Shown here one piece after another: positions 1 to 64,000 of a stretch of 64,000 bases of DNA (position 1 is the stretch's first letter; each line of letters starts with the position of its first letter). A program made the translations under genes and the position numbers. Location: contig JADYZV010000070.1 of assembly GCA_020852965.1 (NCBI GenBank), positions 1 through 64,000 on the forward strand, read 5' to 3'. The DNA comes from Pirellulaceae bacterium. GTDB taxonomy: Bacteria; Planctomycetota; Planctomycetia; Pirellulales; Pirellulaceae. The notes below the pieces were generated by a model. That model searched no databases. It saw nothing but the letters and a program-made list of their open reading frames with translations, and was not told where the DNA came from.

Positions 1-76
1 GACTCTGGGGCGTCGTCCACGACCTCAAAAGCTACACCTCGTCCACTACCTCAAAAACTACGAAATAGAGTCGGCG
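1..76. repeat. Leader of pheS with REP-like half-sites
   Basis: Upstream of pheS the sequence contains CTCGTCCACTAC near 37-49 and the related GTCGTCCACGACCTC near 12-26. These match the right arm of the GTAGTGGACGAGG palindrome family found intact at 46184 and 47259. Only right-arm fragments are seen here, so this is a degenerate or truncated copy. No promoter was recognised in these 76 bases. Confidence 0.5.
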
Positions 77-1114
77 ATGGATCTGGAAGCCTTTCAAACT
101 AGCCTCGAAGCCTTGGCCACCGCTGCCGAACAGGCATTCTCTACGGCCAAAGATAGCGATGCCTTCGAAGCGGCGCGCGTGAAATTCCTTGGCGCTCGCA
201 GTGGCGAAATGAAGTCACTTCAAAAGCAGCTCGGCACTCTTTCCAAGGAAGATAAACCAGCAGGAGGCAAGAAGCTCAATGAAGCCAAACAACGCATCGA
301 AGCGGCGGTGACCGCTGCCTCCGAACGTTTGGCCGGCAACTCGAACAGCACGCATCGCGGTGGTCCGCTGCTCGACCCGACGCTGCCTGGGACGCGACAT
401 CACTTGGGGCGTATCCATCCCATCACGCAAACCATCGAGCATCTCAAAGAGATCATGGGGCGTCTCGGGTTCTCCGTTGTCGAAGGCCCCGAAGTCGAAG
501 ACACTTGGCATAATTTCGTAGCGCTCAACATCCCCGAAGATCACCCCGCGCGAGATCCACTGGATAACTTCTACCTGCGTGTGGCCGGCAAGACGGCGAT
601 CGACGCTGCGGCTCACGAAGCTCGTCTACTGCGCAGTCAGACTAGCACCGTCCAGATTCGCGTGATGGAGAACACACCGCCACCTGTGCGAATTATTTCT
701 TTGGGCCGCGTCTATCGCCCCGACGAAGCAGACGCGACTCACTTTCCGATGTTCCATCAAATGGAGGGCTTGTGGATCGACGAACAGGTCACCATGGCCC
801 AGCTCAAGAGCGTGCTCCGCATGTTTGCAACGGCCTACTTGGGTGCCGACGTAAACATTCGATTTCGTCCCAGCTTTTTTCCCTTTACCGAGCCGAGCGT
901 CGAAGCCGATTTCCATTGGAACGATAACTGGGTCGAGTTCGGTGGGGCTGGAATGGTCGATCCCAACGTGCTCCGCGCGGTAGGCTATGACCCCGAGCAG
1001 GTTACCGGCTTTGCGTTTGGCTTGGGAGTCGAACGACTCTGTATGCGGCGGCACGGCGTGACCGACATCCGCGATCTGTACCGTAACGACTTGCGTTTCC
1101 TGCATCAGTTTTAG
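77..1114 (+). CDS. pheS: Phenylalanine--tRNA ligase alpha subunit
   Basis: Catalytic subunit of the (alpha beta)2 phenylalanyl-tRNA synthetase, which charges tRNA-Phe in the cytoplasm. The 345-residue length is normal for the family. The N-terminal coiled-coil arm is about residues 1-90. The class II catalytic core follows, with motif 2 around [10 protein letters not shown] and motif 3 [13 protein letters not shown] near the C-terminus, ending [13 protein letters not shown] as in other PheS proteins. The ATG at 77 gives the full arm. No clear Shine-Dalgarno sequence is visible. pheT follows after 11 bases, so the two subunits are almost certainly co-transcribed. Confidence 0.97.
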
Positions 1115-1125
1115 GCGTAGACACC

Positions 1126-3192
1126 ATGTTAGTTTGCTGGGAATGGCTCTCCGAATACGTCGATCTGAATGTCGATGCCGACGTGCTGGCCGATCGTTTC
1201 GCCATGACGGGTTTGAACCACGAATCGACCGAGACCGTCGGGAATGATGTGGTTATCGACTTGGAAGTCACTAGCAATCGGGGCGATTGCTTGGGGCATA
1301 TCGGCGTGGCTCGCGAGGCGGCGGTGATTCTCAAGGGCGAATTGCGAATTCCCAACCCGCAGCCGGTCGCCAGCATAGAAAAAGTGAGCGAGCATATCGC
1401 CGTAGTCAATCAAGCACCCGAGTTGTGCCCGCGCTACACCGCGCGCGTTGTGCGTGGTGTGAAGGTTGGCCCGAGCCCCGAGTGGTTGACGCGTCGATTG
1501 GCGGCCATCGGCATTGCCTCGATCAATAACATTGTCGATGTAACCAACTACGTCATGATGGAGTGCGGCCAGCCATTGCACGCGTTCGATTTACAGCAGT
1601 TGCGCGGAGGGCAGATCAACGTTCGCGCCGCCCGCGATAAAGAAACGCTGGTAGCTATAGATCATCGCACCTATCAGCTAGATTCGAAAATGATAGTCAT
1701 CGCCGACGCTGAACGCGCGGTAGCCATCGGCGGGGTCATGGGTGGAGCCGACAGCGAAGTCACCGAACAAACCAGAGATGTGTTAATTGAAGCGGCCGCC
1801 TTCGAGCCGCTGGCCGTACGTCGCGCGGCTCGCTTGTTAAAACTGCAAAGCCCCTCGTCGTTTCGCTTCGAGCGCAGACCCGATGCAAGCGGGATCGACT
1901 GGGCCAGTCGCCGCTGCTGCGAATTGATTTACCAGGTGGCTGGCGGAGAGCTGTGCCAAGGCGTCGTGGATGTGGGAGTCGCGCCCCGGCAGGGGCAGTC
2001 CATCGAATTGCGACAAGCACAAATTGCTCGTGTCCTGGGGATCGATATTCCCTTGACCGAGGTCGAACGGATCTTAACCGCGTTGGGATGTCGAGTTGAC
2101 CGGGCGCCCACCAGCGCTCGTCAGGCCAGCCAGCCCGATCAGGCCAGCCAGTGGGGCATATTGCAAGTCGTGCCACCGAGTTGGCGCGGCGATGTGACGC
2201 GCGAGATCGACCTGATTGAAGAGGTGGCGCGCATTTTTGGCTATGAACAAATACCAGAGAACGTCTCGGTACCCTTGCATGTGGCCGAAATTCGCCCCAA
2301 AGATATTGCGATGGCGCGCGTGCGACACACGCTGAGCGCCTACGGTATCGACGAAGCGATGACTGCCAGCGTCGTACCGGACAGCTTCGAAAAATTCGGT
2401 AGCCCATGGACGGACCAGCCACCGCTCGCGACCGAGACCGCGCTGCTCGTCGGCTCGCGCACCCTGCGACGCTCGTTAATTCCCAGCCTGCTAGCAGCCC
2501 GCTACACCAACCAAACGCAGTCGATCCGCAACGCGCAGTTGTACGAAGCCGCCAGCCTCTACCTCGCGGGCGCAACCGCTGCCGAGCTACCGACACAGAT
2601 CGCGGCATTGGCGCTGGTTACCCAAGGGGATTTACAAGTCGTCAAGGGAATGGTCGAAGAGATCATTGCCCAAGTCGCCGGCCACGCCGCTCAGCCGGTA
2701 TGGCAAGCCAGCGAGCACGCGCTGTTTGCAGCCGGCAGTTTGCAGCGAGTGCTACTTGGCGACCGTCTGCTCGGTTATGTCGGGCTGATCAGTCGGCAGG
2801 TTCAAGACGCGATGTCGCTCGAACATCCCGTAGCCGCAGCCGAGCTGAGTGTCGACGCGTTGACCACCGAGCTCGAACCGGTGCGCCGCACCTCGCGAGT
2901 GAGCTTGTTCCCCGCCATCACGCGCGATTTGAACTTTGTCGTTGACGAACCTGTGCGTTGGAATACTTTTCGCGACGTGTGCCACACCGCCGCCAGCGAC
3001 TTGCTGCAGGATGTCCGCTATCAAGAGACCTATCGCGACATTAAGAAGGATGGCGCAGGCAAGAAGCGCTTGCTATTGAGTCTTCATTTCCAAAGCCTCG
3101 ACCGCACCCTCACTGGTGAAGAGGTCGACGCCGAGGTGACGAGCATCATCGCCGCCTGTGAAAAGCAGTGTGCGGCCAAATTGTTACGTTGA
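1126..3192 (+). CDS. pheT: Phenylalanine--tRNA ligase beta subunit, short form
   Basis: Structural and editing subunit that pairs with PheS. It has the B1 region (MLVCWEWLSEYVDL), the B3/B4 editing domain with IVDVTNYVMMECGQPLHAFD (residues about 135-155), the B5 domain with DVTREIDLIEEVARIFGY (about 355), and a C-terminal FDX-ACB anticodon-binding domain starting at SLFPAITRDLNFVV (about 597). At 688 residues it is about 100 shorter than Escherichia coli PheT. The EMAPII-like tRNA_bind insertion is missing: sequence passes straight from NHESTETVGNDVV to IDLEVTSNRGDC. It starts 11 bases after pheS. No frameshift is seen, so this looks like a natural short form. Confidence 0.96.
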   Translation: MLVCWEWLSEYVDLNVDADVLADRFAMTGLNHESTETVGNDVVIDLEVTSNRGDCLGHIGVAREAAVILKGELRIPNPQPVASIEKVSEHIAVVNQAPELCPRYTARVVRGVKVGPSPEWLTRRLAAIGIASINNIVDVTNYVMMECGQPLHAFDLQQLRGGQINVRAARDKETLVAIDHRTYQLDSKMIVIADAERAVAIGGVMGGADSEVTEQTRDVLIEAAAFEPLAVRRAARLLKLQSPSSFRFERRPDASGIDWASRRCCELIYQVAGGELCQGVVDVGVAPRQGQSIELRQAQIARVLGIDIPLTEVERILTALGCRVDRAPTSARQASQPDQASQWGILQVVPPSWRGDVTREIDLIEEVARIFGYEQIPENVSVPLHVAEIRPKDIAMARVRHTLSAYGIDEAMTASVVPDSFEKFGSPWTDQPPLATETALLVGSRTLRRSLIPSLLAARYTNQTQSIRNAQLYEAASLYLAGATAAELPTQIAALALVTQGDLQVVKGMVEEIIAQVAGHAAQPVWQASEHALFAAGSLQRVLLGDRLLGYVGLISRQVQDAMSLEHPVAAAELSVDALTTELEPVRRTSRVSLFPAITRDLNFVVDEPVRWNTFRDVCHTAASDLLQDVRYQETYRDIKKDGAGKKRLLLSLHFQSLDRTLTGEEVDAEVTSIIAACEKQCAAKLLR

Positions 3193-3201
3193 GCTTGTCT
3201 C

Positions 3202-3220
3202 GCGGGTGAATCCGCTTTTT
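3202..3220 (+). terminator. Possible weak terminator after pheST
   Basis: A four-pair GC stem (GCGG / CCGC) with a six-base loop is followed directly by five T residues, nine bases after the pheT stop. The stem is short, so this is only a candidate. Its position between convergent genes (pheT and the TPR gene ending at 3254) fits. Confidence 0.35.
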
Positions 3221-3253
3221 GCCTAGCCAGCCGTCAATCGTCCCCAATCCATT

Positions 3254-4528
3254 TCATTTGGTTTCGAGCTCGGCCTCGGGGGCGGGATCACCTTCGAGCA
3301 ATTTGGGATCGAAGGGCTTTTCTTTTTGGTAGAGTGCAATCAACTTTTGCGCGATCGACTTTTGTTCTTCGATAGCCAACTCGATCGACTTCTCCTGCCA
3401 GCCGATGGCCGTTTCAAATTCGCCAGCCGACCCATGCGCGGCAGCCAGCAAAGTCAAATCGCTGAAGTCCTTGTACTCGCTGATTTCACAGGCCGCAGTG
3501 GCTGTTGCAATGGCTTGGGCCGGATCACGGACCGTTTCGTCTTTGGCCGTGGTCAACAACCAAGCCTTGTTTTGAAGCGCTAGCAGGTACTTGGGCGCCA
3601 ATTCGACTGCCCGCGTATAGTCAGCCAGCGCTTCGGATTCTTTGCCGAGCATTTGATAGTTGTAGCCACGATTGTTAATCGCCACCGCCGACTCGGGGGA
3701 GAGTTCGATGACTTGGCTAAAGTCTTCAATGGCAGCTTCATACTTACCTAGTTGGAATTTGACGAAACCGCGTCCCATCCATGCCGAAATGTCTTTGTCG
3801 GCCAGTTCGATGGCTTTGTCGTATCCCGCGACGGCTTCATCGAGTTTTCCCAGTAGCTTGAGCGCGATAGCGCGTTGGGTGTAGAGTACTGGATTGTCGG
3901 GGCTGAGCGCGATGGCCTGTGTGTAGTCCTCTACGGCTGCTTCGTATTTGCCCATCGACATGTTCACCGCAGCTCGATTGACCAATGGCACGGCATCTTT
4001 CGGGTCGCGGCGGATCGCCTCGCTATAGTCCTCGATCGCTTGGTCGTAATTCCGCATTGCGGCGTGAAACAGTCCGCGACTGGCAAAGGCATGTCCCTCG
4101 TCGTAACCCATCTCGATAGCTTTGTCAAAATCGGCCAGCGCCTGCTCGGTATCTCCGACCGCCCAATGGCAACTTGCGCGCAGCGTATAAAGCCGCCCAT
4201 CCTCAGGGGACGCTTCGATTAGTTCGTCATAGATCGGTGCCGCCTCGGCCAGCTTGGCAACGGTCACGTTGGCAACCGCACCTTTGTGGCCGCTGAAGGT
4301 TTGAATCAGGTAGGATTTGTCGCGCACTTCGAGCACGGTCAGCAAATCCCCTTTCTCGATGGTATCGAGCACCTTCTCCCCGAGCGTCAGCTTCATTTCC
4401 ATCTTTGCCACCACCGGCTCGGCACCCTGCTGTGCGCGAATGGAAGTCAGACAAGTGAGGAGCACAGCCAAACTGAACGCGGTTGTTGAATAGCAGCGGA
4501 TCATGGAATGTGGTGGGTAAGGGTTCAT
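3254..4528 (-). CDS. Secreted TPR-repeat protein with N-terminal SH3-like segment
   Basis: The protein begins MNPYPPHSM followed by a hydrophobic signal segment (STTAFSLAVLLTCLTSIRA) and a likely cleavage after AQQ, so it is probably exported. A short SH3-like stretch (LTLGEKVLDTIEKGDLLTVLE, then a YLIQ..GHKGAV segment) follows. About seven tetratricopeptide repeats come next, with classic spacing (YDQAIEDYSEAIRRDPKD, YEAAVEDYTQAIALSPDN and so on), then an acidic tail. The frame is open to 4645, but the upstream part lacks a signal sequence, so the ATG at 4528 is chosen; the ATG at 4504 is an alternative. TPR proteins of this kind are protein-interaction scaffolds. The partner is unknown. The gene converges on pheT. 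Confidence 0.85.
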   Translation of the reverse strand: MNPYPPHSMIRCYSTTAFSLAVLLTCLTSIRAQQGAEPVVAKMEMKLTLGEKVLDTIEKGDLLTVLEVRDKSYLIQTFSGHKGAVANVTVAKLAEAAPIYDELIEASPEDGRLYTLRASCHWAVGDTEQALADFDKAIEMGYDEGHAFASRGLFHAAMRNYDQAIEDYSEAIRRDPKDAVPLVNRAAVNMSMGKYEAAVEDYTQAIALSPDNPVLYTQRAIALKLLGKLDEAVAGYDKAIELADKDISAWMGRGFVKFQLGKYEAAIEDFSQVIELSPESAVAINNRGYNYQMLGKESEALADYTRAVELAPKYLLALQNKAWLLTTAKDETVRDPAQAIATATAACEISEYKDFSDLTLLAAAHGSAGEFETAIGWQEKSIELAIEEQKSIAQKLIALYQKEKPFDPKLLEGDPAPEAELETK

Positions 4529-4768
4529 GGATTTTAGAAGTCCCCCGCAGGCATTGAGATTAGCTACCCAGACGGTATTTTCCACATTATTGCGGAAGGT
4601 TTGTGGTTGTTTTTTCCCGTTCGCTAGAGATATTCTGGAAAACAATGATTGTAGGGGAAAAATAACTTCCTATTTCCCCCAGAATGGCTAAACTGCTGTC
4701 GTCGATTAAGTCTCCCTCATTTAGGCACTCAGTCTAGTCCCTCAAGTTTCGCAGTTTGGAGTTTTCGA

Positions 4769-6526
4769 ATGAAGAGTTTAGTCACGTTTGCTATGTCGCT
4801 GGCGGTGATTGCCGCAGCGACCTGCGAAGTACAGGCCGGATGTGGCCTGCTGCGTCGCGGTGGTTGTAGCGATCCCTGCGGTGCCTCGGCCTGCGGCGGT
4901 GTCGCGGCTTGTGGTGGAGACTGTGGTGGCGGTTGCGGTCAGTCGTCAGTCGGCTATGCGTCGCCCATGGGCTCAGGTTGCTCGGACTGCGGTCAAAACG
5001 CAGCCTTCGGAGCTGGCGCTGGCCCTGCCATGGCGGCGTCGGCAGCTCCTCAAGGTGGCCTGATCGATTGCGGCCCTGTGGCCAGTTATCAAGTCGTCAT
5101 GGAACCTCAGTACGTGACCGAGACTCGCGCTCAAAGCGCTACCGAGTACCAAGACGAAGTGCGCACGCGCACTCGCAGCATAGCGCGCCAAGTTCCTGTC
5201 GAAGTGCAAGATTACCGTACGACGACCGTCATGATTCCGACGACGGAAACCAAGACCGTCGAGTACAGCGTGTTGGTTCCCGTGAAAGGCGAGAAGAGCG
5301 TAGAGGTCACCGAGTCGGTACCGGTTTGGACCGACGTGGTTAGCAACTACACGGTGCGCGTTCCAACGTTGGTTGACGTACCAGAAGAATACACTGTTCG
5401 CGTCGCGCAACTGCGCGACGAGACCTTCGATTACACCGTATACGTCCCGCAGACGCAAACACAAACCAGGGTGCAAACCGTTACCAATGCGGTGCCTGTT
5501 ACCAAGCAGCGCACCATTGAAGTTTGCCGTCCTGTGACTCGTATGCAGGCTGTCACCAAGGACTACGGTCACTGGGAAGTTCGCGTTGAAGAAGTCGCTG
5601 GAGTTGCGACCGCTGGAATCGGCTATGCACCAGCTCAATCGATCTGCATCGGAGCGGGGAACGGCGGCCTCAATATGGGTGGTTGCGGTGGCTACATTGG
5701 TGCTTGCGGAGCATGTGGCGGAGCGGGGCAGGTTTACGGAACGACGGGTAACGGTTGCCGCGTCAGTTCAACCTGCGGTGGTTGTGGCGGCTGCGGCTCG
5801 AGCAACTGTGGTGGGTGTGGATCGCCGCCCGAATCGATGGCTGCTGGCAGCGGCGGACCGGCGTTTGCACCCGCAGTGCAAACCGTTTCGCGTCGCGTAT
5901 GGGTTCCCAACGTGGTGACTGAAAATGTGCCAGTGGTGGAGAATCAGTCCAAGACCGAAGTCATTTCCTACACCGCCTTTGAAACTCAGACGGAACAAGT
6001 TCCCTACGAGTGTACCTATGTGGTCTACGTTCCCGAGCAACGCACCGGCACGCGTCAGGCTGTCGATTACGTCAACGAAACTCGTACTCGCAATCGCAAG
6101 GTTGTGCAGTACAGCGAAGAGACTCGAAGCCGCACGCACCGCGAGCTGAGCTATACTACTCAAACTCGCACGGAAACGATTCCATTCGTAACGTATTCGA
6201 CAGAAAAGCGAACCAAGGAAGTGACCTACCAAATCAATGTTCCTCAAACCAAGACCGAGCCGTTCACGACAACTCGCTTCGATACCGTGGTTGAAGACGT
6301 GACCGAAGAGTACACCGTTCGCGTCCCGGTGCTAACTTCGAAGGAAGTCCAAGTTCAGGTATGCCGCATGGTTCCCAAATTGGTCCCGGTGACGATCTAT
6401 CCATGTTCCGGTTCGGCGGGTAACAGCGCTGCTTGGGGTGCTGGTATCGGTGGCTGTGCTGCTTGCGGTGGAACGCCAACTTTGGCACCTGCGATTGGCA
6501 GCGGCTGCGCGTCGTGCGGGCAGTAA
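4769..6526 (+). CDS. Cysteine/glycine-rich YTV-repeat envelope protein
   Basis: A 585-residue exported protein: signal peptide (MKSLVTFAMSLAVIAAATCEVQA), a Cys/Gly-rich block (about 24-90), a Thr/Val/Glu-rich block, a second Cys/Gly-rich linker (about 290-360), a second Thr/Val-rich block and a Cys/Gly-rich tail. The repeated units read EYTVRVP, NYTVRVP, DYTVYVP, EYTVRVA, with degenerate relatives such as YECTYVVYVP. This matches the YTV repeat family first described from Rhodopirellula baltica. The function is inferred to be structural, in the cell envelope and probably disulfide cross-linked. A GGAG Shine-Dalgarno lies about 8 bases before the ATG. The gene stands alone and ends at a strong terminator at 6565. 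Confidence 0.88.
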   Translation: MKSLVTFAMSLAVIAAATCEVQAGCGLLRRGGCSDPCGASACGGVAACGGDCGGGCGQSSVGYASPMGSGCSDCGQNAAFGAGAGPAMAASAAPQGGLIDCGPVASYQVVMEPQYVTETRAQSATEYQDEVRTRTRSIARQVPVEVQDYRTTTVMIPTTETKTVEYSVLVPVKGEKSVEVTESVPVWTDVVSNYTVRVPTLVDVPEEYTVRVAQLRDETFDYTVYVPQTQTQTRVQTVTNAVPVTKQRTIEVCRPVTRMQAVTKDYGHWEVRVEEVAGVATAGIGYAPAQSICIGAGNGGLNMGGCGGYIGACGACGGAGQVYGTTGNGCRVSSTCGGCGGCGSSNCGGCGSPPESMAAGSGGPAFAPAVQTVSRRVWVPNVVTENVPVVENQSKTEVISYTAFETQTEQVPYECTYVVYVPEQRTGTRQAVDYVNETRTRNRKVVQYSEETRSRTHRELSYTTQTRTETIPFVTYSTEKRTKEVTYQINVPQTKTEPFTTTRFDTVVEDVTEEYTVRVPVLTSKEVQVQVCRMVPKLVPVTIYPCSGSAGNSAAWGAGIGGCAACGGTPTLAPAIGSGCASCGQ

Positions 6527-6564
6527 TGTTTGCTGCTGACTGTACCTGTTAATCCATGAGACAG

Positions 6565-6597
6565 ACGGTTGTCAGCTCGAGCTGGCAACCGTTTTTT
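6565..6597 (+). terminator. Rho-independent terminator of the YTV gene
   Basis: A 12-pair stem (ACGGTTGTCAGC / GCTGGCAACCGT, one G-T pair) with a TCGA loop is followed by six T residues. It lies 38 bases after the YTV stop codon. This is the clearest intrinsic terminator in the window. Confidence 0.9.
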
Positions 6598-6829
6598 CTG
6601 ATAGTTTTATCAGACACTTAACGCTGAACACCTCCGACGAGTTGACGAATTATCGTGGTGGTGACGATTGTCGGGCTTGACGGAAAAGTTTCACCGCCGT
6701 CGGCGGAAATACCTGACGACAATACGGTGGGGGCGAATTAGCCTGGGATGGAATCGGCGCGTAGCATTACCAGCCGCTGGACTGAAATGGAGCCAACGGC
6801 TTTTCCTTTCTAAGATCTGGAGATTATCC

Positions 6830-7480
6830 ATGCGAAGAATATTTGTCTATGCGAGTCTATGCCTCGCACTGTTATTTGCCGACACCTCAAACGTGCGTGC
6901 GCAAGACGAAGCGGTCGGCCAACCAACGGAAGCCCAACCAGCGGAAGCCGTGGCCGAAGCGGTCGCTGAACCCGTCGCCGAGCCAACTGGAAGCGACAGC
7001 AAGACGCCAACTCTGCGTCCATTGACCGTTACCACGGGACTGACCGATGGTATGTTGATCACTGGCACGCTGCTCGATACCAATTCGATCGCCATCAAAA
7101 CCGCCTTCGGTGAAGCGGCGATTCCGCTATCGGAAGTAGCCGGTATTCGCTTCCCTTCGGCCGAGGACACCAGCACCACGATCGTCATGCTCAACGGCGA
7201 TTCCATTACCGGTGCCACGGATGTCAAGTTTGTGAATGTGGAAACCAGTTGGGGGCATGCCAAGATCAATGGTCAATCGGTATCGACCATGCTCTTTGTA
7301 CCTGGATTGACTTGGCACAATAGCGATTCGTTGGGTGGCAAGCGTTGGACGTTGACTGACCAGAAGGCAGCGCCGGCGAACACCGCCACCGCACCTGGTA
7401 CGCCATCTCCCCCACAAATTGGCCAGCCGGTTCCTGGACGTTTTCCCAATGGCCAGCCGCAGGTGATCTTCGGTCGCTAA
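6830..7480 (+). CDS. Secreted hypothetical protein
   Basis: The 216-residue protein starts with a signal peptide (MRRIFVYASLCLALLFADTSNVRA, cleaved before QDE). An Ala/Glu/Pro low-complexity segment built from repeated AEAVAEPVAEP-like units follows. A beta-rich domain covers about residues 65-180, with TDGMLITGTLLDTNSIAIKT, FGEAAIPLSEVAGIRFP and LNGDSITGATDVKFVNVETSWG. This pattern of a small beta-barrel-like domain describing an effect per hypothetical site is common in planctomycete secreted proteins, but I do not recognise a named family. The frame is open from 6668; the extra 54 residues are Arg/Trp-rich and precede a good signal peptide, so 6830 is taken as the start. Confidence 0.75.
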   Translation: MRRIFVYASLCLALLFADTSNVRAQDEAVGQPTEAQPAEAVAEAVAEPVAEPTGSDSKTPTLRPLTVTTGLTDGMLITGTLLDTNSIAIKTAFGEAAIPLSEVAGIRFPSAEDTSTTIVMLNGDSITGATDVKFVNVETSWGHAKINGQSVSTMLFVPGLTWHNSDSLGGKRWTLTDQKAAPANTATAPGTPSPPQIGQPVPGRFPNGQPQVIFGR

Positions 7481-7677
7481 AGGACTAGTACCGCCCAATC
7501 GTCCTGCTCCCAATCCCATTCGCTTCGACAGCAGGCTCGTTTGCCTCGCTGCGTTTTCAACCGACTCGGCCCCCTGCCAGCTTGCCTGGCGGGAGCCACA
7601 GTTTTGCTGCAGACTGCGTCGCAAACGCCACCATCCAGTCACTTCTTAAAGCTGGTCCACTCGCATAGCGCGATTCA

Positions 7678-7698
7678 ACCGTCTGGCGACGGTAGCTA
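7678..7698. repeat. Short palindromic repeat, CGTCTGGCGACGGTAGCTAC family
   Basis: ACCGTCTGGCGACGGTAGCTAC contains the hairpin CCGTC-TGGC-GACGG. Close relatives lie at 14052-14093 (the GACGGTAGCTGC part twice), 45261-45282 and 57281-57312 (inverse orientation). It sits just before the stop codon of the minus-strand ZIP gene. The rest of the 7481-7710 gap shows nothing coding. Confidence 0.65.
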
Positions 7699-7710
7699 CC
7701 CAGAGCGAGC

Positions 7711-8703
7711 CTATTCGACTGGATTCGAATTGGTTACCGGAGGGGCGTGGTCGTGAGCGTGCTCGCCTTCTACCAAGCCGATGGCGACTGCGGCCATGAT
7801 TCCGAGCAGCAAGGCGGCGGTCAACTGAAAGCGACTATGCGAGTGAAACTCCATCTCGGGTAACAAATCGCTGAGTGAAATACATAGAAAGACTCCAGCG
7901 GAAAAGGCTAGGCCCCAACCGGCTAAACTACTTCCCCAAGCACCGCTCAACTGGTTGGCTCCAATCCAAAACAAAAAGGCCCCCAAGGGACACATGAGAG
8001 CAAAGCCGATATTGACTAGCATCCGCCGATTCGGAGTAGTGACGGGATGCATGAGCGAAGTGATCGATACTGCGTCGAGTGGCTTGTGTAATAGCACAGC
8101 CAGAAAGATTCCGAAGCCAGGTAAGGTACCATGTCCCAGGTGTCCTACCTCTGCCACCACTCCACTCGACAGTGCGACCCCATCCATGAGTGTGTGCAAG
8201 CCCAGTCCCGTGAGCACCGCCATCCAGCGAGTTGTTTCGCGCCCGCCATGCCCAGTCGGATGTCCATGCTCACAGCGCTCCGCGACATCCGAGTGCGCGT
8301 GGGAATGATGGTGAGCCGCGTGGTCGTGGGCGTGCGCCGCAGTCTCGCCCGGCGCTCGCTCGGCTTGCTCTTCTGCGAGAATGCCAAAGTCGGCAGGCCC
8401 GTGTTGATGGAAGTGGAACGAACGCAGTAGGAAAAAAGTGGCCAACATGCCGAGCATCAACCCCCACATGACTTGATCGATCCGGCCTGCTCCTAGGCTG
8501 GCCAGCGAATGTGGGATCATGTGGAACACCGCAATGCCCAGCATGACTCCGCCGACAAAGCTGATCATGATCTGCATGCGGTTGTGGGTTAGCCTGATCC
8601 ATTCAGGCATGAGTCCCCCCAGGACCGAAGCCAGAATCACGGCGGCGGAATAGCCAAGCAGCGTGGCGAAAATTAGCCAATCGGGGTCAATCGCCAGCGG
8701 CAT
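7711..8703 (-). CDS. ZIP-family divalent metal transporter
   Basis: A 330-residue inner-membrane protein of the ZIP (ZupT-like) zinc/iron permease family. About eight membrane segments are visible. The cytoplasmic loop after TM3 (about residues 125-160) is a His-rich metal-binding stretch (HAHDHAAHHHSHAHSD). TM4 carries GLGLHTLMDGVAL and TM5 carries GIFLAVLLHKPLDAVSI, the amphipathic His/Asp/Glu helices that line the transport path in ZIP proteins. The C-terminus is also His-rich (GEHAHDHAPP). Import of zinc or a similar ion is inferred. The gene diverges from a His/Cys-rich secreted protein at 9049, suggesting a shared metal-linked role. Confidence 0.9.
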   Translation of the reverse strand: MPLAIDPDWLIFATLLGYSAAVILASVLGGLMPEWIRLTHNRMQIMISFVGGVMLGIAVFHMIPHSLASLGAGRIDQVMWGLMLGMLATFFLLRSFHFHQHGPADFGILAEEQAERAPGETAAHAHDHAAHHHSHAHSDVAERCEHGHPTGHGGRETTRWMAVLTGLGLHTLMDGVALSSGVVAEVGHLGHGTLPGFGIFLAVLLHKPLDAVSITSLMHPVTTPNRRMLVNIGFALMCPLGAFLFWIGANQLSGAWGSSLAGWGLAFSAGVFLCISLSDLLPEMEFHSHSRFQLTAALLLGIMAAVAIGLVEGEHAHDHAPPVTNSNPVE

Positions 8704-8804
8704 CGATTTACTTCATATCTCGCGTCGTTTATTGGTGGAAACCCAGATTTGTGTGGAAACCCAGAACTGGACGCAATCTTCGCCAATACAATGGCTTTCG
8801 TAAA

Positions 8805-8954
8805 GTAGCACGGCGGTCTCCGCCGTGAATAAGCAGGGTAGCACGGCGGTCTCCGCCGTGATTTTCATGTGGTTCGGCCGCCTCAGCCGCGATTTGGCAG
8901 CCCAGAAGAGGCTGAGCGACTGCTTTCTTTTCTCGGTGGAGACCACCGAGCTAC
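8805..8954. repeat. Cluster of GTAGCACGGCGGTCTCCGCCGTG palindromes
   Basis: Two direct copies of a 23-base palindromic unit (hairpin CACGGCGG-TCT-CCGCCGTG) start at 8805 and 8838. A diverged inverted copy (TTCTCGGTGGAGACCACCGAGCTAC) covers about 8930-8954. Related two-hairpin versions occur at 55332 and 62117. The 8704-9048 gap (345 bases between divergent genes) holds these repeats. A short minus-strand open frame across them (8713-8946) is not credible as a gene. Confidence 0.8.
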
Positions 8955-9048
8955 TTTCTGAACCCTTGACTTTAAGCCGCAGAGGGGCGAATATAGAGAA
9001 TCGAAGTATTGTTCCCCCGCCTCTGTCACGTCGCCTTCCGAGTTCGAC

Positions 9049-9471
9049 ATGTTACCACTACGGCAATTCACTGGATGGCTCGCGTTGGTTATCGCCATCG
9101 CCGGTCCCCTGCCGTTGTGGGCGCACCATGCATTGTGTCATGCCGAGCTGTGTTCTACTGGGTGCCATTCCGAGCAGTGCCACGCGCACGCTGGCGGCGA
9201 GCATGGTGCGCACAGTCATGCCGGTGGGTGTGGCCATGACCATCAACATCCGGCGACCAGCACGTCGGACGATTCGGCTGGTCTGAGCGGCATCACTGCC
9301 GAGCACGATTGCTTTATCTGTTATCAACTCTCCCAAGCCGCCTCGTCGGCTGTGGTGCTCTCGGTTGAATGTTCTTCGTTACCACCGATCGCATCGTGCG
9401 GCGCGATGGGCGAATTTTCTATCGCCACACTCTGTGGCTGGCACACACCGCGTGGTCCGCCCAGGTTCTAA
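9049..9471 (+). CDS. His/Cys-rich secreted protein, possible metal binding
   Basis: 140 residues with an N-terminal signal segment (about 1-24, WLALVIAIAGPLPLWA), then a dense metal-ligand region (about 25-70) with CHAELCSTGCHSEQCHAH, GEHGAHSHAGGCGHDHQH, and later a CxxC motif (CFICYQLSQ). It ends TPRGPPRF. The CxxC plus terminal RGPP layout recalls DUF2946-like proteins, but I am not sure. The protein is likely periplasmic and may bind or buffer zinc or another metal, given the divergent ZIP transporter. Start is the ATG at 9049, directly before the signal peptide. No good Shine-Dalgarno is visible. Confidence 0.65.
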   Translation: MLPLRQFTGWLALVIAIAGPLPLWAHHALCHAELCSTGCHSEQCHAHAGGEHGAHSHAGGCGHDHQHPATSTSDDSAGLSGITAEHDCFICYQLSQAASSAVVLSVECSSLPPIASCGAMGEFSIATLCGWHTPRGPPRF

Positions 9472-9730
9472 CATCCTGCGCTCTGCGTGGGGAATGCTTG
9501 AGCCCCGTGAAAGCCATCTGAATTGATGTTGGTGCGTTGTCGCGATCAACACATTCACGAATCCGAGACTGTGCTGTCATTAATAGACACCAGCGGCTCT
9601 GCGCTGGCATGGTCACGTCCAATGGAGTGTGCCTACTCAATGGGTTAGCGTGCAGGATGCTGGATACCTGAGCGCCCACTTCAAACTTAATAAATACATT
9701 CATCCGATCATCACAAGGTTTTTTCCTATC

Positions 9731-10657
9731 ATGACTCATTTAATTCTGCGGAATGTTCCATCAGAAAGATTCTCTAAGTCGCGCACATCGAGCGCTTTTA
9801 CGCTCGTTGAGCTCCTGGTAGTCATCGCCATCATTGGCATTCTCGTTGGCCTGCTATTGCCTGCCGTGCAAGCGGCGCGGGAAGCGGCGCGGCGCATGCA
9901 GTGCTCCAATCACGTCCGACAACTCGGCTTGGCCGTCCATAATTACGAATCGACCTACCGTCGCCTCCCTTCGGGCTGGATCGCCAGCAATGCTCATGGC
10001 GAACCGGGGTGGGGTTGGGCGGCGGCACTCTTACCCTTTATGGAAGGGAACAACTTGCATCAGCAGATCGACTTTCGCTTCCCCATCGACGACACTCGAA
10101 ACGAGGTGGCGCGGTTGAATGTTGTGCCAACTTTCTTATGCCCGTCTGACACTGGGCCCAATCTGTTCGAAATCGCTGCCGGCGACGGGCACGACCATGT
10201 CCACTCCGCCATGGCAAACGTCGACGATGGAATGCCGAAGCTATTCTCGGTCTCGAAGAGCAATTACGTCGGCATGTTTGGAACTTTCGAACTCGAAAAC
10301 GCTCCCTACAATGGCGACGGTATGTTCTACGGAAACAGTCGAATCAAGTTGGGTGACGTAACCGATGGACTGAGCAATACGCTGATGGTTGGCGAGCGGA
10401 GCAGCAAGTTTGGTGGGAGCCTATGGCAGGGGAACATCTCTGCAGCGTCGGAGCCTCACGCACGAATTGTGGGAGTCGCCGACCACGGCCCCAACGATCC
10501 CCATTCGCACTTCGAAGATTTCGGCAGCTATCACACCGGAGGCGTCAACTTCATGCGCGGTGATGTGTCGGTCTCGTTTGTCTCCGACAATATCGACTTG
10601 AGCGTCTATCAAGCCATGGCCACGCGCGCCGGTGGTGAAGCCTTTTCGCAAGAATAG
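9731..10657 (+). CDS. DUF1559 protein with type II secretion prepilin-like N-terminus
   Basis: The 308-residue protein has a short leader, then a class III prepilin signal FTLVELLVVIAIIGILVGLL (about residues 22-41) cut before Phe by a prepilin peptidase. The conserved PAVQAAREAARRMQCSNHVRQLGLAVHNYE helix begins next and continues into the DUF1559 domain. The C-terminal signature SYHTGGVNFMRGDVSVSF is present. Planctomycetes carry many such pseudopilin-like proteins of unknown function. This one has extra His-rich patches (GDGHDHVHS, DPHSHF), which is notable next to two other His-rich genes. The frame is open from 9629, but the ATG at 9731 gives the typical leader length. Confidence 0.88.
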   Translation: MTHLILRNVPSERFSKSRTSSAFTLVELLVVIAIIGILVGLLLPAVQAAREAARRMQCSNHVRQLGLAVHNYESTYRRLPSGWIASNAHGEPGWGWAAALLPFMEGNNLHQQIDFRFPIDDTRNEVARLNVVPTFLCPSDTGPNLFEIAAGDGHDHVHSAMANVDDGMPKLFSVSKSNYVGMFGTFELENAPYNGDGMFYGNSRIKLGDVTDGLSNTLMVGERSSKFGGSLWQGNISAASEPHARIVGVADHGPNDPHSHFEDFGSYHTGGVNFMRGDVSVSFVSDNIDLSVYQAMATRAGGEAFSQE

Positions 10658-10687
10658 TGCAGAATTAGCGTTGCAAAACTATGGAGT

Positions 10688-10708
10688 GCGGGGATTCATC
10701 CCCGCTTT
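10688..10708 (+). terminator. Hairpin after the DUF1559 gene, possible terminator
   Basis: A perfect seven-pair GC-rich stem (GCGGGGA / TCCCCGC) with a TTCA loop and a short TTT tail, 30 bases after the stop codon. The T tract is short, so termination is likely but not certain. Confidence 0.5.
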
Positions 10709-10755
10709 GGCCCTCCCAAAAGTTCGCACCAAGCCATTACCCAATCAAGTTGAGG

Positions 10756-10823
10756 GTAGTGCCGAGGCCCGCGAGTCCGTTTGAATCGTTAACCATTTGG
10801 GACTCGCGGGCCTCGTCCACTAC
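10756..10823. repeat. REP-like palindrome, GTAGTGGACGAGG family
   Basis: Long imperfect inverted repeat: left arm GTAGTGCCGAGGCCCGCGAG (plus TCC), right arm ending CTCGTCCACTAC, loop around GTTTGAATCGTTAACCATTT. A near copy with the same loop is at 38726-38792. The remaining part of the 10658-10967 gap holds only the hairpin at 10688 and the ribosome binding site of the next gene. Confidence 0.85.
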
Positions 10824-10967
10824 GATCAACAGAATGTAGGCAGCGGCACCTGCGGAAGCCAAAGAAAGTGCAAGGAATTTGAGGGTACGTTATGGTATGC
10901 TCTATAATGCAACCGAATCGTCCACCTGAATTCTACCAACATTTTCGACACAAGGAACTTGACTGTC

Positions 10968-11948
10968 ATGTCACATTGCGCGATTGCAAACTTTGCGGCT
11001 CGTGGCTGCTGCACACTAGTGCTCTTAGGGCTGTGCTTGACCTCGACGCTCGCCAATGCACAGGAAGCGAAATCGACTCCGCAGTGGAAGAAGGTCGTCT
11101 TCTTAGCTGGGAATCCGAGTCACGGCTACGGCGCGCACGAGCATTTGGCCGGTTGCCGAATATTAGCCGAAGCGATCGAGCGCGCCGCACCCGAGGTCAC
11201 TTGTAAGGTTTATCCGGGAGGTTGGCCTGAAGACGAAAGTGTTTTAAACAAGGCCGATACGATTGTGATGTATTGCGATGGAGGGGGCGGACACCCTGCT
11301 TTGAAGCATCTCGATACGCTTGGCAAACACATCGAGCGCGGAGCAGGGTTTGTTTGCCTGCACTACGCTGTGGAAATACCCAACGATCATGGTGGTCCCG
11401 AGTTTCTCAAGTGGCTGGGTGGTTACTTCGAAACGCATTGGTCGGTCAATCCTCACTGGACCGCCGATTTCACCATGCTGCCCGATCACGCAATCACGCG
11501 CGGGGTCAAGCCCTTTGCCGCTAATGATGAATGGTATTTCCACATGCGATTTGTTCCCGACATGACCGGAGTGACCCCGATTCTCACCGCGGTCCCACCG
11601 CAAGAAACCATGCTGCGTCCCGACGGTCCACACAGCGGCAATCCCGCCGTTCGCAAAGAGGTTGCCCGCGGAGCACCCCAGCATGTGGCTTGGGCCTACG
11701 AGCGGCCGGGCGGCGGGCGCTCGTTCGGCTTCACCGGTGGCCACTATCACTGGAATTGGGGACGCAGCGACATCGTAAAATTGGTCAGCAATGCCATCGT
11801 GTGGACGACAGGTGCAGATATCCCAGCAGACGGGCTGGCGGTCTCCGGCGCGCCCATCGAGGTGTTGGAAGCCGGCCAGGACGAAGCCCCTCCCAGCAGC
11901 TTCGATGCCGAGAAAACTCGCGAAGAGTTTCAAGTCGAGCAACGGTAG
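10968..11948 (+). CDS. Secreted ThuA-domain protein
   Basis: About 326 residues with a signal peptide (CCTLVLLGLCLTSTLANAQ). A ThuA-like, glutamine-amidotransferase-fold domain covers about residues 35-290: KKVVFLAGNPSHGYGAHEH at the start, DTIVMYCDGGGGHP, the nucleophile-elbow region GAGFVCLHYAVE, and the C-terminal FGFTGGHYHWNWG followed by NAIVWTTG. ThuA proteins are linked to sugar use, and planctomycetes encode many secreted versions. The exact substrate cannot be read from sequence. A TTG at 10959 is in frame, but AAGGA at 10952-10956 is spaced correctly only for the ATG at 10968. Confidence 0.87.
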   Translation: MSHCAIANFAARGCCTLVLLGLCLTSTLANAQEAKSTPQWKKVVFLAGNPSHGYGAHEHLAGCRILAEAIERAAPEVTCKVYPGGWPEDESVLNKADTIVMYCDGGGGHPALKHLDTLGKHIERGAGFVCLHYAVEIPNDHGGPEFLKWLGGYFETHWSVNPHWTADFTMLPDHAITRGVKPFAANDEWYFHMRFVPDMTGVTPILTAVPPQETMLRPDGPHSGNPAVRKEVARGAPQHVAWAYERPGGGRSFGFTGGHYHWNWGRSDIVKLVSNAIVWTTGADIPADGLAVSGAPIEVLEAGQDEAPPSSFDAEKTREEFQVEQR

Positions 11949-12001
11949 TTGCTAAAGAGCTGATAAATACAATTAGGCACAATTTTCTACCATGATAAGT
12001 C

Positions 12002-13645
12002 CTAGGCCACACTGCTGAGTGCGAGGCTATGAGCGCCCAACATGAGGTCGATCTGCTGGCTGAGGTCGGTTTGCCAGCGCGGCAGTTCGATCTGGAATTG
12101 CATGGCCAATCGCGTGGGATCGAGCGCACAATTGGCGGGCGTTGTGGCCGACGACGGTAGCTCGCTCAGCCGGCGTCCCTGCAGTTTCTGCAGCACCACA
12201 GGCAACCCATGCTGGCGGCAGAGAGTCAAGATCTGGTCGCCCACCTCGAGCCTGCTGGCCATACCGAGCGTGGCGGCGTGGTACAGTCCGCCATGCTCGC
12301 TCAGCCATTGACCAAGACTCTGTTCCGCTTGACTGGCTGCGTTGGTAGCCCGAGCCAGCAATTGGGAAGTCAGGCCAGCTAAGAAATTGGTACTGGTTGG
12401 ATTGCCATAATGGTCGTCGGCCAAAGTGATTGAGTTACGATACGAGAGCGAATCGATCAATCGTCGCACATAGTTTTCGCCATGCGTCGAGTACAGCCAA
12501 CCGCTGCGCAGGATCAAATGGGGAACTTGGCTATTGCGCACCGCTTCGGTCCCGATCAGCTTAGTTCGCGCGTATTGATTCTGTGGATTGGGCTGATCGC
12601 TTTCGCGCCAGGGCTTGTCTCCTTCACCGCTGAAGACCATGCTGCTACAGAAGTGTACTAGGCTTGCACCGATTCGCTGCGCTTCCTCGGCCATGACAGC
12701 GGGGCCTGTGGCGTTGACCAACTGGGCCAAGCGCGGTTCGCGTTCGGATTGTTCGACATCGGTTAAGCTGGCCGCATTGACAATCAGCGTCGGTCGAACT
12801 TGCCGAATGGCCTGACGCAGACTGGCAGGGCGACTGATGTCGACGCACATGGGGACGGGGAGCAGACTCTGTTTATCTGGTGTACGGCAAGCGCCGATGA
12901 CCGTGCCGAGGCTACGCAAGTGGCGACTCAAATCACGTCCCAACTGGCCACTGCTACCGATCACCAGGATCAGCGGTTGCTTGGGTCGCTCAGGCTTGGG
13001 TGGCGCCGCACGGGTATTAATCGCCAAGCGAGGGCGCGGTTCTGGCGTCGGCACTTGTTCGCGGCGTTTGCTATGTTCATGACGGTCAGACTTGGGGCTT
13101 GTCCAGCCTGGGAGGCGGTGGTCGGCAATACTGCTCAGGCTGCGACTGGGGCGCACATGATTGGCCAACTGGGCGGGGAGCTCGGGCCATTGCAATTCTA
13201 AATCGCGGTCATTCCAGCGCAGCCACTGCCAGGCTCTAGCTTCGATTTCGCAACTCGATCGAAGCTCCAGGGTAGCAGCTTGCGAAAGGACCTGCCAACC
13301 ACAGGCGACACCGGCGGGAACCGATAGAGTGCGCGCGTCCCCTTCGCACAGGCAGACACTCTGCCAATGACCGTAGGTGGGGCTCCCCACACGGACGTCG
13401 ACCAAGCAGGCGTAGAGTTCACCTCCGAGGCAACGCAGGGTACGCTGGACCGATTTACGCGAGAAGCTCGGCTCGCAGGTGTATGCGAAATCGGCCGTGA
13501 TGATTTGTTCGTGAGGCAGCCAAGTGCCCGTTGGCGATTGCGAGTGGTGTCGTCGCACGAGAACGGCCGAGCCGTCGGCGCGGCGCGAGGGCGTTTGATG
13601 AACAATGGCTGCACCGGCGATGCGCGTAGGAATCGATTGCAACAT
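12002..13645 (-). CDS. Fusion of degenerate RmlC-like cupin and RmlD-like sugar reductase
   Basis: 547 residues. The N-terminal third (about 45-155) aligns with dTDP-4-dehydrorhamnose 3,5-epimerase: GGELYACLVDVRVGSPTYGHW, LSVPAGVACGWQVLS and WNDRDLELQWP are RmlC landmarks. The segment that should hold the catalytic His (the GVLRGLHYQ region of RmlC) is absent, leaving a short SFSRKSVQRTLRC join. A Pro/Arg-rich linker (about 175-222) leads to an RmlD-type SDR domain with GSSGQLG (230-236), NAASLTDVE, SSMVFSG and the catalytic YARTK (358-362). The second half is probably an active NAD(P)-dependent dTDP-sugar reductase; the first may be only structural. It is the only gene of its pathway in view. 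Confidence 0.8.
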   Translation of the reverse strand: MLQSIPTRIAGAAIVHQTPSRRADGSAVLVRRHHSQSPTGTWLPHEQIITADFAYTCEPSFSRKSVQRTLRCLGGELYACLVDVRVGSPTYGHWQSVCLCEGDARTLSVPAGVACGWQVLSQAATLELRSSCEIEARAWQWLRWNDRDLELQWPELPAQLANHVRPSRSLSSIADHRLPGWTSPKSDRHEHSKRREQVPTPEPRPRLAINTRAAPPKPERPKQPLILVIGSSGQLGRDLSRHLRSLGTVIGACRTPDKQSLLPVPMCVDISRPASLRQAIRQVRPTLIVNAASLTDVEQSEREPRLAQLVNATGPAVMAEEAQRIGASLVHFCSSMVFSGEGDKPWRESDQPNPQNQYARTKLIGTEAVRNSQVPHLILRSGWLYSTHGENYVRRLIDSLSYRNSITLADDHYGNPTSTNFLAGLTSQLLARATNAASQAEQSLGQWLSEHGGLYHAATLGMASRLEVGDQILTLCRQHGLPVVLQKLQGRRLSELPSSATTPANCALDPTRLAMQFQIELPRWQTDLSQQIDLMLGAHSLALSSVA

Positions 13646-14096
13646 GGGACTGCCCCTCCATGGTCAGTTCATTTGGGTCTCTTCAATGTTTCCCCCGCAG
13701 TTATAGCACATGCCCCCCAATACTCCCAAGCTCAATCCAACCTGGTTTCTATGCAGCATTGCTAGCGTTTTGTCTTAATGTGGCTCGACGCTCCGCGTCG
13801 TGAGACCTGAAGTCGCAACGGTCGCGTTTCTTTATCTTCTCGCCTCCATTTTCCTACCTAAATTCGGTTCGTGTCATCGACTAGCACGGATGGCAAGGCC
13901 GGAGCACGGATAGTAACAGGCTATTGCACCTCACGCTTCTGCGATAGCGACAGGTTTTCTCCAAGCGGCGCTGTCCTGCCCGTTTCAACTGTTCAATGAC
14001 AAAACTCGTGAACGGTTACGTAAAATCTATGTGAGGCAGCGCTACAACTCTACCGTCTGCCGACGGTAGCTGCAAAAGCGACGGTAGCTGCAAAAT
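13646..14096. repeat. Gene-free 450 bases with three dispersed repeat families
   Basis: The stretch contains: an AATGTGGCTCGACGCTCCGC-type hairpin repeat at 13777-13805 (also in three tandem copies at 22631); a CTAGCACGGATGGCAAGGC / GGAGCACGGATAGT unit at about 13881-13940 (also at 45104); a CGTGAACGGTTACGTAAAA motif near 14010 (similar at 60530); and GACGGTAGCTGCAAAA twice in 14052-14093. No open frame with coding character was seen. Confidence 0.7.
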
Positions 14097-16376
14097 TCAA
14101 TGCCGGACGGCCCAGAGTAGGTCGAGCAGGGTGGCGCGGGCATCGCCGTTGTGATGTCGCAATAGTTCATCTGCCAACGCTTGAAAGCGAGTATCGCGAA
14201 GGCGGTACGGGGCGAGCCCAGCAACGTGCTCGACGCAATTCTTCCAGCTCAGACGCTCCGATGCCAACAAATGCTCCACCAAGGCAATGTCGGATGCTGC
14301 GGGGAAGTCCAATTGGTGACGCTCGGCGAGCTCGTGGATCGTTTCGGTCTGGTCGACATCGCCCGCGGAGGGTCGAGGAGGTTTGGCCGAGCTTGATGGG
14401 CTCGGAGCGGGTTGCGCCAGGGTTGTTTCAACACTGCCATTTTCCGGTTGCTCGCGCCACTTGAGCACTGCCAACAATGTTTTTTCCAGCGAAGAGTCTG
14501 CGGTCGAGGAAATCGGTTTCGCTCCGGTGGCAAAGTTTTCCTTAGCCCGTCGCCATTGTTGCAACTGTTCAGCGGAGGCGGCCAGCCACTGAGCGCGGGT
14601 GGGCTGAGTCGCTTGTCGACCGAGCGCATCGCTGAGCACTATCCAGCCGACGAGTTGCTTCAAGTCGTGCCCGTGAGCGCGGTACTGCTGGGCCAATAGT
14701 CGTTGCAGCTCGCCCCGCTGTGCTTGCACTTGCGCTTCTCGGGACGAATCGGCGTGCCAAGGGGCGTGGGACACGAGAGCTTGTCCGAAGACCATTCTCC
14801 AAACTTGGTTGACGGTAGCTGCATCGGCAGCGGGCGATTGGCTTAGCCACTCGGCCAGGGCCTGCCGAGGCACTCCACTGGCTGCCGACATCGACTGCCA
14901 AGCTTGCCCATCGGGCAACCCGGGCTCAGCGACTTGCAATCGTCCGTCAAGCAAATCGTAGTAGGTGGTCAGTGGTTTGCCAGCAGCCAATAATTCCGCT
15001 TGGCGATCTACGGCAACTCGGGTTCCCTCTTCGTCCGTCCGCGCATCGATCCCTTGCAACATGGCGGCCAGCGACCAATATGCGGATTGTCGCTCGGCCA
15101 TCTGGGCTGGCCAGCGCACCGATGCGGGTTGTTCGATTGCAGGCGAGGTCGAGCTCGCATCGTGGCAACGGACACAGGAAAGATTGACGTCAAGAAAGCT
15201 GCTGCCGATGGCTGCGACCATGCGATGGTTGCCATCGCCGGCCAGCGCGCTGAAGAAAGTTGAGGTGGCAGCGTCCTGCTCCGACGAGCCGCCTGCGATG
15301 GTTCCGCCAAGCAGCTCGCCTGGCGCGGCACTCCATGGGCGTCCATCATAAATGTTGCTGGCAAAATGTTTCTTGAGTGCTTGCAACCGCACATCCCCCT
15401 CGGGGAGGCGCGAGTTTGCCAACCACAACGCAACGAACTGGTCTGCCCATTTACGGGCAAAGGGAAGTGAGTTGGTCGCCTGCGATATCAATGGCTCCAA
15501 GTCGCTGTCTGGATCGATTGCTGGTTGGCCAGTCAACACGAGCGAGATGCGCTGCGCTCGTTCGGCATGGTTGAGTCGTTTGCTGGGCGTTATCGACAAG
15601 CCCTGCCACAAGTTGGCTAAATGCTCATCGATCTGTGCGACGATCTGCTGACTGTCGAGGCGTGGTGGATCGCCGATGTTTGCGGTTGATTCGGCGGACA
15701 CGACTGGAATGGATCTGTTGTTTGCCAAGCCACTATCGAGAGGGAATGACTGGGCTTGGCCGTCAATCGTCTCGCTGGCTTGAGCCAAGCCTGCAGGCTG
15801 CGGCGACGCTGATTCGCTCGCGTCGGCAGGCTGGCCACTAGCTGCCAGCATTCGTTCCGAGGATTCAGTTCGAGGATGCGCGGCAGCCTGGTTCGACGGC
15901 GAGTTTTGCGATGGAGAGGGAACGAGCTCGAACAGACGCTGCGCAAGCTGGAGGTCTTGTTCGACCAAGCGCCAGCTCAGCAACGCCAGCAGACCACATG
16001 CGCACAAGGCTAGTAGCGTTGCGATCACGTTGCGGCGCAGCGAAGTTCCGTGTCTTGACTGCGGACTAGTAGCAACGATCGGTTCACCGGTTGTCGTTTG
16101 ATCGTTAGGCACCGGCATAGCCTGAACAGGCTGTTGGGCTAGCAGGGGCCGAGCACGTACCAGTTGGGGATGCGCGAGCCGGGTGGAGCTGCTCTGGGAA
16201 GAGTCACTCCGCTCGGCACTCCGCTCGGTGGGAGTGGCCAAGCCAGCTTGTTCTCGCAACCACGCGGTTGCAATGCGCGAGGACAAGTCGGGGGGCGACT
16301 GGCCACTGACCATCTCCTTGAGGAAATAGTCGAAGACCTGTTCGGTGGCGGATTCGTGTTCTGGAGCTTCACTCAT
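14097..16376 (-). CDS. Membrane-anchored DUF1549-like protein, candidate ECF sigma regulator
   Basis: About 759 residues. A cytoplasmic N-terminal part (about 1-120) begins SEAPEHESATEQVFDYFLKE and GQSPPDLSSRIATAWL. A single membrane span follows (NVIATLLALCACGLLALLSW), then a periplasmic region resembling DUF1549/DUF1553. That region has the landmark sequence SFLDVNLSCVRCHDASS, giving a CxxCH heme-type motif, and a C-terminal ATLLDLLWAVRH like the end of DUF1553 proteins. It lies 49 bases after the ECF sigma gene on the same strand, the usual place of an anti-sigma factor. No zinc anti-sigma motif is present, so that role is inferred from topology and context. A GTG at 16400 is an alternative start. 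Confidence 0.75.
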   Translation of the reverse strand: MSEAPEHESATEQVFDYFLKEMVSGQSPPDLSSRIATAWLREQAGLATPTERSAERSDSSQSSSTRLAHPQLVRARPLLAQQPVQAMPVPNDQTTTGEPIVATSPQSRHGTSLRRNVIATLLALCACGLLALLSWRLVEQDLQLAQRLFELVPSPSQNSPSNQAAAHPRTESSERMLAASGQPADASESASPQPAGLAQASETIDGQAQSFPLDSGLANNRSIPVVSAESTANIGDPPRLDSQQIVAQIDEHLANLWQGLSITPSKRLNHAERAQRISLVLTGQPAIDPDSDLEPLISQATNSLPFARKWADQFVALWLANSRLPEGDVRLQALKKHFASNIYDGRPWSAAPGELLGGTIAGGSSEQDAATSTFFSALAGDGNHRMVAAIGSSFLDVNLSCVRCHDASSTSPAIEQPASVRWPAQMAERQSAYWSLAAMLQGIDARTDEEGTRVAVDRQAELLAAGKPLTTYYDLLDGRLQVAEPGLPDGQAWQSMSAASGVPRQALAEWLSQSPAADAATVNQVWRMVFGQALVSHAPWHADSSREAQVQAQRGELQRLLAQQYRAHGHDLKQLVGWIVLSDALGRQATQPTRAQWLAASAEQLQQWRRAKENFATGAKPISSTADSSLEKTLLAVLKWREQPENGSVETTLAQPAPSPSSSAKPPRPSAGDVDQTETIHELAERHQLDFPAASDIALVEHLLASERLSWKNCVEHVAGLAPYRLRDTRFQALADELLRHHNGDARATLLDLLWAVRH

Positions 16377-16425
16377 GATCGGTACGCTTTGCTTTATCAC
16401 TCATCTTCATGTTACTTTTTATTTA

Positions 16426-16962
16426 TTACTTTTTGTTTTCAAGGCACTCTCGCAATTGCGACTTGGCACGTTGCATGAGGTTCTTCGCACCATGCTCGGT
16501 GATGCCGAGCGCCGTCGCGATTGCCTGACGGCTGGCATCTTCGCCAAATCGCAGTCGCAGTGCGAGCTGAGCACGGTGTGTCAAGCGGGCGAAGCAGTCT
16601 TTCAGACTGTCTAACAACTCGTTGCCCGAGTCGAAGCCAGCCCACCGCAACCAAGCGGTTTCGAATTGTTCGGCATGCTGGGTAACGGTCATGCGCGATT
16701 CACGCCGTCGGCGTGAGATGAATAAATTGTGGGCCACACGACGCAGGTAAGCGGCGGTGGCCGTCTCGTTAAACTGTTCAAGCGGTCGTCGCATGATTTC
16801 CAGGAAGGTGTCTTGCGTCAAATCGTCGGCCAAGGCGGCGTCGGCACCAAGCGCGCGGAGGTAGCGCCACACCATCACTTGGTGTAGCTGTACCAGTTCA
16901 TGCAATTCGAGTTCTGCGTCGTTGGGGCTAACGGTTGTAGCCTCTTTGCTTTCAGGGCTCAC
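16426..16962 (-). CDS. ECF-family RNA polymerase sigma factor
   Basis: 178 residues. Region 2 has MVWRYLRALGADAALADDLT followed by QDTFLEIMRRP and the region 2.4-like AYLRRVAHNLFISRRRRE. Region 4 has LTHRAQLALRLRFGEDASRQ, AIATALGITEHGAKNLMQRA and KSQLRECL, a helix-turn-helix that contacts the -35 element. It starts at a GTG (16962) with a GAGGA sequence five bases upstream; no better ATG exists. The gene is the third of four same-strand genes separated by 49 bases or less: DUF1549/1553, DUF1501, this sigma, then the DUF1549-like membrane protein. It probably autoregulates this operon. Confidence 0.93.
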   Translation of the reverse strand: MSPESKEATTVSPNDAELELHELVQLHQVMVWRYLRALGADAALADDLTQDTFLEIMRRPLEQFNETATAAYLRRVAHNLFISRRRRESRMTVTQHAEQFETAWLRWAGFDSGNELLDSLKDCFARLTHRAQLALRLRFGEDASRQAIATALGITEHGAKNLMQRAKSQLRECLENKK

Positions 16963-16978
16963 ACGGTTCCTCGGTTAC

Positions 16979-18247
16979 TCAGCTCATCAGCTCTCGAATT
17001 AGTTTACCGCCGTTGGCGATTTTCATGGGGCGTCCATTCTTGCTTTGGTAAGTGGTTTCCAGTGAGATTCCCAGTCCATGGCAGACGGTGGCCATGAGAT
17101 CTTCGGCGGAGTAGGGTTCGCTGGTCGCTTGGCGTCCCTCGGCGTCGGTCGCACCGACCGCCAGGCCGCCTTTGAGATCGCCACCGCCAACCACCACGCT
17201 CCAGCAGCGTGCCCAATGGTCGCGACCTGCATTGGCATTGATGATCGGCGTGCGGCCAAACTCTCCCATCCAAATGATGACGGTGTCTTTGAGTCGTTGG
17301 CGCTGCTCGAGGTCTTCCACCAGAGCACTCATGGCTTGGTCCAACGTTGGAAGCAGTCCAGTCGAGAGGGTATTGTGGATGCCGTTGTGATTGTCCCAGC
17401 CCCCCAAATCGACTTCGATAAATGGCACGCCAACCTCGACTAGGCGACGCGCCATCAAACAACCCCGGCCAAAGGCGGTGTCGCCGTACCGCTGCTTGGC
17501 GGATTCCGATTCTTGATCGACTTTGAAAGCCTCCATCTGCTGGCTGGACATCAAGTCGAATGTCTTCTTCAGAATCTTCTGGTGATCTTCGGCGGCTGGA
17601 CCGCGCTGCTGTCCAATGAAGCCCGTTTCAATCAATTCGAGCGTTTTCATGCGCTGTCGCAGTCGCGTGTCGTCAAGCGTCATCTCTAAATTGCGGATAC
17701 GTCCGTCACTGCTAACCGAAAAAGGTGCCCAGGCCATTCCGAGAAATCCGGGCCCTTCGCTGGCGCCCCCGACCGAAATGAAGGGAGGAATCTGCAGGTC
17801 GTGGCGACCGGCCATCAATTCGTGCGCGACCACCGAGCCATAACTGGGATGTTCGATATTCGGATTGGGCACAAAGCCGGTGTGCATGTAGTAGCGTCCG
17901 CGATCATGATCCGCCTCGCGCGTGCTCATGGAGCGGACGATCGATAGATTGTGCATCTGCTTGGCGATCTGCGGCAAGTGCTCGCAGATTTGCATATCGC
18001 CAGTGGTGCTGATCGGCTGGAACGGTCCACCCGTGGCCATACCTGGCTTGAGATCCCACAAGTCGATGGTCGACGGGCCGCCTCCCATCCACAAGAGGAT
18101 TGCCGACTTGTGGTTGGCGCGCAATTCGTCCGCGTGCGCGTATAGCGAATGCCCTAAGGCCAACGAGGTGCTGGCCAATGCCGATGCGCCGGCTGCGTGT
18201 TGCATGAAGTGCCGACGAGTCATCCCACGCGGTGTTTGATTTGACAT
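16979..18247 (-). CDS. DUF1501 protein, Tat-type export signal
   Basis: About 422 residues of the DUF1501 family, distantly related to alkaline phosphatase/sulfatase-fold hydrolases. The N-terminus has TRRHFMQHAAGASALASTSL, a twin-arginine-like export signal. Landmarks are AILLWMGGGPSTIDLWDLKP, DHDRGRYYMHTGFVPN, GWDNHNGI and MGEFGRTPIINANAGRDHW. The last resembles the metal-site region of alkaline-phosphatase-like enzymes, but no activity has been established for the family as far as I know. It starts 37 bases after the DUF1549/1553 gene and ends 17 bases before the sigma gene. ATG 18247 is preferred over 18256 by signal peptide length. Confidence 0.9.
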   Translation of the reverse strand: MSNQTPRGMTRRHFMQHAAGASALASTSLALGHSLYAHADELRANHKSAILLWMGGGPSTIDLWDLKPGMATGGPFQPISTTGDMQICEHLPQIAKQMHNLSIVRSMSTREADHDRGRYYMHTGFVPNPNIEHPSYGSVVAHELMAGRHDLQIPPFISVGGASEGPGFLGMAWAPFSVSSDGRIRNLEMTLDDTRLRQRMKTLELIETGFIGQQRGPAAEDHQKILKKTFDLMSSQQMEAFKVDQESESAKQRYGDTAFGRGCLMARRLVEVGVPFIEVDLGGWDNHNGIHNTLSTGLLPTLDQAMSALVEDLEQRQRLKDTVIIWMGEFGRTPIINANAGRDHWARCWSVVVGGGDLKGGLAVGATDAEGRQATSEPYSAEDLMATVCHGLGISLETTYQSKNGRPMKIANGGKLIRELMS

Positions 18248-18283
18248 CCAGGCCATGCTGGCTTGCTTTCGTGAAGAGATCGT

Positions 18284-20011
18284 TTACTGCACTAATATGA
18301 ATTCATTGCTATTGAGCACGGCCCACCATAGATCCTGCAGCGCCTCGTCGGCTTTGCCCTTACGAGCTTGCAACAATTGGCTGGCGATCTTCATCTCCTC
18401 CGGTCGGGCGCGTCGAGCAAGTCCAGCGGTGAATAACATCTGCACCTTGTCGGGATAGGGACTCGGCGATGCGGCCAAATTCCCCAACCACGTCCCCGGA
18501 GTCACCGCCGTAGCGCGCTGGATCAGGTCGCCGTTGAACATCATCAGCGCTTGAGGGATCGAGCCATTGAAGGTGGTGGCTTCGTCCCCTTCGTCGGTTC
18601 CAAACGCGACGACAAACTGCTCAAGCCAGGAATCGCGTTCGGCCTGCTGTTGTTCGAGAGTTCCCTTGGATTGCCCGCCGACCTGCACCAGTGAATGGTA
18701 CAGTTGTTCGGCCGACATCTGTCGCAAGTAAAAGTGGCTGAACTGTGGCACTGCGCCCAATGCTGGATCATCGCTCATGTTGTTTGGCCCCACTTTGCTC
18801 GACAACTGATACGGTTTCGAAAGCGTGATCCAAGCCATCAGCGCCCGCATGTCGTAGCTGGAATCGCGCAGAGCCTGCCCCAATTGATCGAGCAACTGAG
18901 GATGCGAAACGGCCGTGTGGGGTCCCAAGTCATCCATCGGCTTGGTAAAGCCGTATCCCATAAAATGAGCCCACAGGCGGTTGACCAACATCTTGTCCAA
19001 AAACTCGCTGGCCATCATCAGTTTGCCCAACTCCTGTCGACGGTTGGTCTGCCCAACATAGCCGCTACGATCGATCGACGTGCCGTCGATGAATACCGGA
19101 TAGGCGACACGAGCCATGCCGTTGCGCTCTTCGTAGTAGACCTCCGCTTCGCTAGGACGCCCGCCTTCGCCGGCAAAGTCTTCATCGATCAGCTCGACAT
19201 GATCGATGTCGCGACTAGCATCTGAGTAGCGCCGCAGGGCGCGCGTCTGCCGGAAAAAGGAATTAAACTCCCAGAACTTTTGTTGCTTCCACTGATTGAA
19301 AGGATGGTTGTGGCACTGCGTGCATTGCACTTGCATGCCCAAGAAAATGCGCGATGTGGCCGATGTGGCCAGCGTCCCGTTCTCGTCGTTAACCTTTTCG
19401 GCCAAGAAATTGGTAGCACCGTTGAAGTTCTCTTCGCCCGGCTTGGTCGCTCCGGTGGCGGTGACCAATTCAAAAACCATTTGGTTGTAGGGTTTGTTGC
19501 TTGCAAAGCAATCGCGCAGGTACTTACCCATCCCCTCGCGATTGATCAGCGAACGACGGTTGTTGCCACCACTGCGACCGATGAGCACATTGCTCCACAG
19601 TGCGGCCCAATGCTCGGCGAACTCCTCCGTGTAGCGCGGGTCGTTGAGCAGTCGATCGACCAACTTCTCTCGCTTTTTTGAATCGCGATCCTGAGCGAAT
19701 TCGCGCATCTCCTCAAGGGTTGGAATGCGTCCGATCAAATCCAAGAAGACGCGGCGGCACCACTTGGGGCCGTCTTCGACGGGCGAGGGAACCAAGCCCA
19801 GCTCTTTCCACTGGTGTTCCATCGAGGTATTAATCAGCTCAACTTGTGCAATCTCCGCAGCGACACCAGGTGAAGCCGCTCGGGCAGAAACGCCGACGGT
19901 AATCAATGCCCCCCAAAGGGCGTAGGTTGATAGCAACCAGACTTCCCACCGCAAATTGGACAGCCGATGGCTGCTAGTGCGTATGCAGGTTGTTTGCTGG
20001 TTCGTTATCAT
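18284..20011 (-). CDS. DUF1549/DUF1553 protein
   Basis: 575 residues with an N-terminal signal/anchor ([21 protein letters not shown]). DUF1549 covers about 45-260: [39 protein letters not shown] and [13 protein letters not shown], giving a CxxCH motif. DUF1553 covers about 290-570: [35 protein letters not shown] and the ending [16 protein letters not shown]. The family is largely restricted to Planctomycetes and relatives and pairs with DUF1501, as here. The molecular role is unknown; a periplasmic heme-linked process is often assumed. It is first in the four-gene run containing the ECF sigma. Confidence 0.92.
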
Positions 20012-20285
20012 GCGCGAAAATCCGAAATGCCGTCGGGAAAACTCTATTGTATTCGGTCATCGGCAATGGAGCGAAAGGGACTGAGCTAGAGTACTCACCA
20101 TTTACCCCCCTAATTAGTGAAAGGTTAAACTGGCTTGCGACCTCGGCGGCCCAGCATTTGCATCCTATAATTCTCGTTCCTACCCCCTACTACTGGGATG
20201 GTCGCGACAGGGACCGGCGTCTCTGGTCGGCGGGGGGACGGAAGAAAAACAACCTGAATTGAACATCCCTTGAAAGGAAACATTG

Positions 20286-21149
20286 ATGCGAATCATTCTT
20301 GCGGTGGACGGTTCCGAAGAGTCGCAGATGGCGGCGAACCTATTGACTCAACTACCTCTCCCCGAGTCGTCGCAGATTACGGTAGTGACCGTGGTCGTCG
20401 ATACACCGATGGACGAGATTGACGCCGAGGTGTGGTTGAAAGTCCGCGAGGCTTCTCGGGTTACCGCATTGCAAAACTATCAAGCCATCCTGCCCAAGCT
20501 CGGTGCGCTGGCATCTAGCGCCGAGCACCTGTTAGAGGAGGGGCATCCCAGCCGAGTGATTGTCGATGTCGCCAAGGCGCGCGACGCCGATTTGATCGTT
20601 GTTGGAGCTCGCGGTCATTCGTTGATTGCGCGAGTCCTTTTGGGGAGTACCGCCGACTATGTGGCCAACCACGCGCGCTGCCCAGTGCTCGTTGTGCGTC
20701 CGCAGGCACCCAATCGTCCGGCCGGCCCACTGAAGATTATTTTGGCCTACGATGGTACCCCAGGTTCGAAGGTAGCTGCGAAGCAATTATTTTCTTTCCC
20801 TTGGGGGGCGGATACGCAAATCCAAATCACCACGTTGCTCGAGCGGCCTCGCTTGCTTCCCGAAGATGAGGTCTACGATCCGCAAGCGATCGCAGATGGC
20901 GAAAGAAAGCTGACGGAGTTGGTCGCGGAAGCACATTGCTCGGCCAACGTACGCTACCTCGTGCGCGAGACGGTTCATGTGGGTGACGCGCTGGCTCACT
21001 TGGCCGACGAAGCGCAGGGGGATTTAATGTTTGTCGGTGAAACGGGCCGATCTGCCTTGGCTCGATTCTTTATCGGGAGCGCTGCCAAGCACATCCTGCA
21101 CCACTCAGCCAGCTCCGTCTGGATCGCACGTGAAAAAAAATGGAATTAG
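20286..21149 (+). CDS. Tandem universal stress protein
   Basis: 287 residues with two UspA domains. Domain 1 (about 1-143) starts RIILAVDGSEESQMA and ends with the ATP-binding signature VVGARGHSLIARVLLGSTAD. Domain 2 (about 150-287) starts KIILAYDGTPGSKVAAKQL and has FVGETGRSALARFFIGSAAK. Both G-x2-G-x9-G-S/T motifs are intact, so nucleotide binding is expected. The gene stands alone. AAGGAA is positioned before the ATG at 20286; the in-frame TTG just upstream is less likely. It is cytoplasmic, and its stress trigger cannot be read from sequence. Confidence 0.93.
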   Translation: MRIILAVDGSEESQMAANLLTQLPLPESSQITVVTVVVDTPMDEIDAEVWLKVREASRVTALQNYQAILPKLGALASSAEHLLEEGHPSRVIVDVAKARDADLIVVGARGHSLIARVLLGSTADYVANHARCPVLVVRPQAPNRPAGPLKIILAYDGTPGSKVAAKQLFSFPWGADTQIQITTLLERPRLLPEDEVYDPQAIADGERKLTELVAEAHCSANVRYLVRETVHVGDALAHLADEAQGDLMFVGETGRSALARFFIGSAAKHILHHSASSVWIAREKKWN

Positions 21150-21214
21150 CGGAATTAGCGATTGCGCAAAACGTTGGACCACGCATGGAAAGCCAATTTC
21201 AATGCGGTCTGTTT

Positions 21215-21296
21215 AACCCGGATTATTCATGCTTTTAATTTTCGACTCTGACTCAAACGTCCTTGCTGACGCTGCGGGTTATGAATAATCCGGGTT
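21215..21296. repeat. Perfect 16-base inverted repeat with 50-base spacer
   Basis: AACCCGGATTATTCAT (21215-21230) and its exact complement ATGAATAATCCGGGTT (21281-21296) flank a 50-base A/T-containing spacer. The inner sequence GCTGCGGGTTATGAAT recurs inverted near 32881-32897. This is the main feature of the 332-base gap 21150-21481. The remainder shows no gene. Confidence 0.8.
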
Positions 21297-21481
21297 TCAC
21301 CATGCCAGCGCGCCGGAGTGAGGTTGACGCCGCATTGACGACCAGAGCCCACTCTGGTCGTCCGTGCATGGGCCGCTGAGTCGTTCCGGTTGGCCCATCA
21401 CCCGCACGGCCGCGCCACGCTGCCCAACAGACAAACCATACCACTCAAACCCGATCGTCTCGAGCATGAATTCAACTACTG

Positions 21482-22576
21482 CTACCCTCCGCGCGATGGA
21501 GTCGTTTGAGGGTAGAGACAGCAATCGACTGGACAGACATCATGACTTGGTCCCAATGGTCCAAGCGCGGGGCGCGTGTCGAGCTGCTCGATCCGCTCCT
21601 GCAACAACTGGGCAATCATGGTCACAAACCGTGGGTGAATGCCCACGCTGGGTACGCGTACGAAGCCTAGCTTCAGCCGTTCGCACAACTCCTTGGCCTC
21701 GGTATCCAAATCGAACAAAACTTCCATATGGTCGGAGATGAAGCCGATCGGGACAACCACCACATCGCGCGTTCCCTCGCCGGGCAACGCTTCGATACGA
21801 TCGCAGACATCGGGCTCTAACCACGGTTGTTGCGGCGGCCCGCTGCGACTTTGATAGACCAGTTCCCAGTCGGAGTGCCCGATCGCTTGAGCCACCAAGC
21901 GGCAAGCTTCAAATAATTGCTGGGCGTAGCGGCTGTTGACCGCCATCGACATGGGGATACTATGCGCCGTGAATAGTATTTTGGCGGTGGCTCGTCGCAG
22001 CGGCTCCAGCGATTGCAATCCGCTTTTGACTAGATCGGCTTGGGCCTCGATAAATAGCGGGTGGTTGAAGCCCATGCGAACCTTTTCAATGTGTGGTGTC
22101 CCCGCTCCGACCTGTTGCTGCGCGTCGAGTATATTTTCGCGATACTGCCGACAGCCCGAATAACAGCTGAACATGCTGGTGAAGAAGGCGATGCCCCGCT
22201 GGCGACCATCGTCCCGCATTTGCCGCAATGCGTCGGGCAACAATGGCTGCCAATTGCGATTTCCCCAGTAGATAGGCAGCTCAAGCCCCAGCCCGTCGAG
22301 TTCCGCTCGCAGGGCAGCGATCAGTGTTCGGTTCTGTTGATTGATGGGGCTGACGCCATCGAAGCGCCGATAGTGTTCGGCCACCGCCAGCATCCGCTCG
22401 TGCGGAACATTCTTCCCACGCAATACGTTTTCCAGAAAAGGCACGACATCATCCATTCCTTCGGGACCGCCGAAAGAGACAAACAGAATCGAATCGAAGG
22501 GAGGAAGCGCGTCTGGCATGAATGGTCTGTCGTGAAAGAATAGTCGGTCAATTGCAATGTAATCGAGAGCCTTCAT
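21482..22576 (-). CDS. hemH: Ferrochelatase family protein
   Basis: About 364 residues inserting Fe2+ into a porphyrin, at the end of heme synthesis. Landmarks are ILFVSFGGPEGMDDVVPFL, FTSMFSCYSGCRQYREN, ILFTAHSIPMSM (active-site His) and VVPIGFISDHMEVLFDLD. The Cys in SGCRQY and the terminal DVCPVDCCLYP group match the pattern of four cysteines that holds a [2Fe-2S] cluster in actinobacterial ferrochelatases. Whether it uses protoporphyrin or coproporphyrin cannot be decided here. The frame runs to 22606, but a repeat (22588-22610) covers that end, and AAGGCGG precedes the ATG at 22576. ATG 22519 is also possible. Confidence 0.93.
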   Translation of the reverse strand: MKALDYIAIDRLFFHDRPFMPDALPPFDSILFVSFGGPEGMDDVVPFLENVLRGKNVPHERMLAVAEHYRRFDGVSPINQQNRTLIAALRAELDGLGLELPIYWGNRNWQPLLPDALRQMRDDGRQRGIAFFTSMFSCYSGCRQYRENILDAQQQVGAGTPHIEKVRMGFNHPLFIEAQADLVKSGLQSLEPLRRATAKILFTAHSIPMSMAVNSRYAQQLFEACRLVAQAIGHSDWELVYQSRSGPPQQPWLEPDVCDRIEALPGEGTRDVVVVPIGFISDHMEVLFDLDTEAKELCERLKLGFVRVPSVGIHPRFVTMIAQLLQERIEQLDTRPALGPLGPSHDVCPVDCCLYPQTTPSRGG

Positions 22577-22587
22577 TATCCGCCTTT

Positions 22588-22750
22588 GTAGGCTCGTAAC
22601 AAGCACCGCGCAGTCACTAATGTGGCTACCAATGTGGCTCGACGCTCCGCGTCGTGAGAAATCGCTAGATAATGTGGCTCGACGCTCCGCGTCGTGAGAA
22701 AGCGGCTAGATAATGTGGCTCGACGCTCCGCGTCGTGAGAAAGCGGCTAG
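22588..22750. repeat. GTAGGCTCGTAAC unit plus three tandem 40-base hairpin repeats
   Basis: GTAGGCTCGTAACAAGCACC lies at 22588 (relatives at 37722 inverted and 43599). Then come three copies of an approximately 40-base unit containing the hairpin GACGC-TCC-GCGTC, starting at 22631, 22671 and 22712 (spacing 40 and 41). A single copy is at 13777. The units are nearly identical, suggesting recent tandem duplication. Confidence 0.88.
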
Positions 22751-22809
22751 AACCTAGTTGGCATGCGCATTGGTGCGGAGCAGATAGCTGCCGCTGATGC
22801 CACGCACTG

Positions 22810-25800
22810 CTAGAAAGTTATCTCAACGGCATGTTCTACGACACTCTCCAATGTCGGTTGAGGCCGGCCGACTTCGACACCCGCGGGCTGCGACCGGCGG
22901 CGTGAAAACAAACTCGCAACCCACTCTCGCAGGTCGACGGTCAGACTGAATAGCGTAGGAACCAAAACGAGAGTCAGCAGTGTCGAGACCAACAAGCCAC
23001 CCAGCACCACACTCCCCAGACCACGGTAGAGCTCACTTCCCGAACCGGGAAACAAAACGAGCGGCAAAAGCCCCAGTACCGTAGTAGTGGTGGTCATGAA
23101 GATCGGACGTATACGAGTTCGGACGCTTTCCAAAATCGCTTGACGCGGTGGCATATGATCCTCGCGCATGTGATTAAGCGATTGATGCACAATCAGAATT
23201 GGATTGTTGACCACGGTCCCGATCAAGATAATGAACCCGAGCATGGTCAACACATCGAGCGATTGCATGTAGATCAAATTCAACGCTTGTAAGCCTAGGA
23301 TTCCACCTACAGCACCCAGCGGCACGCTGAGGATGATCACAAACGGATAGACCCAGGATTCGAACAAGGCCACCATCAGCAGGTAGGTGATGAGGATTGC
23401 CAAGATGATGTTAAAACGCAAGGCTGTCCATGTATCGCGCAGCTTGTCGGCGGTACCAGCCAGGTTGACGCGGTAACCTGGGCCGAGCTGCCCGCTGTCG
23501 ATCAGCGGCTGCACGATCTCGGTTTGGATACGGCTCATCGCATCTTCCAGGGCGACTTCGGGAGGTGGCGAAACCTCGATGGTGATGGCGCGCTCGCGCT
23601 CGCGATGGTTGACCTGCTCGGGGCCGCTACTAATCTTTACATCCGCCAAAGCCTCGACGGGAATGAGCGCACCGCTGGGAGTGGCGATGGGAAGCCCGCG
23701 CACATCCTGTGAACTACCCAGCGCATCGGTTTTGCCGATGATTACCAGATCGATCTTGTCCCCGTTAAGAAAGTAGTCGGTGGCGTAGGCACCGTCGACG
23801 AAGGCGTTGATGGTATAGCCCAAATCCGCGCTGTTGACCCCCATCTGCGCGGCTTGGACCAGTTTGGGTTCGACATGCAGCTCGGGGCTCGATAGATCCA
23901 AGCTCGGTATCGGTCGAGCCTGGGCGGTCGGGAAGACCTTCATCGTTTGGCCTAGAACCTGGCCGCCGAGCTGCACCAGTTGTCGAAGGTCGGGACCGGT
24001 GATTTCGACATTGATCGTGCGGCCTGCGGACAGTCCCTGCTCGAATAGACTCGACTGTTTGGCGATAGCAAAAGTGCCTGGCAATTTGCCACCAACTTTT
24101 TGAACGAGCGGCACCAGTTCAGCGACGCGCTCGGGCTCGCGGGCACGCAAGCCCATGAAAACTTGGCGCCCACGTGCCACAAAGAAGAAGTCGCCGATGA
24201 CAGGAAAATCGAGTTGTTTCGCATCTGGGCTCCCTTCTTCTACGTCCCAGTAGGGGCGCAGGCTCTCCTCGACGGTTTCTCCCAGTTGCATCAGCTCGTC
24301 CAGATTGTAGCCGGGAGGAGGGAGTAGAATGCCAAATACCAAATTGCGATTTCCGGTCGGCAGATACTCGACGCGCGGGAACAACCACCAGCTCAAGCCC
24401 AGTGATATCCCGACCATGCCAATCACGACGGCGGCCTTGCGCAACAGGCCTCGCTGAATCCACGCGTTGACGCCTACGACCGCTGCGATGAATTGCTCGC
24501 CTGATCGCTGCAGAAATCCTACCAGCCCGTGTTGGCTGACTACCTGTTTACTGACTCCTTTTTGCTCAGCTTGTAGTTGGGAAGCGGCCTGAAGAGTGCC
24601 CCGCATTCGCTGACCTCCGAACAAACGCGAGGCGGCCATGGGGATCAGCGTCATCGAAATCACCATCGATAGCCCCACGGCTGCGGTGATGGCCATCGCG
24701 ATATCGCGAAACAATTGCCCCGCTTCTTCTTCGACGAAGACGATCGGCAAGAACACGGCGATCGTAGTCAACGTCGACGAGAGCACTGCCCCCCAGACTT
24801 CGGTCGTCCCGCGCACTGCGGCAGTAAAGGGAGGTTCACCAAGGTCCCAGCGGCGATAGATGTTCTCCAATACGACGACCGCGTTGTCGACCAACATTCC
24901 CACTGCGAAGGCGAGGCCCGCCAAACTGACCACGTTCAACGAGCGGCCCAGTATCCCCAGGATTAAGAAGGTGCCGATGATGCTGGTGGGAATGGCCAAC
25001 CCGACCACTAGCGCGCCGCGCGCGAACCAAAATCCCGCCCCGATGATGATGGCCAGCGTGATCGCAAAGAACCAGGGCGAGACGTAAGCGGCTGCCAGCG
25101 CAGAGCCGATAATCAAAGGAACGGCGATCAGTGTTCGCGCCCCCAAGTGCAAGAACAGCATCAGTACGATCATCGTCAGCGCACCACCCACAAAGATATT
25201 CTGTTGCACTAAGTTGACCGACGAGTAGATGTAGTCGGTTTCATCGTAGACTTGGGTGAGCTGGAGTCCCTGGCGTTTGAGCAAGCCTTCGTTCAGCTCC
25301 GTTTTGACCTTTTGAAGTCCTTTCATGGCATCGAGCACATTGGCACCGGTTTCGCGCAATGTATTGACTGCGATACTCGACTCACCGAAGCGTCGCACCA
25401 GACCGTCTGCTTTCTTATACCCCAGTTGCACTTCGGCCACGTCGCGCACGTAGACTGGATTGCCATCGCGGATCGCCAACAACTGCTGCTCAACCTGATC
25501 GGGGTGTCGGAATTGTCCCAAGGTCCGCACCACCCAACGTCGCTTGCCCTCCCAATAGTCTCCTCCTGAAGTATCTTCGTTTTGTCCACGTAGCACGCTG
25601 CGAACATCGGCGATCGTGAGCTGCCGCGCGGCCAGTTTCTCAGGATCGACGATGACTTGCAGTTCGTCTTCGAGCCCACCGATGACATTCGATTGTGAGA
25701 TGCCCGATACGCGTTCAAAGCGAGCTTCGATTTCATCCTCGGCGAAGCGGCGCAGCTTTGGAACGTTCATGTCGGGGGGCGGAAGCAGTTCGGCCAACTC

Positions 25801-26370
25801 CGCATGCTGCTTGGCTAGGCGACGCAAGCGGAGCATCCCCAGCCCTTGGTTGGAAGAGCGCCTGACACGGGCCATTTCGCTCTTCAACTCGGGGTACTTG
25901 GCCTCGAACTCGTCAAACTGTTCGCTCGTCGGATAGAGCGGGCTGAGAATAAACCAAGCGATGGGGCTGTTGTTGGCATTGGCCGTGCTAATGACTGGCT
26001 TATCGGCATCTTCGGGATACTCGGGAACTTGTTCCAGCCTGCCGATCACATCGACGACCGCTTGCTGCATCGAACTGCCAACCAGGAACTCGAGGATGAT
26101 CCGGCCGCTCGAATCCGAGCTTTCGGACGACATCTTGGTCAATCCTTCAACCCCTTTGAGCTGTTCTTCCTGTTCGACCACGATCTCCTGTTCGACCTCT
26201 TGCGGGCTAGCCCCCGGCCAACGCGTTTCAATGGTGATGGTTGGAGTCTGCACCTCGGGGGTCAACTGCATGGGCATGCGCAGCAGCGCCACCGTGCCGA
26301 AGAGTGCCATGAGCAGCACACCGACAATGACTTTAGCAGGATTGTGTACGAAAAAATCGATCAGTTGCAT
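22810..26370 (-). CDS. RND-family efflux pump (HAE1/AcrB-like)
   Basis: 1186-residue inner-membrane proton-driven pump. It has an N-terminal TM1 (VIVGVLLMALFGTVALL), the porter domain start RWPGASPQEVEQE, the TM4 motif GMLVDNAVVVLENIYRR (about 491-507; one Asp of the usual pair), a second large periplasmic loop and the closing TM bundle with GTVVNNPILIVHQSLN. The protein is about 140 residues longer than typical. Two insertions are visible: a Lys/Arg/Glu-rich stretch at about 145-205 in the porter domain, and a hydrophobic stretch at about 415-452 that could add two membrane passes between TM2 and TM3. The adaptor gene at 26396 precedes it by 25 bases. Substrate unknown. No outer-membrane TolC-like partner is in the window. 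Confidence 0.92.
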   Translation of the reverse strand: MQLIDFFVHNPAKVIVGVLLMALFGTVALLRMPMQLTPEVQTPTITIETRWPGASPQEVEQEIVVEQEEQLKGVEGLTKMSSESSDSSGRIILEFLVGSSMQQAVVDVIGRLEQVPEYPEDADKPVISTANANNSPIAWFILSPLYPTSEQFDEFEAKYPELKSEMARVRRSSNQGLGMLRLRRLAKQHAELAELLPPPDMNVPKLRRFAEDEIEARFERVSGISQSNVIGGLEDELQVIVDPEKLAARQLTIADVRSVLRGQNEDTSGGDYWEGKRRWVVRTLGQFRHPDQVEQQLLAIRDGNPVYVRDVAEVQLGYKKADGLVRRFGESSIAVNTLRETGANVLDAMKGLQKVKTELNEGLLKRQGLQLTQVYDETDYIYSSVNLVQQNIFVGGALTMIVLMLFLHLGARTLIAVPLIIGSALAAAYVSPWFFAITLAIIIGAGFWFARGALVVGLAIPTSIIGTFLILGILGRSLNVVSLAGLAFAVGMLVDNAVVVLENIYRRWDLGEPPFTAAVRGTTEVWGAVLSSTLTTIAVFLPIVFVEEEAGQLFRDIAMAITAAVGLSMVISMTLIPMAASRLFGGQRMRGTLQAASQLQAEQKGVSKQVVSQHGLVGFLQRSGEQFIAAVVGVNAWIQRGLLRKAAVVIGMVGISLGLSWWLFPRVEYLPTGNRNLVFGILLPPPGYNLDELMQLGETVEESLRPYWDVEEGSPDAKQLDFPVIGDFFFVARGRQVFMGLRAREPERVAELVPLVQKVGGKLPGTFAIAKQSSLFEQGLSAGRTINVEITGPDLRQLVQLGGQVLGQTMKVFPTAQARPIPSLDLSSPELHVEPKLVQAAQMGVNSADLGYTINAFVDGAYATDYFLNGDKIDLVIIGKTDALGSSQDVRGLPIATPSGALIPVEALADVKISSGPEQVNHRERERAITIEVSPPPEVALEDAMSRIQTEIVQPLIDSGQLGPGYRVNLAGTADKLRDTWTALRFNIILAILITYLLMVALFESWVYPFVIILSVPLGAVGGILGLQALNLIYMQSLDVLTMLGFIILIGTVVNNPILIVHQSLNHMREDHMPPRQAILESVRTRIRPIFMTTTTTVLGLLPLVLFPGSGSELYRGLGSVVLGGLLVSTLLTLVLVPTLFSLTVDLREWVASLFSRRRSQPAGVEVGRPQPTLESVVEHAVEITF

Positions 26371-26395
26371 GATGTCTAACTAGCCGCACAAAATG

Positions 26396-27706
26396 TCAAT
26401 TGCCGCGCCAGGTCACGCGACTCGGTGGAGCGCCGGGACGCGCTGGGGGGATGCGTTCGTTGCCGCGCACCACAACCGCAGTACCCGCTGCGATGTCACC
26501 GCGAACTTCAATCCAATCGTCTTGCTCGACACCCGTTTGTACGGGGATTGCCTGGGCGTTGGCTTCGAGCATATCGGACGCAGAGGCAGCTTGCGAAGAA
26601 ACGACCGCAGGTTCGATCGACGCACTATCGATGGTCCAGATCAGCGTCGATTTCCCCCCCAGCACCAGCGCGTCTTTGGGAACCATCAGCACCGTTTGTT
26701 GATTGCCAGTGGCCAAGTCAGCTCGGGCTAACATGCCCGCTTTGAGCAGCGGTTCTCCGGCCGCATTGAACTCGTTAGCGACGCGGACCTTCACAGGAAA
26801 GGTTCGCGAACGCTCGTCCGCTTCTGGGATAATGGCTGCCACAGTACCCTCCAGTTTCCGTCCCCCCAGAGCGGGAACTTCGACCGTCGCCTTGTCGCCA
26901 ACGTGAATGAACGGAATGTGAGCTTCGATGACTCTGGCCAATACGTCGACTTCGTCCAAGGCAATGATCTCGGCCACCGGTTCGCCGCGTGGCAACCACT
27001 GACCGACCTCGGTGTGCTCGACGGTAACGTATCCCGCAAAGCGCGAGTACAGCGTGTGCTTGCCAATTTGATCTTTCAGTTTTTCGGCGACGGCTGCCTG
27101 CATGGCCACGCGGAATTCGGCCTGCGCGATTCTCTCAGGACGGGGACCATCGACAGCCAATTGATAGGCGGCTTGAGCTTCGATATATCGCTGTTGGGCT
27201 GCGAGCCAGCGCGAGTGCGAGTCTTCAACTTCGGAGGCGGAGATGGCGCTATTGGCCCCCAATTGCGAAAGGCGCCGCGTATCCTTTTCCAGATATTCGG
27301 CTAACACGCGACTGGCTTCGAGACGAGCCCTGGCCTGCTCGATCTCCAGCTCTTGGCTGCCGTTTTTCAGTTCGACCAGCTCCTGTTGGCGCAGCTTCCA
27401 TTCCGCTTCGGCCGCTTCGAGTTCGAGTGCAATGGTGGCGGTCAGCAGACGTGCCAAAGGCTGGTCCGTTTCGACACGGTCTCCCTCGCGCACCAGGAAC
27501 TCGACCACACGCCCATCGACGGCTGAGCCGATCACGGCCCGCCGCGTTGGCATAATGGTCCCCAAGGTAGCCTGTGTCGTGGCCACATGGCGCTGGGCAA
27601 TCGGCAGAATCTCCACGACCGCTGGCCCGCGCTGCGCGAATGCCATCGACGCCAGCCCCCAGCCGACCGCTATCCCCGCCAGGCTGGCCCGGCACAAAAA
27701 ACTCAT
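26396..27706 (-). CDS. RND periplasmic adaptor (membrane fusion protein)
   Basis: 436 residues. A signal peptide (LCRASLAGIAVGWGLASMAFA) is followed by the HlyD/AcrA pattern: first lipoyl half with GSAVDGRVVEFLVREGDRVE, a coiled-coil hairpin (about 85-195; LELEAAEAEWKLRQQELVEL), second lipoyl half with LYSRFAGYVTVEHTEVGQWL, then beta-barrel and membrane-proximal domains (GTVAAIIPEADERSRTFPVK). It bridges the RND pump encoded next (25 bases downstream) to an outer-membrane channel. An in-frame GTG exists at 27718, but GGAG sits six bases before the ATG at 27706, which fixes the start. Confidence 0.92.
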   Translation of the reverse strand: MSFLCRASLAGIAVGWGLASMAFAQRGPAVVEILPIAQRHVATTQATLGTIMPTRRAVIGSAVDGRVVEFLVREGDRVETDQPLARLLTATIALELEAAEAEWKLRQQELVELKNGSQELEIEQARARLEASRVLAEYLEKDTRRLSQLGANSAISASEVEDSHSRWLAAQQRYIEAQAAYQLAVDGPRPERIAQAEFRVAMQAAVAEKLKDQIGKHTLYSRFAGYVTVEHTEVGQWLPRGEPVAEIIALDEVDVLARVIEAHIPFIHVGDKATVEVPALGGRKLEGTVAAIIPEADERSRTFPVKVRVANEFNAAGEPLLKAGMLARADLATGNQQTVLMVPKDALVLGGKSTLIWTIDSASIEPAVVSSQAASASDMLEANAQAIPVQTGVEQDDWIEVRGDIAAGTAVVVRGNERIPPARPGAPPSRVTWRGN

Positions 27707-27957
27707 ACTACGCTCCACATGCTTGTCTTGCTGTTAGTTCTAATCAAATAGCTTAACCCGTGGATCATCCGCCAGCGAATTGCAATCGACAAAATTCGGC
27801 TTTTGAAGCCCCGTCCTGGGAACGTCGTTTAGGATCAATTCCGCTCAGAGCTGATCTGGTTGGTCGCGTTGACTTCGGTCTCACGACCACGCGAATCATC
27901 CATTGATGACAAGGCTGGCTTGAGGCACGAAGATGGAGGCAGGAAAATGGGTCGCCG

Positions 27958-28428
27958 CTACGGTTTGCGTTTGACCTTCTTACGTTTGGGCTTGCCACCA
28001 AAATAAGAACTGCCCGGGTCGACGAGCATGCGGCCGCGCATCGCCTCGCGACCGAGCAACATGCGGAAACCCATTTGATCTCGATTCGCCAGCGTCAATT
28101 CAATCGGCCAAGCGACTCCCAGCAATTCGACCACCGTCACGATCACGGGACGTACGGACGACTCGCCACTGGAACTCCTAACGCGGCGAATATCGAACAC
28201 GGGCGTTTCGACTTCGACCACCAATTCGTCGTTGCGCTGCACGGGGTGGATTTTGAAACGGACATAGTCCAAACCATCTTTGCGGTAGAGCTCCATTTCG
28301 AACGCATGCAAGCTGGAAGAACGAGCTCCGGTATCGACCTTGGCTTTGATGGCAGGAATCTTCAAATCGGGAAGTGAGACATACTCGCGCCAGCCAATCG
28401 TCGGCAGCTTGCTAAGCTCATCTTTCAT
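27958..28428 (-). CDS. RimK-type zinc protease domain protein (retropepsin-like)
   Basis: 156 residues matching the ATP-dependent zinc protease/RimK-associated family. GWREYVSLPDL is followed by AKVDTGARSSSLHAFEME, an Asp-Thr-Gly aspartic-protease-like active site. MLLGREAMRGRMLVDPG near the C-terminus is the second family signature. The basic tail (KPKRKKVKRKP) is typical of planctomycete members. Relatives are often encoded near RimK-type ligases, but no such ligase is in this window. Cytoplasmic; substrate unknown. Confidence 0.88.
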   Translation of the reverse strand: MKDELSKLPTIGWREYVSLPDLKIPAIKAKVDTGARSSSLHAFEMELYRKDGLDYVRFKIHPVQRNDELVVEVETPVFDIRRVRSSSGESSVRPVIVTVVELLGVAWPIELTLANRDQMGFRMLLGREAMRGRMLVDPGSSYFGGKPKRKKVKRKP

Positions 28429-28543
28429 TGGCGTTCCATTCTCCTTCGTACTTCCGCGCTGTCTTAGACCCCCGCAAGCTCGCCTTGCCGGTGAATGAGT
28501 TTTAGTTTTAGCCCACCCTTGGAGCCCGCCCGCCAGACGACGG

Positions 28544-31500
28544 TCAATTCACTGGAACTGCTCCATCCAGATAGCGCCAGCCTTTGATGAAGCCGATCAG
28601 ATCCGCCATGGCCTGTGGATCGATCTGCGCTTCGAGCCCCTCAGGCATAAGCGATACGCCCGTAGCCTTCATTGTCGCAATGTCCTCGCGACGTATCAAC
28701 TCGCGGCGATCATCTTGACCACGAATTATCAAGGCATCCGCCGTCTCTTCCGCGATAATCCCTTCAATTACCCGGCCATCTTCGGTCAATACAATAAAAC
28801 GAAAGAAGTTGTTGTCGATCGCGAGGTTCGGATCGAGGATCGCGGTGAGCAATTCGAGCGGTTTTTTCGTGCGCGAATCAGAGATGTTGGGGCCCACGTC
28901 GACACCGATGTCGCCTACACGATGACACGACGCACAGTGCTTGCGAAACAGTTCGGCACCGCGCGGCACGTCGGGTTCGAGCTCCAAACAGGACTTGTAT
29001 TGCTCGACCACTTGAGCTCGATTCGAATTGGAGATGCGTGACAACTGCTGTTGCAGTTTAGCTTTGGTCTCTCCGCTAGCTCGATCGACAAGCTTGGTCA
29101 ACTCAGCCACTCCAAACTGTCCTGGCGTCAATTGCCCCGAGTCCAATTGCTGAGCCAATCCCTCAAGCCGCTTGCCGCTGGCAGCAATGAGTGGTAACAG
29201 GACTCGTTGCAACTGGGGTGACGCACTTGCTAGACGGTCAAGCAAGACCGAGTTGGGTGCGTCGCCTCCCACGGCGCACCACGCTTGAAGCAGTGGGCCT
29301 GTCAGCTCAGGGTCCGTCGCTTGGGCTACCATTTGCGCCAAGCGCTGAGGTGTGTCACTCTGTGGAGAATCAGCCAACAAGGCAATGGCAGCCACGCGCA
29401 GGTGTAGAGGTAGCGAGTCGTTTTCGACCAGCTTCGCAAGCTGCTTCCACGTCGACAATTCGACAAGTGATCGCAGCTTGGGTTGTTTGACGATCGGCTG
29501 CAGGCACTCGAGCGCAGCCAGCGGTGCCACACCTTTTGTCGATAATGATTTCGCAAGGCCCGATTCGGACAACAATTGCGCGATCTGCTCGACCAGAGGC
29601 TTCAGCGACTCGGCCGCATCCGCGGAACCACTCCCCTGCGACGATTCGGTTTTGCGCAGCGTGGCAGCCATCAGACCGCGCGCAATCTGTGGCACTTGCG
29701 CGACAGCCGCTTCGGTTATCACGGGAGATTGAGCTAAGGTCGATAGCCAACTGTGCAGCAATTGTTCAGGCTGGTCGCGAAGACCGCTGGCGGCGGCCAT
29801 CAGCAGGTACGGATCGCCGTCCTGAGCCCATGCCTGAGCGACTTCGTCCAAGTCCGCTGGAGTAGCCTGCCAGGAATCACTTCCCACTTGTGATCCTAAA
29901 CACAACCAAGCTTCAAAGCGAACGCCAGCCTCAGCCGAGCCAGACGCTAGCTTCAGCAGTTCATCCGGATGAACGGATAGAGTGTGTGGGTATTGGCGGC
30001 TGAGGCGCAGGGCGACCATCGCCAGCTCGGACTGGCCGGTCTGCGAAAGATCGGCGGCTAGCAACGGGGCCATAGCGATCGGCGAGCGGTTGGCATCGGC
30101 GGCATCCGTAGCGGCAGCATCTGTGGCCAGGGTGGTTTCCGAGGCTGAAGAGACGGCGAGCAGTACTGTCAGTCGCAATGCCGCGCAGCGAGCATCGGGC
30201 GTAAGGCCAGTGTCTGCAACCATTTGCTGCAAAGCGTCAATGTTCGAGTTCGATACTACTGCAGCACCTGCAGGCGACTCGTCGCCGGTCGCTGCGCGCT
30301 GCAGCAACAAACGCCGGGACGTTTGCCTCAACCACGGATTGTCGCTACCGATCAACTCAACCAACTCGGCGTCTTCACGAGTCCGCAAGGGTCTATCGCG
30401 CAGCTCGCGCCATACGTCGGAGAGTTGCACCTGCGGACCGATCGATACGATTCTTCCAGCTTGATCGCCCCAACGCTCATCAGGACGCTGCTTGAGCTCC
30501 TCAGGCACCCAGGCGGGATGTTCGATCACGGCGCGATGCATGTCGACGATGACCATCGAACCGTCGGGTGCCACGGTAACGTTGACCGGGCGAAACCAAG
30601 CATCGCGACTGGCCAGCCACTCGCGCCCCTCGGGGACTTGCTGCTCCGCATCGGGAACCAGCCGAGCCCCCGATCGTTTCGATCGCTGTCGATGCACCAA
30701 CGATCCCGTTGGCTCGCAAGTAAAAATGTCAGTCCTGCCGTCATCCACCCCGCGCGCGAAGACGCCACAAGCTGCTGTGAATTGTCCCGAGTGTAGATGG
30801 GAGGTGACCCAAGCGTTGACGAGCGGATAGACGCGAGAGCTTTCCCCAGCGGGGACCACATCCACCACGCTCGGTGCCAAGCCCGCCAGCGGATTGCCTA
30901 CCAGGTCGGCCTGCTCAAACATGACCTGCGTGGCCGGATTGCGATTGCTGCAAAAAATGCGTTGCCCAAGACCATCGAAAGTGAGTCCAAATTGAGCTGG
31001 CCCGGTCACCAATTCGATCGTTTTATTAGCCAAATGAAAGCGTACATCGCGGCTGCCAATGTCCAGTGGTGCGGCTGGATCTTCGCCACGCAACTCGGGG
31101 CCAAGCTGTACTGCACCGCCGCGTAGTCCGCAAGCGATATACCACCAACCGTCCGGACCGAGGCGCGGGTGATTTGCGCGAAGCTGTTCGTTATCTTTCG
31201 AAAATCCTTCTAGCCAAATTTGGGTGTGCTCCGCTCGCCCGTCACCATCGCTGTCGGTCAAGTAGATCAGTTGACCAGCCACCGTCGCGACCACACCCTC
31301 CTTCCACAAAGCCAGTCCAGTTGGCATGTCGAGATGATCGGCGAAGACCTGCGAGCTTTCATACTCACCATCGCCGTCATTGTCGCTAAGCACCACAATC
31401 TGCCCGCGCGGTTGCTCGCCCGTCGCAAATGGATAATCGCGCATTTCGATGACCCACATCCGACCCGCATCGTCAAAGGCCACCTCCACCGGATCGACGA

Positions 31501-31684
31501 CTTGGGGTTCGTGCGCCAACAGTCGGGCCTGATTGCCGTCGAGTAGTTCGATGAGCTGCAGAGAGTCCGCTGGTGCCAAAGGGGTCTGACGCAATCCAGC
31601 CGGCTGGTCTCCTTTGAGAGTGGCTGCCATACCCAATACTGTCGTCAGCAGAACTAATCCGCAACGAAGCCTATTTGCCAACAT
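28544..31684 (-). CDS. PVC-type heme-binding CxxCH protein with beta-propeller and HEAT-like region
   Basis: About 1046 residues. Signal peptide (LRCGLVLLTTVLGMAATLKG), then a propeller/glucose-dehydrogenase-like domain at about 60-430 (DPVEVAFDDAGRMWVIEMRD, LWKEGVVATVAGQLIYLTDS, PVNVTVAPDGSMVIVDMHR). A long Ala/Leu/Gln-rich helical stretch (about 440-900) suggests HEAT-like repeats. The C-terminus has a c-type cytochrome segment FRKHCASCHRVGDIGVDVGP followed by RTKKPLELLTAILDPNLAID. This is the planctomycete membrane-bound dehydrogenase family; substrate unknown, possibly a sugar. Alternative starts exist at 31714 and 31699; the ATG at 31684 immediately precedes the signal peptide. It is a single gene with no obvious partner. 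Confidence 0.9.
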   Translation of the reverse strand: MLANRLRCGLVLLTTVLGMAATLKGDQPAGLRQTPLAPADSLQLIELLDGNQARLLAHEPQVVDPVEVAFDDAGRMWVIEMRDYPFATGEQPRGQIVVLSDNDGDGEYESSQVFADHLDMPTGLALWKEGVVATVAGQLIYLTDSDGDGRAEHTQIWLEGFSKDNEQLRANHPRLGPDGWWYIACGLRGGAVQLGPELRGEDPAAPLDIGSRDVRFHLANKTIELVTGPAQFGLTFDGLGQRIFCSNRNPATQVMFEQADLVGNPLAGLAPSVVDVVPAGESSRVYPLVNAWVTSHLHSGQFTAACGVFARGVDDGRTDIFTCEPTGSLVHRQRSKRSGARLVPDAEQQVPEGREWLASRDAWFRPVNVTVAPDGSMVIVDMHRAVIEHPAWVPEELKQRPDERWGDQAGRIVSIGPQVQLSDVWRELRDRPLRTREDAELVELIGSDNPWLRQTSRRLLLQRAATGDESPAGAAVVSNSNIDALQQMVADTGLTPDARCAALRLTVLLAVSSASETTLATDAAATDAADANRSPIAMAPLLAADLSQTGQSELAMVALRLSRQYPHTLSVHPDELLKLASGSAEAGVRFEAWLCLGSQVGSDSWQATPADLDEVAQAWAQDGDPYLLMAAASGLRDQPEQLLHSWLSTLAQSPVITEAAVAQVPQIARGLMAATLRKTESSQGSGSADAAESLKPLVEQIAQLLSESGLAKSLSTKGVAPLAALECLQPIVKQPKLRSLVELSTWKQLAKLVENDSLPLHLRVAAIALLADSPQSDTPQRLAQMVAQATDPELTGPLLQAWCAVGGDAPNSVLLDRLASASPQLQRVLLPLIAASGKRLEGLAQQLDSGQLTPGQFGVAELTKLVDRASGETKAKLQQQLSRISNSNRAQVVEQYKSCLELEPDVPRGAELFRKHCASCHRVGDIGVDVGPNISDSRTKKPLELLTAILDPNLAIDNNFFRFIVLTEDGRVIEGIIAEETADALIIRGQDDRRELIRREDIATMKATGVSLMPEGLEAQIDPQAMADLIGFIKGWRYLDGAVPVN

Positions 31685-31988
31685 GCTTGCTTCTTTCATT
31701 AACCAACCGACCAATGCGTGAGTAACTACTGAGTTTACACCCCCGCCGAAGCTGCCACAACAACGGCTAATAGAACAGCGCCACTTCGACCGCTCTGGTT
31801 GGAGTCGCAGCCCTCGGACGCTATTGCTTGTCGATAGTCGTAAAAGCGGCTAAAGCCAAGACGCCCACGCAAGTGTGGCGGCGAGCAATTGAAAAGTCCA
31901 CCCTGAGCCTGACAGGAAAGAGACCGGCAGAGGGGCGCTGAATGGAGGAGGGGGGACGGGAAGGAGGAGCGACTGACCGGCGGAGCGG

Positions 31989-32813
31989 TCAGCGGCTATC
32001 GCTGTGGTCGGCATGCCCCCGTCGACGGCCTGGAGGAAAGCTGAAAGGCTGCGGCTGCAGATCGAACTTGACGCCTTTGAGTTGCTCCAATGCGGCGCGT
32101 TGTTCCTCGGTCAATTGGCTGGCAAGTTTTTTATCGAGCGCTTCTTCGGCGCGACGAAATAAACTACTGATCGCTTCTCGCGGGCTCGAACCGGGAGGCG
32201 TATTGCGAATCTCTTTCTCGATCGAGCGGCGCGTATCGTCCATGATGGCTCGCCAGTTGTCGGAGCGGAACTTGCGAAAGTCGTCTAGGGCAGCGCCTTG
32301 TAGACCAATCACCTGGGCCACCTCGTCGTTGAGCAACGCGCGATAGCCGCGAGCCTGCGCGTAGATACCGAGCAAACGCTGGAAGTCGACTTCGGGCTTT
32401 TGCAGTATCTCAAACGACTTGGCTTCCAAAGGGTCCAAGGCGGCGCGAATCTGCTGTTTCAGCTCTTCCTTGCTGGTCGCCAAGTCTTGATTGGCTTTGC
32501 GAACGGCTCGGATGGCTTCAAAGGCTTCGCGCCCGTTGGCTTCGAGTTGTTTCGAGTCGGCCTCGCTCAAATGGATCTCTTGACGGACGTTCGGGTCTCG
32601 CAGCAGATCAAACAACTCTCGATTGGAGCTGTCGCGGTGTACTTCCCGCATAGCCTCGAAGAATGGATCGTTCCCGCGTGAACCGTCGGAAGGGTGGGGA
32701 TGATCGTTGGGCCGTGAGCCCTCAGACCGATGGGGCGGCTGTCCACCGACCCTGCCGGCAGACAGTAACAGCCCGCAGGCCAGTCCAATCAGAATAAGTT
32801 GAAAGCGCACCAT
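31989..32813 (-). CDS. Secreted helical protein, Spy/LTXXQ-like
   Basis: 274 residues with a signal peptide (MVRFQLILIGLACGLLLSAG), a His/Ser/Asp/Pro-rich spacer, then a helical domain. LTEEQRAALEQLKGVKFDLQ near the C-terminus and the repeated charged helices recall the Spy/CpxP-type periplasmic chaperone pattern. It shares the C-terminal layout (EEQ..ALE.LKG..F.F.P) with the next gene at 32948, so the two are probably paralogues in tandem. Function unproven. The 274-base gap upstream (31715-31988, between this gene's stop and the CxxCH gene) holds a GACCGGCGGAGCGGTCAGCG sequence also found near 60498. Confidence 0.75.
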   Translation of the reverse strand: MVRFQLILIGLACGLLLSAGRVGGQPPHRSEGSRPNDHPHPSDGSRGNDPFFEAMREVHRDSSNRELFDLLRDPNVRQEIHLSEADSKQLEANGREAFEAIRAVRKANQDLATSKEELKQQIRAALDPLEAKSFEILQKPEVDFQRLLGIYAQARGYRALLNDEVAQVIGLQGAALDDFRKFRSDNWRAIMDDTRRSIEKEIRNTPPGSSPREAISSLFRRAEEALDKKLASQLTEEQRAALEQLKGVKFDLQPQPFSFPPGRRRGHADHSDSR

Positions 32814-32947
32814 CGATATACCTTAACTGAAACAAATGCAGCGGTGCTGATTAACATTCTGATCCGTTGTAAACTCGAATCATTCATAACCCGCAGCTCG
32901 ACTATTTCGAGCCGAGCTGCGAGAACACTCCAGGAAGCCTGTACGAT

Positions 32948-33721
32948 CTAATTGTTGTTGTCGCCACCGCGATTGCGACCACCGCCAGGTCCGCCACCGC
33001 CAGGTCCACGCCCCCCTGGGCCGCCGAAGCCACGTCGCTCTGGGAAGGTGAAGGCATCGCCCTTAAGTTCTTCGAGTGCCTTCTTTTGCTCGTCGCTCAG
33101 CTTGGCAGCCACCGCCTGATCGAGTTCTTTGCCCATGCTCTCAAACATTTCCCGCATTTTCTCGCGATCACCGCCACCACCGCTGAATGCCTCACGCATC
33201 TTATCACGCATCTCTTCGCCTGCCTTGGTCATGACGGCTTTGATCTCTTCGGTCTTGGCTGCGTCCAATCCGAGCTGCTTGGCGACCAGCTCGTTGCTGA
33301 GGGCACGCATTCCCTGCTGTTGGACCAGCAACCCTAGCAGTCGCGTTTGCTGCTTAGGAGAGAGGGCTTCGTCGATCAAATCTTGGGCTTTGGCGTTGGC
33401 TTCTTTCAGTTTTTCAGCCCGCTCGCTCTCGTCAGCTTGGAACAGGGATCGCATGTCGGGCAGCGCCGATTGTACTGCCTTGTAGGCATCTGGTGACAAG
33501 CCAATTTCCGTTTGTACCTCTTCCATGCGCAGCAAGCTGAGAAGTTCTAAGGCACTGCCCATCGACATTCCCATACCGCCGCCAAATCCGCCGCGTCCAC
33601 CGCCGCCGGGACCACCGCGTCCAGGCCCGCCGCGTCCACGCCCCTCTTCTTGGGCGATCATTACCGATGACAAACAGACTGCCAATATCAAACCGAGCAT
33701 ACCCACGGAGCGCATTTTCAT
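32948..33721 (-). CDS. Secreted Gly-rich helical protein, Spy/LTXXQ-like paralogue
   Basis: 257 residues. Signal peptide (MRSVGMLGLILAVCLSSVMIAQ), a Gly/Arg-rich segment (GRGRGGPGRGGPGGGGRGGF), a Met/Glu/Lys-rich helical core (about 60-215; EIGLSPDAYKAVQSALPDM, LSPKQQTRLLGLLVQQQGM, LSDEQKKALEELKGDAFTF) and a Gly/Pro/Arg-rich tail ending DNNN. The periodic LSxxQ/LSDEQ motifs resemble Spy-type periplasmic proteins. The frame continues upstream to 33850, but GGAAGG precedes the ATG at 33721 and the signal peptide begins there. It precedes its paralogue at 32813 by 134 bases. Confidence 0.78.
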   Translation of the reverse strand: MKMRSVGMLGLILAVCLSSVMIAQEEGRGRGGPGRGGPGGGGRGGFGGGMGMSMGSALELLSLLRMEEVQTEIGLSPDAYKAVQSALPDMRSLFQADESERAEKLKEANAKAQDLIDEALSPKQQTRLLGLLVQQQGMRALSNELVAKQLGLDAAKTEEIKAVMTKAGEEMRDKMREAFSGGGGDREKMREMFESMGKELDQAVAAKLSDEQKKALEELKGDAFTFPERRGFGGPGGRGPGGGGPGGGRNRGGDNNN

Positions 33722-33986
33722 TACAGCACCTTCCAAAGTTAGTGAGACAAGCTTAACGCGACCGAGTGCCGATGGTAAAACAAGCCATCCGGACGTCGCG
33801 GGAACTGGCGGCAAAGCCGAGCGGCTGAGCTTCGCCAATTCCAACTCCACGCTCTCTCAAACCATTTCGGCAGTCCAAAGTTCCGCCGAGGTACCGCACA
33901 ATTTAGCGTTTCCGCTCGCTATTTGGACAAAATTTCGCAAAAACCGCCAAACTCATGTAAGGAAACCGCGTTCCCAACCGTCTTAA

Positions 33987-34126
33987 TTGGTGCTTGGTGC
34001 TTGGTGCTTGGTGCTTGGTGCTTGGTGCTTGGTGCTTGGTGCTTGGTGCTTGGTGCTTGGTGCTTGGTGCTTGGTGCCTGGTGCTTGGTGCTTGGTGCTT
34101 GGTGCCTGGTGCTTGGTGCTTGGTGC
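33987..34126. repeat. Heptanucleotide array, 20 x TTGGTGC
   Basis: Twenty head-to-tail copies of TTGGTGC in perfect 7-base register over 140 bases. Units 14 and 18 (34078 and 34106) read CTGGTGC; the others are identical. On the other strand the unit is GCACCAA, which reappears as three units at 34594-34614 inside the 3' end of the next gene. The 15 bases 34127-34141 separate this array from the next. Confidence 0.98.
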
Positions 34127-34141
34127 TGTAGGCACTATTTC

Positions 34142-34225
34142 GAACTAAGAACTAAGAACTAAGAACTAAGAACTAAGAACCAAGAACTAAGAACTAAGAA
34201 CTAAGAACTAAGAACTAAGAACTAA
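34142..34225. repeat. Heptanucleotide array, 12 x GAACTAA
   Basis: Twelve copies of GAACTAA in register over 84 bases; unit 6 (34177) is GAACCAA. The array ends exactly where the Shine-Dalgarno of the four-helix-bundle gene begins, so the last unit donates the TAA of TAAGGAGG. Confidence 0.98.
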
Positions 34226-34230
34226 GGAGG
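34224..34230 (+). promoter_or_regulatory. Consensus Shine-Dalgarno formed at the array edge
   Basis: AAGGAGG, seven bases before the ATG at 34238. It is the strongest ribosome binding site noticed in the window, and its first bases are the end of the last GAACTAA unit. Most neighbouring genes have weak or no Shine-Dalgarno. Confidence 0.85.
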
Positions 34231-34237
34231 ATTAGAA

Positions 34238-34621
34238 ATGAAGATCGAGCGATTTGAAGACATTGAAGGCTGGCAGATGGCTCGCGAATTGACTCGCACC
34301 ATCTACACTTTGGCGAGGCAAGCGGAGTTTTCACGCGACTTTGGGTTGAAAGGCCAGATGCAGCGCGCAAGTGGATCAGCGATGCACAACATTGCTGAGG
34401 GTTTTGATGGAGGCAGCAACGCCGAGTTTGCGAAGTTTTTGCGTTACGCACAGCGTTCTTCGACAGAGGTCAAGAGTCAGCTTTACGTAGCCATAGATCA
34501 GAGTTACATCAGCCAGCAGCAATTTGACGATGCATACGCGTTAGCAACCGCCACTCACTCCAAGATCGGCGGCTTCATTCGCTATCTAACCAAGCACCAA
34601 GCACCAAGCACCAAGAACTAA
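34238..34621 (+). CDS. Four-helix-bundle protein, S23/IVP family, C-terminus encoded by heptamers
   Basis: 127 residues of the four-helix-bundle family first known from 23S rRNA intervening sequences; Avd of diversity-generating retroelements has the same fold. Landmarks are IERFEDIEGWQMARELTRTI, FGLKGQMQRASGSAMHNIAE followed by GF, and FAKFLRYAQRSSTEVKSQLY. The last residues TKHQAPSTKN are translated from GCACCAA units, and the stop codon TAA (34619-34621) comes from the first GAACTAA unit. The gene thus sits inside a repeat block: 20 TTGGTGC and 12 GAACTAA upstream, 3 GCACCAA and 31 GAACYAA downstream. No rRNA, reverse transcriptase or variable repeat is nearby. Function unknown; a small basic RNA- or protein-binding role is typical of the fold. 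Confidence 0.9.
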   Translation: MKIERFEDIEGWQMARELTRTIYTLARQAEFSRDFGLKGQMQRASGSAMHNIAEGFDGGSNAEFAKFLRYAQRSSTEVKSQLYVAIDQSYISQQQFDDAYALATATHSKIGGFIRYLTKHQAPSTKN

Positions 34622-34831
34622 GAACTAAGAACTAAGAACCAAGAACCAAGAACCAAGAACTAAGAACCAAGAACTAAGAACTAAGAACCAAGGACCAAGA
34701 ACCAAGAACCAAGAACCAAGAACCAAGAACCAAGAACCAAGAACTAAGAACTAAGAACCAAGAACCAAGAACTAAGAACCAAGAACCAAGAACCAAGAAC
34801 CAAGAACCAAGAACTAAGAACTAAGAACTAA
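34594..34831. repeat. Heptanucleotide array, 3 x GCACCAA then 31 x GAACYAA
   Basis: Three GCACCAA units (34594-34614) pass without a break of register into 31 GAACYAA units (34615-34831), a mixture of GAACTAA and GAACCAA with one GGACCAA at 34692. No indel breaks the 7-base phase over 238 bases. The array ends at a partial GAAC, and recG starts eight bases after the last full unit. Confidence 0.97.
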
Positions 34832-34838
34832 GAACGTC

Positions 34839-36929
34839 ATGAACAGCCAAGGGATAAAAAGCTCGCTCCACCAACCGCTGGCGGCGCACGCCGCCGTTGG
34901 AGTGGCGCGCGGCGAGCTGCTGGCGCGGTTGGGGATCCGTCGCCCCATTGACCTGCTGTTCTTCTTTCCGCGCGGCTATGACGAGCCCGCACCGCTGCAG
35001 GCATCGACACAGTTCGTCGAAAACACGCGCGTCGCTTTTGCAGGGACTGTCGTCGAGATTTCGGGACGCGTGACCCAAACAGGAAAGCACATCTTGGGTG
35101 TGCTGGTGGCTGCTGACGATGGCGGTGCCGTGCGTTTGACTTGGTTCAATCAACCTTTCCGACGCAATGACCTGCGCGTGGGTCTGCGGCTGGTCGCCAG
35201 CGGGTTGCTGCGGTCGACCGTGCTCAACTGGGAAATGGTGCAACCTACAATCACGCCATTGGCCGATGACGAACCAGCGGCACTCGCCAAACCCCTTCCA
35301 CGCTATTCGCTGACCGAAGGGCTCAAGCAAGCGGCGGTGCGCAGCACGATGCAGGAAGTGGCCCGACCGTTGATCGAACATATCGACGAAGTGCTACCCG
35401 ACTGGCTCCGCGAGCGACTGCAAGTGCCCGATGTGCATCGCGCGCTGGCCGACATTCACTTCCCCGAAAACATGGAAGCCGCACTGGCAGCTCAACGGCG
35501 TTTCAAAACGCAGGAATTACTGGTGCTGCAATTGGCCATCACGCTGCAGCGCCAGCAGCGCGAGCTGTCCGCCCAAGCACCACCCTGCGAACCCTCGGGC
35601 AAAATCCATGCCCGCATTTTGAATCGCCTGCAACACACGCTCACGCACGATCAACTTGCAGCCGTGGCCGATATCGGGCGAGATATGGCTCGCGAGCGAC
35701 CGATGAACCGCCTATTGCAGGGGGACGTGGGGAGCGGCAAGACGCTGGTTGCGCAGTACGCGATGCTGCTCTGCGCTGCCTATGGACATCAAGCCGCTTT
35801 GATGGCGCCTACCGAAGTACTGGCGCGACAGCACGCCGACAACTTGCAACGCAGCTTGGCGTCCAGCCGCGTGCGCGTCGCCTTGCTAACCGGCAGTATG
35901 GGCCGCAGTGAGCGCAGAGGGGTCGTCGAAAGTGCAGCGTCCGGCGCGGTCGACTTACTTGTTGGAACGCAAGCCCTGCTATCGTCCGACGTGCAGTTTA
36001 AAGACTTGGGATTGGTGATCGTCGACGAGCAACACAAGTTCGGTGTGGTGCAGCGCGCCAAATTGCGCACCGAATCGCAGCAGCCGCACTACTTGGTGCT
36101 CAGCGCGACGCCCATTCCGCGGACGATCGCTATGACTGCGTTCGGCGACTTGGACGTTTCGACGATTCGTGAAAAGCCGCCGGGTCGCGCACCGGTCAAC
36201 ACCTATATCTCCACCCCCGAAAACTTGCCTGCCTGGTGGGAGTTTGTCGATCGTCAGCTCTCGAAGGGTCGCCAAGCCTATGTGATCGCACCGCGCGTAG
36301 CCGAAGTCGATGCGAGCGATGCGGCCAGCGCCGAAGGTATCTATGAAAGTCTGCGCGATGGGCCATTGAGTCATCGCCGCATCGGTCTGCTGCACGGACG
36401 CCTGGAGAGCAGCGACAAGGAGTCGGTGCTCGGCCAGTTTTCCCGCGGTGATTTGGAAATTCTGGTTGCGACGACCGTGGTCGAGGTGGGAATCGATGTT
36501 CCCAATGCGACTCTGATGAGTATTCTCGATGCGAATAAGCTGGGCTTGTCGCAGTTGCATCAATTGCGAGGCCGCGTATCGCGCAGCTCGCATAGCGGAT
36601 TTGTGTGCGCAGTTGCGGCTGCTGGGTGCGATACGGAAGACAATCAGCGCTTGCAAGCCTTTGCCAAGAGCGATGATGGTTTTGAGTTGGCCGAGATGGA
36701 TTTGGTCATGCGTGGTCCAGGCGATTTGTTAGGCACATCGCAAAGCGGCTTACCCTCGCTGCGCATCGCGAACTTGGTCGACGACGCTGCGCTATTAGCA
36801 CTCGCTCGCGAAGTGGCCAAAGAACTTCTGCGCGACGATCCGCAGCTCGCAGCACCCCAGCTCGATAAGCTGCGCCGTCAAACGGTGGTGCGCTACGGCG
36901 AGTCGATGCAGCTCAGCGACGTGGGCTGA
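34839..36929 (+). CDS. recG: ATP-dependent DNA helicase RecG
   Basis: 696 residues, normal for RecG, which remodels stalled forks and Holliday junctions. The N-terminal wedge/OB domain includes LARLGIRRPIDLLFFFPRGYD. Helicase motifs follow: Walker A GDVGSGKT (about 297), APTEVLARQ, the DEQH box VDEQHKFGV, SATPIPRT, TTVVEVGIDVPNAT and the QLRGRVSRS motif VI, then the C-terminal GDLLGTSQSGLP. The ATG at 34839 comes eight bases after the last GAACYAA unit, so the whole proximal leader is repeat DNA and no Shine-Dalgarno is visible. Any length change in the array would alter this leader directly. Confidence 0.96.
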   Translation: MNSQGIKSSLHQPLAAHAAVGVARGELLARLGIRRPIDLLFFFPRGYDEPAPLQASTQFVENTRVAFAGTVVEISGRVTQTGKHILGVLVAADDGGAVRLTWFNQPFRRNDLRVGLRLVASGLLRSTVLNWEMVQPTITPLADDEPAALAKPLPRYSLTEGLKQAAVRSTMQEVARPLIEHIDEVLPDWLRERLQVPDVHRALADIHFPENMEAALAAQRRFKTQELLVLQLAITLQRQQRELSAQAPPCEPSGKIHARILNRLQHTLTHDQLAAVADIGRDMARERPMNRLLQGDVGSGKTLVAQYAMLLCAAYGHQAALMAPTEVLARQHADNLQRSLASSRVRVALLTGSMGRSERRGVVESAASGAVDLLVGTQALLSSDVQFKDLGLVIVDEQHKFGVVQRAKLRTESQQPHYLVLSATPIPRTIAMTAFGDLDVSTIREKPPGRAPVNTYISTPENLPAWWEFVDRQLSKGRQAYVIAPRVAEVDASDAASAEGIYESLRDGPLSHRRIGLLHGRLESSDKESVLGQFSRGDLEILVATTVVEVGIDVPNATLMSILDANKLGLSQLHQLRGRVSRSSHSGFVCAVAAAGCDTEDNQRLQAFAKSDDGFELAEMDLVMRGPGDLLGTSQSGLPSLRIANLVDDAALLALAREVAKELLRDDPQLAAPQLDKLRRQTVVRYGESMQLSDVG

Positions 36930-36932
36930 GCC

Positions 36933-36999
36933 GTAGTGGACGAGGTTACGAGTCCCTGAAGGTTGGCGAATCAAACGGGCTCGTTGCCTGGTCCACTAC
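36933..36999. repeat. REP-like palindrome between convergent recG and nfeD-like gene
   Basis: Left arm GTAGTGGACGAGGTTACGAG, right arm ending CTGGTCCACTAC, four bases after the recG stop and touching the stop codon of the opposite gene. It belongs to the GTAGTGGACGAGG family and could act as a bidirectional terminator. Confidence 0.85.
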
Positions 37000-37616
37000 T
37001 AGTTTTCTAACGAATCGAGCCCCAATTCTTCGGCAGGGCGATCGAGCAGACTTGCTCCATCTTCACTATTCTGGCTGTCGAGTTCGCGCGAGGCGGTTTC
37101 GTGCGGTGCTGCGGCGCGCACCGTCAGCGGTTCGTCGGTAGCGCGGACGATCAGATTCCGCTCGTGAACCGATAACACGCGCACGTGAGAGCCGGCTTCG
37201 ATAAAGCCACTCTCGGCCATCGCATTGAATCGCCGATGTCCAACGCGCAATTGCCCCGTAGGCAAAAATGCCGTCTCGGCCAGCAGCACGCACCCGACTA
37301 GTTCCTGCAGCGGATCGGCCTCTACCCCAGCCGCCGTCGACTTGGAGCTAGGCAATTTGAGAATGATCCGTCGTCCGAGAGGAGTGTGGGGCCAGATCTT
37401 AATCGCCAGAAAAACAAAGACGGGGATTGTCGCGACAACCAAAGTCAACATTCCCATGCCGATCGTGTTTCCCGAGCGAAAGCCAAACAGCACAGCGGCC
37501 AGTGCGGCGAGCGTGGCTAGAACGAGCAACATTCCGCCGCTCGGCACAAACAAATCGACCATTGCCAGCGCAATAGCGGCAATATACAGCAGCAGAGCCA
37601 AATAGAGCGGATCCAT
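36999..37616 (-). CDS. NfeD-like membrane protein
   Basis: 205 residues. Three to four N-terminal membrane segments (LYLALLLYIAAIALAMVDLF, MLLVLATLAALAAVLFGF, GMGMLTLVVATIPVFVFLAI) are followed by a soluble OB-fold domain at about 105-170 with LVGCVLLAETAFLPTGQLRV and ESGFIEAGSHVRVLSVHER. This is the NfeD arrangement. NfeD proteins usually partner with SPFH/stomatin or ClpP-like serine proteases; neither is encoded nearby. The acidic C-terminal tail is unassigned. Convergent with recG; divergent from surE. Confidence 0.85.
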   Translation of the reverse strand: MDPLYLALLLYIAAIALAMVDLFVPSGGMLLVLATLAALAAVLFGFRSGNTIGMGMLTLVVATIPVFVFLAIKIWPHTPLGRRIILKLPSSKSTAAGVEADPLQELVGCVLLAETAFLPTGQLRVGHRRFNAMAESGFIEAGSHVRVLSVHERNLIVRATDEPLTVRAAAPHETASRELDSQNSEDGASLLDRPAEELGLDSLEN

Positions 37617-37721
37617 ATCGAGAACTCTGGCAAGTCGAGTGAGTGGGCTAGGGCAATGCGTTCAACAGTAGTTAGCCGAGCAATTATTTATAACATCTAG
37701 ACACTCCTCTGGGCATTGTCA

Positions 37722-37745
37722 CTCGCGGTACTCGTTACGAGCCTA
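37722..37745. repeat. Palindromic unit CTCGTTACGAGCCTAC family
   Basis: CTCGCGGTACTCGTTACGAG followed by CCTAC, the reverse complement of the unit at 43599 and related to 22588. It lies in the divergent nfeD-like/surE intergenic region. No promoter was assigned there. Confidence 0.75.
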
Positions 37746-37893
37746 CATAGAAGCGACCATGACATCTCACTGATCGACTCGGCGGGTTATTGAAGTTCTA
37801 GCATCCGGTTATCATGTAAACGATTGAATCCACAGACCGTCGCACCTTAGATGCTTCGGATCGCTCGAAGAAAGTAACCTGACGGAGAATGAA

Positions 37894-38679
37894 GTGCAAA
37901 TTCTGCTGACCAATGACGATGGGATCTACGCACCGGGGCTGGCCGCCTTACGAGAAGGTCTGCGCTGCATGGGGAATGTACGCCTGGTCGCACCGGCTGT
38001 CGAGCAGAGTGGCGTGGGGCATTCGATTACTTTCTTGGAACCGCTGGTCTGTAAAGAGATCTATCGCGGCGACGAATTGATCGGTACGGCTGTCGAGGGG
38101 AGTCCGGCAGATTGCGTCAAACTGGGCGTTTCCGTGCTCGTCGACGGGCCGATCGACTTGGTGGTCAGCGGCATCAATGGCGGCTTGAATGCAGGGATCA
38201 ATGTGCTCTATTCGGGGACAGTAGCCGCAGCCATTGAAGGGGCTTTCTTTCGGCTCAACAGCTTTGCCGTCTCGCTTGAATACGATCCCCGAGCCGACTT
38301 CGAAGCGGCTGCGCGCATGGCCGTGCCGCTGATCCAGCAAATATTGGACAAGAAGGACGCGCCACCGCAGCTCTACAATATCAACATTCCTACCGCAGCG
38401 GTCGAGAAGTTCCGTGCTGGTGGCACGCCTGAAGTGCATATCGTGCCGATGGGAGTCGAGCGTTATGGAGAGCACTACATTCGTCGGCAAGACCCCAAGG
38501 GGCGCGACTACTTTTGGGCCACCAACGATCCGCCGCCACGTCGCACCGACCATCCCACCGACTTGACGATGTTGTCCGATGGTCATGTGACCGTGACGCC
38601 TTTGATGTTCGACATGACCGACACCGCCACGTTTGCCAAAATGGCGCACTGGAAGCTCGAAGTGCGTCAGTCGAGTTAA
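37894..38679 (+). CDS. surE: 5'/3'-nucleotidase SurE
   Basis: 261 residues of the metal-dependent nucleoside-monophosphate phosphatase SurE. The N-terminal MQILLTNDDGIYAPGLAALR carries the metal-binding Asp-Asp pair. SGVGHSITF and VVSGINGGLNAGINVLYSGT are the other active-site loops. LSDGHVTVTPLMFDMTD is the C-terminal family signature. The start is a GTG at 37894 with GGAG about six bases upstream. The stop codon TAA shares its last base with a 6-unit heptamer array. Confidence 0.95.
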   Translation: MQILLTNDDGIYAPGLAALREGLRCMGNVRLVAPAVEQSGVGHSITFLEPLVCKEIYRGDELIGTAVEGSPADCVKLGVSVLVDGPIDLVVSGINGGLNAGINVLYSGTVAAAIEGAFFRLNSFAVSLEYDPRADFEAAARMAVPLIQQILDKKDAPPQLYNINIPTAAVEKFRAGGTPEVHIVPMGVERYGEHYIRRQDPKGRDYFWATNDPPPRRTDHPTDLTMLSDGHVTVTPLMFDMTDTATFAKMAHWKLEVRQSS

Positions 38680-38720
38680 GTTGCTAGTTGCTAGTTGCTA
38701 GTTGCTAGTTGCTAGTTGCT
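38679..38720. repeat. Heptanucleotide array, 6 x AGTTGCT
   Basis: Six exact AGTTGCT units in register, beginning on the last base of the surE stop codon. On the other strand the rotated unit is CTAGCAA, one of the same sequence family as CTAAGAA, CCAAGAA and CCAAGCA at 34-34.8 kb. Confidence 0.97.
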
Positions 38721-38725
38721 TAGGA

Positions 38726-38792
38726 AGTGGACGAGGCCCGCGATTCCGTTTGAATCATTAACCGTTTGGGATTCGCAGACCTCGGCCACTAC
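38726..38792. repeat. REP-like palindrome, near copy of 10756-10823
   Basis: Arms AGTGGACGAGGCCCGCGATT / AATCG-containing right arm ending CTCGGCCACTAC, with a GTTTGAATCATTAACCGTTT-type loop. It directly follows the AGTTGCT array. Confidence 0.85.
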
Positions 38793-38922
38793 GACCAGCC
38801 CCAAAATCCAATATGGACTGAGCAATAGTCGCGAAATACATGGACCGACGGAGTGGTCCACGACTATTATGTTGTTGAACCTGTGAATGGCAATAAAACC
38901 CTTTTTCTTCTCTGGAGTTGTC

Positions 38923-39276
38923 GTGAAACCTGACAAGATGACTTTGCTATTCCCTGCACTTCTCATCGTGATCGGCAGCGGATGGTTGTTGACGACGCTC
39001 AAGGTCGCGCCAGGCATCGATTGGGTGTGGACCTTGGCTTTGGCCGCAGTCGGCTTGCTGGCCTTTGTCGTGGGAGGCTTTAACAAAGTGACTTTTGTGT
39101 CGGGCACGTTTTTTGTCATCACCAGCCTGCTATCAGTCATGCGCCAAACCGGGCGCATTGCACTGGATGTGGAGGTACCCATATTGGTCATTATGGCTGG
39201 TGTACTACTGGTGATCGCCAGGCATCCACGCATTCCACTACCTGATTGGAATCACGAACCACACAAGTCGAACTGA
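38923..39276 (+). CDS. Small membrane protein
   Basis: About 117 residues with four predicted membrane segments: MTLLFPALLIVIGSGWLLTT, VWTLALAAVGLLAFVVGGF, FVSGTFFVITSLLSVM and VPILVIMAGVLLVIARHP. No family recognised. GGAG at 38913 is correctly spaced for a GTG at 38923; an ATG at 38938 and an upstream ATG at 38887 are alternatives. The YggU gene follows 42 bases later and may be co-transcribed. Confidence 0.75.
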   Translation: MKPDKMTLLFPALLIVIGSGWLLTTLKVAPGIDWVWTLALAAVGLLAFVVGGFNKVTFVSGTFFVITSLLSVMRQTGRIALDVEVPILVIMAGVLLVIARHPRIPLPDWNHEPHKSN

Positions 39277-39318
39277 GTGTCTCAGTTCAACGTTGGCATT
39301 CGAGAGGAGGCGATTGCG

Positions 39319-39606
39319 ATGCTGAATCTACAAGCGACTCCCGAAGGTATCTTGCTGTCGGTCCGTGCGGCCCCCGGTGCAAAGAAGAACGCCATCCAGG
39401 GAATCCACGATGGCATGCTAAAGGTTAGCGTCACGGCAGCACCCGAGGATGGCAAAGCCAATGCAGCGATTATCGTGCTCCTCGCCAAGAAATTGAAGGT
39501 TAGCAAGTCGCGGGTACAATTGGTCATGGGCGCCACGCAGCGACAGAAGAAATTTTTGTTAGTAGATGTTGAAGCGGGCGCGGTCGAGCAGTTGATTCCA
39601 AGGTAG
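39319..39606 (+). CDS. YggU/DUF167 family protein
   Basis: 95 residues of the DUF167 family of unknown function. Landmarks are GILLSVRAAPGAKKNAIQGI, VTAAPEDGKANAAIIVLLAK and KSRVQLVMGATQRQKKFLLV. GAGAGGAGG sits about nine bases before the ATG at 39319, which decides the start over the upstream GTG at 39277. Cytoplasmic. Cotranscription with the small membrane protein is likely. Confidence 0.92.
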   Translation: MLNLQATPEGILLSVRAAPGAKKNAIQGIHDGMLKVSVTAAPEDGKANAAIIVLLAKKLKVSKSRVQLVMGATQRQKKFLLVDVEAGAVEQLIPR

Positions 39607-39650
39607 GCTCCCCACTCCCAACTCCTCCACCCCCAACTCCCAACTCCGAA
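39607..39650. repeat. C-rich quasi-heptameric stretch
   Basis: CCCAACT-like units recur with imperfect 7-base spacing (CACTCCCAACTCC, CCCCCAACTCCCAACTCCG). It begins at the YggU stop codon, as the AGTTGCT array begins at the surE stop. Degenerate, so the relation to the other heptamers is tentative. Confidence 0.45.
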
Positions 39651-39663
39651 TTCGCTCGCCAGT

Positions 39664-41370
39664 CTACTTCGCTGCCTGCGGTGCGCGGATATGGAGTTCG
39701 CAATAGCCGGCGCGACAGGCGGCTTGACCTTCGAGATAAGCGCGCACGGCGTATTTGCCTCGCGGTAGATCGGCCGGCACGCGCAGGTCGACTTGGAAGC
39801 TACCACTGCCGTCGAGCGATTGTTCTTGCTTGAGCAGAGTGTGCTGGTTGGCGGCATGATAACGCTGCTGAAAACCCGCGCGCCCACGCTCACTAAACAG
39901 ATCCACACCAAGTGTATCGAGTTCATTGCGCACTTGATCGCGGCGCAATACCAATTCGACGAGCAGTTGGCCCGGAACATCGCTGTTGCCGACGATTTGA
40001 ATCGTCTCCCCGGGTGCGGCCCGCTCGGCTACTTGCAGTGCCAACGGGCCTGGGTGGCAGAGACGCAGCAGGGGATCCCCTAATAAATTCATTTGCCAAA
40101 CATGCTCACGTCTTTCGGCGGCCAAGTCATAGTCGCTGGGGCTCAGTGCGCTGGCAATAGCCCCAATCATCTGCAACTGGTCCATGTGGCCCGAGGTGTG
40201 GCCCGACGTGTGGTTCGATGTCTGATGCATTGCGCCGGGCAGACCAGATTCTGGCGGCGACATTTCTGAAGGCGTATCCTGCAGCAAGCGTTGCTTGGCA
40301 TGTAGCACCACTTCGCCGAGCGTGCTTGCCTGCTCATCAAAACAGCTCGACAGCAGCCCATCGGAGAGCATGGCCAAGCCGTAGGGTCCCGAGACGCGCG
40401 AGGCGGCCAGCGAGGCGATGGGGCCGGTGGGGCTAAGCATCAATTCTTCGGCTAGTGAATCTTCGATCGCATCGAAGGCGCCGGTATAGCAAGCGAGGAA
40501 GACGGCGATCGGCGGGTGGCTACCCACATCGACGGCTGGGACATGTTCATGAGTCAGAATGGGTAGCCAATCTTCCCCGGCGCGAATGTAGTCGAGCGTC
40601 TTGACGTGGCCGTGCCCGATGTAGACCCAGAACATGCCCCCTTGATTCATACGGTCGATGCAGGCCTCGCTGAAACGCCAAGGATCGGGGCAGTAATGAC
40701 TGTCGACGCTAGCTTGCGTCATCGATAGTTCGGACCAACCAGGAATGCGGTCGGCCAGAAAGCGACGAGTGGTCATCTCGATCACGGAGTCGGCAATCGC
40801 ACCGAAACCTCCCACTCCAGCCACGACGTGTACATCGCGTCGCCACGATGAAAAATCACGGTGCTGTTCGAAGGCCATCACCCTCGCCAGCACCTTTTTC
40901 AGTTGTTCGGCCGAGTCGGCGGGGATGCGCCCAATGGCCAACTCGGGTACGTTGTCGCCATCCAAGTCGGCGTATGGATTGTCGGAAGCAATGGTAGCAT
41001 CGCCGCCAAATTGGCTCATGGCGGAGCTGTCGTAATAACACGTAGGGATGTTGACCGCGGCGTCGGCGCTAACATCTCCGGCCAGCAGCACGTAGCGAAT
41101 CGGCTCGGTTTGCGCAGCGGCCACTTGGGCGATCGCCGCGCGAAGCGTGCGGCTGTCGGCAGCGCTGTCGAGCTCAGCGATGCGGTGCCCCTGTGCTTCG
41201 CGATAAGCCTTCCATGGCTGCAGCGCCTCAGCCCAGGCGGCAGGGCGAACGACCACGGTGTCGACCGGCTCGGGGGGCGCTGGACGCGGTTCGGCACCGG
41301 AGAGCGGTGTGCCTGCCGCGAGAGCTACGCAGACAAGCCAACTTAGAAATGTGTCTGTTCGGCCAGCCAT
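39664..41370 (-). CDS. Secreted C25 (gingipain)-like cysteine peptidase
   Basis: 568 residues with a signal peptide (LSWLVCVALAAGTPLSGA). The peptidase C25 pattern covers about 35-330: VVRPAAWAEALQPWKAYREA, YVLLAGDVSADAAVNIPTCY, ADLDGDNVPELAIGRIPADS, the His motif MFWVYIGHGHVKTLD and the Cys motif PIAVFLACYTGAFD. Both catalytic residues are present. The C-terminal part (about 430-568) looks like a beta-sandwich (GETIQIVGNSDVPGQLLVEL). Probably exported and proteolytic; substrate unknown. The 294 bases 41371-41664 upstream show nothing recognised. Confidence 0.83.
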   Translation of the reverse strand: MAGRTDTFLSWLVCVALAAGTPLSGAEPRPAPPEPVDTVVVRPAAWAEALQPWKAYREAQGHRIAELDSAADSRTLRAAIAQVAAAQTEPIRYVLLAGDVSADAAVNIPTCYYDSSAMSQFGGDATIASDNPYADLDGDNVPELAIGRIPADSAEQLKKVLARVMAFEQHRDFSSWRRDVHVVAGVGGFGAIADSVIEMTTRRFLADRIPGWSELSMTQASVDSHYCPDPWRFSEACIDRMNQGGMFWVYIGHGHVKTLDYIRAGEDWLPILTHEHVPAVDVGSHPPIAVFLACYTGAFDAIEDSLAEELMLSPTGPIASLAASRVSGPYGLAMLSDGLLSSCFDEQASTLGEVVLHAKQRLLQDTPSEMSPPESGLPGAMHQTSNHTSGHTSGHMDQLQMIGAIASALSPSDYDLAAERREHVWQMNLLGDPLLRLCHPGPLALQVAERAAPGETIQIVGNSDVPGQLLVELVLRRDQVRNELDTLGVDLFSERGRAGFQQRYHAANQHTLLKQEQSLDGSGSFQVDLRVPADLPRGKYAVRAYLEGQAACRAGYCELHIRAPQAAK

Positions 41371-41685
41371 CGCAACCTTTCGAGCGGTCGGTTTCGTGAC
41401 GCATGGGGTCGAATCGCCAAACGCGGCGATCTTTTATTGTACTTTGTACTATCGTGCGGGAATTGGGTCGGAAAAGTCAAGGGCGATAGACCTCCTTAGA
41501 TGAGATACCATCCACAAAGTAGCAGGTAAAGTGTTTCGACCTCGCGTGGGTGCTCGCCGGAAAGTGTTTCTGCTGCCAAGGAATACCGTTCATCGTTTCC
41601 CTCGGGCTGGTAGGCTCGCCTGCCTTTGGTAGACTTCTACCCTTCTTTCGAAATACTCCTCTATATTGACCAATGAAAGCCAGTC
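41371..41685. other. Divergent intergenic region, nothing recognised
   Basis: 315 bases between the divergent C25-like peptidase and Zn-dehydrogenase genes. It presumably contains both promoters, but no convincing -35/-10 pair, operator or repeat was identified. Confidence 0.5.
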
Positions 41686-42711
41686 ATGCGAGCCATTCGT
41701 CTGGTGGAACCACGCCGCTTCGAAAAGATCGATATCGCTCACCCGGGAAATCCCGGACCAGGACAGGCGCTGGTGAAAACGCATCGCATGGGTATCTGCG
41801 GGACCGACACCGCAGGCTATCTGGGAAAAATGCCTTTCTTTAGCTATCCACGCATTCCAGGACACGAACTAGGGGTGGAAGTCTTGGCGGTCAGCGATGA
41901 TGTACAGCACGTCCAAGTGGGCGATCGTTGCAGCGTCGAGCCCTATATGAATTGTGGGCATTGTTACGCCTGTCGACATGGACACGGCAATTGCTGCCAA
42001 TCGTTAGAGGTTATCGGAGTGATGGTCGACGGTGGATTGTGCGATCAATTCTTGATTCGCGCCGACAAGTTGCATCGGTCACAGCACCTGAGCTACGAGC
42101 AACTGGCGCTGGTCGAGACGCTGGCGATCGGTTGCCACGCCTGCGATCGCGGAGGTGCCACTGAGGGGGATCAGGTGTTGATTATCGGCGCGGGACCGAT
42201 TGGTTTGGCGACGCTCGAATTCACTCGATTGACCGGTGCCAAGATCACGGTGATGGACATGGTGCCATCGCGGCTGGAGTTTTGTCGCCAAGTCTACGGT
42301 GTGTCGCATACCATCCATTTCACGGGTGACGGCAGCGAATTGGAAAAGATGCAGCAAATAACCAGCGGTGACAAGTATGTAGTGGTTGCCGATGCGACTG
42401 GCAATCAGCACTCGATGTCCAGCGCTCTGCAGTATGTGTCTCATAGCGGCTCGCTGGTATTTGTCGGCATCACGACGGGCGAAGTCACTTTCAAGCATCC
42501 GTTGTTGCATAAGCCGGAGATGTCGCTGAAGGGCTCGCGCAATGCCATGCCCGCCGACTTTACGCGGATCATTGGACTCATCGAAGACGGGACGATCGAC
42601 ACGCAGCCTTGGATCACGCATCGCACCACGTTCGATACCATGATTGCCGAATTCGAGAGTTTCACTCGTCCCGATTCGGGTGTAATCAAAGCGGTCATCG
42701 CGCTCTCGTAG
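41686..42711 (+). CDS. Zn-dependent medium-chain dehydrogenase, possible L-galactonate dehydrogenase
   Basis: 341 residues. Catalytic zinc ligands are in MGICGTDTAGYLGKMPF and PRIPGHELGVEV. The structural zinc loop has four Cys in MNCGHCYACRHGHGNCC, and the Rossmann motif is LIIGAGPIGLATLEF (about 166). It belongs to the sorbitol/L-galactonate dehydrogenase group. The gene is followed after 25 bases by a sugar isomerase and then by a tagaturonate epimerase-like gene, so oxidation of L-galactonate (or a similar aldonate) to D-tagaturonate is a reasonable inference. Sorbitol- or gluconate-type activity is the alternative. Confidence 0.88.
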   Translation: MRAIRLVEPRRFEKIDIAHPGNPGPGQALVKTHRMGICGTDTAGYLGKMPFFSYPRIPGHELGVEVLAVSDDVQHVQVGDRCSVEPYMNCGHCYACRHGHGNCCQSLEVIGVMVDGGLCDQFLIRADKLHRSQHLSYEQLALVETLAIGCHACDRGGATEGDQVLIIGAGPIGLATLEFTRLTGAKITVMDMVPSRLEFCRQVYGVSHTIHFTGDGSELEKMQQITSGDKYVVVADATGNQHSMSSALQYVSHSGSLVFVGITTGEVTFKHPLLHKPEMSLKGSRNAMPADFTRIIGLIEDGTIDTQPWITHRTTFDTMIAEFESFTRPDSGVIKAVIALS

Positions 42712-42736
42712 TCGATTTAGCAACTTAGGATTTAGC

Positions 42737-43555
42737 ATGATACGATCTGCCATTACCGTCAGCTTGGTCTCCGAGGCGCGCGGTGGGCCTTTTGTTTTTT
42801 GGGACGACTTGTCCGGTGCCTTTAGTCGCACAGCCAAGCTGGGTTTCGACGCGATTGAAATCTTTGCTCCGGGCCCCGATGCGGTCGAAGACAAGTTGCT
42901 GCGTGGCCTGATCGATCAATACGGCTTACCCGTCGCCGCCGTGGGGACCGGTGCAGGGATGGTCAAGCATGGTTTGAACCTGACCGATTCCGACGCGGGC
43001 CGTCGGCGGCAGGCTCGCGATTTCATTCGCGGCATGATCGACTGGGGAGCTAAGTATGGGGCACCTGCTATCATCGGCTCGATGCAAGGCAAGTGGGGCG
43101 GGGCCATTAGCCGCGAACGAGCGCTCGAACTATTGGCCGAGGCGCTCAATGAGCTCGGTGATCACGCGGCGGCCTGTGGAGTACCACTGGTGTACGAACC
43201 GCTCAATCGCTACGAAACCAATCTGCTCACGACGATGTCCGAGGGGAGTGGTTTCTTGCGATCGTTGAAGACAAAGAACGTACGTCTACTCGCCGACTTA
43301 TTTCACATGAACATCGAAGAAGCCAATGTGGCTCAGGGCCTGCGAGACGCGGGCCGGTATCTGGGACACGTCCACTTTGTCGACTCCAACCGTCGTGCGG
43401 CTGGGCTGGGACATACAGATTTTGGCCCCATTGCTGCCGCACTGCGCGAACTCAACTTCGCTGGATATGTTTCGGCAGAAGCCTTCCCGCTCCCCGACAG
43501 CGATACGGCGGCCAAGAAAACCATCGAGTCCTACCGCAATCTTTTTAAAACCTAG
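42737..43555 (+). CDS. Sugar phosphate isomerase/epimerase-like TIM barrel
   Basis: 272 residues of the xylose isomerase-like (AP endonuclease 2) superfamily. GFDAIEIFAPGPD, a metal-ligand Glu in VPLVYEPLNRYETN, VRLLADLFHMNIEE, LGHVHFVDSNRRAAG and FAGYVSAEAFPLPDSD are the canonical Glu/Asp/His/Glu positions. TTAGGA lies before the ATG. It is 25 bases after the dehydrogenase gene and clearly in one operon with it. The substrate is probably a keto-sugar or keto-acid of the same pathway; hydroxypyruvate isomerase and ketose 3-epimerase are also possible. Confidence 0.88.
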   Translation: MIRSAITVSLVSEARGGPFVFWDDLSGAFSRTAKLGFDAIEIFAPGPDAVEDKLLRGLIDQYGLPVAAVGTGAGMVKHGLNLTDSDAGRRRQARDFIRGMIDWGAKYGAPAIIGSMQGKWGGAISRERALELLAEALNELGDHAAACGVPLVYEPLNRYETNLLTTMSEGSGFLRSLKTKNVRLLADLFHMNIEEANVAQGLRDAGRYLGHVHFVDSNRRAAGLGHTDFGPIAAALRELNFAGYVSAEAFPLPDSDTAAKKTIESYRNLFKT

Positions 43556-43598
43556 AGTTAACGTCGACGATCATCTCTCGCCGCTGTTGCGTCCTGGA

Positions 43599-43623
43599 GT
43601 AGGCTCGTAACGAGTACCGCGAG
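43599..43623. repeat. Palindromic unit GTAGGCTCGTAACGAGTACCGCGAG
   Basis: Direct relative of 22588 and inverse of 37722. It contains the hairpin CTCGT-AA-CGAG. It separates the two-gene operon from the epimerase gene; the remaining 210-base gap shows nothing else. Confidence 0.75.
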
Positions 43624-43765
43624 TTACGGCAGATCAAGTAAACAATAATTGCGATACCAATTGCCAAGCTCTTCATTGAAATGATCGGCATCAAAACAAC
43701 TCCCCTAACATACGACATTAGGCAACTAATGTCTTAATTCGAACTTTTGACTAAAAGATACAAAC

Positions 43766-45055
43766 ATGGAAACCGACAAGAATAAAAATGCCGCCGGATG
43801 CGTCACGCTGGGATTGGCGCCAAGCTTTGGATTCGGTGATCGCATTGGCTTGGCGACCGCCGGACACGTAGCCGCCATGCAGCGCAGTGGTGGGGCGATC
43901 GAGCCGATTTTTCCGCAACAATCCATTCGCGAAATGAGTCGCACGCAGCGCTCACCCCAACAGGTGATGAACGACGCGTTGCAGGGCGCACGCTCGGCAG
44001 GTTGGACAGGTCGCATCGGTGCCGACGCCGATCACTTGAAAACATCCGAAGACGTCGATGCGACTGCTGCTGTGGGATTCACGTTTTTCACAATTGATCC
44101 CTCGGCCCACGTCGATCAACGCGCCGATGACTATAGCGAAGCGGTGGTGCGTGAGAAATTTTCTGCCGCTCGCGACAGTGCTCCGTGGTTTGACGCTACC
44201 GTTGGGAAAACTGTCAAATTCCCCAGCGGTAAACAAATCGCGCTCGACGAAGCGACTTGCATGCGTGCGGCGGTCAAGTACGGAGCGGCCATTCAACAGG
44301 CGCTCGAACTCGGACGCTATATCGCCCAAGTGCAAAAAGACGCCGGTCGCGACTACGAAATAGAGCTGTCGGTGGATGAAACCGATCAACCGACCACGTT
44401 GGCCGAACACTACATCATCGCCGAGCAGTGCCTCAAGGGTGGTATGAAGCTCGTCAGTTTGGCACCTCGCTTTATCGGTGAGCTCGAAAAAGGGGTCGAC
44501 TACAAGGGGAGCGTAGCGGCGCTCGAGGATTCGCTCCGCGACCACGCCGAAATTGCTGAAATGCTAGGTCCGTACAAGTTGAGCCTGCATTCGGGGTCGG
44601 ACAAGCTGTCGATGTACACCAGTTTGGCTCGGGCCACCCAGGGGCGCTTTCACGTCAAGACGGCGGGGACGAGCTACCTCGAAGCGCTGCGTGTGGTGGC
44701 CATTCATAATGAGGAGCTGTTCCGACGAATCGTTCAATTCGCTCGCAGCCGTTATGACATCGACAAGGCCACCTATCACGTATCGGCTACCAATGCCTTG
44801 GTCCCTGCACCGGAATCCCTCAGCGGTGAACAACTCGAACAAGTTTATCTGGAGCGCTGGAGCGACGTGCCTAACGGAAAGGGTTTCACCGAACCGGGGC
44901 GCCAGATCTTGCATTGCACTTTTGGATCGACGTTGACCGATCCCGAGCTGGGACCTGCCGTGCGCCGCGTGCTCGAAGCCCACCCGCAAACGTATTGTGA
45001 AGTGTTGGCCGACCATTTTGGACGGCACCTCGATGCGCTGCGAGCTGGGATGTAG
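43766..45055 (+). CDS. Tagaturonate/fructuronate epimerase family (UxaE-like)
   Basis: 429 residues. The N-terminal LGLAPSFGFGDRIGLATAGH matches the signature of the UxaE family, which interconverts D-tagaturonate and D-fructuronate in hexuronate breakdown. Other features are GADADHLKTSEDVD, a metal-site-like IELSVDETDQPTTLAEHY and KLSLHSGSDKLSMY. The family was defined in Thermotoga maritima. Together with the upstream Zn-dehydrogenase this suggests use of L-galactonate or galacturonate-derived acids, such as from marine polysaccharides. No kinase or aldolase of the pathway is in the window. Confidence 0.85.
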   Translation: METDKNKNAAGCVTLGLAPSFGFGDRIGLATAGHVAAMQRSGGAIEPIFPQQSIREMSRTQRSPQQVMNDALQGARSAGWTGRIGADADHLKTSEDVDATAAVGFTFFTIDPSAHVDQRADDYSEAVVREKFSAARDSAPWFDATVGKTVKFPSGKQIALDEATCMRAAVKYGAAIQQALELGRYIAQVQKDAGRDYEIELSVDETDQPTTLAEHYIIAEQCLKGGMKLVSLAPRFIGELEKGVDYKGSVAALEDSLRDHAEIAEMLGPYKLSLHSGSDKLSMYTSLARATQGRFHVKTAGTSYLEALRVVAIHNEELFRRIVQFARSRYDIDKATYHVSATNALVPAPESLSGEQLEQVYLERWSDVPNGKGFTEPGRQILHCTFGSTLTDPELGPAVRRVLEAHPQTYCEVLADHFGRHLDALRAGM

Positions 45056-45103
45056 TTCGTTTTTTGCAGCCGTTCACGTGTGTTGTAATCGCTCATGCCA
45101 TTG

Positions 45104-45282
45104 GCTAGCACGGATGGCAAGGCAGGAGCACGGATAGTTAGGCCGCTCCATTGCACTTCACACATGTGCCACGCCCACAGATTCTCCTGACGAGCGCTTT
45201 CTTGAATGGTAGCTATCTTCATGCCCCCATCTTCGTGCCCCCATCTTCGTGCCCCAGTCGACCGTCTGGCGACGGTGGCTAC
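45104..45282. repeat. Dispersed repeat unit, 3 x 14-base tandem repeat and palindrome
   Basis: Three elements in the 242-base gap after the UxaE-like gene: a CTAGCACGGATGGCAAGGCA / GGAGCACGGATAGT unit (45104-45160, relative at 13881); three tandem copies of the 14-base unit ATCTTCRTGCCCCC at 45215, 45229 and 45243; and the CGTCTGGCGACGGTGGCTAC palindrome at 45261-45282. 14 is twice the heptamer period, but the sequence is unrelated to the heptamer family. Confidence 0.75.
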
Positions 45283-45297
45283 AGAGGTTTGCCCAAA

Positions 45298-46071
45298 CTA
45301 CCATAAGCGACGCGCGCGCGGATCGCGCTGGTACTGTCGCTTGAGTTCCGAATCGGGTTCGCCGCGGAGCGTGGAGCGACAGATCAGCGCGGCCCCCACT
45401 CCCGCAACAAAGCCACCCACGTGGGCTAAGTAGGCTACACCGCCAGCCGTCTCGCTGGTGGCCGCAATGGAACCGACGCTGCTGACAAACTGCATCGCAA
45501 TCCACATCCCAAGCACCACGATGGCTGGAACCGCAACCACCGTGTAGAGAAAGACCGCGTTGACTCGATTGTACGGGTACAGCACCAAATAGGCCCCCAT
45601 GACACCGGCTATCGCTCCCGATGCGCCCAGGTTGGGGATGACGCTGACGGGATTAGCTACGATCTGAGCTGTGCTGGCCACCAATCCGGCCACCAGATAG
45701 AACACGAGAAACCAGGCGTGCCCAAAGCGGTGTTCGACGTTGTTACCGAATATCCACAAGTAGAGCATGTTGCCAGCGATGTGCCCAAAGCCACCGTGCA
45801 TGAACATCGATGTCAGTAGCGTCAGCCACAGAATCGGTGGCCCAGGCGCTTGCGGAATGTCAACGTTACCGTAGCCCTCAATTTGAATCGAGATTGGTTC
45901 AACCAGATCGACGCCGGTAGTAATCTCGAGAGGGATTACGCTCCAGCCATAAGTGAAGGCAGGATCAGACAGCTGCAGTAGGAATAGCGCCACGTTGATG
46001 GCCAGTAGGCTGTAAGTGACATAGGCGGTCGTAGTGACTTCGCGGTCGTCATCACTTATCGGAAAAAACAT
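45298..46071 (-). CDS. Rhomboid-family intramembrane serine protease
   Basis: 257 residues with six membrane segments. LTSMFMHGGFGHIAGNMLYL is the N-terminal His/Asn region, GASGAIAGVMGAYLVL the catalytic Ser motif in TM4, and YLAHVGGFVAGVGAAL the catalytic His in TM6, so the protease is predicted active. An extended loop after TM1 contains IQIEGYGNVDIPQAPGPP. A short basic tail follows. No partner gene is apparent, and no Shine-Dalgarno is visible before the ATG. Confidence 0.93.
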   Translation of the reverse strand: MFFPISDDDREVTTTAYVTYSLLAINVALFLLQLSDPAFTYGWSVIPLEITTGVDLVEPISIQIEGYGNVDIPQAPGPPILWLTLLTSMFMHGGFGHIAGNMLYLWIFGNNVEHRFGHAWFLVFYLVAGLVASTAQIVANPVSVIPNLGASGAIAGVMGAYLVLYPYNRVNAVFLYTVVAVPAIVVLGMWIAMQFVSSVGSIAATSETAGGVAYLAHVGGFVAGVGAALICRSTLRGEPDSELKRQYQRDPRARRLW

Positions 46072-46183
46072 GGGGCGTGGGGCGTTTCAGTATTGAGGAG
46101 TCAGAGGGGAAGTCGAGCAACAGAGCATGCCAGTCATGCTACCATATGGCAAGGCTAGTGGTCTTTCAGGACTTATGTTCCGT

Positions 46184-46280
46184 GTAGTGGACGAGGTTAC
46201 GAGTCCCTGACTCATGCCGAATCCAAAGGACTCGTAACCTCGTCCACTACATCCAAGGGACTCGTAACCTCGTCCACTAC
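46184..46280. repeat. REP-like palindrome with duplicated right arm
   Basis: Left arm GTAGTGGACGAGGTTACGAG (from 46184). The 30-base right arm unit occurs twice in tandem (46221-46250 and 46251-46280), differing by one base and each ending CTCGTCCACTAC. It lies upstream of the gene at 46325; a sister copy with the same extra arm lies right after that gene. Confidence 0.93.
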
Positions 46281-46324
46281 GGATTCGTGACTTTGACTAG
46301 ATATTCTATTCAAGAGGAAGATTC

Positions 46325-47257
46325 ATGGAGCCCAAACAAGTGCCAGCGGAGCGTTGGCTGATCGTGGGCTGTGGCTACGTCGGTGCGCAAGTAGCGCGGC
46401 GCGGGTGCGAGGCCGGGCATACCGTCTATGCGCTAACGCGTAGCCAGTCGCGTTTTCCGGAACTAAAGGCTTTGGGAGTCCAGCCCTGTTTGGGACATTG
46501 GCTTGAGCCCCACAGTCTAGCCAATCTGCCGGCCATCGATCGAGTTTTGGTGGCGGTGCCGCACCGTGCGGACGAAACGTGGTTGCCCCCGGGTGAGCCG
46601 ATCGGTGAACAAGACGTCGAGCTGGTCGAACGGACTCACGCGGTTGGTCTGCAAAATCTACTCGCAGCCATTCCGGCAAGCTGGAAGCAACTGGTCTACT
46701 TGAGCACGACGGGCGTGTTTGGCGAATCGAGCGAAGGCTGGGTTGACGAACTGACTCCGGTTTCGCCAACTCGATTGGGTCCTCGCATCGCAGTCACCGC
46801 CGAGCAGTGGCTCACTCAGAATCTAGCGAACCGTCTGGGATCTGGGCAGAGTTTTTGCACGGTGCGATTGGCGGGAATCTATGGCCCGGGGCGAATTCCG
46901 TTGGCAGAACGACTGCGGCGTGGCCAACCGCTTGCAGTACCGCGCGATGGCTATTTGAATTTGGTGCATGTCAGCGATATAGCGCGCATGGTCTGTGCGC
47001 TGCTCGGAAACTCGCTGCAGCATTCGACCTATTTGTTCTCCGATGGGCAACCCGTGCTGCGTGAGACCTTTTATCGGCATTTGGCCGAACTGTGTGGAGT
47101 GCCAGGACCGGAGTTTATCGAACCCGATCGGCGCGATCCCAAAGCCCGCAGGGCCACCGATAAACGCGTTTCTCCAGCCCGCATTCTGGCTGAAACCGGG
47201 TTCGAGTTCGAGTTTCCCGACTTCCGCAGCGGACTAGCCGACGCGCTGGCCGAATAG
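46325..47257 (+). CDS. NAD(P)-dependent SDR/epimerase-like protein (YeeZ-like)
   Basis: 310 residues with an N-terminal Rossmann fold (WLIVGCGYVGAQVARRG), LVYLSTTGVFGESSEGWVDE, TVRLAGIYGPGRIPLAERL and LNLVHVSDIARMVCALLG, the pattern of extended/atypical SDR proteins such as YeeZ. The usual YxxxK pair is not seen where expected (the region reads RIAVTAEQW), so catalysis may be altered. Substrate unknown. The gene is bracketed by near-identical REP-like palindromes (46184-46280 and 47259-47351). Confidence 0.83.
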   Translation: MEPKQVPAERWLIVGCGYVGAQVARRGCEAGHTVYALTRSQSRFPELKALGVQPCLGHWLEPHSLANLPAIDRVLVAVPHRADETWLPPGEPIGEQDVELVERTHAVGLQNLLAAIPASWKQLVYLSTTGVFGESSEGWVDELTPVSPTRLGPRIAVTAEQWLTQNLANRLGSGQSFCTVRLAGIYGPGRIPLAERLRRGQPLAVPRDGYLNLVHVSDIARMVCALLGNSLQHSTYLFSDGQPVLRETFYRHLAELCGVPGPEFIEPDRRDPKARRATDKRVSPARILAETGFEFEFPDFRSGLADALAE

Positions 47258-47258
47258 C

Positions 47259-47351
47259 GTAGTGGACGAGGTTACGAGTCCCTGACGCGCAAAGGGACTC
47301 GTAACCTCGTCCACTACCGAATTCCAAGGGACTCGTAACCTCGTCCACGAC
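47259..47351. repeat. REP-like palindrome with extra right arm, two bases after the stop
   Basis: Left arm GTAGTGGACGAGGTTACGAG from 47259; right arm AGGGACTCGTAACCTCGTCC ending CACTAC at 47317; a second right arm ends at 47351 with CACGAC. Same architecture as 46184-46280. The position fits a terminator for the SDR gene. Confidence 0.92.
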
Positions 47352-47440
47352 AGGCCGGTTTGTACTTAGTGGACATTGCCTCTACAATTCGCAGATACTT
47401 AAACATCTTTTTACCGATCTGCACTGAGAAGCTGGCTCCC

Positions 47441-48223
47441 ATGTTGGAACGCAAACCCATTTTCCCCAACGTGATCGAACTGAATTTTCAGGCTGGGCAT
47501 GTGATCGGCTGCAACGTCTACTTGGTCTTCGACGAGGACGAGTGGGTTTTGATCGATATCGGCTACGAAGAGTCGGTCGAAGAGATCGTGGAACTGGTGC
47601 GCGAGCTCGATTTCCCGCTTTCTAAGTGCAAGACGTTGGTGGCTACGCATGCGGACGTCGATCATGGCCAGGGGCTGGCGTTGGCCAAGCAGATGCTGAA
47701 AGCCACAGTGAGCGCCCACCCCAAGGCGGCCAAGCTGCTGGCCACTGGGGATAAATTGCAGACCTTCGCCGAGATCGAAGCCCAGAACATTCACTTGGAG
47801 ATGCCTCGCGTCGAGACCGACGTATTGATCGACGAGGGAACGGTGATTGAGGTGGGGGGGCTCAAGCTCGAAGTCTGGTCGACTCCCGGCCACGCCGACA
47901 GCCAGTTGGCATTCCGCATGGGAGAACTGTTGTTTAGTGGCGACAATATCTACCGCGATGGCTGCGTAGGAGCTATCGACGCCCACCACGGCAGCGACAT
48001 CCCCGCCTTCATTCGCTCGTTGCAACGCATTCGCAACTCGGACATAAAATGGTTGCTCCCCAGCCACGGGCCGATTTTCCGCAAGGAGAACGCGATGCTC
48101 GATCGGACCATCGAGCGACTTCAGGGCTACTTGCACATGGCCGACTTCGGGACCTGTGCTATCGACTGGCCGCTGATGGACCAATGGGAAGAAGAGATCG
48201 CCGAAGGCAAAATGCCCTCCTGA
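47441..48223 (+). CDS. MBL-fold metallohydrolase
   Basis: 260 residues of the metallo-beta-lactamase superfamily. The metal motif is [10 protein letters not shown] (HxDxDH), with later ligands in [22 protein letters not shown] and [10 protein letters not shown] final helical stretch has [16 protein letters not shown]. The family includes glyoxalase II-like hydrolases and others; the substrate cannot be told here. The frame is open from an upstream TTG (47360), but the ATG at 47441 starts right before the fold. Confidence 0.88.
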
Positions 48224-48313
48224 ACACGGCCACCCCCAACCAGCACTAACCCAACGTTCGGGTGGGTGCTGTGGCAATGCGAGTGCTTTTTCTGTGCCTA
48301 ATCGAGTTAGGAC

Positions 48314-48342
48314 TTGACTATTTCGGGGAAAAAGCATTAAAT
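48314..48342 (+). promoter_or_regulatory. Possible sigma-70-type promoter upstream of tRNA-Thr
   Basis: TTGACT (48314-48319), 17 bases, TTAAAT (48337-48342). Spacing is ideal and the -35 is near consensus; the -10 matches four of six positions. It lies 60 bases before the tRNA and could also drive the alpha-CTD gene. Confidence 0.4.
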
Positions 48343-48402
48343 TTTCGGGTTCCCCCTAATTTGCCTCGCGAGCGAAGTATGTCGCGACCAGCGGTTTAGG
48401 TC

Positions 48403-48476
48403 GCCAGCGTAGCTTCAATTGGCAGAGCACCGCATTCGTAATGCGGGGGTTGCGGGTTCGACTCCCGCCGCTGGCT
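48403..48476 (+). tRNA. tRNA-Thr (anticodon CGT)
   Basis: Full cloverleaf: acceptor GCCAGCG pairs with CGCTGGC; anticodon stem CCGCA/TGCGG with loop TTCGTAA, anticodon CGT at 48437-48439 (reads ACG, threonine); T stem GCGGG/CCCGC with loop TTCGACT; discriminator base T at 48476. CCA is not encoded. No integrase or attachment-site duplication is nearby. The next gene starts 70 bases later. Confidence 0.95.
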
Positions 48477-48546
48477 CTTGACGGAGTCTGTTGGCTCCCC
48501 TTGTGGCACACTCAATGAGCAACCAACACCCAGGAGTCACTCTAGG

Positions 48547-49872
48547 ATGGCGGACGCATCGGTACTCGATATGCGCGACATAGTGGTATCCAACCACTCA
48601 TTTGGCCCCAGTGAAATTCGGCAGATTTGCACGACGATTTCCGAGGACTACAGCCAGCTTGGCATTCTGCGCGACGCGGTGACAGAGCTGGCGCAAGGCA
48701 CCGAGCGCAGTCCCGCGCAAGCGGTGCGACTGGGGGTCAGCCAGTATTTGTTGGGCAAATTCAGCGAAGCCTGGGAGACTTTGTCGCATGCCGACGGTGG
48801 AGCGCTGGCGATTTTCTACTTGGCCAAGACCGAGTTCCAGTTGCTGCGCTACGACGACTCGGTCGCTCATTTTGCCGCCGCCAAGGCGGCGGGCTACGAC
48901 GGAGATCAGTGTCAGATCTCTACGGCGGAAGTGCTGCGTTATCAAGGCAAGCTGCAAGAGGCGATGGACATCCTGGACAATATCTTTGGCCCAGCCGAGC
49001 AGACGGCCGAATACAATTATCAACGCGGCGCTACCGTAGCGGTGCGCGATGGCCATACCGAAGAGGTCTCGCGACTTTACAACCGCGCGCTGCAATATGA
49101 CGACCGGCATCCAGGTGCGTTGTTTGGCTTGGCGCTCGAGAGTGATCGGCGCGGTAGCGACGACCACGCCTTGCAGATGTACGAACGGGCTGCCTCCTGT
49201 TTCCCTGCCCACATCGGCACGCTGATCAACCTAGGCATTGTCTACGAAGATCGCAATGATTTTGCCAAGGCCCAAGCCTGTTACAAGCGTGTGCTAGATG
49301 TCTTTCCCGATCATCCCCGTGCGCGACTGTACATGAAGGATGCGTCGGCCTCTGGCAACGTCTTCTACGATGAAGATTCGGCGCGGCAGAGCGAGCGACT
49401 GAGTCAGTTGCTCAGTATTTCGGTCAACGATTTCGAACTGTCGGTTCGCAGCCGCAATTGCCTGCAGAAGATGGGGGTCGAAACGCTGGGCGATTTGGTA
49501 CGAACCTCCGAGCAGCAGTTGTTGTCGAGCAAGAATTTCGGCGACACCAGCTTGCAAGAGATCCGCGAGATGCTCTCCAGCAAGGGCTTGGGATTGGGAC
49601 AGCTCTCCGACCAGCAGCGCGAACCCGATCCTCCGCTGGACACATCGGGGCTGACGCCCGATCAACAAGCGATTCTCGACCGCCCGATCTCCGACTTGAA
49701 CTTGTCGGTACGCGCACGCAAGTGCATGGTGCGATTGGGGATCAATACGATCAGCGAGCTGATGCGTAAGACAGCCGACGACTTGCTCGAGTCCAAAAAC
49801 TTTGGTGTGACCAGCCTGAACGAGGTCCGTGCCAAGCTCGAAGGGATGTCGCTCAAGCTGCGTGGTGATTGA
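48547..49872 (+). CDS. TPR protein with two RNA polymerase alpha C-terminal domains
   Basis: 441 residues. TPR-like helices cover about 20-270 (e.g. [40 protein letters not shown]). Two alpha-CTD modules follow. Module 1 (about 285-352): [20 protein letters not shown] and [16 protein letters not shown]. Module 2 (about 375-440): [20 protein letters not shown] and [16 protein letters not shown]. Relative to E. coli alpha, Arg265 and Cys269 are kept in both. Asn268 is kept only in module 1 (Lys in module 2). Lys298 is Thr in both; Ser299 is kept. DNA or sigma/activator contacts are plausible. No signal peptide. The ATG at 48547 is preceded by AGGAG; the in-frame TTG at 48478 touches the tRNA end and is rejected. 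Confidence 0.9.
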
Positions 49873-49880
49873 TTCTGACA

Positions 49881-51008
49881 ATGTCGATGGCCAGCGGTTT
49901 CGGTTTTGAACTCCTGCAGATCGACGCCCAGACCGCGGCGCGATTGGGTCGCCTGACGACTCCTCACGGCACCGTCGAGACCCCCGTCTTCATGCCGGTC
50001 GGTACGCAAGCTACCGTGAAAGGTTTGACCGGCGACCAAATCCGCTCGACCGGTGCGAGCTTGATTTTGGGCAACACCTATCATTTGGCACTTCGTCCAG
50101 GGAGTGAGCGGATCGAGGGGCTGGGTGGTCTGCACCAGTTCATGGGCTGGGATGGCCCAATCTTGACCGACAGCGGCGGCTTTCAAATCTTCAGCTTGGC
50201 CGAGCGCGCCAAAATCACGGAGCACAGCGCGCAGTTCCGTTCGCACATCGATGGCAGCCTACTCGACTTGACGCCCGAAGAGTCGACTCGCATTCAAGAA
50301 CGGCTGGGGAGCGATATAGCCATGGTGCTCGATCACGTGGTCGCCTTGCCCTGCGAACGGCCATTGGTCGAGGAGGCCATGCAGCGTTCGACGCGCTGGG
50401 CCGCGCGCTGTCTGGCAGCCGCCACGCGAACGGAGCAGGCCCAATTTGCCATCGTTCAAGGTGGCCTCGATCTAGAGCTCCGACAGGCCAGTGCCGAGGC
50501 GTTGACGGCTCTCCCCTTTGACGGTTTCGCGGTTGGCGGCTTGAGTGTTGGCGAGCCACCGAGCGAAATGGTGCGAATCATTCATGGTACCACGCTGCAT
50601 TTGCCCAGCAACAAGCCGCGATACTTGATGGGGGTCGGTCGTCCCATCGATCTGCTGGAAGGTATCGCCGGCGGAATCGATATGTTCGATTGCGTCATGC
50701 CCACGCGCAATGGTCGCAACGCCTTAGGCTTCACCTGGAATGGAACGTTACGTCTGCGGAATGCTCGACATGCCGACGATCGACGGCCCATTGACCAAGC
50801 ATGCCCCTGCCTGGCCTGCCGTCACAGCCGCGCCTATCTACGGCATCTGTTCATGGCCAAAGAGATGCTGGGACCTATCTTGTTGACCCATCACAACTTG
50901 ACCTTCTATCAACAGCTCATGGCCGAGGCGCAGAGGCAGATTGCGGCTGGTACATTTTCCAAGTGGCTGCAGCTGCAGCGTCTGACACTTGGCGAAGCAG
51001 CAGACTAG
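49881..51008 (+). CDS. tgt: Queuine tRNA-ribosyltransferase
   Basis: About 375 residues. It exchanges G34 for preQ1 in tRNAs with GUN anticodons. Landmarks are [20 protein letters not shown], the catalytic Asp in [33 protein letters not shown] followed by [14 protein letters not shown], and the zinc site [17 protein letters not shown] with its Cys3-His ligands. The ATG at 49881 lies just after the alpha-CTD gene stop (49872), so the pair is probably one transcript. An in-frame ATG at 49887 is possible; an upstream TTG at 49869 overlaps the previous stop. Confidence 0.96.
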
Positions 51009-51065
51009 GGAACACTAATCTTCACTAATCGCACACTAATCCATTCGACGCCCCATAAGCACCCA

Positions 51066-52829
51066 CTATTCCTCACGGCGCAGGTAACGCAGACGCAATC
51101 GATTGCCGGCGGCTTGCGGACTGGCTTCGAATTGGAGTTCCTCGGCGGCTTTTTCTGGGCGACCTGTCTCCTGGTAGATGCGAGCAAGCGTGTAGTGCCC
51201 GGCCGCCCACCAGTTCTGTGCGCGAGGGTCGTCCAGAACGCGTTTGACCCAAAAGTCTTCGCTGGCTTGATAGTTGCCGCGATCAAAATGCAGTTGTGCC
51301 AACAGGTAGTGCGCGGCGAATTTTGACAGCGACAGGATGTACTGCATTTGCGCGATGCGGGCCTCGTGTTGCTCCTTGGGTTCACCTGGAACCTGCGGCA
51401 CGCCCAGCGCATGTTGCACTTCGGGATCATAGGGGAGTTTGGCGAGCGTTTCATCGTCGATGCGTGAACTCATATAGGTCTTCAGCGCGCCATCGGCATC
51501 GAGTGTATTCTCGAATTCGCCCACCAGGTGCTTGCGTCTTCCGTTGGCAGCCGCTGTCTCCATCAACCAGACACCATGCTTGGCCATGTAGGACATGGAG
51601 TAGGGAGAGAGAGTCTTCATCCGCTCGCGCACCGAAGCGGCTTGTACTTGAGACAACAGCGGCGCCCGCCACAGATGGACAGCATGTCCGGGAGCAATCG
51701 ATTCGAGCCGCTCGGCCAGGGCATCGAGGTTTTGGTAGAGCACCATTCGCTCGTCCCCTAGTAGGGCTTGTTCCAGCATTTTCATGCGTGCGCTGGCAGC
51801 CGTAGGTGGCGCGTCGATCAAAAATTCGAAATTCTGTATGCCGCTTTTTTCGAGCGCGTAGTCGAACTGGCCGGCCAGATCGAGCCGCCGTAGGATGCGG
51901 TCATTGTCCAGCGTCTGCGCGAGCGTGGCCAGTTCCATAAGGTCGGGTTCGAGGATCGGCATGCCGAGCTTGGGTTCGAACAACAGGCAGTCGTCGCCAA
52001 TCAAGACTCCGATAGTCCACAATTTGCCAGGTGCGTTCTTATCCGCATCTTGCTGGGCACCGTCCACTGCCAACCACACCGTCTCGATCCCCTGCTGCGC
52101 GGCCAAGGCATTGAAGACGCGCCCGCGTTCGATGAAATCGCCAGCAGAAAACAGCAGCGTCTCCCACGGCAAATAGCCGTACCCCATACCGTTGTCCTCG
52201 ATCGGTGCGCGGGGGTCGCTGGTCAACTCTTCGACCGACGCCCCCGAGGCATCTAAGGCGATGTTGCGCACGGTCCAGTCGAACAGCTTGTACGCATTCA
52301 TTAATTTCAGTTTATCGGTTGCGGATAAGCGACTGGCATATTTCTCCAGAATCGGTTCCATCAAATTGTCGCGAACTGGAAAGTCCGTGATCCAGTGCGA
52401 CAGCTTGCCGACTATGCGGCATTGGTACAAATAGTCGACATCCCACTGACTGAACTGCAATTCGAGAGGGTTCTGGCAGCCAACCAACTTCAACATCTCC
52501 GAAGGTACCTGCTGGTTAAACTGGAGCAACAGCGGACTGGGGGCGTACTGTGCCTGAGTGCGATCCGCGTTGGCGATCCATGTGTTCAATTCAAGCTGTA
52601 CCTCTTTGGCGGATTGCTCACGATTGAGCGGAGTCATCTGCTTCAGATGGCGCATCGCATTGCGCAGATTATCGGTCTGCGTCTTCTGCTCGGCCAATGC
52701 CTGCGCGTAGGCCTCCGTGCGGTCGCGCCCTCGCTTGGAAAAGCAGCCAGTTGGTCCAAGGGCCAGCAGACTGATCAGCAAGACGATGAGCGTAGACCGT
52801 GTGCCAGCCTGGGGAACTATGCGTTGCAA
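51066..52829 (-). CDS. Lipoprotein with transglutaminase-like and TPR-like regions
   Basis: 587 residues. The signal peptide ends in a lipobox (LISLLALGPTGC, Cys acylated), so it should be membrane-anchored. The middle (about 180-290) resembles a transglutaminase-like fold by layout (ERGRVFNALAAQQGIETVWL, KLWTIGVLIGDDCLLFEPKL), but the catalytic Cys is not at the expected place, so it is probably inactive if related. The C-terminal part (about 500-570) has TPR-like helices (ASEDFWVKRVLDDPRAQNWW). Start is a TTG at 52829 with AGGA about eight bases upstream. A 7-unit heptamer array lies 16 bases before the start. Function unknown. Confidence 0.8.
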   Translation of the reverse strand: MQRIVPQAGTRSTLIVLLISLLALGPTGCFSKRGRDRTEAYAQALAEQKTQTDNLRNAMRHLKQMTPLNREQSAKEVQLELNTWIANADRTQAQYAPSPLLLQFNQQVPSEMLKLVGCQNPLELQFSQWDVDYLYQCRIVGKLSHWITDFPVRDNLMEPILEKYASRLSATDKLKLMNAYKLFDWTVRNIALDASGASVEELTSDPRAPIEDNGMGYGYLPWETLLFSAGDFIERGRVFNALAAQQGIETVWLAVDGAQQDADKNAPGKLWTIGVLIGDDCLLFEPKLGMPILEPDLMELATLAQTLDNDRILRRLDLAGQFDYALEKSGIQNFEFLIDAPPTAASARMKMLEQALLGDERMVLYQNLDALAERLESIAPGHAVHLWRAPLLSQVQAASVRERMKTLSPYSMSYMAKHGVWLMETAAANGRRKHLVGEFENTLDADGALKTYMSSRIDDETLAKLPYDPEVQHALGVPQVPGEPKEQHEARIAQMQYILSLSKFAAHYLLAQLHFDRGNYQASEDFWVKRVLDDPRAQNWWAAGHYTLARIYQETGRPEKAAEELQFEASPQAAGNRLRLRYLRREE

Positions 52830-52844
52830 GAGTCGTTTCCTATC

Positions 52845-52893
52845 TTAGTTCTTAGTTCTTGGTTCTTGGTTCTTGGTTCTTGGTTCTTGGTTC
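52845..52893. repeat. Heptanucleotide array, 7 x TTRGTTC (GAACYAA on the minus strand)
   Basis: Two TTAGTTC and five TTGGTTC units in register. Read on the coding strand of the lipoprotein gene this is (GAACCAA)5(GAACTAA)2, ending 16 bases before the TTG start. Same units and orientation relative to the start codon as before recG and the four-helix-bundle gene. Confidence 0.96.
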
Positions 52894-52915
52894 TTTTCAT
52901 TTTCTTATTCTGGCT

Positions 52916-52945
52916 CCCCTCGCCCCAGTACTATGGGGAGAGGGG
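52916..52945. repeat. GC-rich hairpin between kdsA and the lipoprotein gene
   Basis: CCCCTCGCCCC / GGGGAGAGGGG, an 11-base arm pair with one mismatch and an eight-base loop. There is no T tract, so its role as terminator of kdsA is uncertain. Confidence 0.6.
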
Positions 52946-52978
52946 TCGGGGGTGAGAGGTAATCTGGTCAGCAATTGA

Positions 52979-53851
52979 TTAAAACCAAGGCTTGGTCAAT
53001 TCGGCGAGCCGTCCGAGCTGGCTGAGCAGTTGTTCTACGCTAGCCAGCGGGATCATGTTCGCTCCATCGCTGGGCGACTGGTCGGGTTGCGGGTGAGTTT
53101 CCAGGAACACGGAGTCTACGCCCGTTGCCACTGCGGCACGAGCCAGCGGCCAGACCATGTGGCGATTTCCCCCGGTGGCCCCTCCCAGGCCGCCGGGTTG
53201 CTGTACCGAGTGGGTCGCATCGAAGACGATCGGTGCGCCCCAGCTACGCATTTGTGGCAGTGCTTGCATGTCGTTGACTAGTCGTCCGTAGCCGAAAAAC
53301 GTGCCGCGTTCGCACAACAACACCCCAGCCGCTTGCGCGCTTTGTAGTTTCCCGAGCACGTACTGCATGTCGCTGGGGGCCATGAACTGCCCTTTTTTAA
53401 CATTTACCGGCTTGCCCGTGGCGGCAGCGGCCAACAAAAGGTCGGTTTGACGCGCCAGAAATGCGGGGATCTGCAGCAAATCGCAAACTTCGGCTACCGG
53501 ACGGGCTTGTTCTGGGAGGTGAATGTCGCTGGTGACTGGAACGCCTAACTGCGTCTTCACCTCTTCGAGCATCCGCAGGCCGGCTTCCATCCCCAGGCCG
53601 CGGAAGGCACCGGCACTGGTCCGATTGGCTTTGTCGAAAGAGGCTTTGAAAACGAATGACAGCCCCAACTGTGTGGTGACCTGCTGGCAGTGCTCGGCGA
53701 TGGTCATGGTCAACTCGCGAGTCTGCAACACGCACGGGCCAGCAATGATCAGCAGAGGGTTCTCCGGCAGACCGCAACGCACAGATCCGATCGCGACGGG
53801 CGTCACCGCGTGCCTCGGAGGCGCGCCACTTAAGTCGTCGAATTCGTTCAC
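52979..53851 (-). CDS. kdsA: 3-deoxy-8-phosphooctulonate synthase (Kdo-8-P synthase)
   Basis: 290 residues. It condenses phosphoenolpyruvate and arabinose 5-phosphate for the Kdo sugar of lipopolysaccharide. Landmarks are [59 protein letters not shown] and [12 protein letters not shown]. Cys in AGPCV marks the metal-dependent class; E. coli-type enzymes have Asn here. The start is a GTG. Cytoplasmic. It implies an LPS-type outer membrane in this planctomycete. Confidence 0.95.
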
Positions 53852-53964
53852 AAGTCAAGCCTCAGGGTAAATAGGTTTCATGGGCATTTTGCTGGCAGCG
53901 CCGCCAATGCCCCCGGCTGTGCCTCTGTTTCTCTAGTGGTGAGTTTTCGGTGGAAAACAGCGAG

Positions 53965-54900
53965 CTAACTGGGTGGCACTAGTAGGGTCAATCGCTTGGG
54001 TAGCACTTCGACCACCAACGGTAATTCACCGCCGGGGTCGCCGTCGATCTGAAAGGGGACCACCTGTGGCTTCCCCTGCCGATCTAGGGGAGTGGCAATC
54101 TCTATACGCTGGCACAAACTGTGGGAAAAACCGCGCATGCGCTGGTGCGAGCCCCTCCACAGTCGCGCGAGGTATCCCAATCCTCGCAGCAGTCCCGATC
54201 GCTGAAACGTACACGCGTCGAGTAGCCCATCGGTCGGATCGGCTTGAGGACAGAACTCGAGCCCAGCAGCATAGCGTGGAACGTTAAATACAAACAGCCA
54301 GGCCGCACTAGTAGGGAGCGTTGCCTGCTGAGGTGCCCCACCTGTTTCTTGCCGCGCTAGCGAGATACTCAATTGTGGAAATTGGTAGCCAAGCATCGTA
54401 GTGAGAATCGGCCCCGCATACGACCAACGCGTAATATGGCCGGTGCGAACCGCGTGCATCCTGCGCACGACTTCGGCATCGAAGCCACAACTGAGCATCA
54501 CCAAGAATAGCTTGCCATTGGCGCGGCCGACATCTAACAAGTGCCGCCGGTAAGATCTCAAAATCGTACGCGATTGGCGCACATCCCCGGTGATTCCCAA
54601 GTGCTTGGCCAGTAGATTCTCTGTCCCCAGCGGGAATAACAACAACGGAACGTGGCTGGGGAGTAGATTAGCCAATGCCCCCGCGGTACCATCTCCACCA
54701 GCCGACACGACCGCGCGCAATTGTCCGAGGGCTTCGAGCCGCTGGGTGGAGCATTGCAACTCCTCCAAGCTGTAGTGAACGTCGCAGGCATGGCCGTCAG
54801 CGATCAGCGCTTCACGCAGTTCGGCCACTCGCCGTCCTCCCGACGCGGCTCCGCTCTTAGGATTGGCCGCGATCAGAACATGCGAATGCACGTGTTCCAT
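53965..54900 (-). CDS. YegS/diacylglycerol kinase-like lipid kinase
   Basis: 311 residues of the DAGK catalytic superfamily. IAANPKSGAASGGRRVAELR is the N-terminal signature, VVSAGGDGTAGALANLL the nucleotide-binding GGDGT motif, LLFPLGTENLLAKHLGI the substrate loop, and LFVFNVPRYAAGLEFCPQAD the C-terminal beta-domain signature. It phosphorylates a lipid (diacylglycerol, sphingoid base or phosphatidylglycerol); which one is not clear. The C-terminal part ends with FQIDGDPGGELPLVVEVLPK, as expected. Confidence 0.92.
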   Translation of the reverse strand: MEHVHSHVLIAANPKSGAASGGRRVAELREALIADGHACDVHYSLEELQCSTQRLEALGQLRAVVSAGGDGTAGALANLLPSHVPLLLFPLGTENLLAKHLGITGDVRQSRTILRSYRRHLLDVGRANGKLFLVMLSCGFDAEVVRRMHAVRTGHITRWSYAGPILTTMLGYQFPQLSISLARQETGGAPQQATLPTSAAWLFVFNVPRYAAGLEFCPQADPTDGLLDACTFQRSGLLRGLGYLARLWRGSHQRMRGFSHSLCQRIEIATPLDRQGKPQVVPFQIDGDPGGELPLVVEVLPKRLTLLVPPS

Positions 54901-54991
54901 GACATTTTGTCTAACTATTATCTGTCCTCATCAGTCGCAGAGCTACGGCGCACAGCTAGCCGATGAGATCTGCAGACGCGGGCAACCGCGA

Positions 54992-55258
54992 TCATCCAAC
55001 ATGGCGCCGGGCTACCGGCACTGGGCTCAAGCGCTGCGCTCGCCGCAGGGCGATCCAGCGACGACCGGCGACTAACAAGAGAACCACTGGCAGAGATATC
55101 AATACCCAATTAATCAGTGCATGCTCGGGTTGCAACCAGTAATGCCACGCGCTCTGAGCGGGGACTAGCTGGTGTGCATGCCCGGGATGCGCCTGAGCTA
55201 CCAACGAAATCGCAGCCACAACTGCCAATGGGAGTGCGTATCGACAAACCAATCGCAT
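54992..55258 (-). CDS. Small membrane protein with signal peptide
   Basis: 88 residues: an N-terminal hydrophobic segment (YALPLAVVAAISLVAQA, cleavage near AHPG), a His-containing stretch (HPGHAHQLVPAQSAWHYWLQ), a membrane segment (ALINWVLISLPVVLLLVAG) and a basic C-terminus (RRWIALRRAQRL). No family recognised. It starts 91 bases upstream of the lipid kinase gene, same strand. The coding character is moderate, so it is less certain than its neighbours. Confidence 0.6.
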   Translation of the reverse strand: MRLVCRYALPLAVVAAISLVAQAHPGHAHQLVPAQSAWHYWLQPEHALINWVLISLPVVLLLVAGRRWIALRRAQRLSPVPVARRHVG

Positions 55259-55331
55259 GAGAAATCTCGTTCGTGAGAGGAACCAAAAGTGTCCAAAGTT
55301 GCTCGCGCAGCTCTTATTTTACCCATTTTCG

Positions 55332-55381
55332 GTAGCGCGTTGGTCTCCAACGTGATTCACGGTGGGGGACCACCGTGCTAC
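55332..55381. repeat. Two-hairpin palindrome overlapping the dehydratase stop codon
   Basis: GTAGCGCGTTGGTCTCCAAC, then GTGATTCACGGTGGGGGACC, then ACCGTGCTAC. Inner hairpins GTTGG-TCT-CCAAC and CGGTGG-GGG-ACCACCG. The stop codon of the FabZ-like gene (55378-55380, minus strand) lies inside it. Close copy at 62117-62165. Confidence 0.88.
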
Positions 55382-55917
55382 TTTGTTGATTCTCCTCCGG
55401 CCGATTTGGCCAGTTGCGAACTCAACAGTTCGACGGGGATGGGAATTCCCTTGAGAATGCCTTCGACCGCTAGTGAATTCCGCACGAATCCTTGGAATTT
55501 GGTAACGACAATGCGGCCGCGACGAAGTTTAGTCATTTCGCACATCAGGACCAAACGATCGCCCGGGATGACCGGATCTCGGAAGCGGACATCTTCCAGC
55601 CCGCCAAAACCGACCATGTCAGCACCCAGCAGGTCGTATTTTTGCGAGAAGTAGCTGCACATTTGTGCGGCAGCTTCGAGCATCATCACACCCGGCATGA
55701 GTGGCATATTGGGCATATGTCCGCGCACCCAAAACTCGTCCGACGAGACATCTTTATAGCCCACACAAACGTGGCGCTCTAAGTCTTCGTAGACGATGGC
55801 AGTCAACTGCTCCATCTCAAAGCGTTGCGGATTGTACTTGCGGATTTCCGCCGCATCCGCAATCACGTTTTGGTAGTCCAACGTGGCGGGATCGAGGATC
55901 AGTTCGCGTGCTGCCAC
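55378..55917 (-). CDS. FabZ-like 3-hydroxyacyl-ACP dehydratase
   Basis: 179 residues of the hot-dog-fold FabZ/FabA group. The conserved helix motif is HMPNMPLMPGVMMLEAAAQ, with the active-site His of FabZ in VRGHMPNMP. Other parts: CVGYKDVSSDEFWVRGH, FGGLEDVRFRDPVIPGDRL, RIVVTKFQGFVRNSLAVEG. It would dehydrate hydroxyacyl-ACP or a lipid-linked analogue in fatty acid or LPS synthesis. The start is a GTG (55917) with AAGGGAG upstream. A tiny basic gene (55959-56063) ends 41 bases before this start. The stop codon lies in a REP-like palindrome. Confidence 0.87.
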   Translation of the reverse strand: MAARELILDPATLDYQNVIADAAEIRKYNPQRFEMEQLTAIVYEDLERHVCVGYKDVSSDEFWVRGHMPNMPLMPGVMMLEAAAQMCSYFSQKYDLLGADMVGFGGLEDVRFRDPVIPGDRLVLMCEMTKLRRGRIVVTKFQGFVRNSLAVEGILKGIPIPVELLSSQLAKSAGGESTK

Positions 55918-55958
55918 GGCGGCCAGACTCCCTTGGTTAAATCCAGTTCATCAGACAT

Positions 55959-56063
55959 TTAGACGCGTGTCTTGACCTTGCGACGTCTGGCCTTGCGCGC
56001 CTTCGAGTTAGCGGGGCGAGCACCATGATTGGCTTTCTTGAGCCGGCGATGTGGTTTGGTCAT
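55959..56063 (-). CDS. 34-residue basic protein resembling ribosomal protein bL37
   Basis: Reading ATG at 56063 on the minus strand gives a 34-residue, strongly basic peptide: MTKPHRRLKKANHGARPANS, then KARKARRRKVKTRV. The KKANHGARPAN core matches the KANHGKRPN signature of the small actinobacterial ribosomal protein bL37. About half the residues are Lys or Arg. The TAA stop is followed directly by an out-of-frame ATG, and the FabZ-like gene starts 41 bases on, so the two are probably one transcript. No strong Shine-Dalgarno is visible (GAAGAAATAAAAGCA upstream). A ribosomal role is an inference from motif and charge only. Confidence 0.75.
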   Translation of the reverse strand: MTKPHRRLKKANHGARPANSKARKARRRKVKTRV

Positions 56064-56432
56064 TGCTTTTATTTCTTCAGAATGGGCGAAATCGGAAATC
56101 ACCGCTCATGCAAGCGGTTTGAGTTCTAGCTTCTGTGCTATTGTAAGCAGCCAGGCATAAGTTTCCAGTCATATTAAGCATCGGTGGCTAACGCCAAGAG
56201 GGCTAACGATGTGAAGAAACTTAGGCGCGGGTGCTTACAGCTTGGAAGGACCGAGCTGCGACGAAAGCTTCAATTTGAATACCTTCGGCATCTTATGTGG
56301 GCTCACTAGAATATCACCAAGCCCGCGTAGAGAAAAGGGAGCTTGTACCGCGAAACCAGTGTTCGATTGTCAATAAACAACCCAAGTGGGTGGGGCTAGA
56401 TGCCAGGAACGGAACAGTATGAACGGAACAGT
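56064..56432. other. Divergent intergenic region
   Basis: 369 bases between the bL37-like gene (minus) and the C39-like gene (plus). The only structure seen is a 14-base direct duplication GGAACAGTATGAAC just before the ATG at 56433. No convincing promoter or other repeat was assigned. Confidence 0.5.
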
Positions 56433-57278
56433 ATGAACGATATTTGGATTGCAGTGGGCGTGATGAGTTCCGTTTCGATGCTGAGCGGACTGTTGGCCTT
56501 CTGGCTACACCCAAGGGGTCGCCAAGGGTTGATGTTGTGCATGGCCGTATCGATTTTGGGGATGTTCTATTTCCAACTGTACGCCTCGGGGCAACTATTC
56601 TGGGCGCGACTGCTGCCCGTCTCGGCCGCCATCATCTATAGCAATTTGACTGCCCCGTTGGCGGCACTGGCTGCCGGATGGGCCGCGCATATGCCCAACA
56701 CACCCGTTTGGCGTCGGACGTTGATGGTGATTTTATTAGGGGGAGGCAGTTTGGCTGCAATACTCTGGCCTCTGCTGTCGATCACCTTGCGCCCAGCTCC
56801 GGCAGGGGGAGACGACTGGGCGCAGGGAGTGGCGCGGCAAACTTCCTGGGCAACGTGCAGTCCCGCCGCTGCCGCGACGTTGTTGCGAGCTGGCGGGATC
56901 GACGTTAGCGAATCCCAAATGATTCCACTCTGCCTGACAGATGGCAGTGGCACACCAACGCTAGGGCTCTACCGAGGAGTAAAGCTGGTTGCCGAGCAGC
57001 AGGGACGCCACGTGGAGATAATCGACGCCACCTTGGATGAACTAATGGCAGAGGACAATTGGCCCGCGTTGCTGGCGGTCAAGCTACCGCTAGGGACCGA
57101 GGACAGACGCTATGCCGATCAATGGGGCTGGATGCCTGGAATGGGACATTCGGTCGTGGTCTTGGGCTCTGCCGAACAGGATCAGCTTTGGGTCGGCGAT
57201 CCCGCTGTGGGCTTAGAACGCTGGAGCCGCCGTGATTTGGAAATCCTGTGGCATGGCGATGGCCTGCGTGTTCGCTAA
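56433..57278 (+). CDS. Membrane-bound C39-like cysteine peptidase
   Basis: 281 residues. About four membrane segments (IWIAVGVMSSVSMLSGLLAF, LMLCMAVSILGMFYFQLYA, LLPVSAAIIYSNLTAPLAAL, MVILLGGGSLAAILWPLL) precede a C39-type domain (about 125-281): Cys in ARQTSWATCSPAAAATLLRA, His in GMGHSVVVLG, Asp in VGDPAVGLERW. The catalytic triad pattern is kept. In peptide exporters C39 domains cut double-Gly leaders; here no ABC transporter or leader peptide is next to it. The ATG at 56433 is chosen over 56400 because of the duplicated sequence upstream. Confidence 0.8.
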   Translation: MNDIWIAVGVMSSVSMLSGLLAFWLHPRGRQGLMLCMAVSILGMFYFQLYASGQLFWARLLPVSAAIIYSNLTAPLAALAAGWAAHMPNTPVWRRTLMVILLGGGSLAAILWPLLSITLRPAPAGGDDWAQGVARQTSWATCSPAAAATLLRAGGIDVSESQMIPLCLTDGSGTPTLGLYRGVKLVAEQQGRHVEIIDATLDELMAEDNWPALLAVKLPLGTEDRRYADQWGWMPGMGHSVVVLGSAEQDQLWVGDPAVGLERWSRRDLEILWHGDGLRVR

Positions 57279-57280
57279 GC

Positions 57281-57312
57281 GTAGCTGCCGTCGCCAGGCG
57301 CGGTAGCTAACG
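57281..57312. repeat. Palindromic repeat, inverse of the CGTCTGGCGACGGTAGCTAC family
   Basis: GTAGCTGCCGTCGCCAGGCG followed by CGGTAGCTAACGG, starting two bases after the C39-like gene stop. It may act as its terminator. The rest of the 57313-57415 gap is plain leader. Confidence 0.65.
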
Positions 57313-57415
57313 GCAATGCTTGGCGAGGGGTACTGCGGGAGTATAATAGATTTATTGAGCGACCTCACTCGTTCCCCGCCTACCTCACCCATCTCGCCGC
57401 CCAAGCTGGAATGCC

Positions 57416-60400
57416 ATGCCCCGATTAATAATAGGACTCAGTTCGTGGCTCGCTGGCCTTAGTCTAGTAATCTTGTTGTCGTCCTATCTGCGGGCCGCCC
57501 CCCCGGTCGACTACGTGAACGACGTGCAACCGATTTTGGCCGAACACTGTTCGCACTGCCATGGTGCGGACCCCGATTCGCGGCAGAGTGGTTTGCGGTT
57601 GGATGTCCAGGAAGATGCCCTGCGTGGCGGCGATTCGGGCGAGCCAGCCATTGTCCCAGGCGATCCAAGCGCGGGCGAGCTTTTGGCAAGAATCCTTAGC
57701 GATGACGCTGACGAAATAATGCCACCGACCGATCAGCACAATCCGCTTACGCCCCAGCAGATCGAACTGCTCAAGCAATGGATCGCACAGGGGGCCAACT
57801 ACGCCTCGCACTGGGCGTTTGTCCCACCACAAAAGATCCAGCTCGACTTCAGCGATAACCATCCGGGCGCCGGCCTGCTGCCGATCGATGCGCTGGTAAG
57901 TGCCAAACTAGCTAGCGCGGGCATGCAGCCTGCGCCACCTGCGGAGCCGCATGTGTTGTGTCGTCGGATCCACCTTGATTTGATCGGTCTGCCGCCGACG
58001 CTGGACGAGCTCGCTGCGTTCGAGCACGATGGTGTTGAAGCGACCGTCAAGAAACTTTTGGCCAGCCCGCGCTATGGTGAAAAGTGGGGCCGACATTGGC
58101 TCGACGCAGCCCGCTACTCCGACACCAACGGATATGAAAAGGATCTGCGACGCGATCAGTGGATCTGGCGCGACTGGGTAATCGCGGCCCTCAATCGCGA
58201 TATGCCCTACGATCAATTCATCCGCGAACAAATTGCCGGCGACCTGATGCCGGACGCTACGCAGGACCAGATCATCGCGACCGGCTTTCTGCGCAATAGC
58301 ATGCTCAACGAAGAGGGAGCCATTGTTCCCGAGCAATTCCGCATGTTCGAGATGTTTGATCGCATCGATTGCATTGGCAAATCGGTAATGGGTCTGACCG
58401 TGCAGTGTGCGCAGTGCCACAGCCACAAATTTGACCCCGTCAGCCATGAAGAGTACTACGGCATATTTGCCTTTTTGAACGATACCTACGAAGCCCAATC
58501 TTGGGTCTACAATCCAGAGCAGCAACATCAGCTCGAAGAAGTTCACGCCGCGCTGGCGGCCATCGATCGACGTGTCCGCCAAGCCCACCCTGACTGGCAG
58601 AGCGAGTTGGAAGATTTTACAGAGCAACTGGCCGCTCAGCAGAGCGAGTGGCAGCCGCTACAGTTTCATCAGCTCGAAACGCAGAGCGGTTTGAATCACC
58701 CAGTGCAAGCCTCCGATCGATCGATCCAGATGTTGGGACACGTTAGCGCAGACGTGTTCTTCGTGGCAACGGGCGCTTGGCAGGGTGTAACCGGCTTGCG
58801 TCTGGAAGCGCTACCTCATCGCGATTTTCCTTTCAACGGACCAGGCCGCAGCAGCGTCGGTGGCTGGGATGTGCTCGAATGGGAAGTAATGCTCAAACGC
58901 CCTGGCCAAGCCGAGTGGGAGAAGCAGGCGCTGGTCAATGCCACGGCTGATTATTCGCAGCCCGAACAAAAGCTGGAGGATGGAAAGAAATCCTTCGGCC
59001 CAGTCGCCTACTTGATCGATGGCAAGGACGAGAACGCTTGGAAGGCCGACCGTGGTATGGGACGACGCAATCAAGCCTCGGTGGCGGTGGTGCAGTTCGA
59101 CAAGCCACTCGACTGCCCAGCGGAGACGGAAATGAAAGTCGTGCTGCGGATGAAAGAGATGCTCGGTAGCTGTCGAATCAGCACGACGACCGCGCCCAAT
59201 CCTACGGCCACGCCCATGGGGGTTTCCGTCGATTACGCGGCGGTGTTGGCCGCGCTGACGCCTGCCGCCGAGCGTAGCGAAGAGCAGCAGAGCACACTCT
59301 TTGCAGCTTGGAGAAAGTCGCTTCCCGAGCTTCAAGCGCTCAATGACGAGAGCGAAACGGTCTGGCAGCGCTATCCACAGGCGATGACTTCCGTCCTTCA
59401 CCTAGCCAAGCGTTCCGAGCAGCAGCATCGCCCGACCCATATGCTGTTGCGTGGCGAGTGGGATCAGCCACAAGAAGCCACGGTCGAGCCGCATGTCCCC
59501 AGAGCCTTTCATCCGCTCGATCCCACCTTGGGCAATGGCCGCCTAGCCTTTGCTCATTGGCTGGTCGACCAGCGTTCACCACTGGCCGCGCGCGTAGCCG
59601 TCAATCGCGTCTGGCAGGTGATGTTTGGCGATGGGCTTGTCGAGACGAGCGACGACTTCGGCACGCGCGCACCGGTTCCCGAACAACGCGAGTTGCTCGA
59701 TTGGTTGGCGGTCGATTTTATGGAGCATGGCTGGAGTCAAAAGTATTTGATCGAGCAGATCGCGCTCAGTCGCACTTACCAACAACAGAGCCAAGTGGCA
59801 TCCGAGCTGCGAGAACAAGACCCCAATAACCGCTTGTTGGCCCGTGGGCCGCGATTTCGCGCCGATGCTGAAGTCATTCGCGATATTGCGTTGTCGGTGT
59901 CGGGCTTGATCTCACATCGCTTGGGCGGGCCAGGGGTGATTCCACCCGTCCCTCAGAATGTGCTTGACTACAACTACGTCTATCCCGAATACTGGAAGCC
60001 TGCCACCGGCCCCGAACGATATCGACGCGCGGTTTACATCTTTCGCAAGCGTTCCATGCCAGATCCTGTTATGTCCAGCATGGATGCACCCAATGGAGAT
60101 CAGTCTTGTGCGCGAAGGGTCCTCTCGAACACCCCGCTGGCCGCACTAGCGGGGTTGAACGAAGCGGTGTTTGTCGAAGCGGCTCAAGCACTCGCCTTGC
60201 GCATCCTGCGCGAAGAGGACGGCGACGATGCGGCGCGCGCTCGGCTGGGGTTCGAACTGTGTACGTCGCGAGAACCCACAGAGGCCGAGACGACCGAGGT
60301 GCTCAAGCTGCTCACCAGTCAGCGAGAGCGAGTCGCCGAGGGGTGGCTCAACCCGCGCGAGATCGCCACAGGGGATCCGGCCAAGTTGCCCGAACTACCC

Positions 60401-60487
60401 GAGGGCTGTACGCCCCAAGACGCCGCCGTGTGGACACTGGTCGCGCGCGTACTGCTGAATTTGGACGAAACGATTAGTAAGAATTAG
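57416..60487 (+). CDS. PSCyt1-DUF1549-DUF1553 cytochrome-like protein
   Basis: 1023 residues. Signal peptide (LIIGLSSWLAGLSLVILLSS), then the planctomycete cytochrome C domain (about 30-125) with heme motif HCSHCHG. DUF1549 follows (about 145-360; LHLIGLPPTL-type segment, HWLDAARYSDTNGYEKDLRR, second heme-type motif VQCAQCHSHKFDPVSHEEYY). A long insert holding a beta-rich module comes next (FVATGAWQGVTGLRLEALPH), then DUF1553 (about 690-1015; VAVNRVWQVMFGDGLVETSD, PLAALAGLNEAVFVEAAQAL, WTLVARVLLNLDETI). It pairs with the DUF1501 gene 69 bases downstream, the usual planctomycete couple. Periplasmic; biochemical role unknown. Confidence 0.93.
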   Translation: MPRLIIGLSSWLAGLSLVILLSSYLRAAPPVDYVNDVQPILAEHCSHCHGADPDSRQSGLRLDVQEDALRGGDSGEPAIVPGDPSAGELLARILSDDADEIMPPTDQHNPLTPQQIELLKQWIAQGANYASHWAFVPPQKIQLDFSDNHPGAGLLPIDALVSAKLASAGMQPAPPAEPHVLCRRIHLDLIGLPPTLDELAAFEHDGVEATVKKLLASPRYGEKWGRHWLDAARYSDTNGYEKDLRRDQWIWRDWVIAALNRDMPYDQFIREQIAGDLMPDATQDQIIATGFLRNSMLNEEGAIVPEQFRMFEMFDRIDCIGKSVMGLTVQCAQCHSHKFDPVSHEEYYGIFAFLNDTYEAQSWVYNPEQQHQLEEVHAALAAIDRRVRQAHPDWQSELEDFTEQLAAQQSEWQPLQFHQLETQSGLNHPVQASDRSIQMLGHVSADVFFVATGAWQGVTGLRLEALPHRDFPFNGPGRSSVGGWDVLEWEVMLKRPGQAEWEKQALVNATADYSQPEQKLEDGKKSFGPVAYLIDGKDENAWKADRGMGRRNQASVAVVQFDKPLDCPAETEMKVVLRMKEMLGSCRISTTTAPNPTATPMGVSVDYAAVLAALTPAAERSEEQQSTLFAAWRKSLPELQALNDESETVWQRYPQAMTSVLHLAKRSEQQHRPTHMLLRGEWDQPQEATVEPHVPRAFHPLDPTLGNGRLAFAHWLVDQRSPLAARVAVNRVWQVMFGDGLVETSDDFGTRAPVPEQRELLDWLAVDFMEHGWSQKYLIEQIALSRTYQQQSQVASELREQDPNNRLLARGPRFRADAEVIRDIALSVSGLISHRLGGPGVIPPVPQNVLDYNYVYPEYWKPATGPERYRRAVYIFRKRSMPDPVMSSMDAPNGDQSCARRVLSNTPLAALAGLNEAVFVEAAQALALRILREEDGDDAARARLGFELCTSREPTEAETTEVLKLLTSQRERVAEGWLNPREIATGDPAKLPELPEGCTPQDAAVWTLVARVLLNLDETISKN

Positions 60488-60556
60488 AGACGATTGGCCC
60501 GGCGGAGCGGTCAGCGACTATCAAATCGGTGAACGGTTACAGTAAAGGTTCGAACG

Positions 60557-61999
60557 ATGAGTTTCTCGCTTACACAGCCTCTTTCCGCAGCCGGCGTTGC
60601 CACTCACCTGCGTCGGCGATGGTTCTTTCGCGATTGCGGCATGGGGTTGGCGGGGATGGCGGCCGGCGCGCTGCTTGCCGGCGAGGCTAGCGCCGCTACG
60701 CCCAACTCGCGCCGCGCTCTGGCACCACGCGAACCGCACTTCGCCCCCAAGGCCAAACGGGTGATCTACATGTTTCAAGCCGGTGCTCCGAGCCAGCTAG
60801 AACTGTTCGATCCCAAGCCGGAATTGGCCAGTCGCAATGGGCAATTGCCACCGGCTGGATTGTTGGATGGCTACCGCGCCGCCTTTATCAATCCGAACTC
60901 AGGATTGCTTGGCCCGAAGTTCCCGTTCGTCAAACATGGTCAGTGCGGCATGGAGCTCAGCGATCGATTACCACATCTCGGTTCAATCGCCGATGACATC
61001 TGTTTGATACGCAGCATGCACACCGATGCGGTCAATCATGCTCCTGCACAGATCTTGATGAATACCGGTTCGCAACAGTTCGGTCGTCCCAGCTTCGGTG
61101 CGTGGACGCTATACGGTCTGGGAAGCGAATCGGAGAATCTACCCGGTTTTGTGGTGCTGACCAGTGCCAAGGGGACTAGCGGCGGAGCGAGCAACTATGG
61201 TTCTGGCTTTCTGCCAACGACCTATGGTGGCATTCCGTTTCGTAGCGCCGGCGACCCCATGCTCTACTTATCCAACCCGCCCGGCATCGACGTGCAGGCG
61301 CAGCGCGATGCGCTCGATGCGCTCGGTCAACTCAACGCGTTAGCCTCTGAGCGAATAGGCGATCCGGCGATCGACGCCCGTATCGATGCCTACGAGATGG
61401 CCTATCGGCTACAGACGAGCGCGCCGGAACTAATGGACCTTTCGAGCGAACCGGTCGAGGTCTTGGAAATGTATGGTATTAAAGATGTCCATGAATCCAG
61501 CTATGCGCGGAACTGTCTGTTGGCGCGACGCTTGGCTGAGCGTGGGGTCCGCTTCGTACAATTGTTCCACGAGGTTTGGGATCAACACGGAGATCTTACC
61601 GGTGGTGTCACGCGCAATGCGGCTGCCACCGATCAAGCAAGCGCAGCGCTGGTGAAAGACCTCAAGCAGCGTGGGCTGCTGGACGATACCCTAGTGGTCT
61701 GGGGGGGTGAATTTGGACGAACGCCGATGGTCCAAGGTGGCACCGATGGCCGAGATCACCACAACCGTTGCTACAGTGTGTGGCTGGCCGGCGGCGGTAT
61801 CAAACGCGGGCACGTGCATGGAGAGACCGACGAACTCGGTTTCAATGTCGTTTCCGATGGCGTGCATGTGCATGATTTGAATGCCACGCTGCTACACCTA
61901 CTCGGCTTCGATCACACCCGATTGACCTTCCGATCCCAAGGCCGAGACTATCGCTTGACCGATGTACACGGCGAATTGGTTAAGCCGATTTTGGCCTGA
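60557..61999 (+). CDS. DUF1501 protein with twin-arginine-like signal
   Basis: 480 residues. N-terminal [20 protein letters not shown] resembles a Tat signal. DUF1501 landmarks are [79 protein letters not shown] and [15 protein letters not shown]. It starts 69 bases after the PSCyt1-DUF1549-DUF1553 gene with AAAGG upstream, in the same orientation. The gap holds GGCGGAGCGGTCAGCG, also seen near 31978. The gene pair parallels the DUF1549/DUF1501 pair at 16979-20011, but here no sigma factor follows. Confidence 0.92.
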
Positions 62000-62116
62000 G
62001 TCCGCTCGGTAAGGTTTTGGCCTGAGTCCGCTTGGCTACAAGCAGGCTATGGAGCGCAGACCGCCGTCGCACATTTCCCTGATACCCAATGATGGGCATC
62101 AGGGAAACGCTTGAAC

Positions 62117-62165
62117 GTAGCACGTTGGTCTCCAACGTGATTCTCGGTGGGGGACCACCGAGCTA
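62117..62165. repeat. Two-hairpin palindrome near the DUF3467 stop codon
   Basis: GTAGCACGTTGGTCTCCAAC, then GTGATTCTCGGTGGGGGACC, then ACCGAGCTAG. It is nearly identical to 55332-55381 and again lies within six bases of a minus-strand stop codon (62171-62173). Confidence 0.9.
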
Positions 62166-62170
62166 GTTGG

Positions 62171-62533
62171 CTACTGTTGAACCTTCAATCGCTTTTGAAT
62201 GTCGGTTTCGAGGTTGCCGAAAACGGCTTCATGGCGTTGAACGGACATTTGCAGTGCGGCCAACAGGCGTTTGGCGGTGTAGAAATTCATGATGACGCGT
62301 TGGGTCACATGAATCGGGTCCTTGGGTACGCCCACAGGTTGTGGATTGAGACCAAAGTCGACAATGAGCTCTTCGGGGGAGCCGGTCACGCGGCAGAAGT
62401 TGGCGTAGTTGGCCATTGCCTTTTCATCATTGACTTGGACCTGAACCGGCTGTGCAGCTTGCTGCTGGCGGCTCGAGTCGGTGACTGCCGGTGCTTCGTG
62501 TTCTTCCATCGTACTCTCTTCTGTTTTGGCCAT
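62171..62533 (-). CDS. DUF3467 family protein
   Basis: 120 residues. After a polar N-terminal region, the DUF3467 domain covers about 35-115: NDEKAMANYANFCRVTGSPE, ELIVDFGLNPQPVGVPKDPI, VTQRVIMNFYTAKRLLAALQ. The family is small and cytoplasmic, with unknown function. GAGGAG lies before the ATG at 62533, which is preferred to the earlier start at 62596. The M50-HlyD gene ends 110 bases upstream on the same strand. Confidence 0.88.
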   Translation of the reverse strand: MAKTEESTMEEHEAPAVTDSSRQQQAAQPVQVQVNDEKAMANYANFCRVTGSPEELIVDFGLNPQPVGVPKDPIHVTQRVIMNFYTAKRLLAALQMSVQRHEAVFGNLETDIQKRLKVQQ

Positions 62534-62643
62534 TCCCAGGTACTCCTCGTGTGCTGAACTTTCAGCGATTAGTGTGCTCAGCAACGCGCCGGGCACTTGG
62601 TTTAATTGGCCGTCGCGAATCCGAAGGATTCACGACGGAGCGA

Positions 62644-64000
62644 CTACATTTCAACGCGGAACGTGCGTGCGCAAAAGCGATAGATGCGCCAGCCGAGCGA
62701 TTTCCAGCCGACGTAAATCTTCGCTTGGCCACGATAGCCTACGCGCAGCGGAATATCAATGTTTTCTAGCGGAACGCGAGCCTGATAGGAAGTACTGATT
62801 GGGCGAAGTCGACCACTTGGGTCCATTTCTGTATCCAAGCGACCGCCTGACTGGATGCCCAAGTTCTCTGGAGCGACTGTCATCTCCATTTCCGATATCT
62901 TCTCTATATTGCCAGTGAAGGTCTCCATGCGTGCTGAATCGATCTTGATATCGGCTTCGTCTCCTTCGTGGACCAAGTCGATATCGTGTTGATCAACGAC
63001 CAATACCGCTTCCATTTTCGATGGCTCGCCCACTAAACATAGCAGATCCGATTCGGAGAAGAACGCCGCCTGATTCTTATGATCAAAGGGATCGCCACTC
63101 CACGTAGGCAACTGCTCCTCAGCTTCGGCCTGTTTGGGAGTCGGCTTTTTAGGTGGGGAGATGATGACCCCCGTTGCATGCGACTTGACGTCGAGCATAT
63201 GGACGCGGTCGAGAATGTTGTCGAGCATTGCCTTCTTCGATTGCACAATTTCAGCTTGCGTGCTGAGCTGGGCTTTGGCTTGCGGATCGATGTATTGCTG
63301 GTCTTCCAAGATGCGCATGCGGCTGACCGCCAGCTCGTATTCGTTGGCGTTCTTCAGCAACTGCATCTGCAAATCGATATTGTCGAGCTGAGCGATTGTT
63401 TCGCCGATTCGAACACTATCGCCCGGCCGCTTGTGCCAACTGACCAATCGGCCGGGGACCATGGCGAACACTTGTTGCGCATCGTTGGGTTGGATCTCGA
63501 CGGCGCATTCGACGTGAAACGGCAGCGGGATGAACACGACCCCGGCGATCACGGCCACGACGACTGCGAGGCTGGTCAATACATTTTTTTGTTTCATTTT
63601 GCTAGCCTTACCCGGCGTACGAAAGAATTTGATGGCCTGCCACAGCGGCTGGATGACCATGCCAGCTAATCCTGAGAAAGCGATCAGCCGACCGAGGGCC
63701 TGCAACCCATAGGGTTCGAGAACTTTCATCAGGAACATCATGATGGAGAAGACGACGACCCAGCGGTAGATGACCGAGGCGATTGTATAGAGCGCGAACC
63801 AGAACTGCTTTTTATGCGGCAGGAACGGGTTGTCTTGAAGTTCCAAGCCCAAGCAGACTTGCTGGAACCAACGTTTGAGGATCTCCGTCGCCTTCTGTCG
63901 CAGGTTGGGGATCTCCAAGATGTCCATCAGGATGTAGTAACCGTCGAAACGCAGTAGTGGGTTGCCATTGAAGACCAGGGTACTGACCGAGCAAATGAAC
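62644..64000 (-). CDS. M50-type protease fused to HlyD-like adaptor (5' end outside window)
   Basis: The frame stays open to the right edge. The last upstream codons read VSTLVFNGNPLLRFDGYYIL, placing NGNPLLRFDG, the NxxPxxxxDG second metal motif of M50/site-2 proteases, at about 63950. The ATG at 63927 is therefore internal. Membrane segments follow (FALYTIASVIYRWVVVFSIM, LGRLIAFSGLAGMVIQPLWQ, LTSLAVVVAVIAGVVFIPLP), then a HlyD-type part with a lipoyl half (MVPGRLVSWHKRPGDSVRIG), a coiled coil (about 180-240 from 63927) and a barrel region ending VGYRGQAKIYVGWKSLGWRI. Peptide or protein export linked to an RND/ABC pump is likely. The HExxH site would be outside the window. Confidence 0.85.
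   Translation of the reverse strand, partial: FICSVSTLVFNGNPLLRFDGYYILMDILEIPNLRQKATEILKRWFQQVCLGLELQDNPFLPHKKQFWFALYTIASVIYRWVVVFSIMMFLMKVLEPYGLQALGRLIAFSGLAGMVIQPLWQAIKFFRTPGKASKMKQKNVLTSLAVVVAVIAGVVFIPLPFHVECAVEIQPNDAQQVFAMVPGRLVSWHKRPGDSVRIGETIAQLDNIDLQMQLLKNANEYELAVSRMRILEDQQYIDPQAKAQLSTQAEIVQSKKAMLDNILDRVHMLDVKSHATGVIISPPKKPTPKQAEAEEQLPTWSGDPFDHKNQAAFFSESDLLCLVGEPSKMEAVLVVDQHDIDLVHEGDEADIKIDSARMETFTGNIEKISEMEMTVAPENLGIQSGGRLDTEMDPSGRLRPISTSYQARVPLENIDIPLRVGYRGQAKIYVGWKSLGWRIYRFCARTFRVEM

Follow-up and report, generated by a model that had tools for sequence, protein, structure and literature searches.

An S23/IVP gene between heptanucleotide arrays beside recG in a Pirellulaceae bacterium and its place in a candidate class of stem-loop elements

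Why is a gene for a small four-helix protein enclosed by some 66 copies of a seven-base repeat? This question is raised by a locus in the window, that is to say, the 64,000-nucleotide stretch of a Pirellulaceae bacterium contig that we analyzed, in which a gene of the S23/IVP family lies between tandem heptamer arrays directly before recG. An earlier note, made from the letters of the sequence alone, took the gene and its arrays for one integrated unit, possibly one in which the protein acts on or spreads with its repeats. Here, we describe the locus, compare it with other IVP loci, and weigh the explanations that it admits.

The locus beside recG

The features of the locus, and one related array elsewhere in the window, are as follows.

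33987–34127, plus strand: 5' arm of 20 TTGGTGC-type units (18 TTGGTGC and 2 CTGGTGC); 20.1 copies by Tandem Repeats Finder
34127–34141: 15-nt spacer, a possible hairpin loop between the TTGGTGC and GAACTAA arrays; same form at locus L252
34142–34226, plus strand: 12 GAACTAA-type units (11 GAACTAA and 1 GAACCAA); 12.1 copies by Tandem Repeats Finder
34224–34230, plus strand: Shine-Dalgarno-like AAGGAGG at the edge of the left array, recognized by eye, 7 nt before the ATG
34238–34621, plus strand: gene of the S23/IVP four-helix protein, 127 aa (PF05635, E 8e-29; TIGR02436, E 2e-27)
34594–34614, plus strand: 3 GCACCAA units, the start of the 3' arm, inside the end of the gene
34615–34835, plus strand: 31 GAACYAA-type units (30 GAACYAA and 1 GGACCAA), then a partial GAAC
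34839–36929, plus strand: recG, the neighbor of the insertion, outside the element (NF008168, E 1.5e-223)
52843–52895, minus strand: gene-less array of TCTTGGT (same unit), 7.6 copies by Tandem Repeats Finder

A unit-by-unit reading agrees with the earlier count of about 66 heptamers (20, 12, 3, and 31) around the gene. The right repeat tract (34588–34835, 35.4 copies by Tandem Repeats Finder) encodes the last ten residues of the protein, TKHQAPSTKN, with the stop codon TAA provided by the first GAACYAA-type unit, and ends 3 nt before the recG start; both this contribution and the Shine-Dalgarno-like site formed by the edge of the left array had been read correctly in the note. The perfect 7-base register that it described holds within each array and is broken across arrays by the 15-nt spacer and the gene. 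GCACCAA is the reverse complement of TTGGTGC, and the GAACTAA-type units at 34142–34226 run in direct orientation relative to the right array.

The RNA fold predicted for positions 33980–34845 lies 11 SD below those of 20 dinucleotide shuffles (z −11); in it, the left TTGGTGC array and the right array are base-paired, with the IVP gene enclosed between them. The window arrays are not a product of chance, as is evident from this fold and from the genome-wide dispersal of both units (described below). The left part of the locus (33987–34226) resembles a gene-less miniature hairpin.

Two other repeats in the window were observed. Six copies of AGTTGCT, a heptamer array of another unit, extend from the surE stop codon on (38679–38720), and a tandem 41-mer (22631–22751) shares similar palindromic cores, CGACGCTCCGC, with a 38-mer at a separate place in the genome (L007, 901–1052).

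Heptamer arrays around IVP genes and away from them

All six IVP genes of this genome have short arrays close by, which are built from different units with periods of 7, 6, or 15–16 (Tandem Repeats Finder), lie on one or both sides, and look inverted by eye between the two sides in several cases. Thus, the arrays are no peculiarity of the window copy, whereas their length is. The best 80 of 575 IVP relatives from named genomes, picked by protein similarity and not by repeats, included genes from Planctomycetes, Cyanobacteria, Chloroflexi, Acidobacteria, several Proteobacteria, Spirochaetes, Bacteroidota, Fibrobacteres, and others. A tandem array with a period of at most 20 was present within 200 nt of 69 of these 80 genes, and the period was 7 or 14 in 63 of the 69. 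This recurrence over many phyla supports the view of gene and arrays as one unit.

Sequence identity at distance 7 was 0.363 and 0.369 in the 150 nt on either side of IVP genes, compared with 0.250–0.266 in farther bins and 0.258 inside the gene; distance 14 behaved like distance 7, and other distances hardly changed. We pooled 170 IVP genes and removed those at least 80% identical, which left 145, of which 137 had 200 nt on both sides. Strong period-7 stretches accompanied 83 of the 137 genes and only 4 of 252 control windows 700–900 nt away, which are mostly coding; that is to say, IVP homologs are not usually free of arrays. The remaining 54 genes had no strong period-7 stretch, and a period-8 stretch was found near 10 of the 137. 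When intergenic segments served as the control, period-7 arrays were present in 13 of 32 IVP segments and 18 of 112 others, a weaker contrast because these genomes carry arrays elsewhere too. After removal of an N run, 45 heptamer arrays were counted in about 369 kb lying more than 300 nt from an IVP gene, and 129 kb of IVP-less loci, whose taxa are partly different, contained none.

About 3.3 kb around the IVP genes of three loci (L002 and L004 of this genome and L065 of genome G009) is 76–80% identical across the three, and some IVP loci were therefore inherited or duplicated together with their surroundings. On two plasmids of Calothrix brevissima NIES-22 (L243 and L244), a phage-integrase-family gene and then an IVP gene occur in the same order.

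Comparison of the two flanks of IVP genes revealed that (i) own flank pairs had a median inverted local score of 22, compared with 9 in both swapped pairs and distant windows, and the inverted similarity exceeded the 99th percentile of swapped pairs at 42 of 76 loci versus 0 of 64 distant controls; (ii) the 5' unit was the reverse complement of the 3' unit at 6–7 of 7 positions in 46 of the 54 genes with arrays on both sides (swapped pairs match in 7%); (iii) the 5' arm contained 41% G and 14% C, and the 3' arm was its mirror image; and (iv) the arm length was 29–34 nt, about five units, in 64 of 132 cases, with a sharp drop above, in an estimate that uses no analysis window and in which short arms are cut off by the threshold. 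A peak at exactly five units was discarded, being partly produced by the 35-nt analysis window. Direct repeats were likewise rejected as the basic plan, since they exceeded the swapped 99th percentile at 13 of the 76 loci only. The basic layout is one of inverted arms and not, as the note had supposed from the window, of ends that are half inverted and half direct; the direct GAACTAA stretch seems to be the 3' arm of a hairpin of its own (33987–34226). Strong predicted RNA folds agree with inverted arms. The window locus is an unusually expanded case of this general pattern.

Arrays of the window units are dispersed over the whole genome. There were 803 matches to GAACYAAx3, for which the reversed-unit control (301 matches) is invalid, since reversing the unit yields a rotation of GAACCAA, and 159 matches to TTGGTGCx3 versus 0 in the control. 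The fetched arrays were mostly single; hairpin doublets were recognized as such at L252 (contig C28), a hairpin of the window's kind, and in the left part of the window locus only. Contigs C9 (start), C28 (end), C54, and C65 (start) of this assembly (G000) begin or end in heptamer arrays, so that array numbers and lengths are probably underestimated.

Gene-less hairpins also occur in the alphaproteobacterial family of Rhodopseudomonas rhenobacensis, a species whose IVP unit is GCGAATA. In this family, GCGARTRx3 is present outside the IVP locus in 9 of the 10 genomes with an IVP gene (mean 19.4) and in 29 of the 109 others (mean 1.8; Fisher p 1.3e-4, a value that ignores phylogeny). Hairpins made up 19 of the 20 GCGARTRx3 loci in the five IVP genomes whose places were all listed, and these miniatures consist of 4–7 units, a loop of 1–40 nt, and 3–10 inverted units. 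Some occupy orthologous sites in two or three genomes, one such pair (G124 and G081) including a genome without an IVP gene; many of the hairpins are therefore old.

Inside a given locus, arrays at a distance of over 300 nt matched the unit of the resident IVP gene at 6–7 of 7 positions in 11 of 14 cases versus 1.6 expected (permutation p 5e-5), to which local duplication could contribute. Across genomes, GTGAATG arrays were confined to the one genome of 21 whose IVP gene has that unit (at the IVP locus and one other place). GGCAGTC arrays occurred in 4 of 21 genomes, two of them predicted from the IVP unit (each with a single match, either at the IVP locus or outside it) and two not (G191, 11 matches; G063, 1), and were absent from the predicted genome G193. 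Arrays of GAACYAA, among 15 genomes of the genus, were present in this genome and one congener (G003, 16 matches), whose two IVP genes have other units. Exact co-specificity of IVP gene and array unit everywhere was rejected on the mismatches in G003, G191, and G193. The suggestion that the unit spreads thus gains indirect support from the gene-less hairpins, while the matching of units between arrays and IVP genes is mixed.

We consider it unlikely that these arrays are ordinary slippage-prone repeats near which IVP genes merely lodge, with the protein unrelated to them. Slippage has been proposed for bacterial heptamers in the accessible parts of PMC4679880 and PMC4692102, and such an origin would suit the arrays away from IVP genes, both in the 18 of 112 intergenic segments and the 45 cases in about 369 kb, as well as those in the 29 IVP-less genomes of the R. 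rhenobacensis family. However, slippage alone gives neither reverse-complementary arms nor their fixed G-rich and C-rich order, and neither arms of about five units nor gene-less hairpins; the lack of arrays in 129 kb of IVP-less loci from partly different taxa also speaks against it.

Occupied sites, empty sites, and host genes

recG was found in 14 of the 15 genomes of the genus. At the recG loci of 13 congeners, tblastn detected no IVP match, and the only period-7 array comprised 2.4 copies; the divergent neighbor of recG was matched in 10 of the 13, two of these matches being fragmentary. Gene and comparable arrays are thus missing together at all 13 sites, which again agrees with one unit, and none of these orthologous loci has such arrays without the gene.

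In the R. rhenobacensis family, 10 of 119 genomes have an IVP gene, 9 of them at nuoC–nuoD; the tenth (in G123) lies at another site, carries an in-frame stop, and belongs to a genome without GCGARTR-type arrays. The 30 nuoC–nuoD loci contain the element in 3 cases, array pieces without the gene in 3 (L220, L228, and L232), gaps of at most 39 nt in 10, and gaps of 42–481 nt with other sequence in 14. The concentration of 9 of 10 genes at one site implies that movement is rare. Among the paralogous pairs listed, none had similarity that stops at the arms, the mark of recent transposition, and in the close pairs the similarity extended over the locus. No target duplication or transposase came to notice, the window locus having no close empty site for comparison.

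Elements also lie within protein genes. In 16 of 128 testable genes, another frame on the same strand had no stop from at least 200 nt before the element to at least 200 nt after it, with the same relative frame in all 16 and an open antisense frame as well in one. Over all 145 genes, that frame was open in 34 versus about 3 expected after synonymous shuffling, and the remaining frame was open in 1 and had as many stops as expected. Domain scans of 14 of the 16 host frames identified BREX-1 pglX (L001 of this genome and L091, which contains two IVP genes), Eco57I/MmeI-type methyltransferases (L039, L176, and L142), weak BREX-methyltransferase matches (L103 and L135), DUF1156 anti-phage genes (L046 and L191), an N6_N4 methylase (L116), an error-prone DNA polymerase on a viral contig (L076), and a CoA-dehydratase activase (L095); the scan gave no match for L147 and L082. 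At L001 (contig C125, 471–3314), the pglX frame runs without a stop through the IVP element. The methyltransferase motif DPACGS occurred within 240 nt downstream of 6 of 136 genes versus 1 of 502 control windows. Elements lying in frame in defense methyltransferase genes raise the question of how such genes tolerate them.

These settings would suit a reading in which selection acts on the RNA stem, with arms that insulate an insert in operons or genes and an IVP gene that is a decaying passenger. The elements abut stop and start codons, sit within an operon at nuoC–nuoD, and have strong predicted folds; the stems of 23S rRNA intervening sequences are cut by RNase III, and for Coxiella, whose own RNase III cuts the element in vitro according to the accessible part of PMC4990558, the S23 protein is presumed unexpressed and the authors favor a role of the RNA over one of the protein. 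We nevertheless judge this reading quite improbable, as in-frame stops are rare among the IVP matches listed and the hairpins tend to carry the unit of the resident IVP gene. The arrays do contribute both the Shine-Dalgarno-like site and the end of the IVP gene, and they reach to within 3 nt of the recG start; even so, a phase-variable contingency locus, in which the number of units tunes the expression of the IVP gene or recG, is highly implausible, given congeners that have recG without any such array and a general pattern that recurs beside and inside unrelated genes.

The protein, the proposed class, and known systems

AlphaFold models the window IVP protein as four long helices, with a pLDDT of 93. 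Among solved structures, Xcc0516 (2gsc) and BT_0352 (2rld), each with five chains, come nearest, followed by the retroelement protein Avd (4dwl, 8ub7); 2gsc and Avd are described as pentamers. The profile matches of the window gene include PF05635 and TIGR02436 and no Y1 (HUH) transposase, and searches of Pfam and NCBIfam gave no transposase match for this gene or its six neighbors and no reverse transcriptase or other retroelement part among the six neighbors. The coincidence of about five units per arm with five subunits is what leads us to propose ring binding.

Taking together the observed architecture, inverted arms, matching units, presence and absence at sites, and hairpin miniatures of one family, we think that the window locus is probably an overgrown member of a widespread stem-loop class that has REPIN-like miniatures and a repeat-binding protein. 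The recurring layout and the gene-less miniature hairpins suggest an overlooked family of genetic elements. In this proposed class, an S23/IVP gene would occupy the loop between two tandem-heptamer arms, usually of about five units each, the 3' arm reverse-complementing the 5' arm; the class would correspond, outside rRNA, to the 23S rRNA intervening sequences, and in this species an element would have come to lie between the divergent gene and recG. With these arms, the insert may fold out of the transcript as a stem in the cell. Each subunit of the IVP protein most likely binds about one heptamer, as RNA or single-stranded DNA, and the hairpins that share the unit but lack the gene are probably miniature copies, which relate to the gene as REPINs do to RAYTs, with presumed mobility and help in trans.

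A wider conjecture, which we offer tentatively as possible rather than probable, is that a pentameric ring protein reads about five units and multiplies or maintains the miniatures in trans, with a unit specific to each gene. This would be a repeat system of its own, of which the bacterial excess of heptamers would largely be the trace and the rRNA intervening sequences a special case, and which would settle in frame, notably in phage-defense methyltransferase genes, with the host frame read through. The finding joins the S23/IVP family, whose role is unclear, with the over-representation of heptamers in bacteria, which has no agreed cause. It predicts an interaction of about one heptamer per subunit of a pentamer, for which many natural variants are on offer for comparing the IVP protein with the repeat unit.

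A literature search, with subscription journals mostly beyond its reach, found no paper in which heptamer arrays are connected with S23/IVP genes that lie outside rRNA. The heptamer repeats of Beggiatoaceae, Cyanobacteria, Xanthomonas, and Geobacter likewise form dispersed arrays, some of them inverted, but no link to an S23/IVP gene is described in the accessible portions of the reports, and the terms S23, four helix, and 23S do not appear in those portions of PMC4679880 and PMC4692102. The Avd protein of diversity-generating retroelements has a fold in common with the window IVP protein, and the likeness of Avd and PF05635 is noted in the accessible text of PMC10053308; by contrast, the six genes neighboring the window gene include no retroelement parts.

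The intervening sequences of 23S rRNA in Coxiella and Leptospira, as far as the sources were available, share with the present elements an S23/IVP gene between complementary, stem-forming ends. The Coxiella element, as described in the accessible part of PMC4990558, has a 28-bp terminal stem and an S23p gene preceded by heptamers, which differ from strain to strain. By contrast, the present elements are located in intergenic regions, operons, and protein genes, the window locus lying next to recG and not in rRNA; both arms are heptamer arrays, with 66 units in the window, and gene-less hairpins exist. REPINs are hairpins of inverted REPs that are tied to RAYT genes, according to the accessible part of PMC3116915, and the REPIN-RAYT system, as described there, resembles the proposed class in that short inverted repeats on both sides of a gene also occur scattered as hairpin doublets, the gene copies being few and the miniatures many. 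The present protein, however, belongs to PF05635 and not to the Y1 transposases, and its repeats are heptamer arrays whose unit is specific to the locus.
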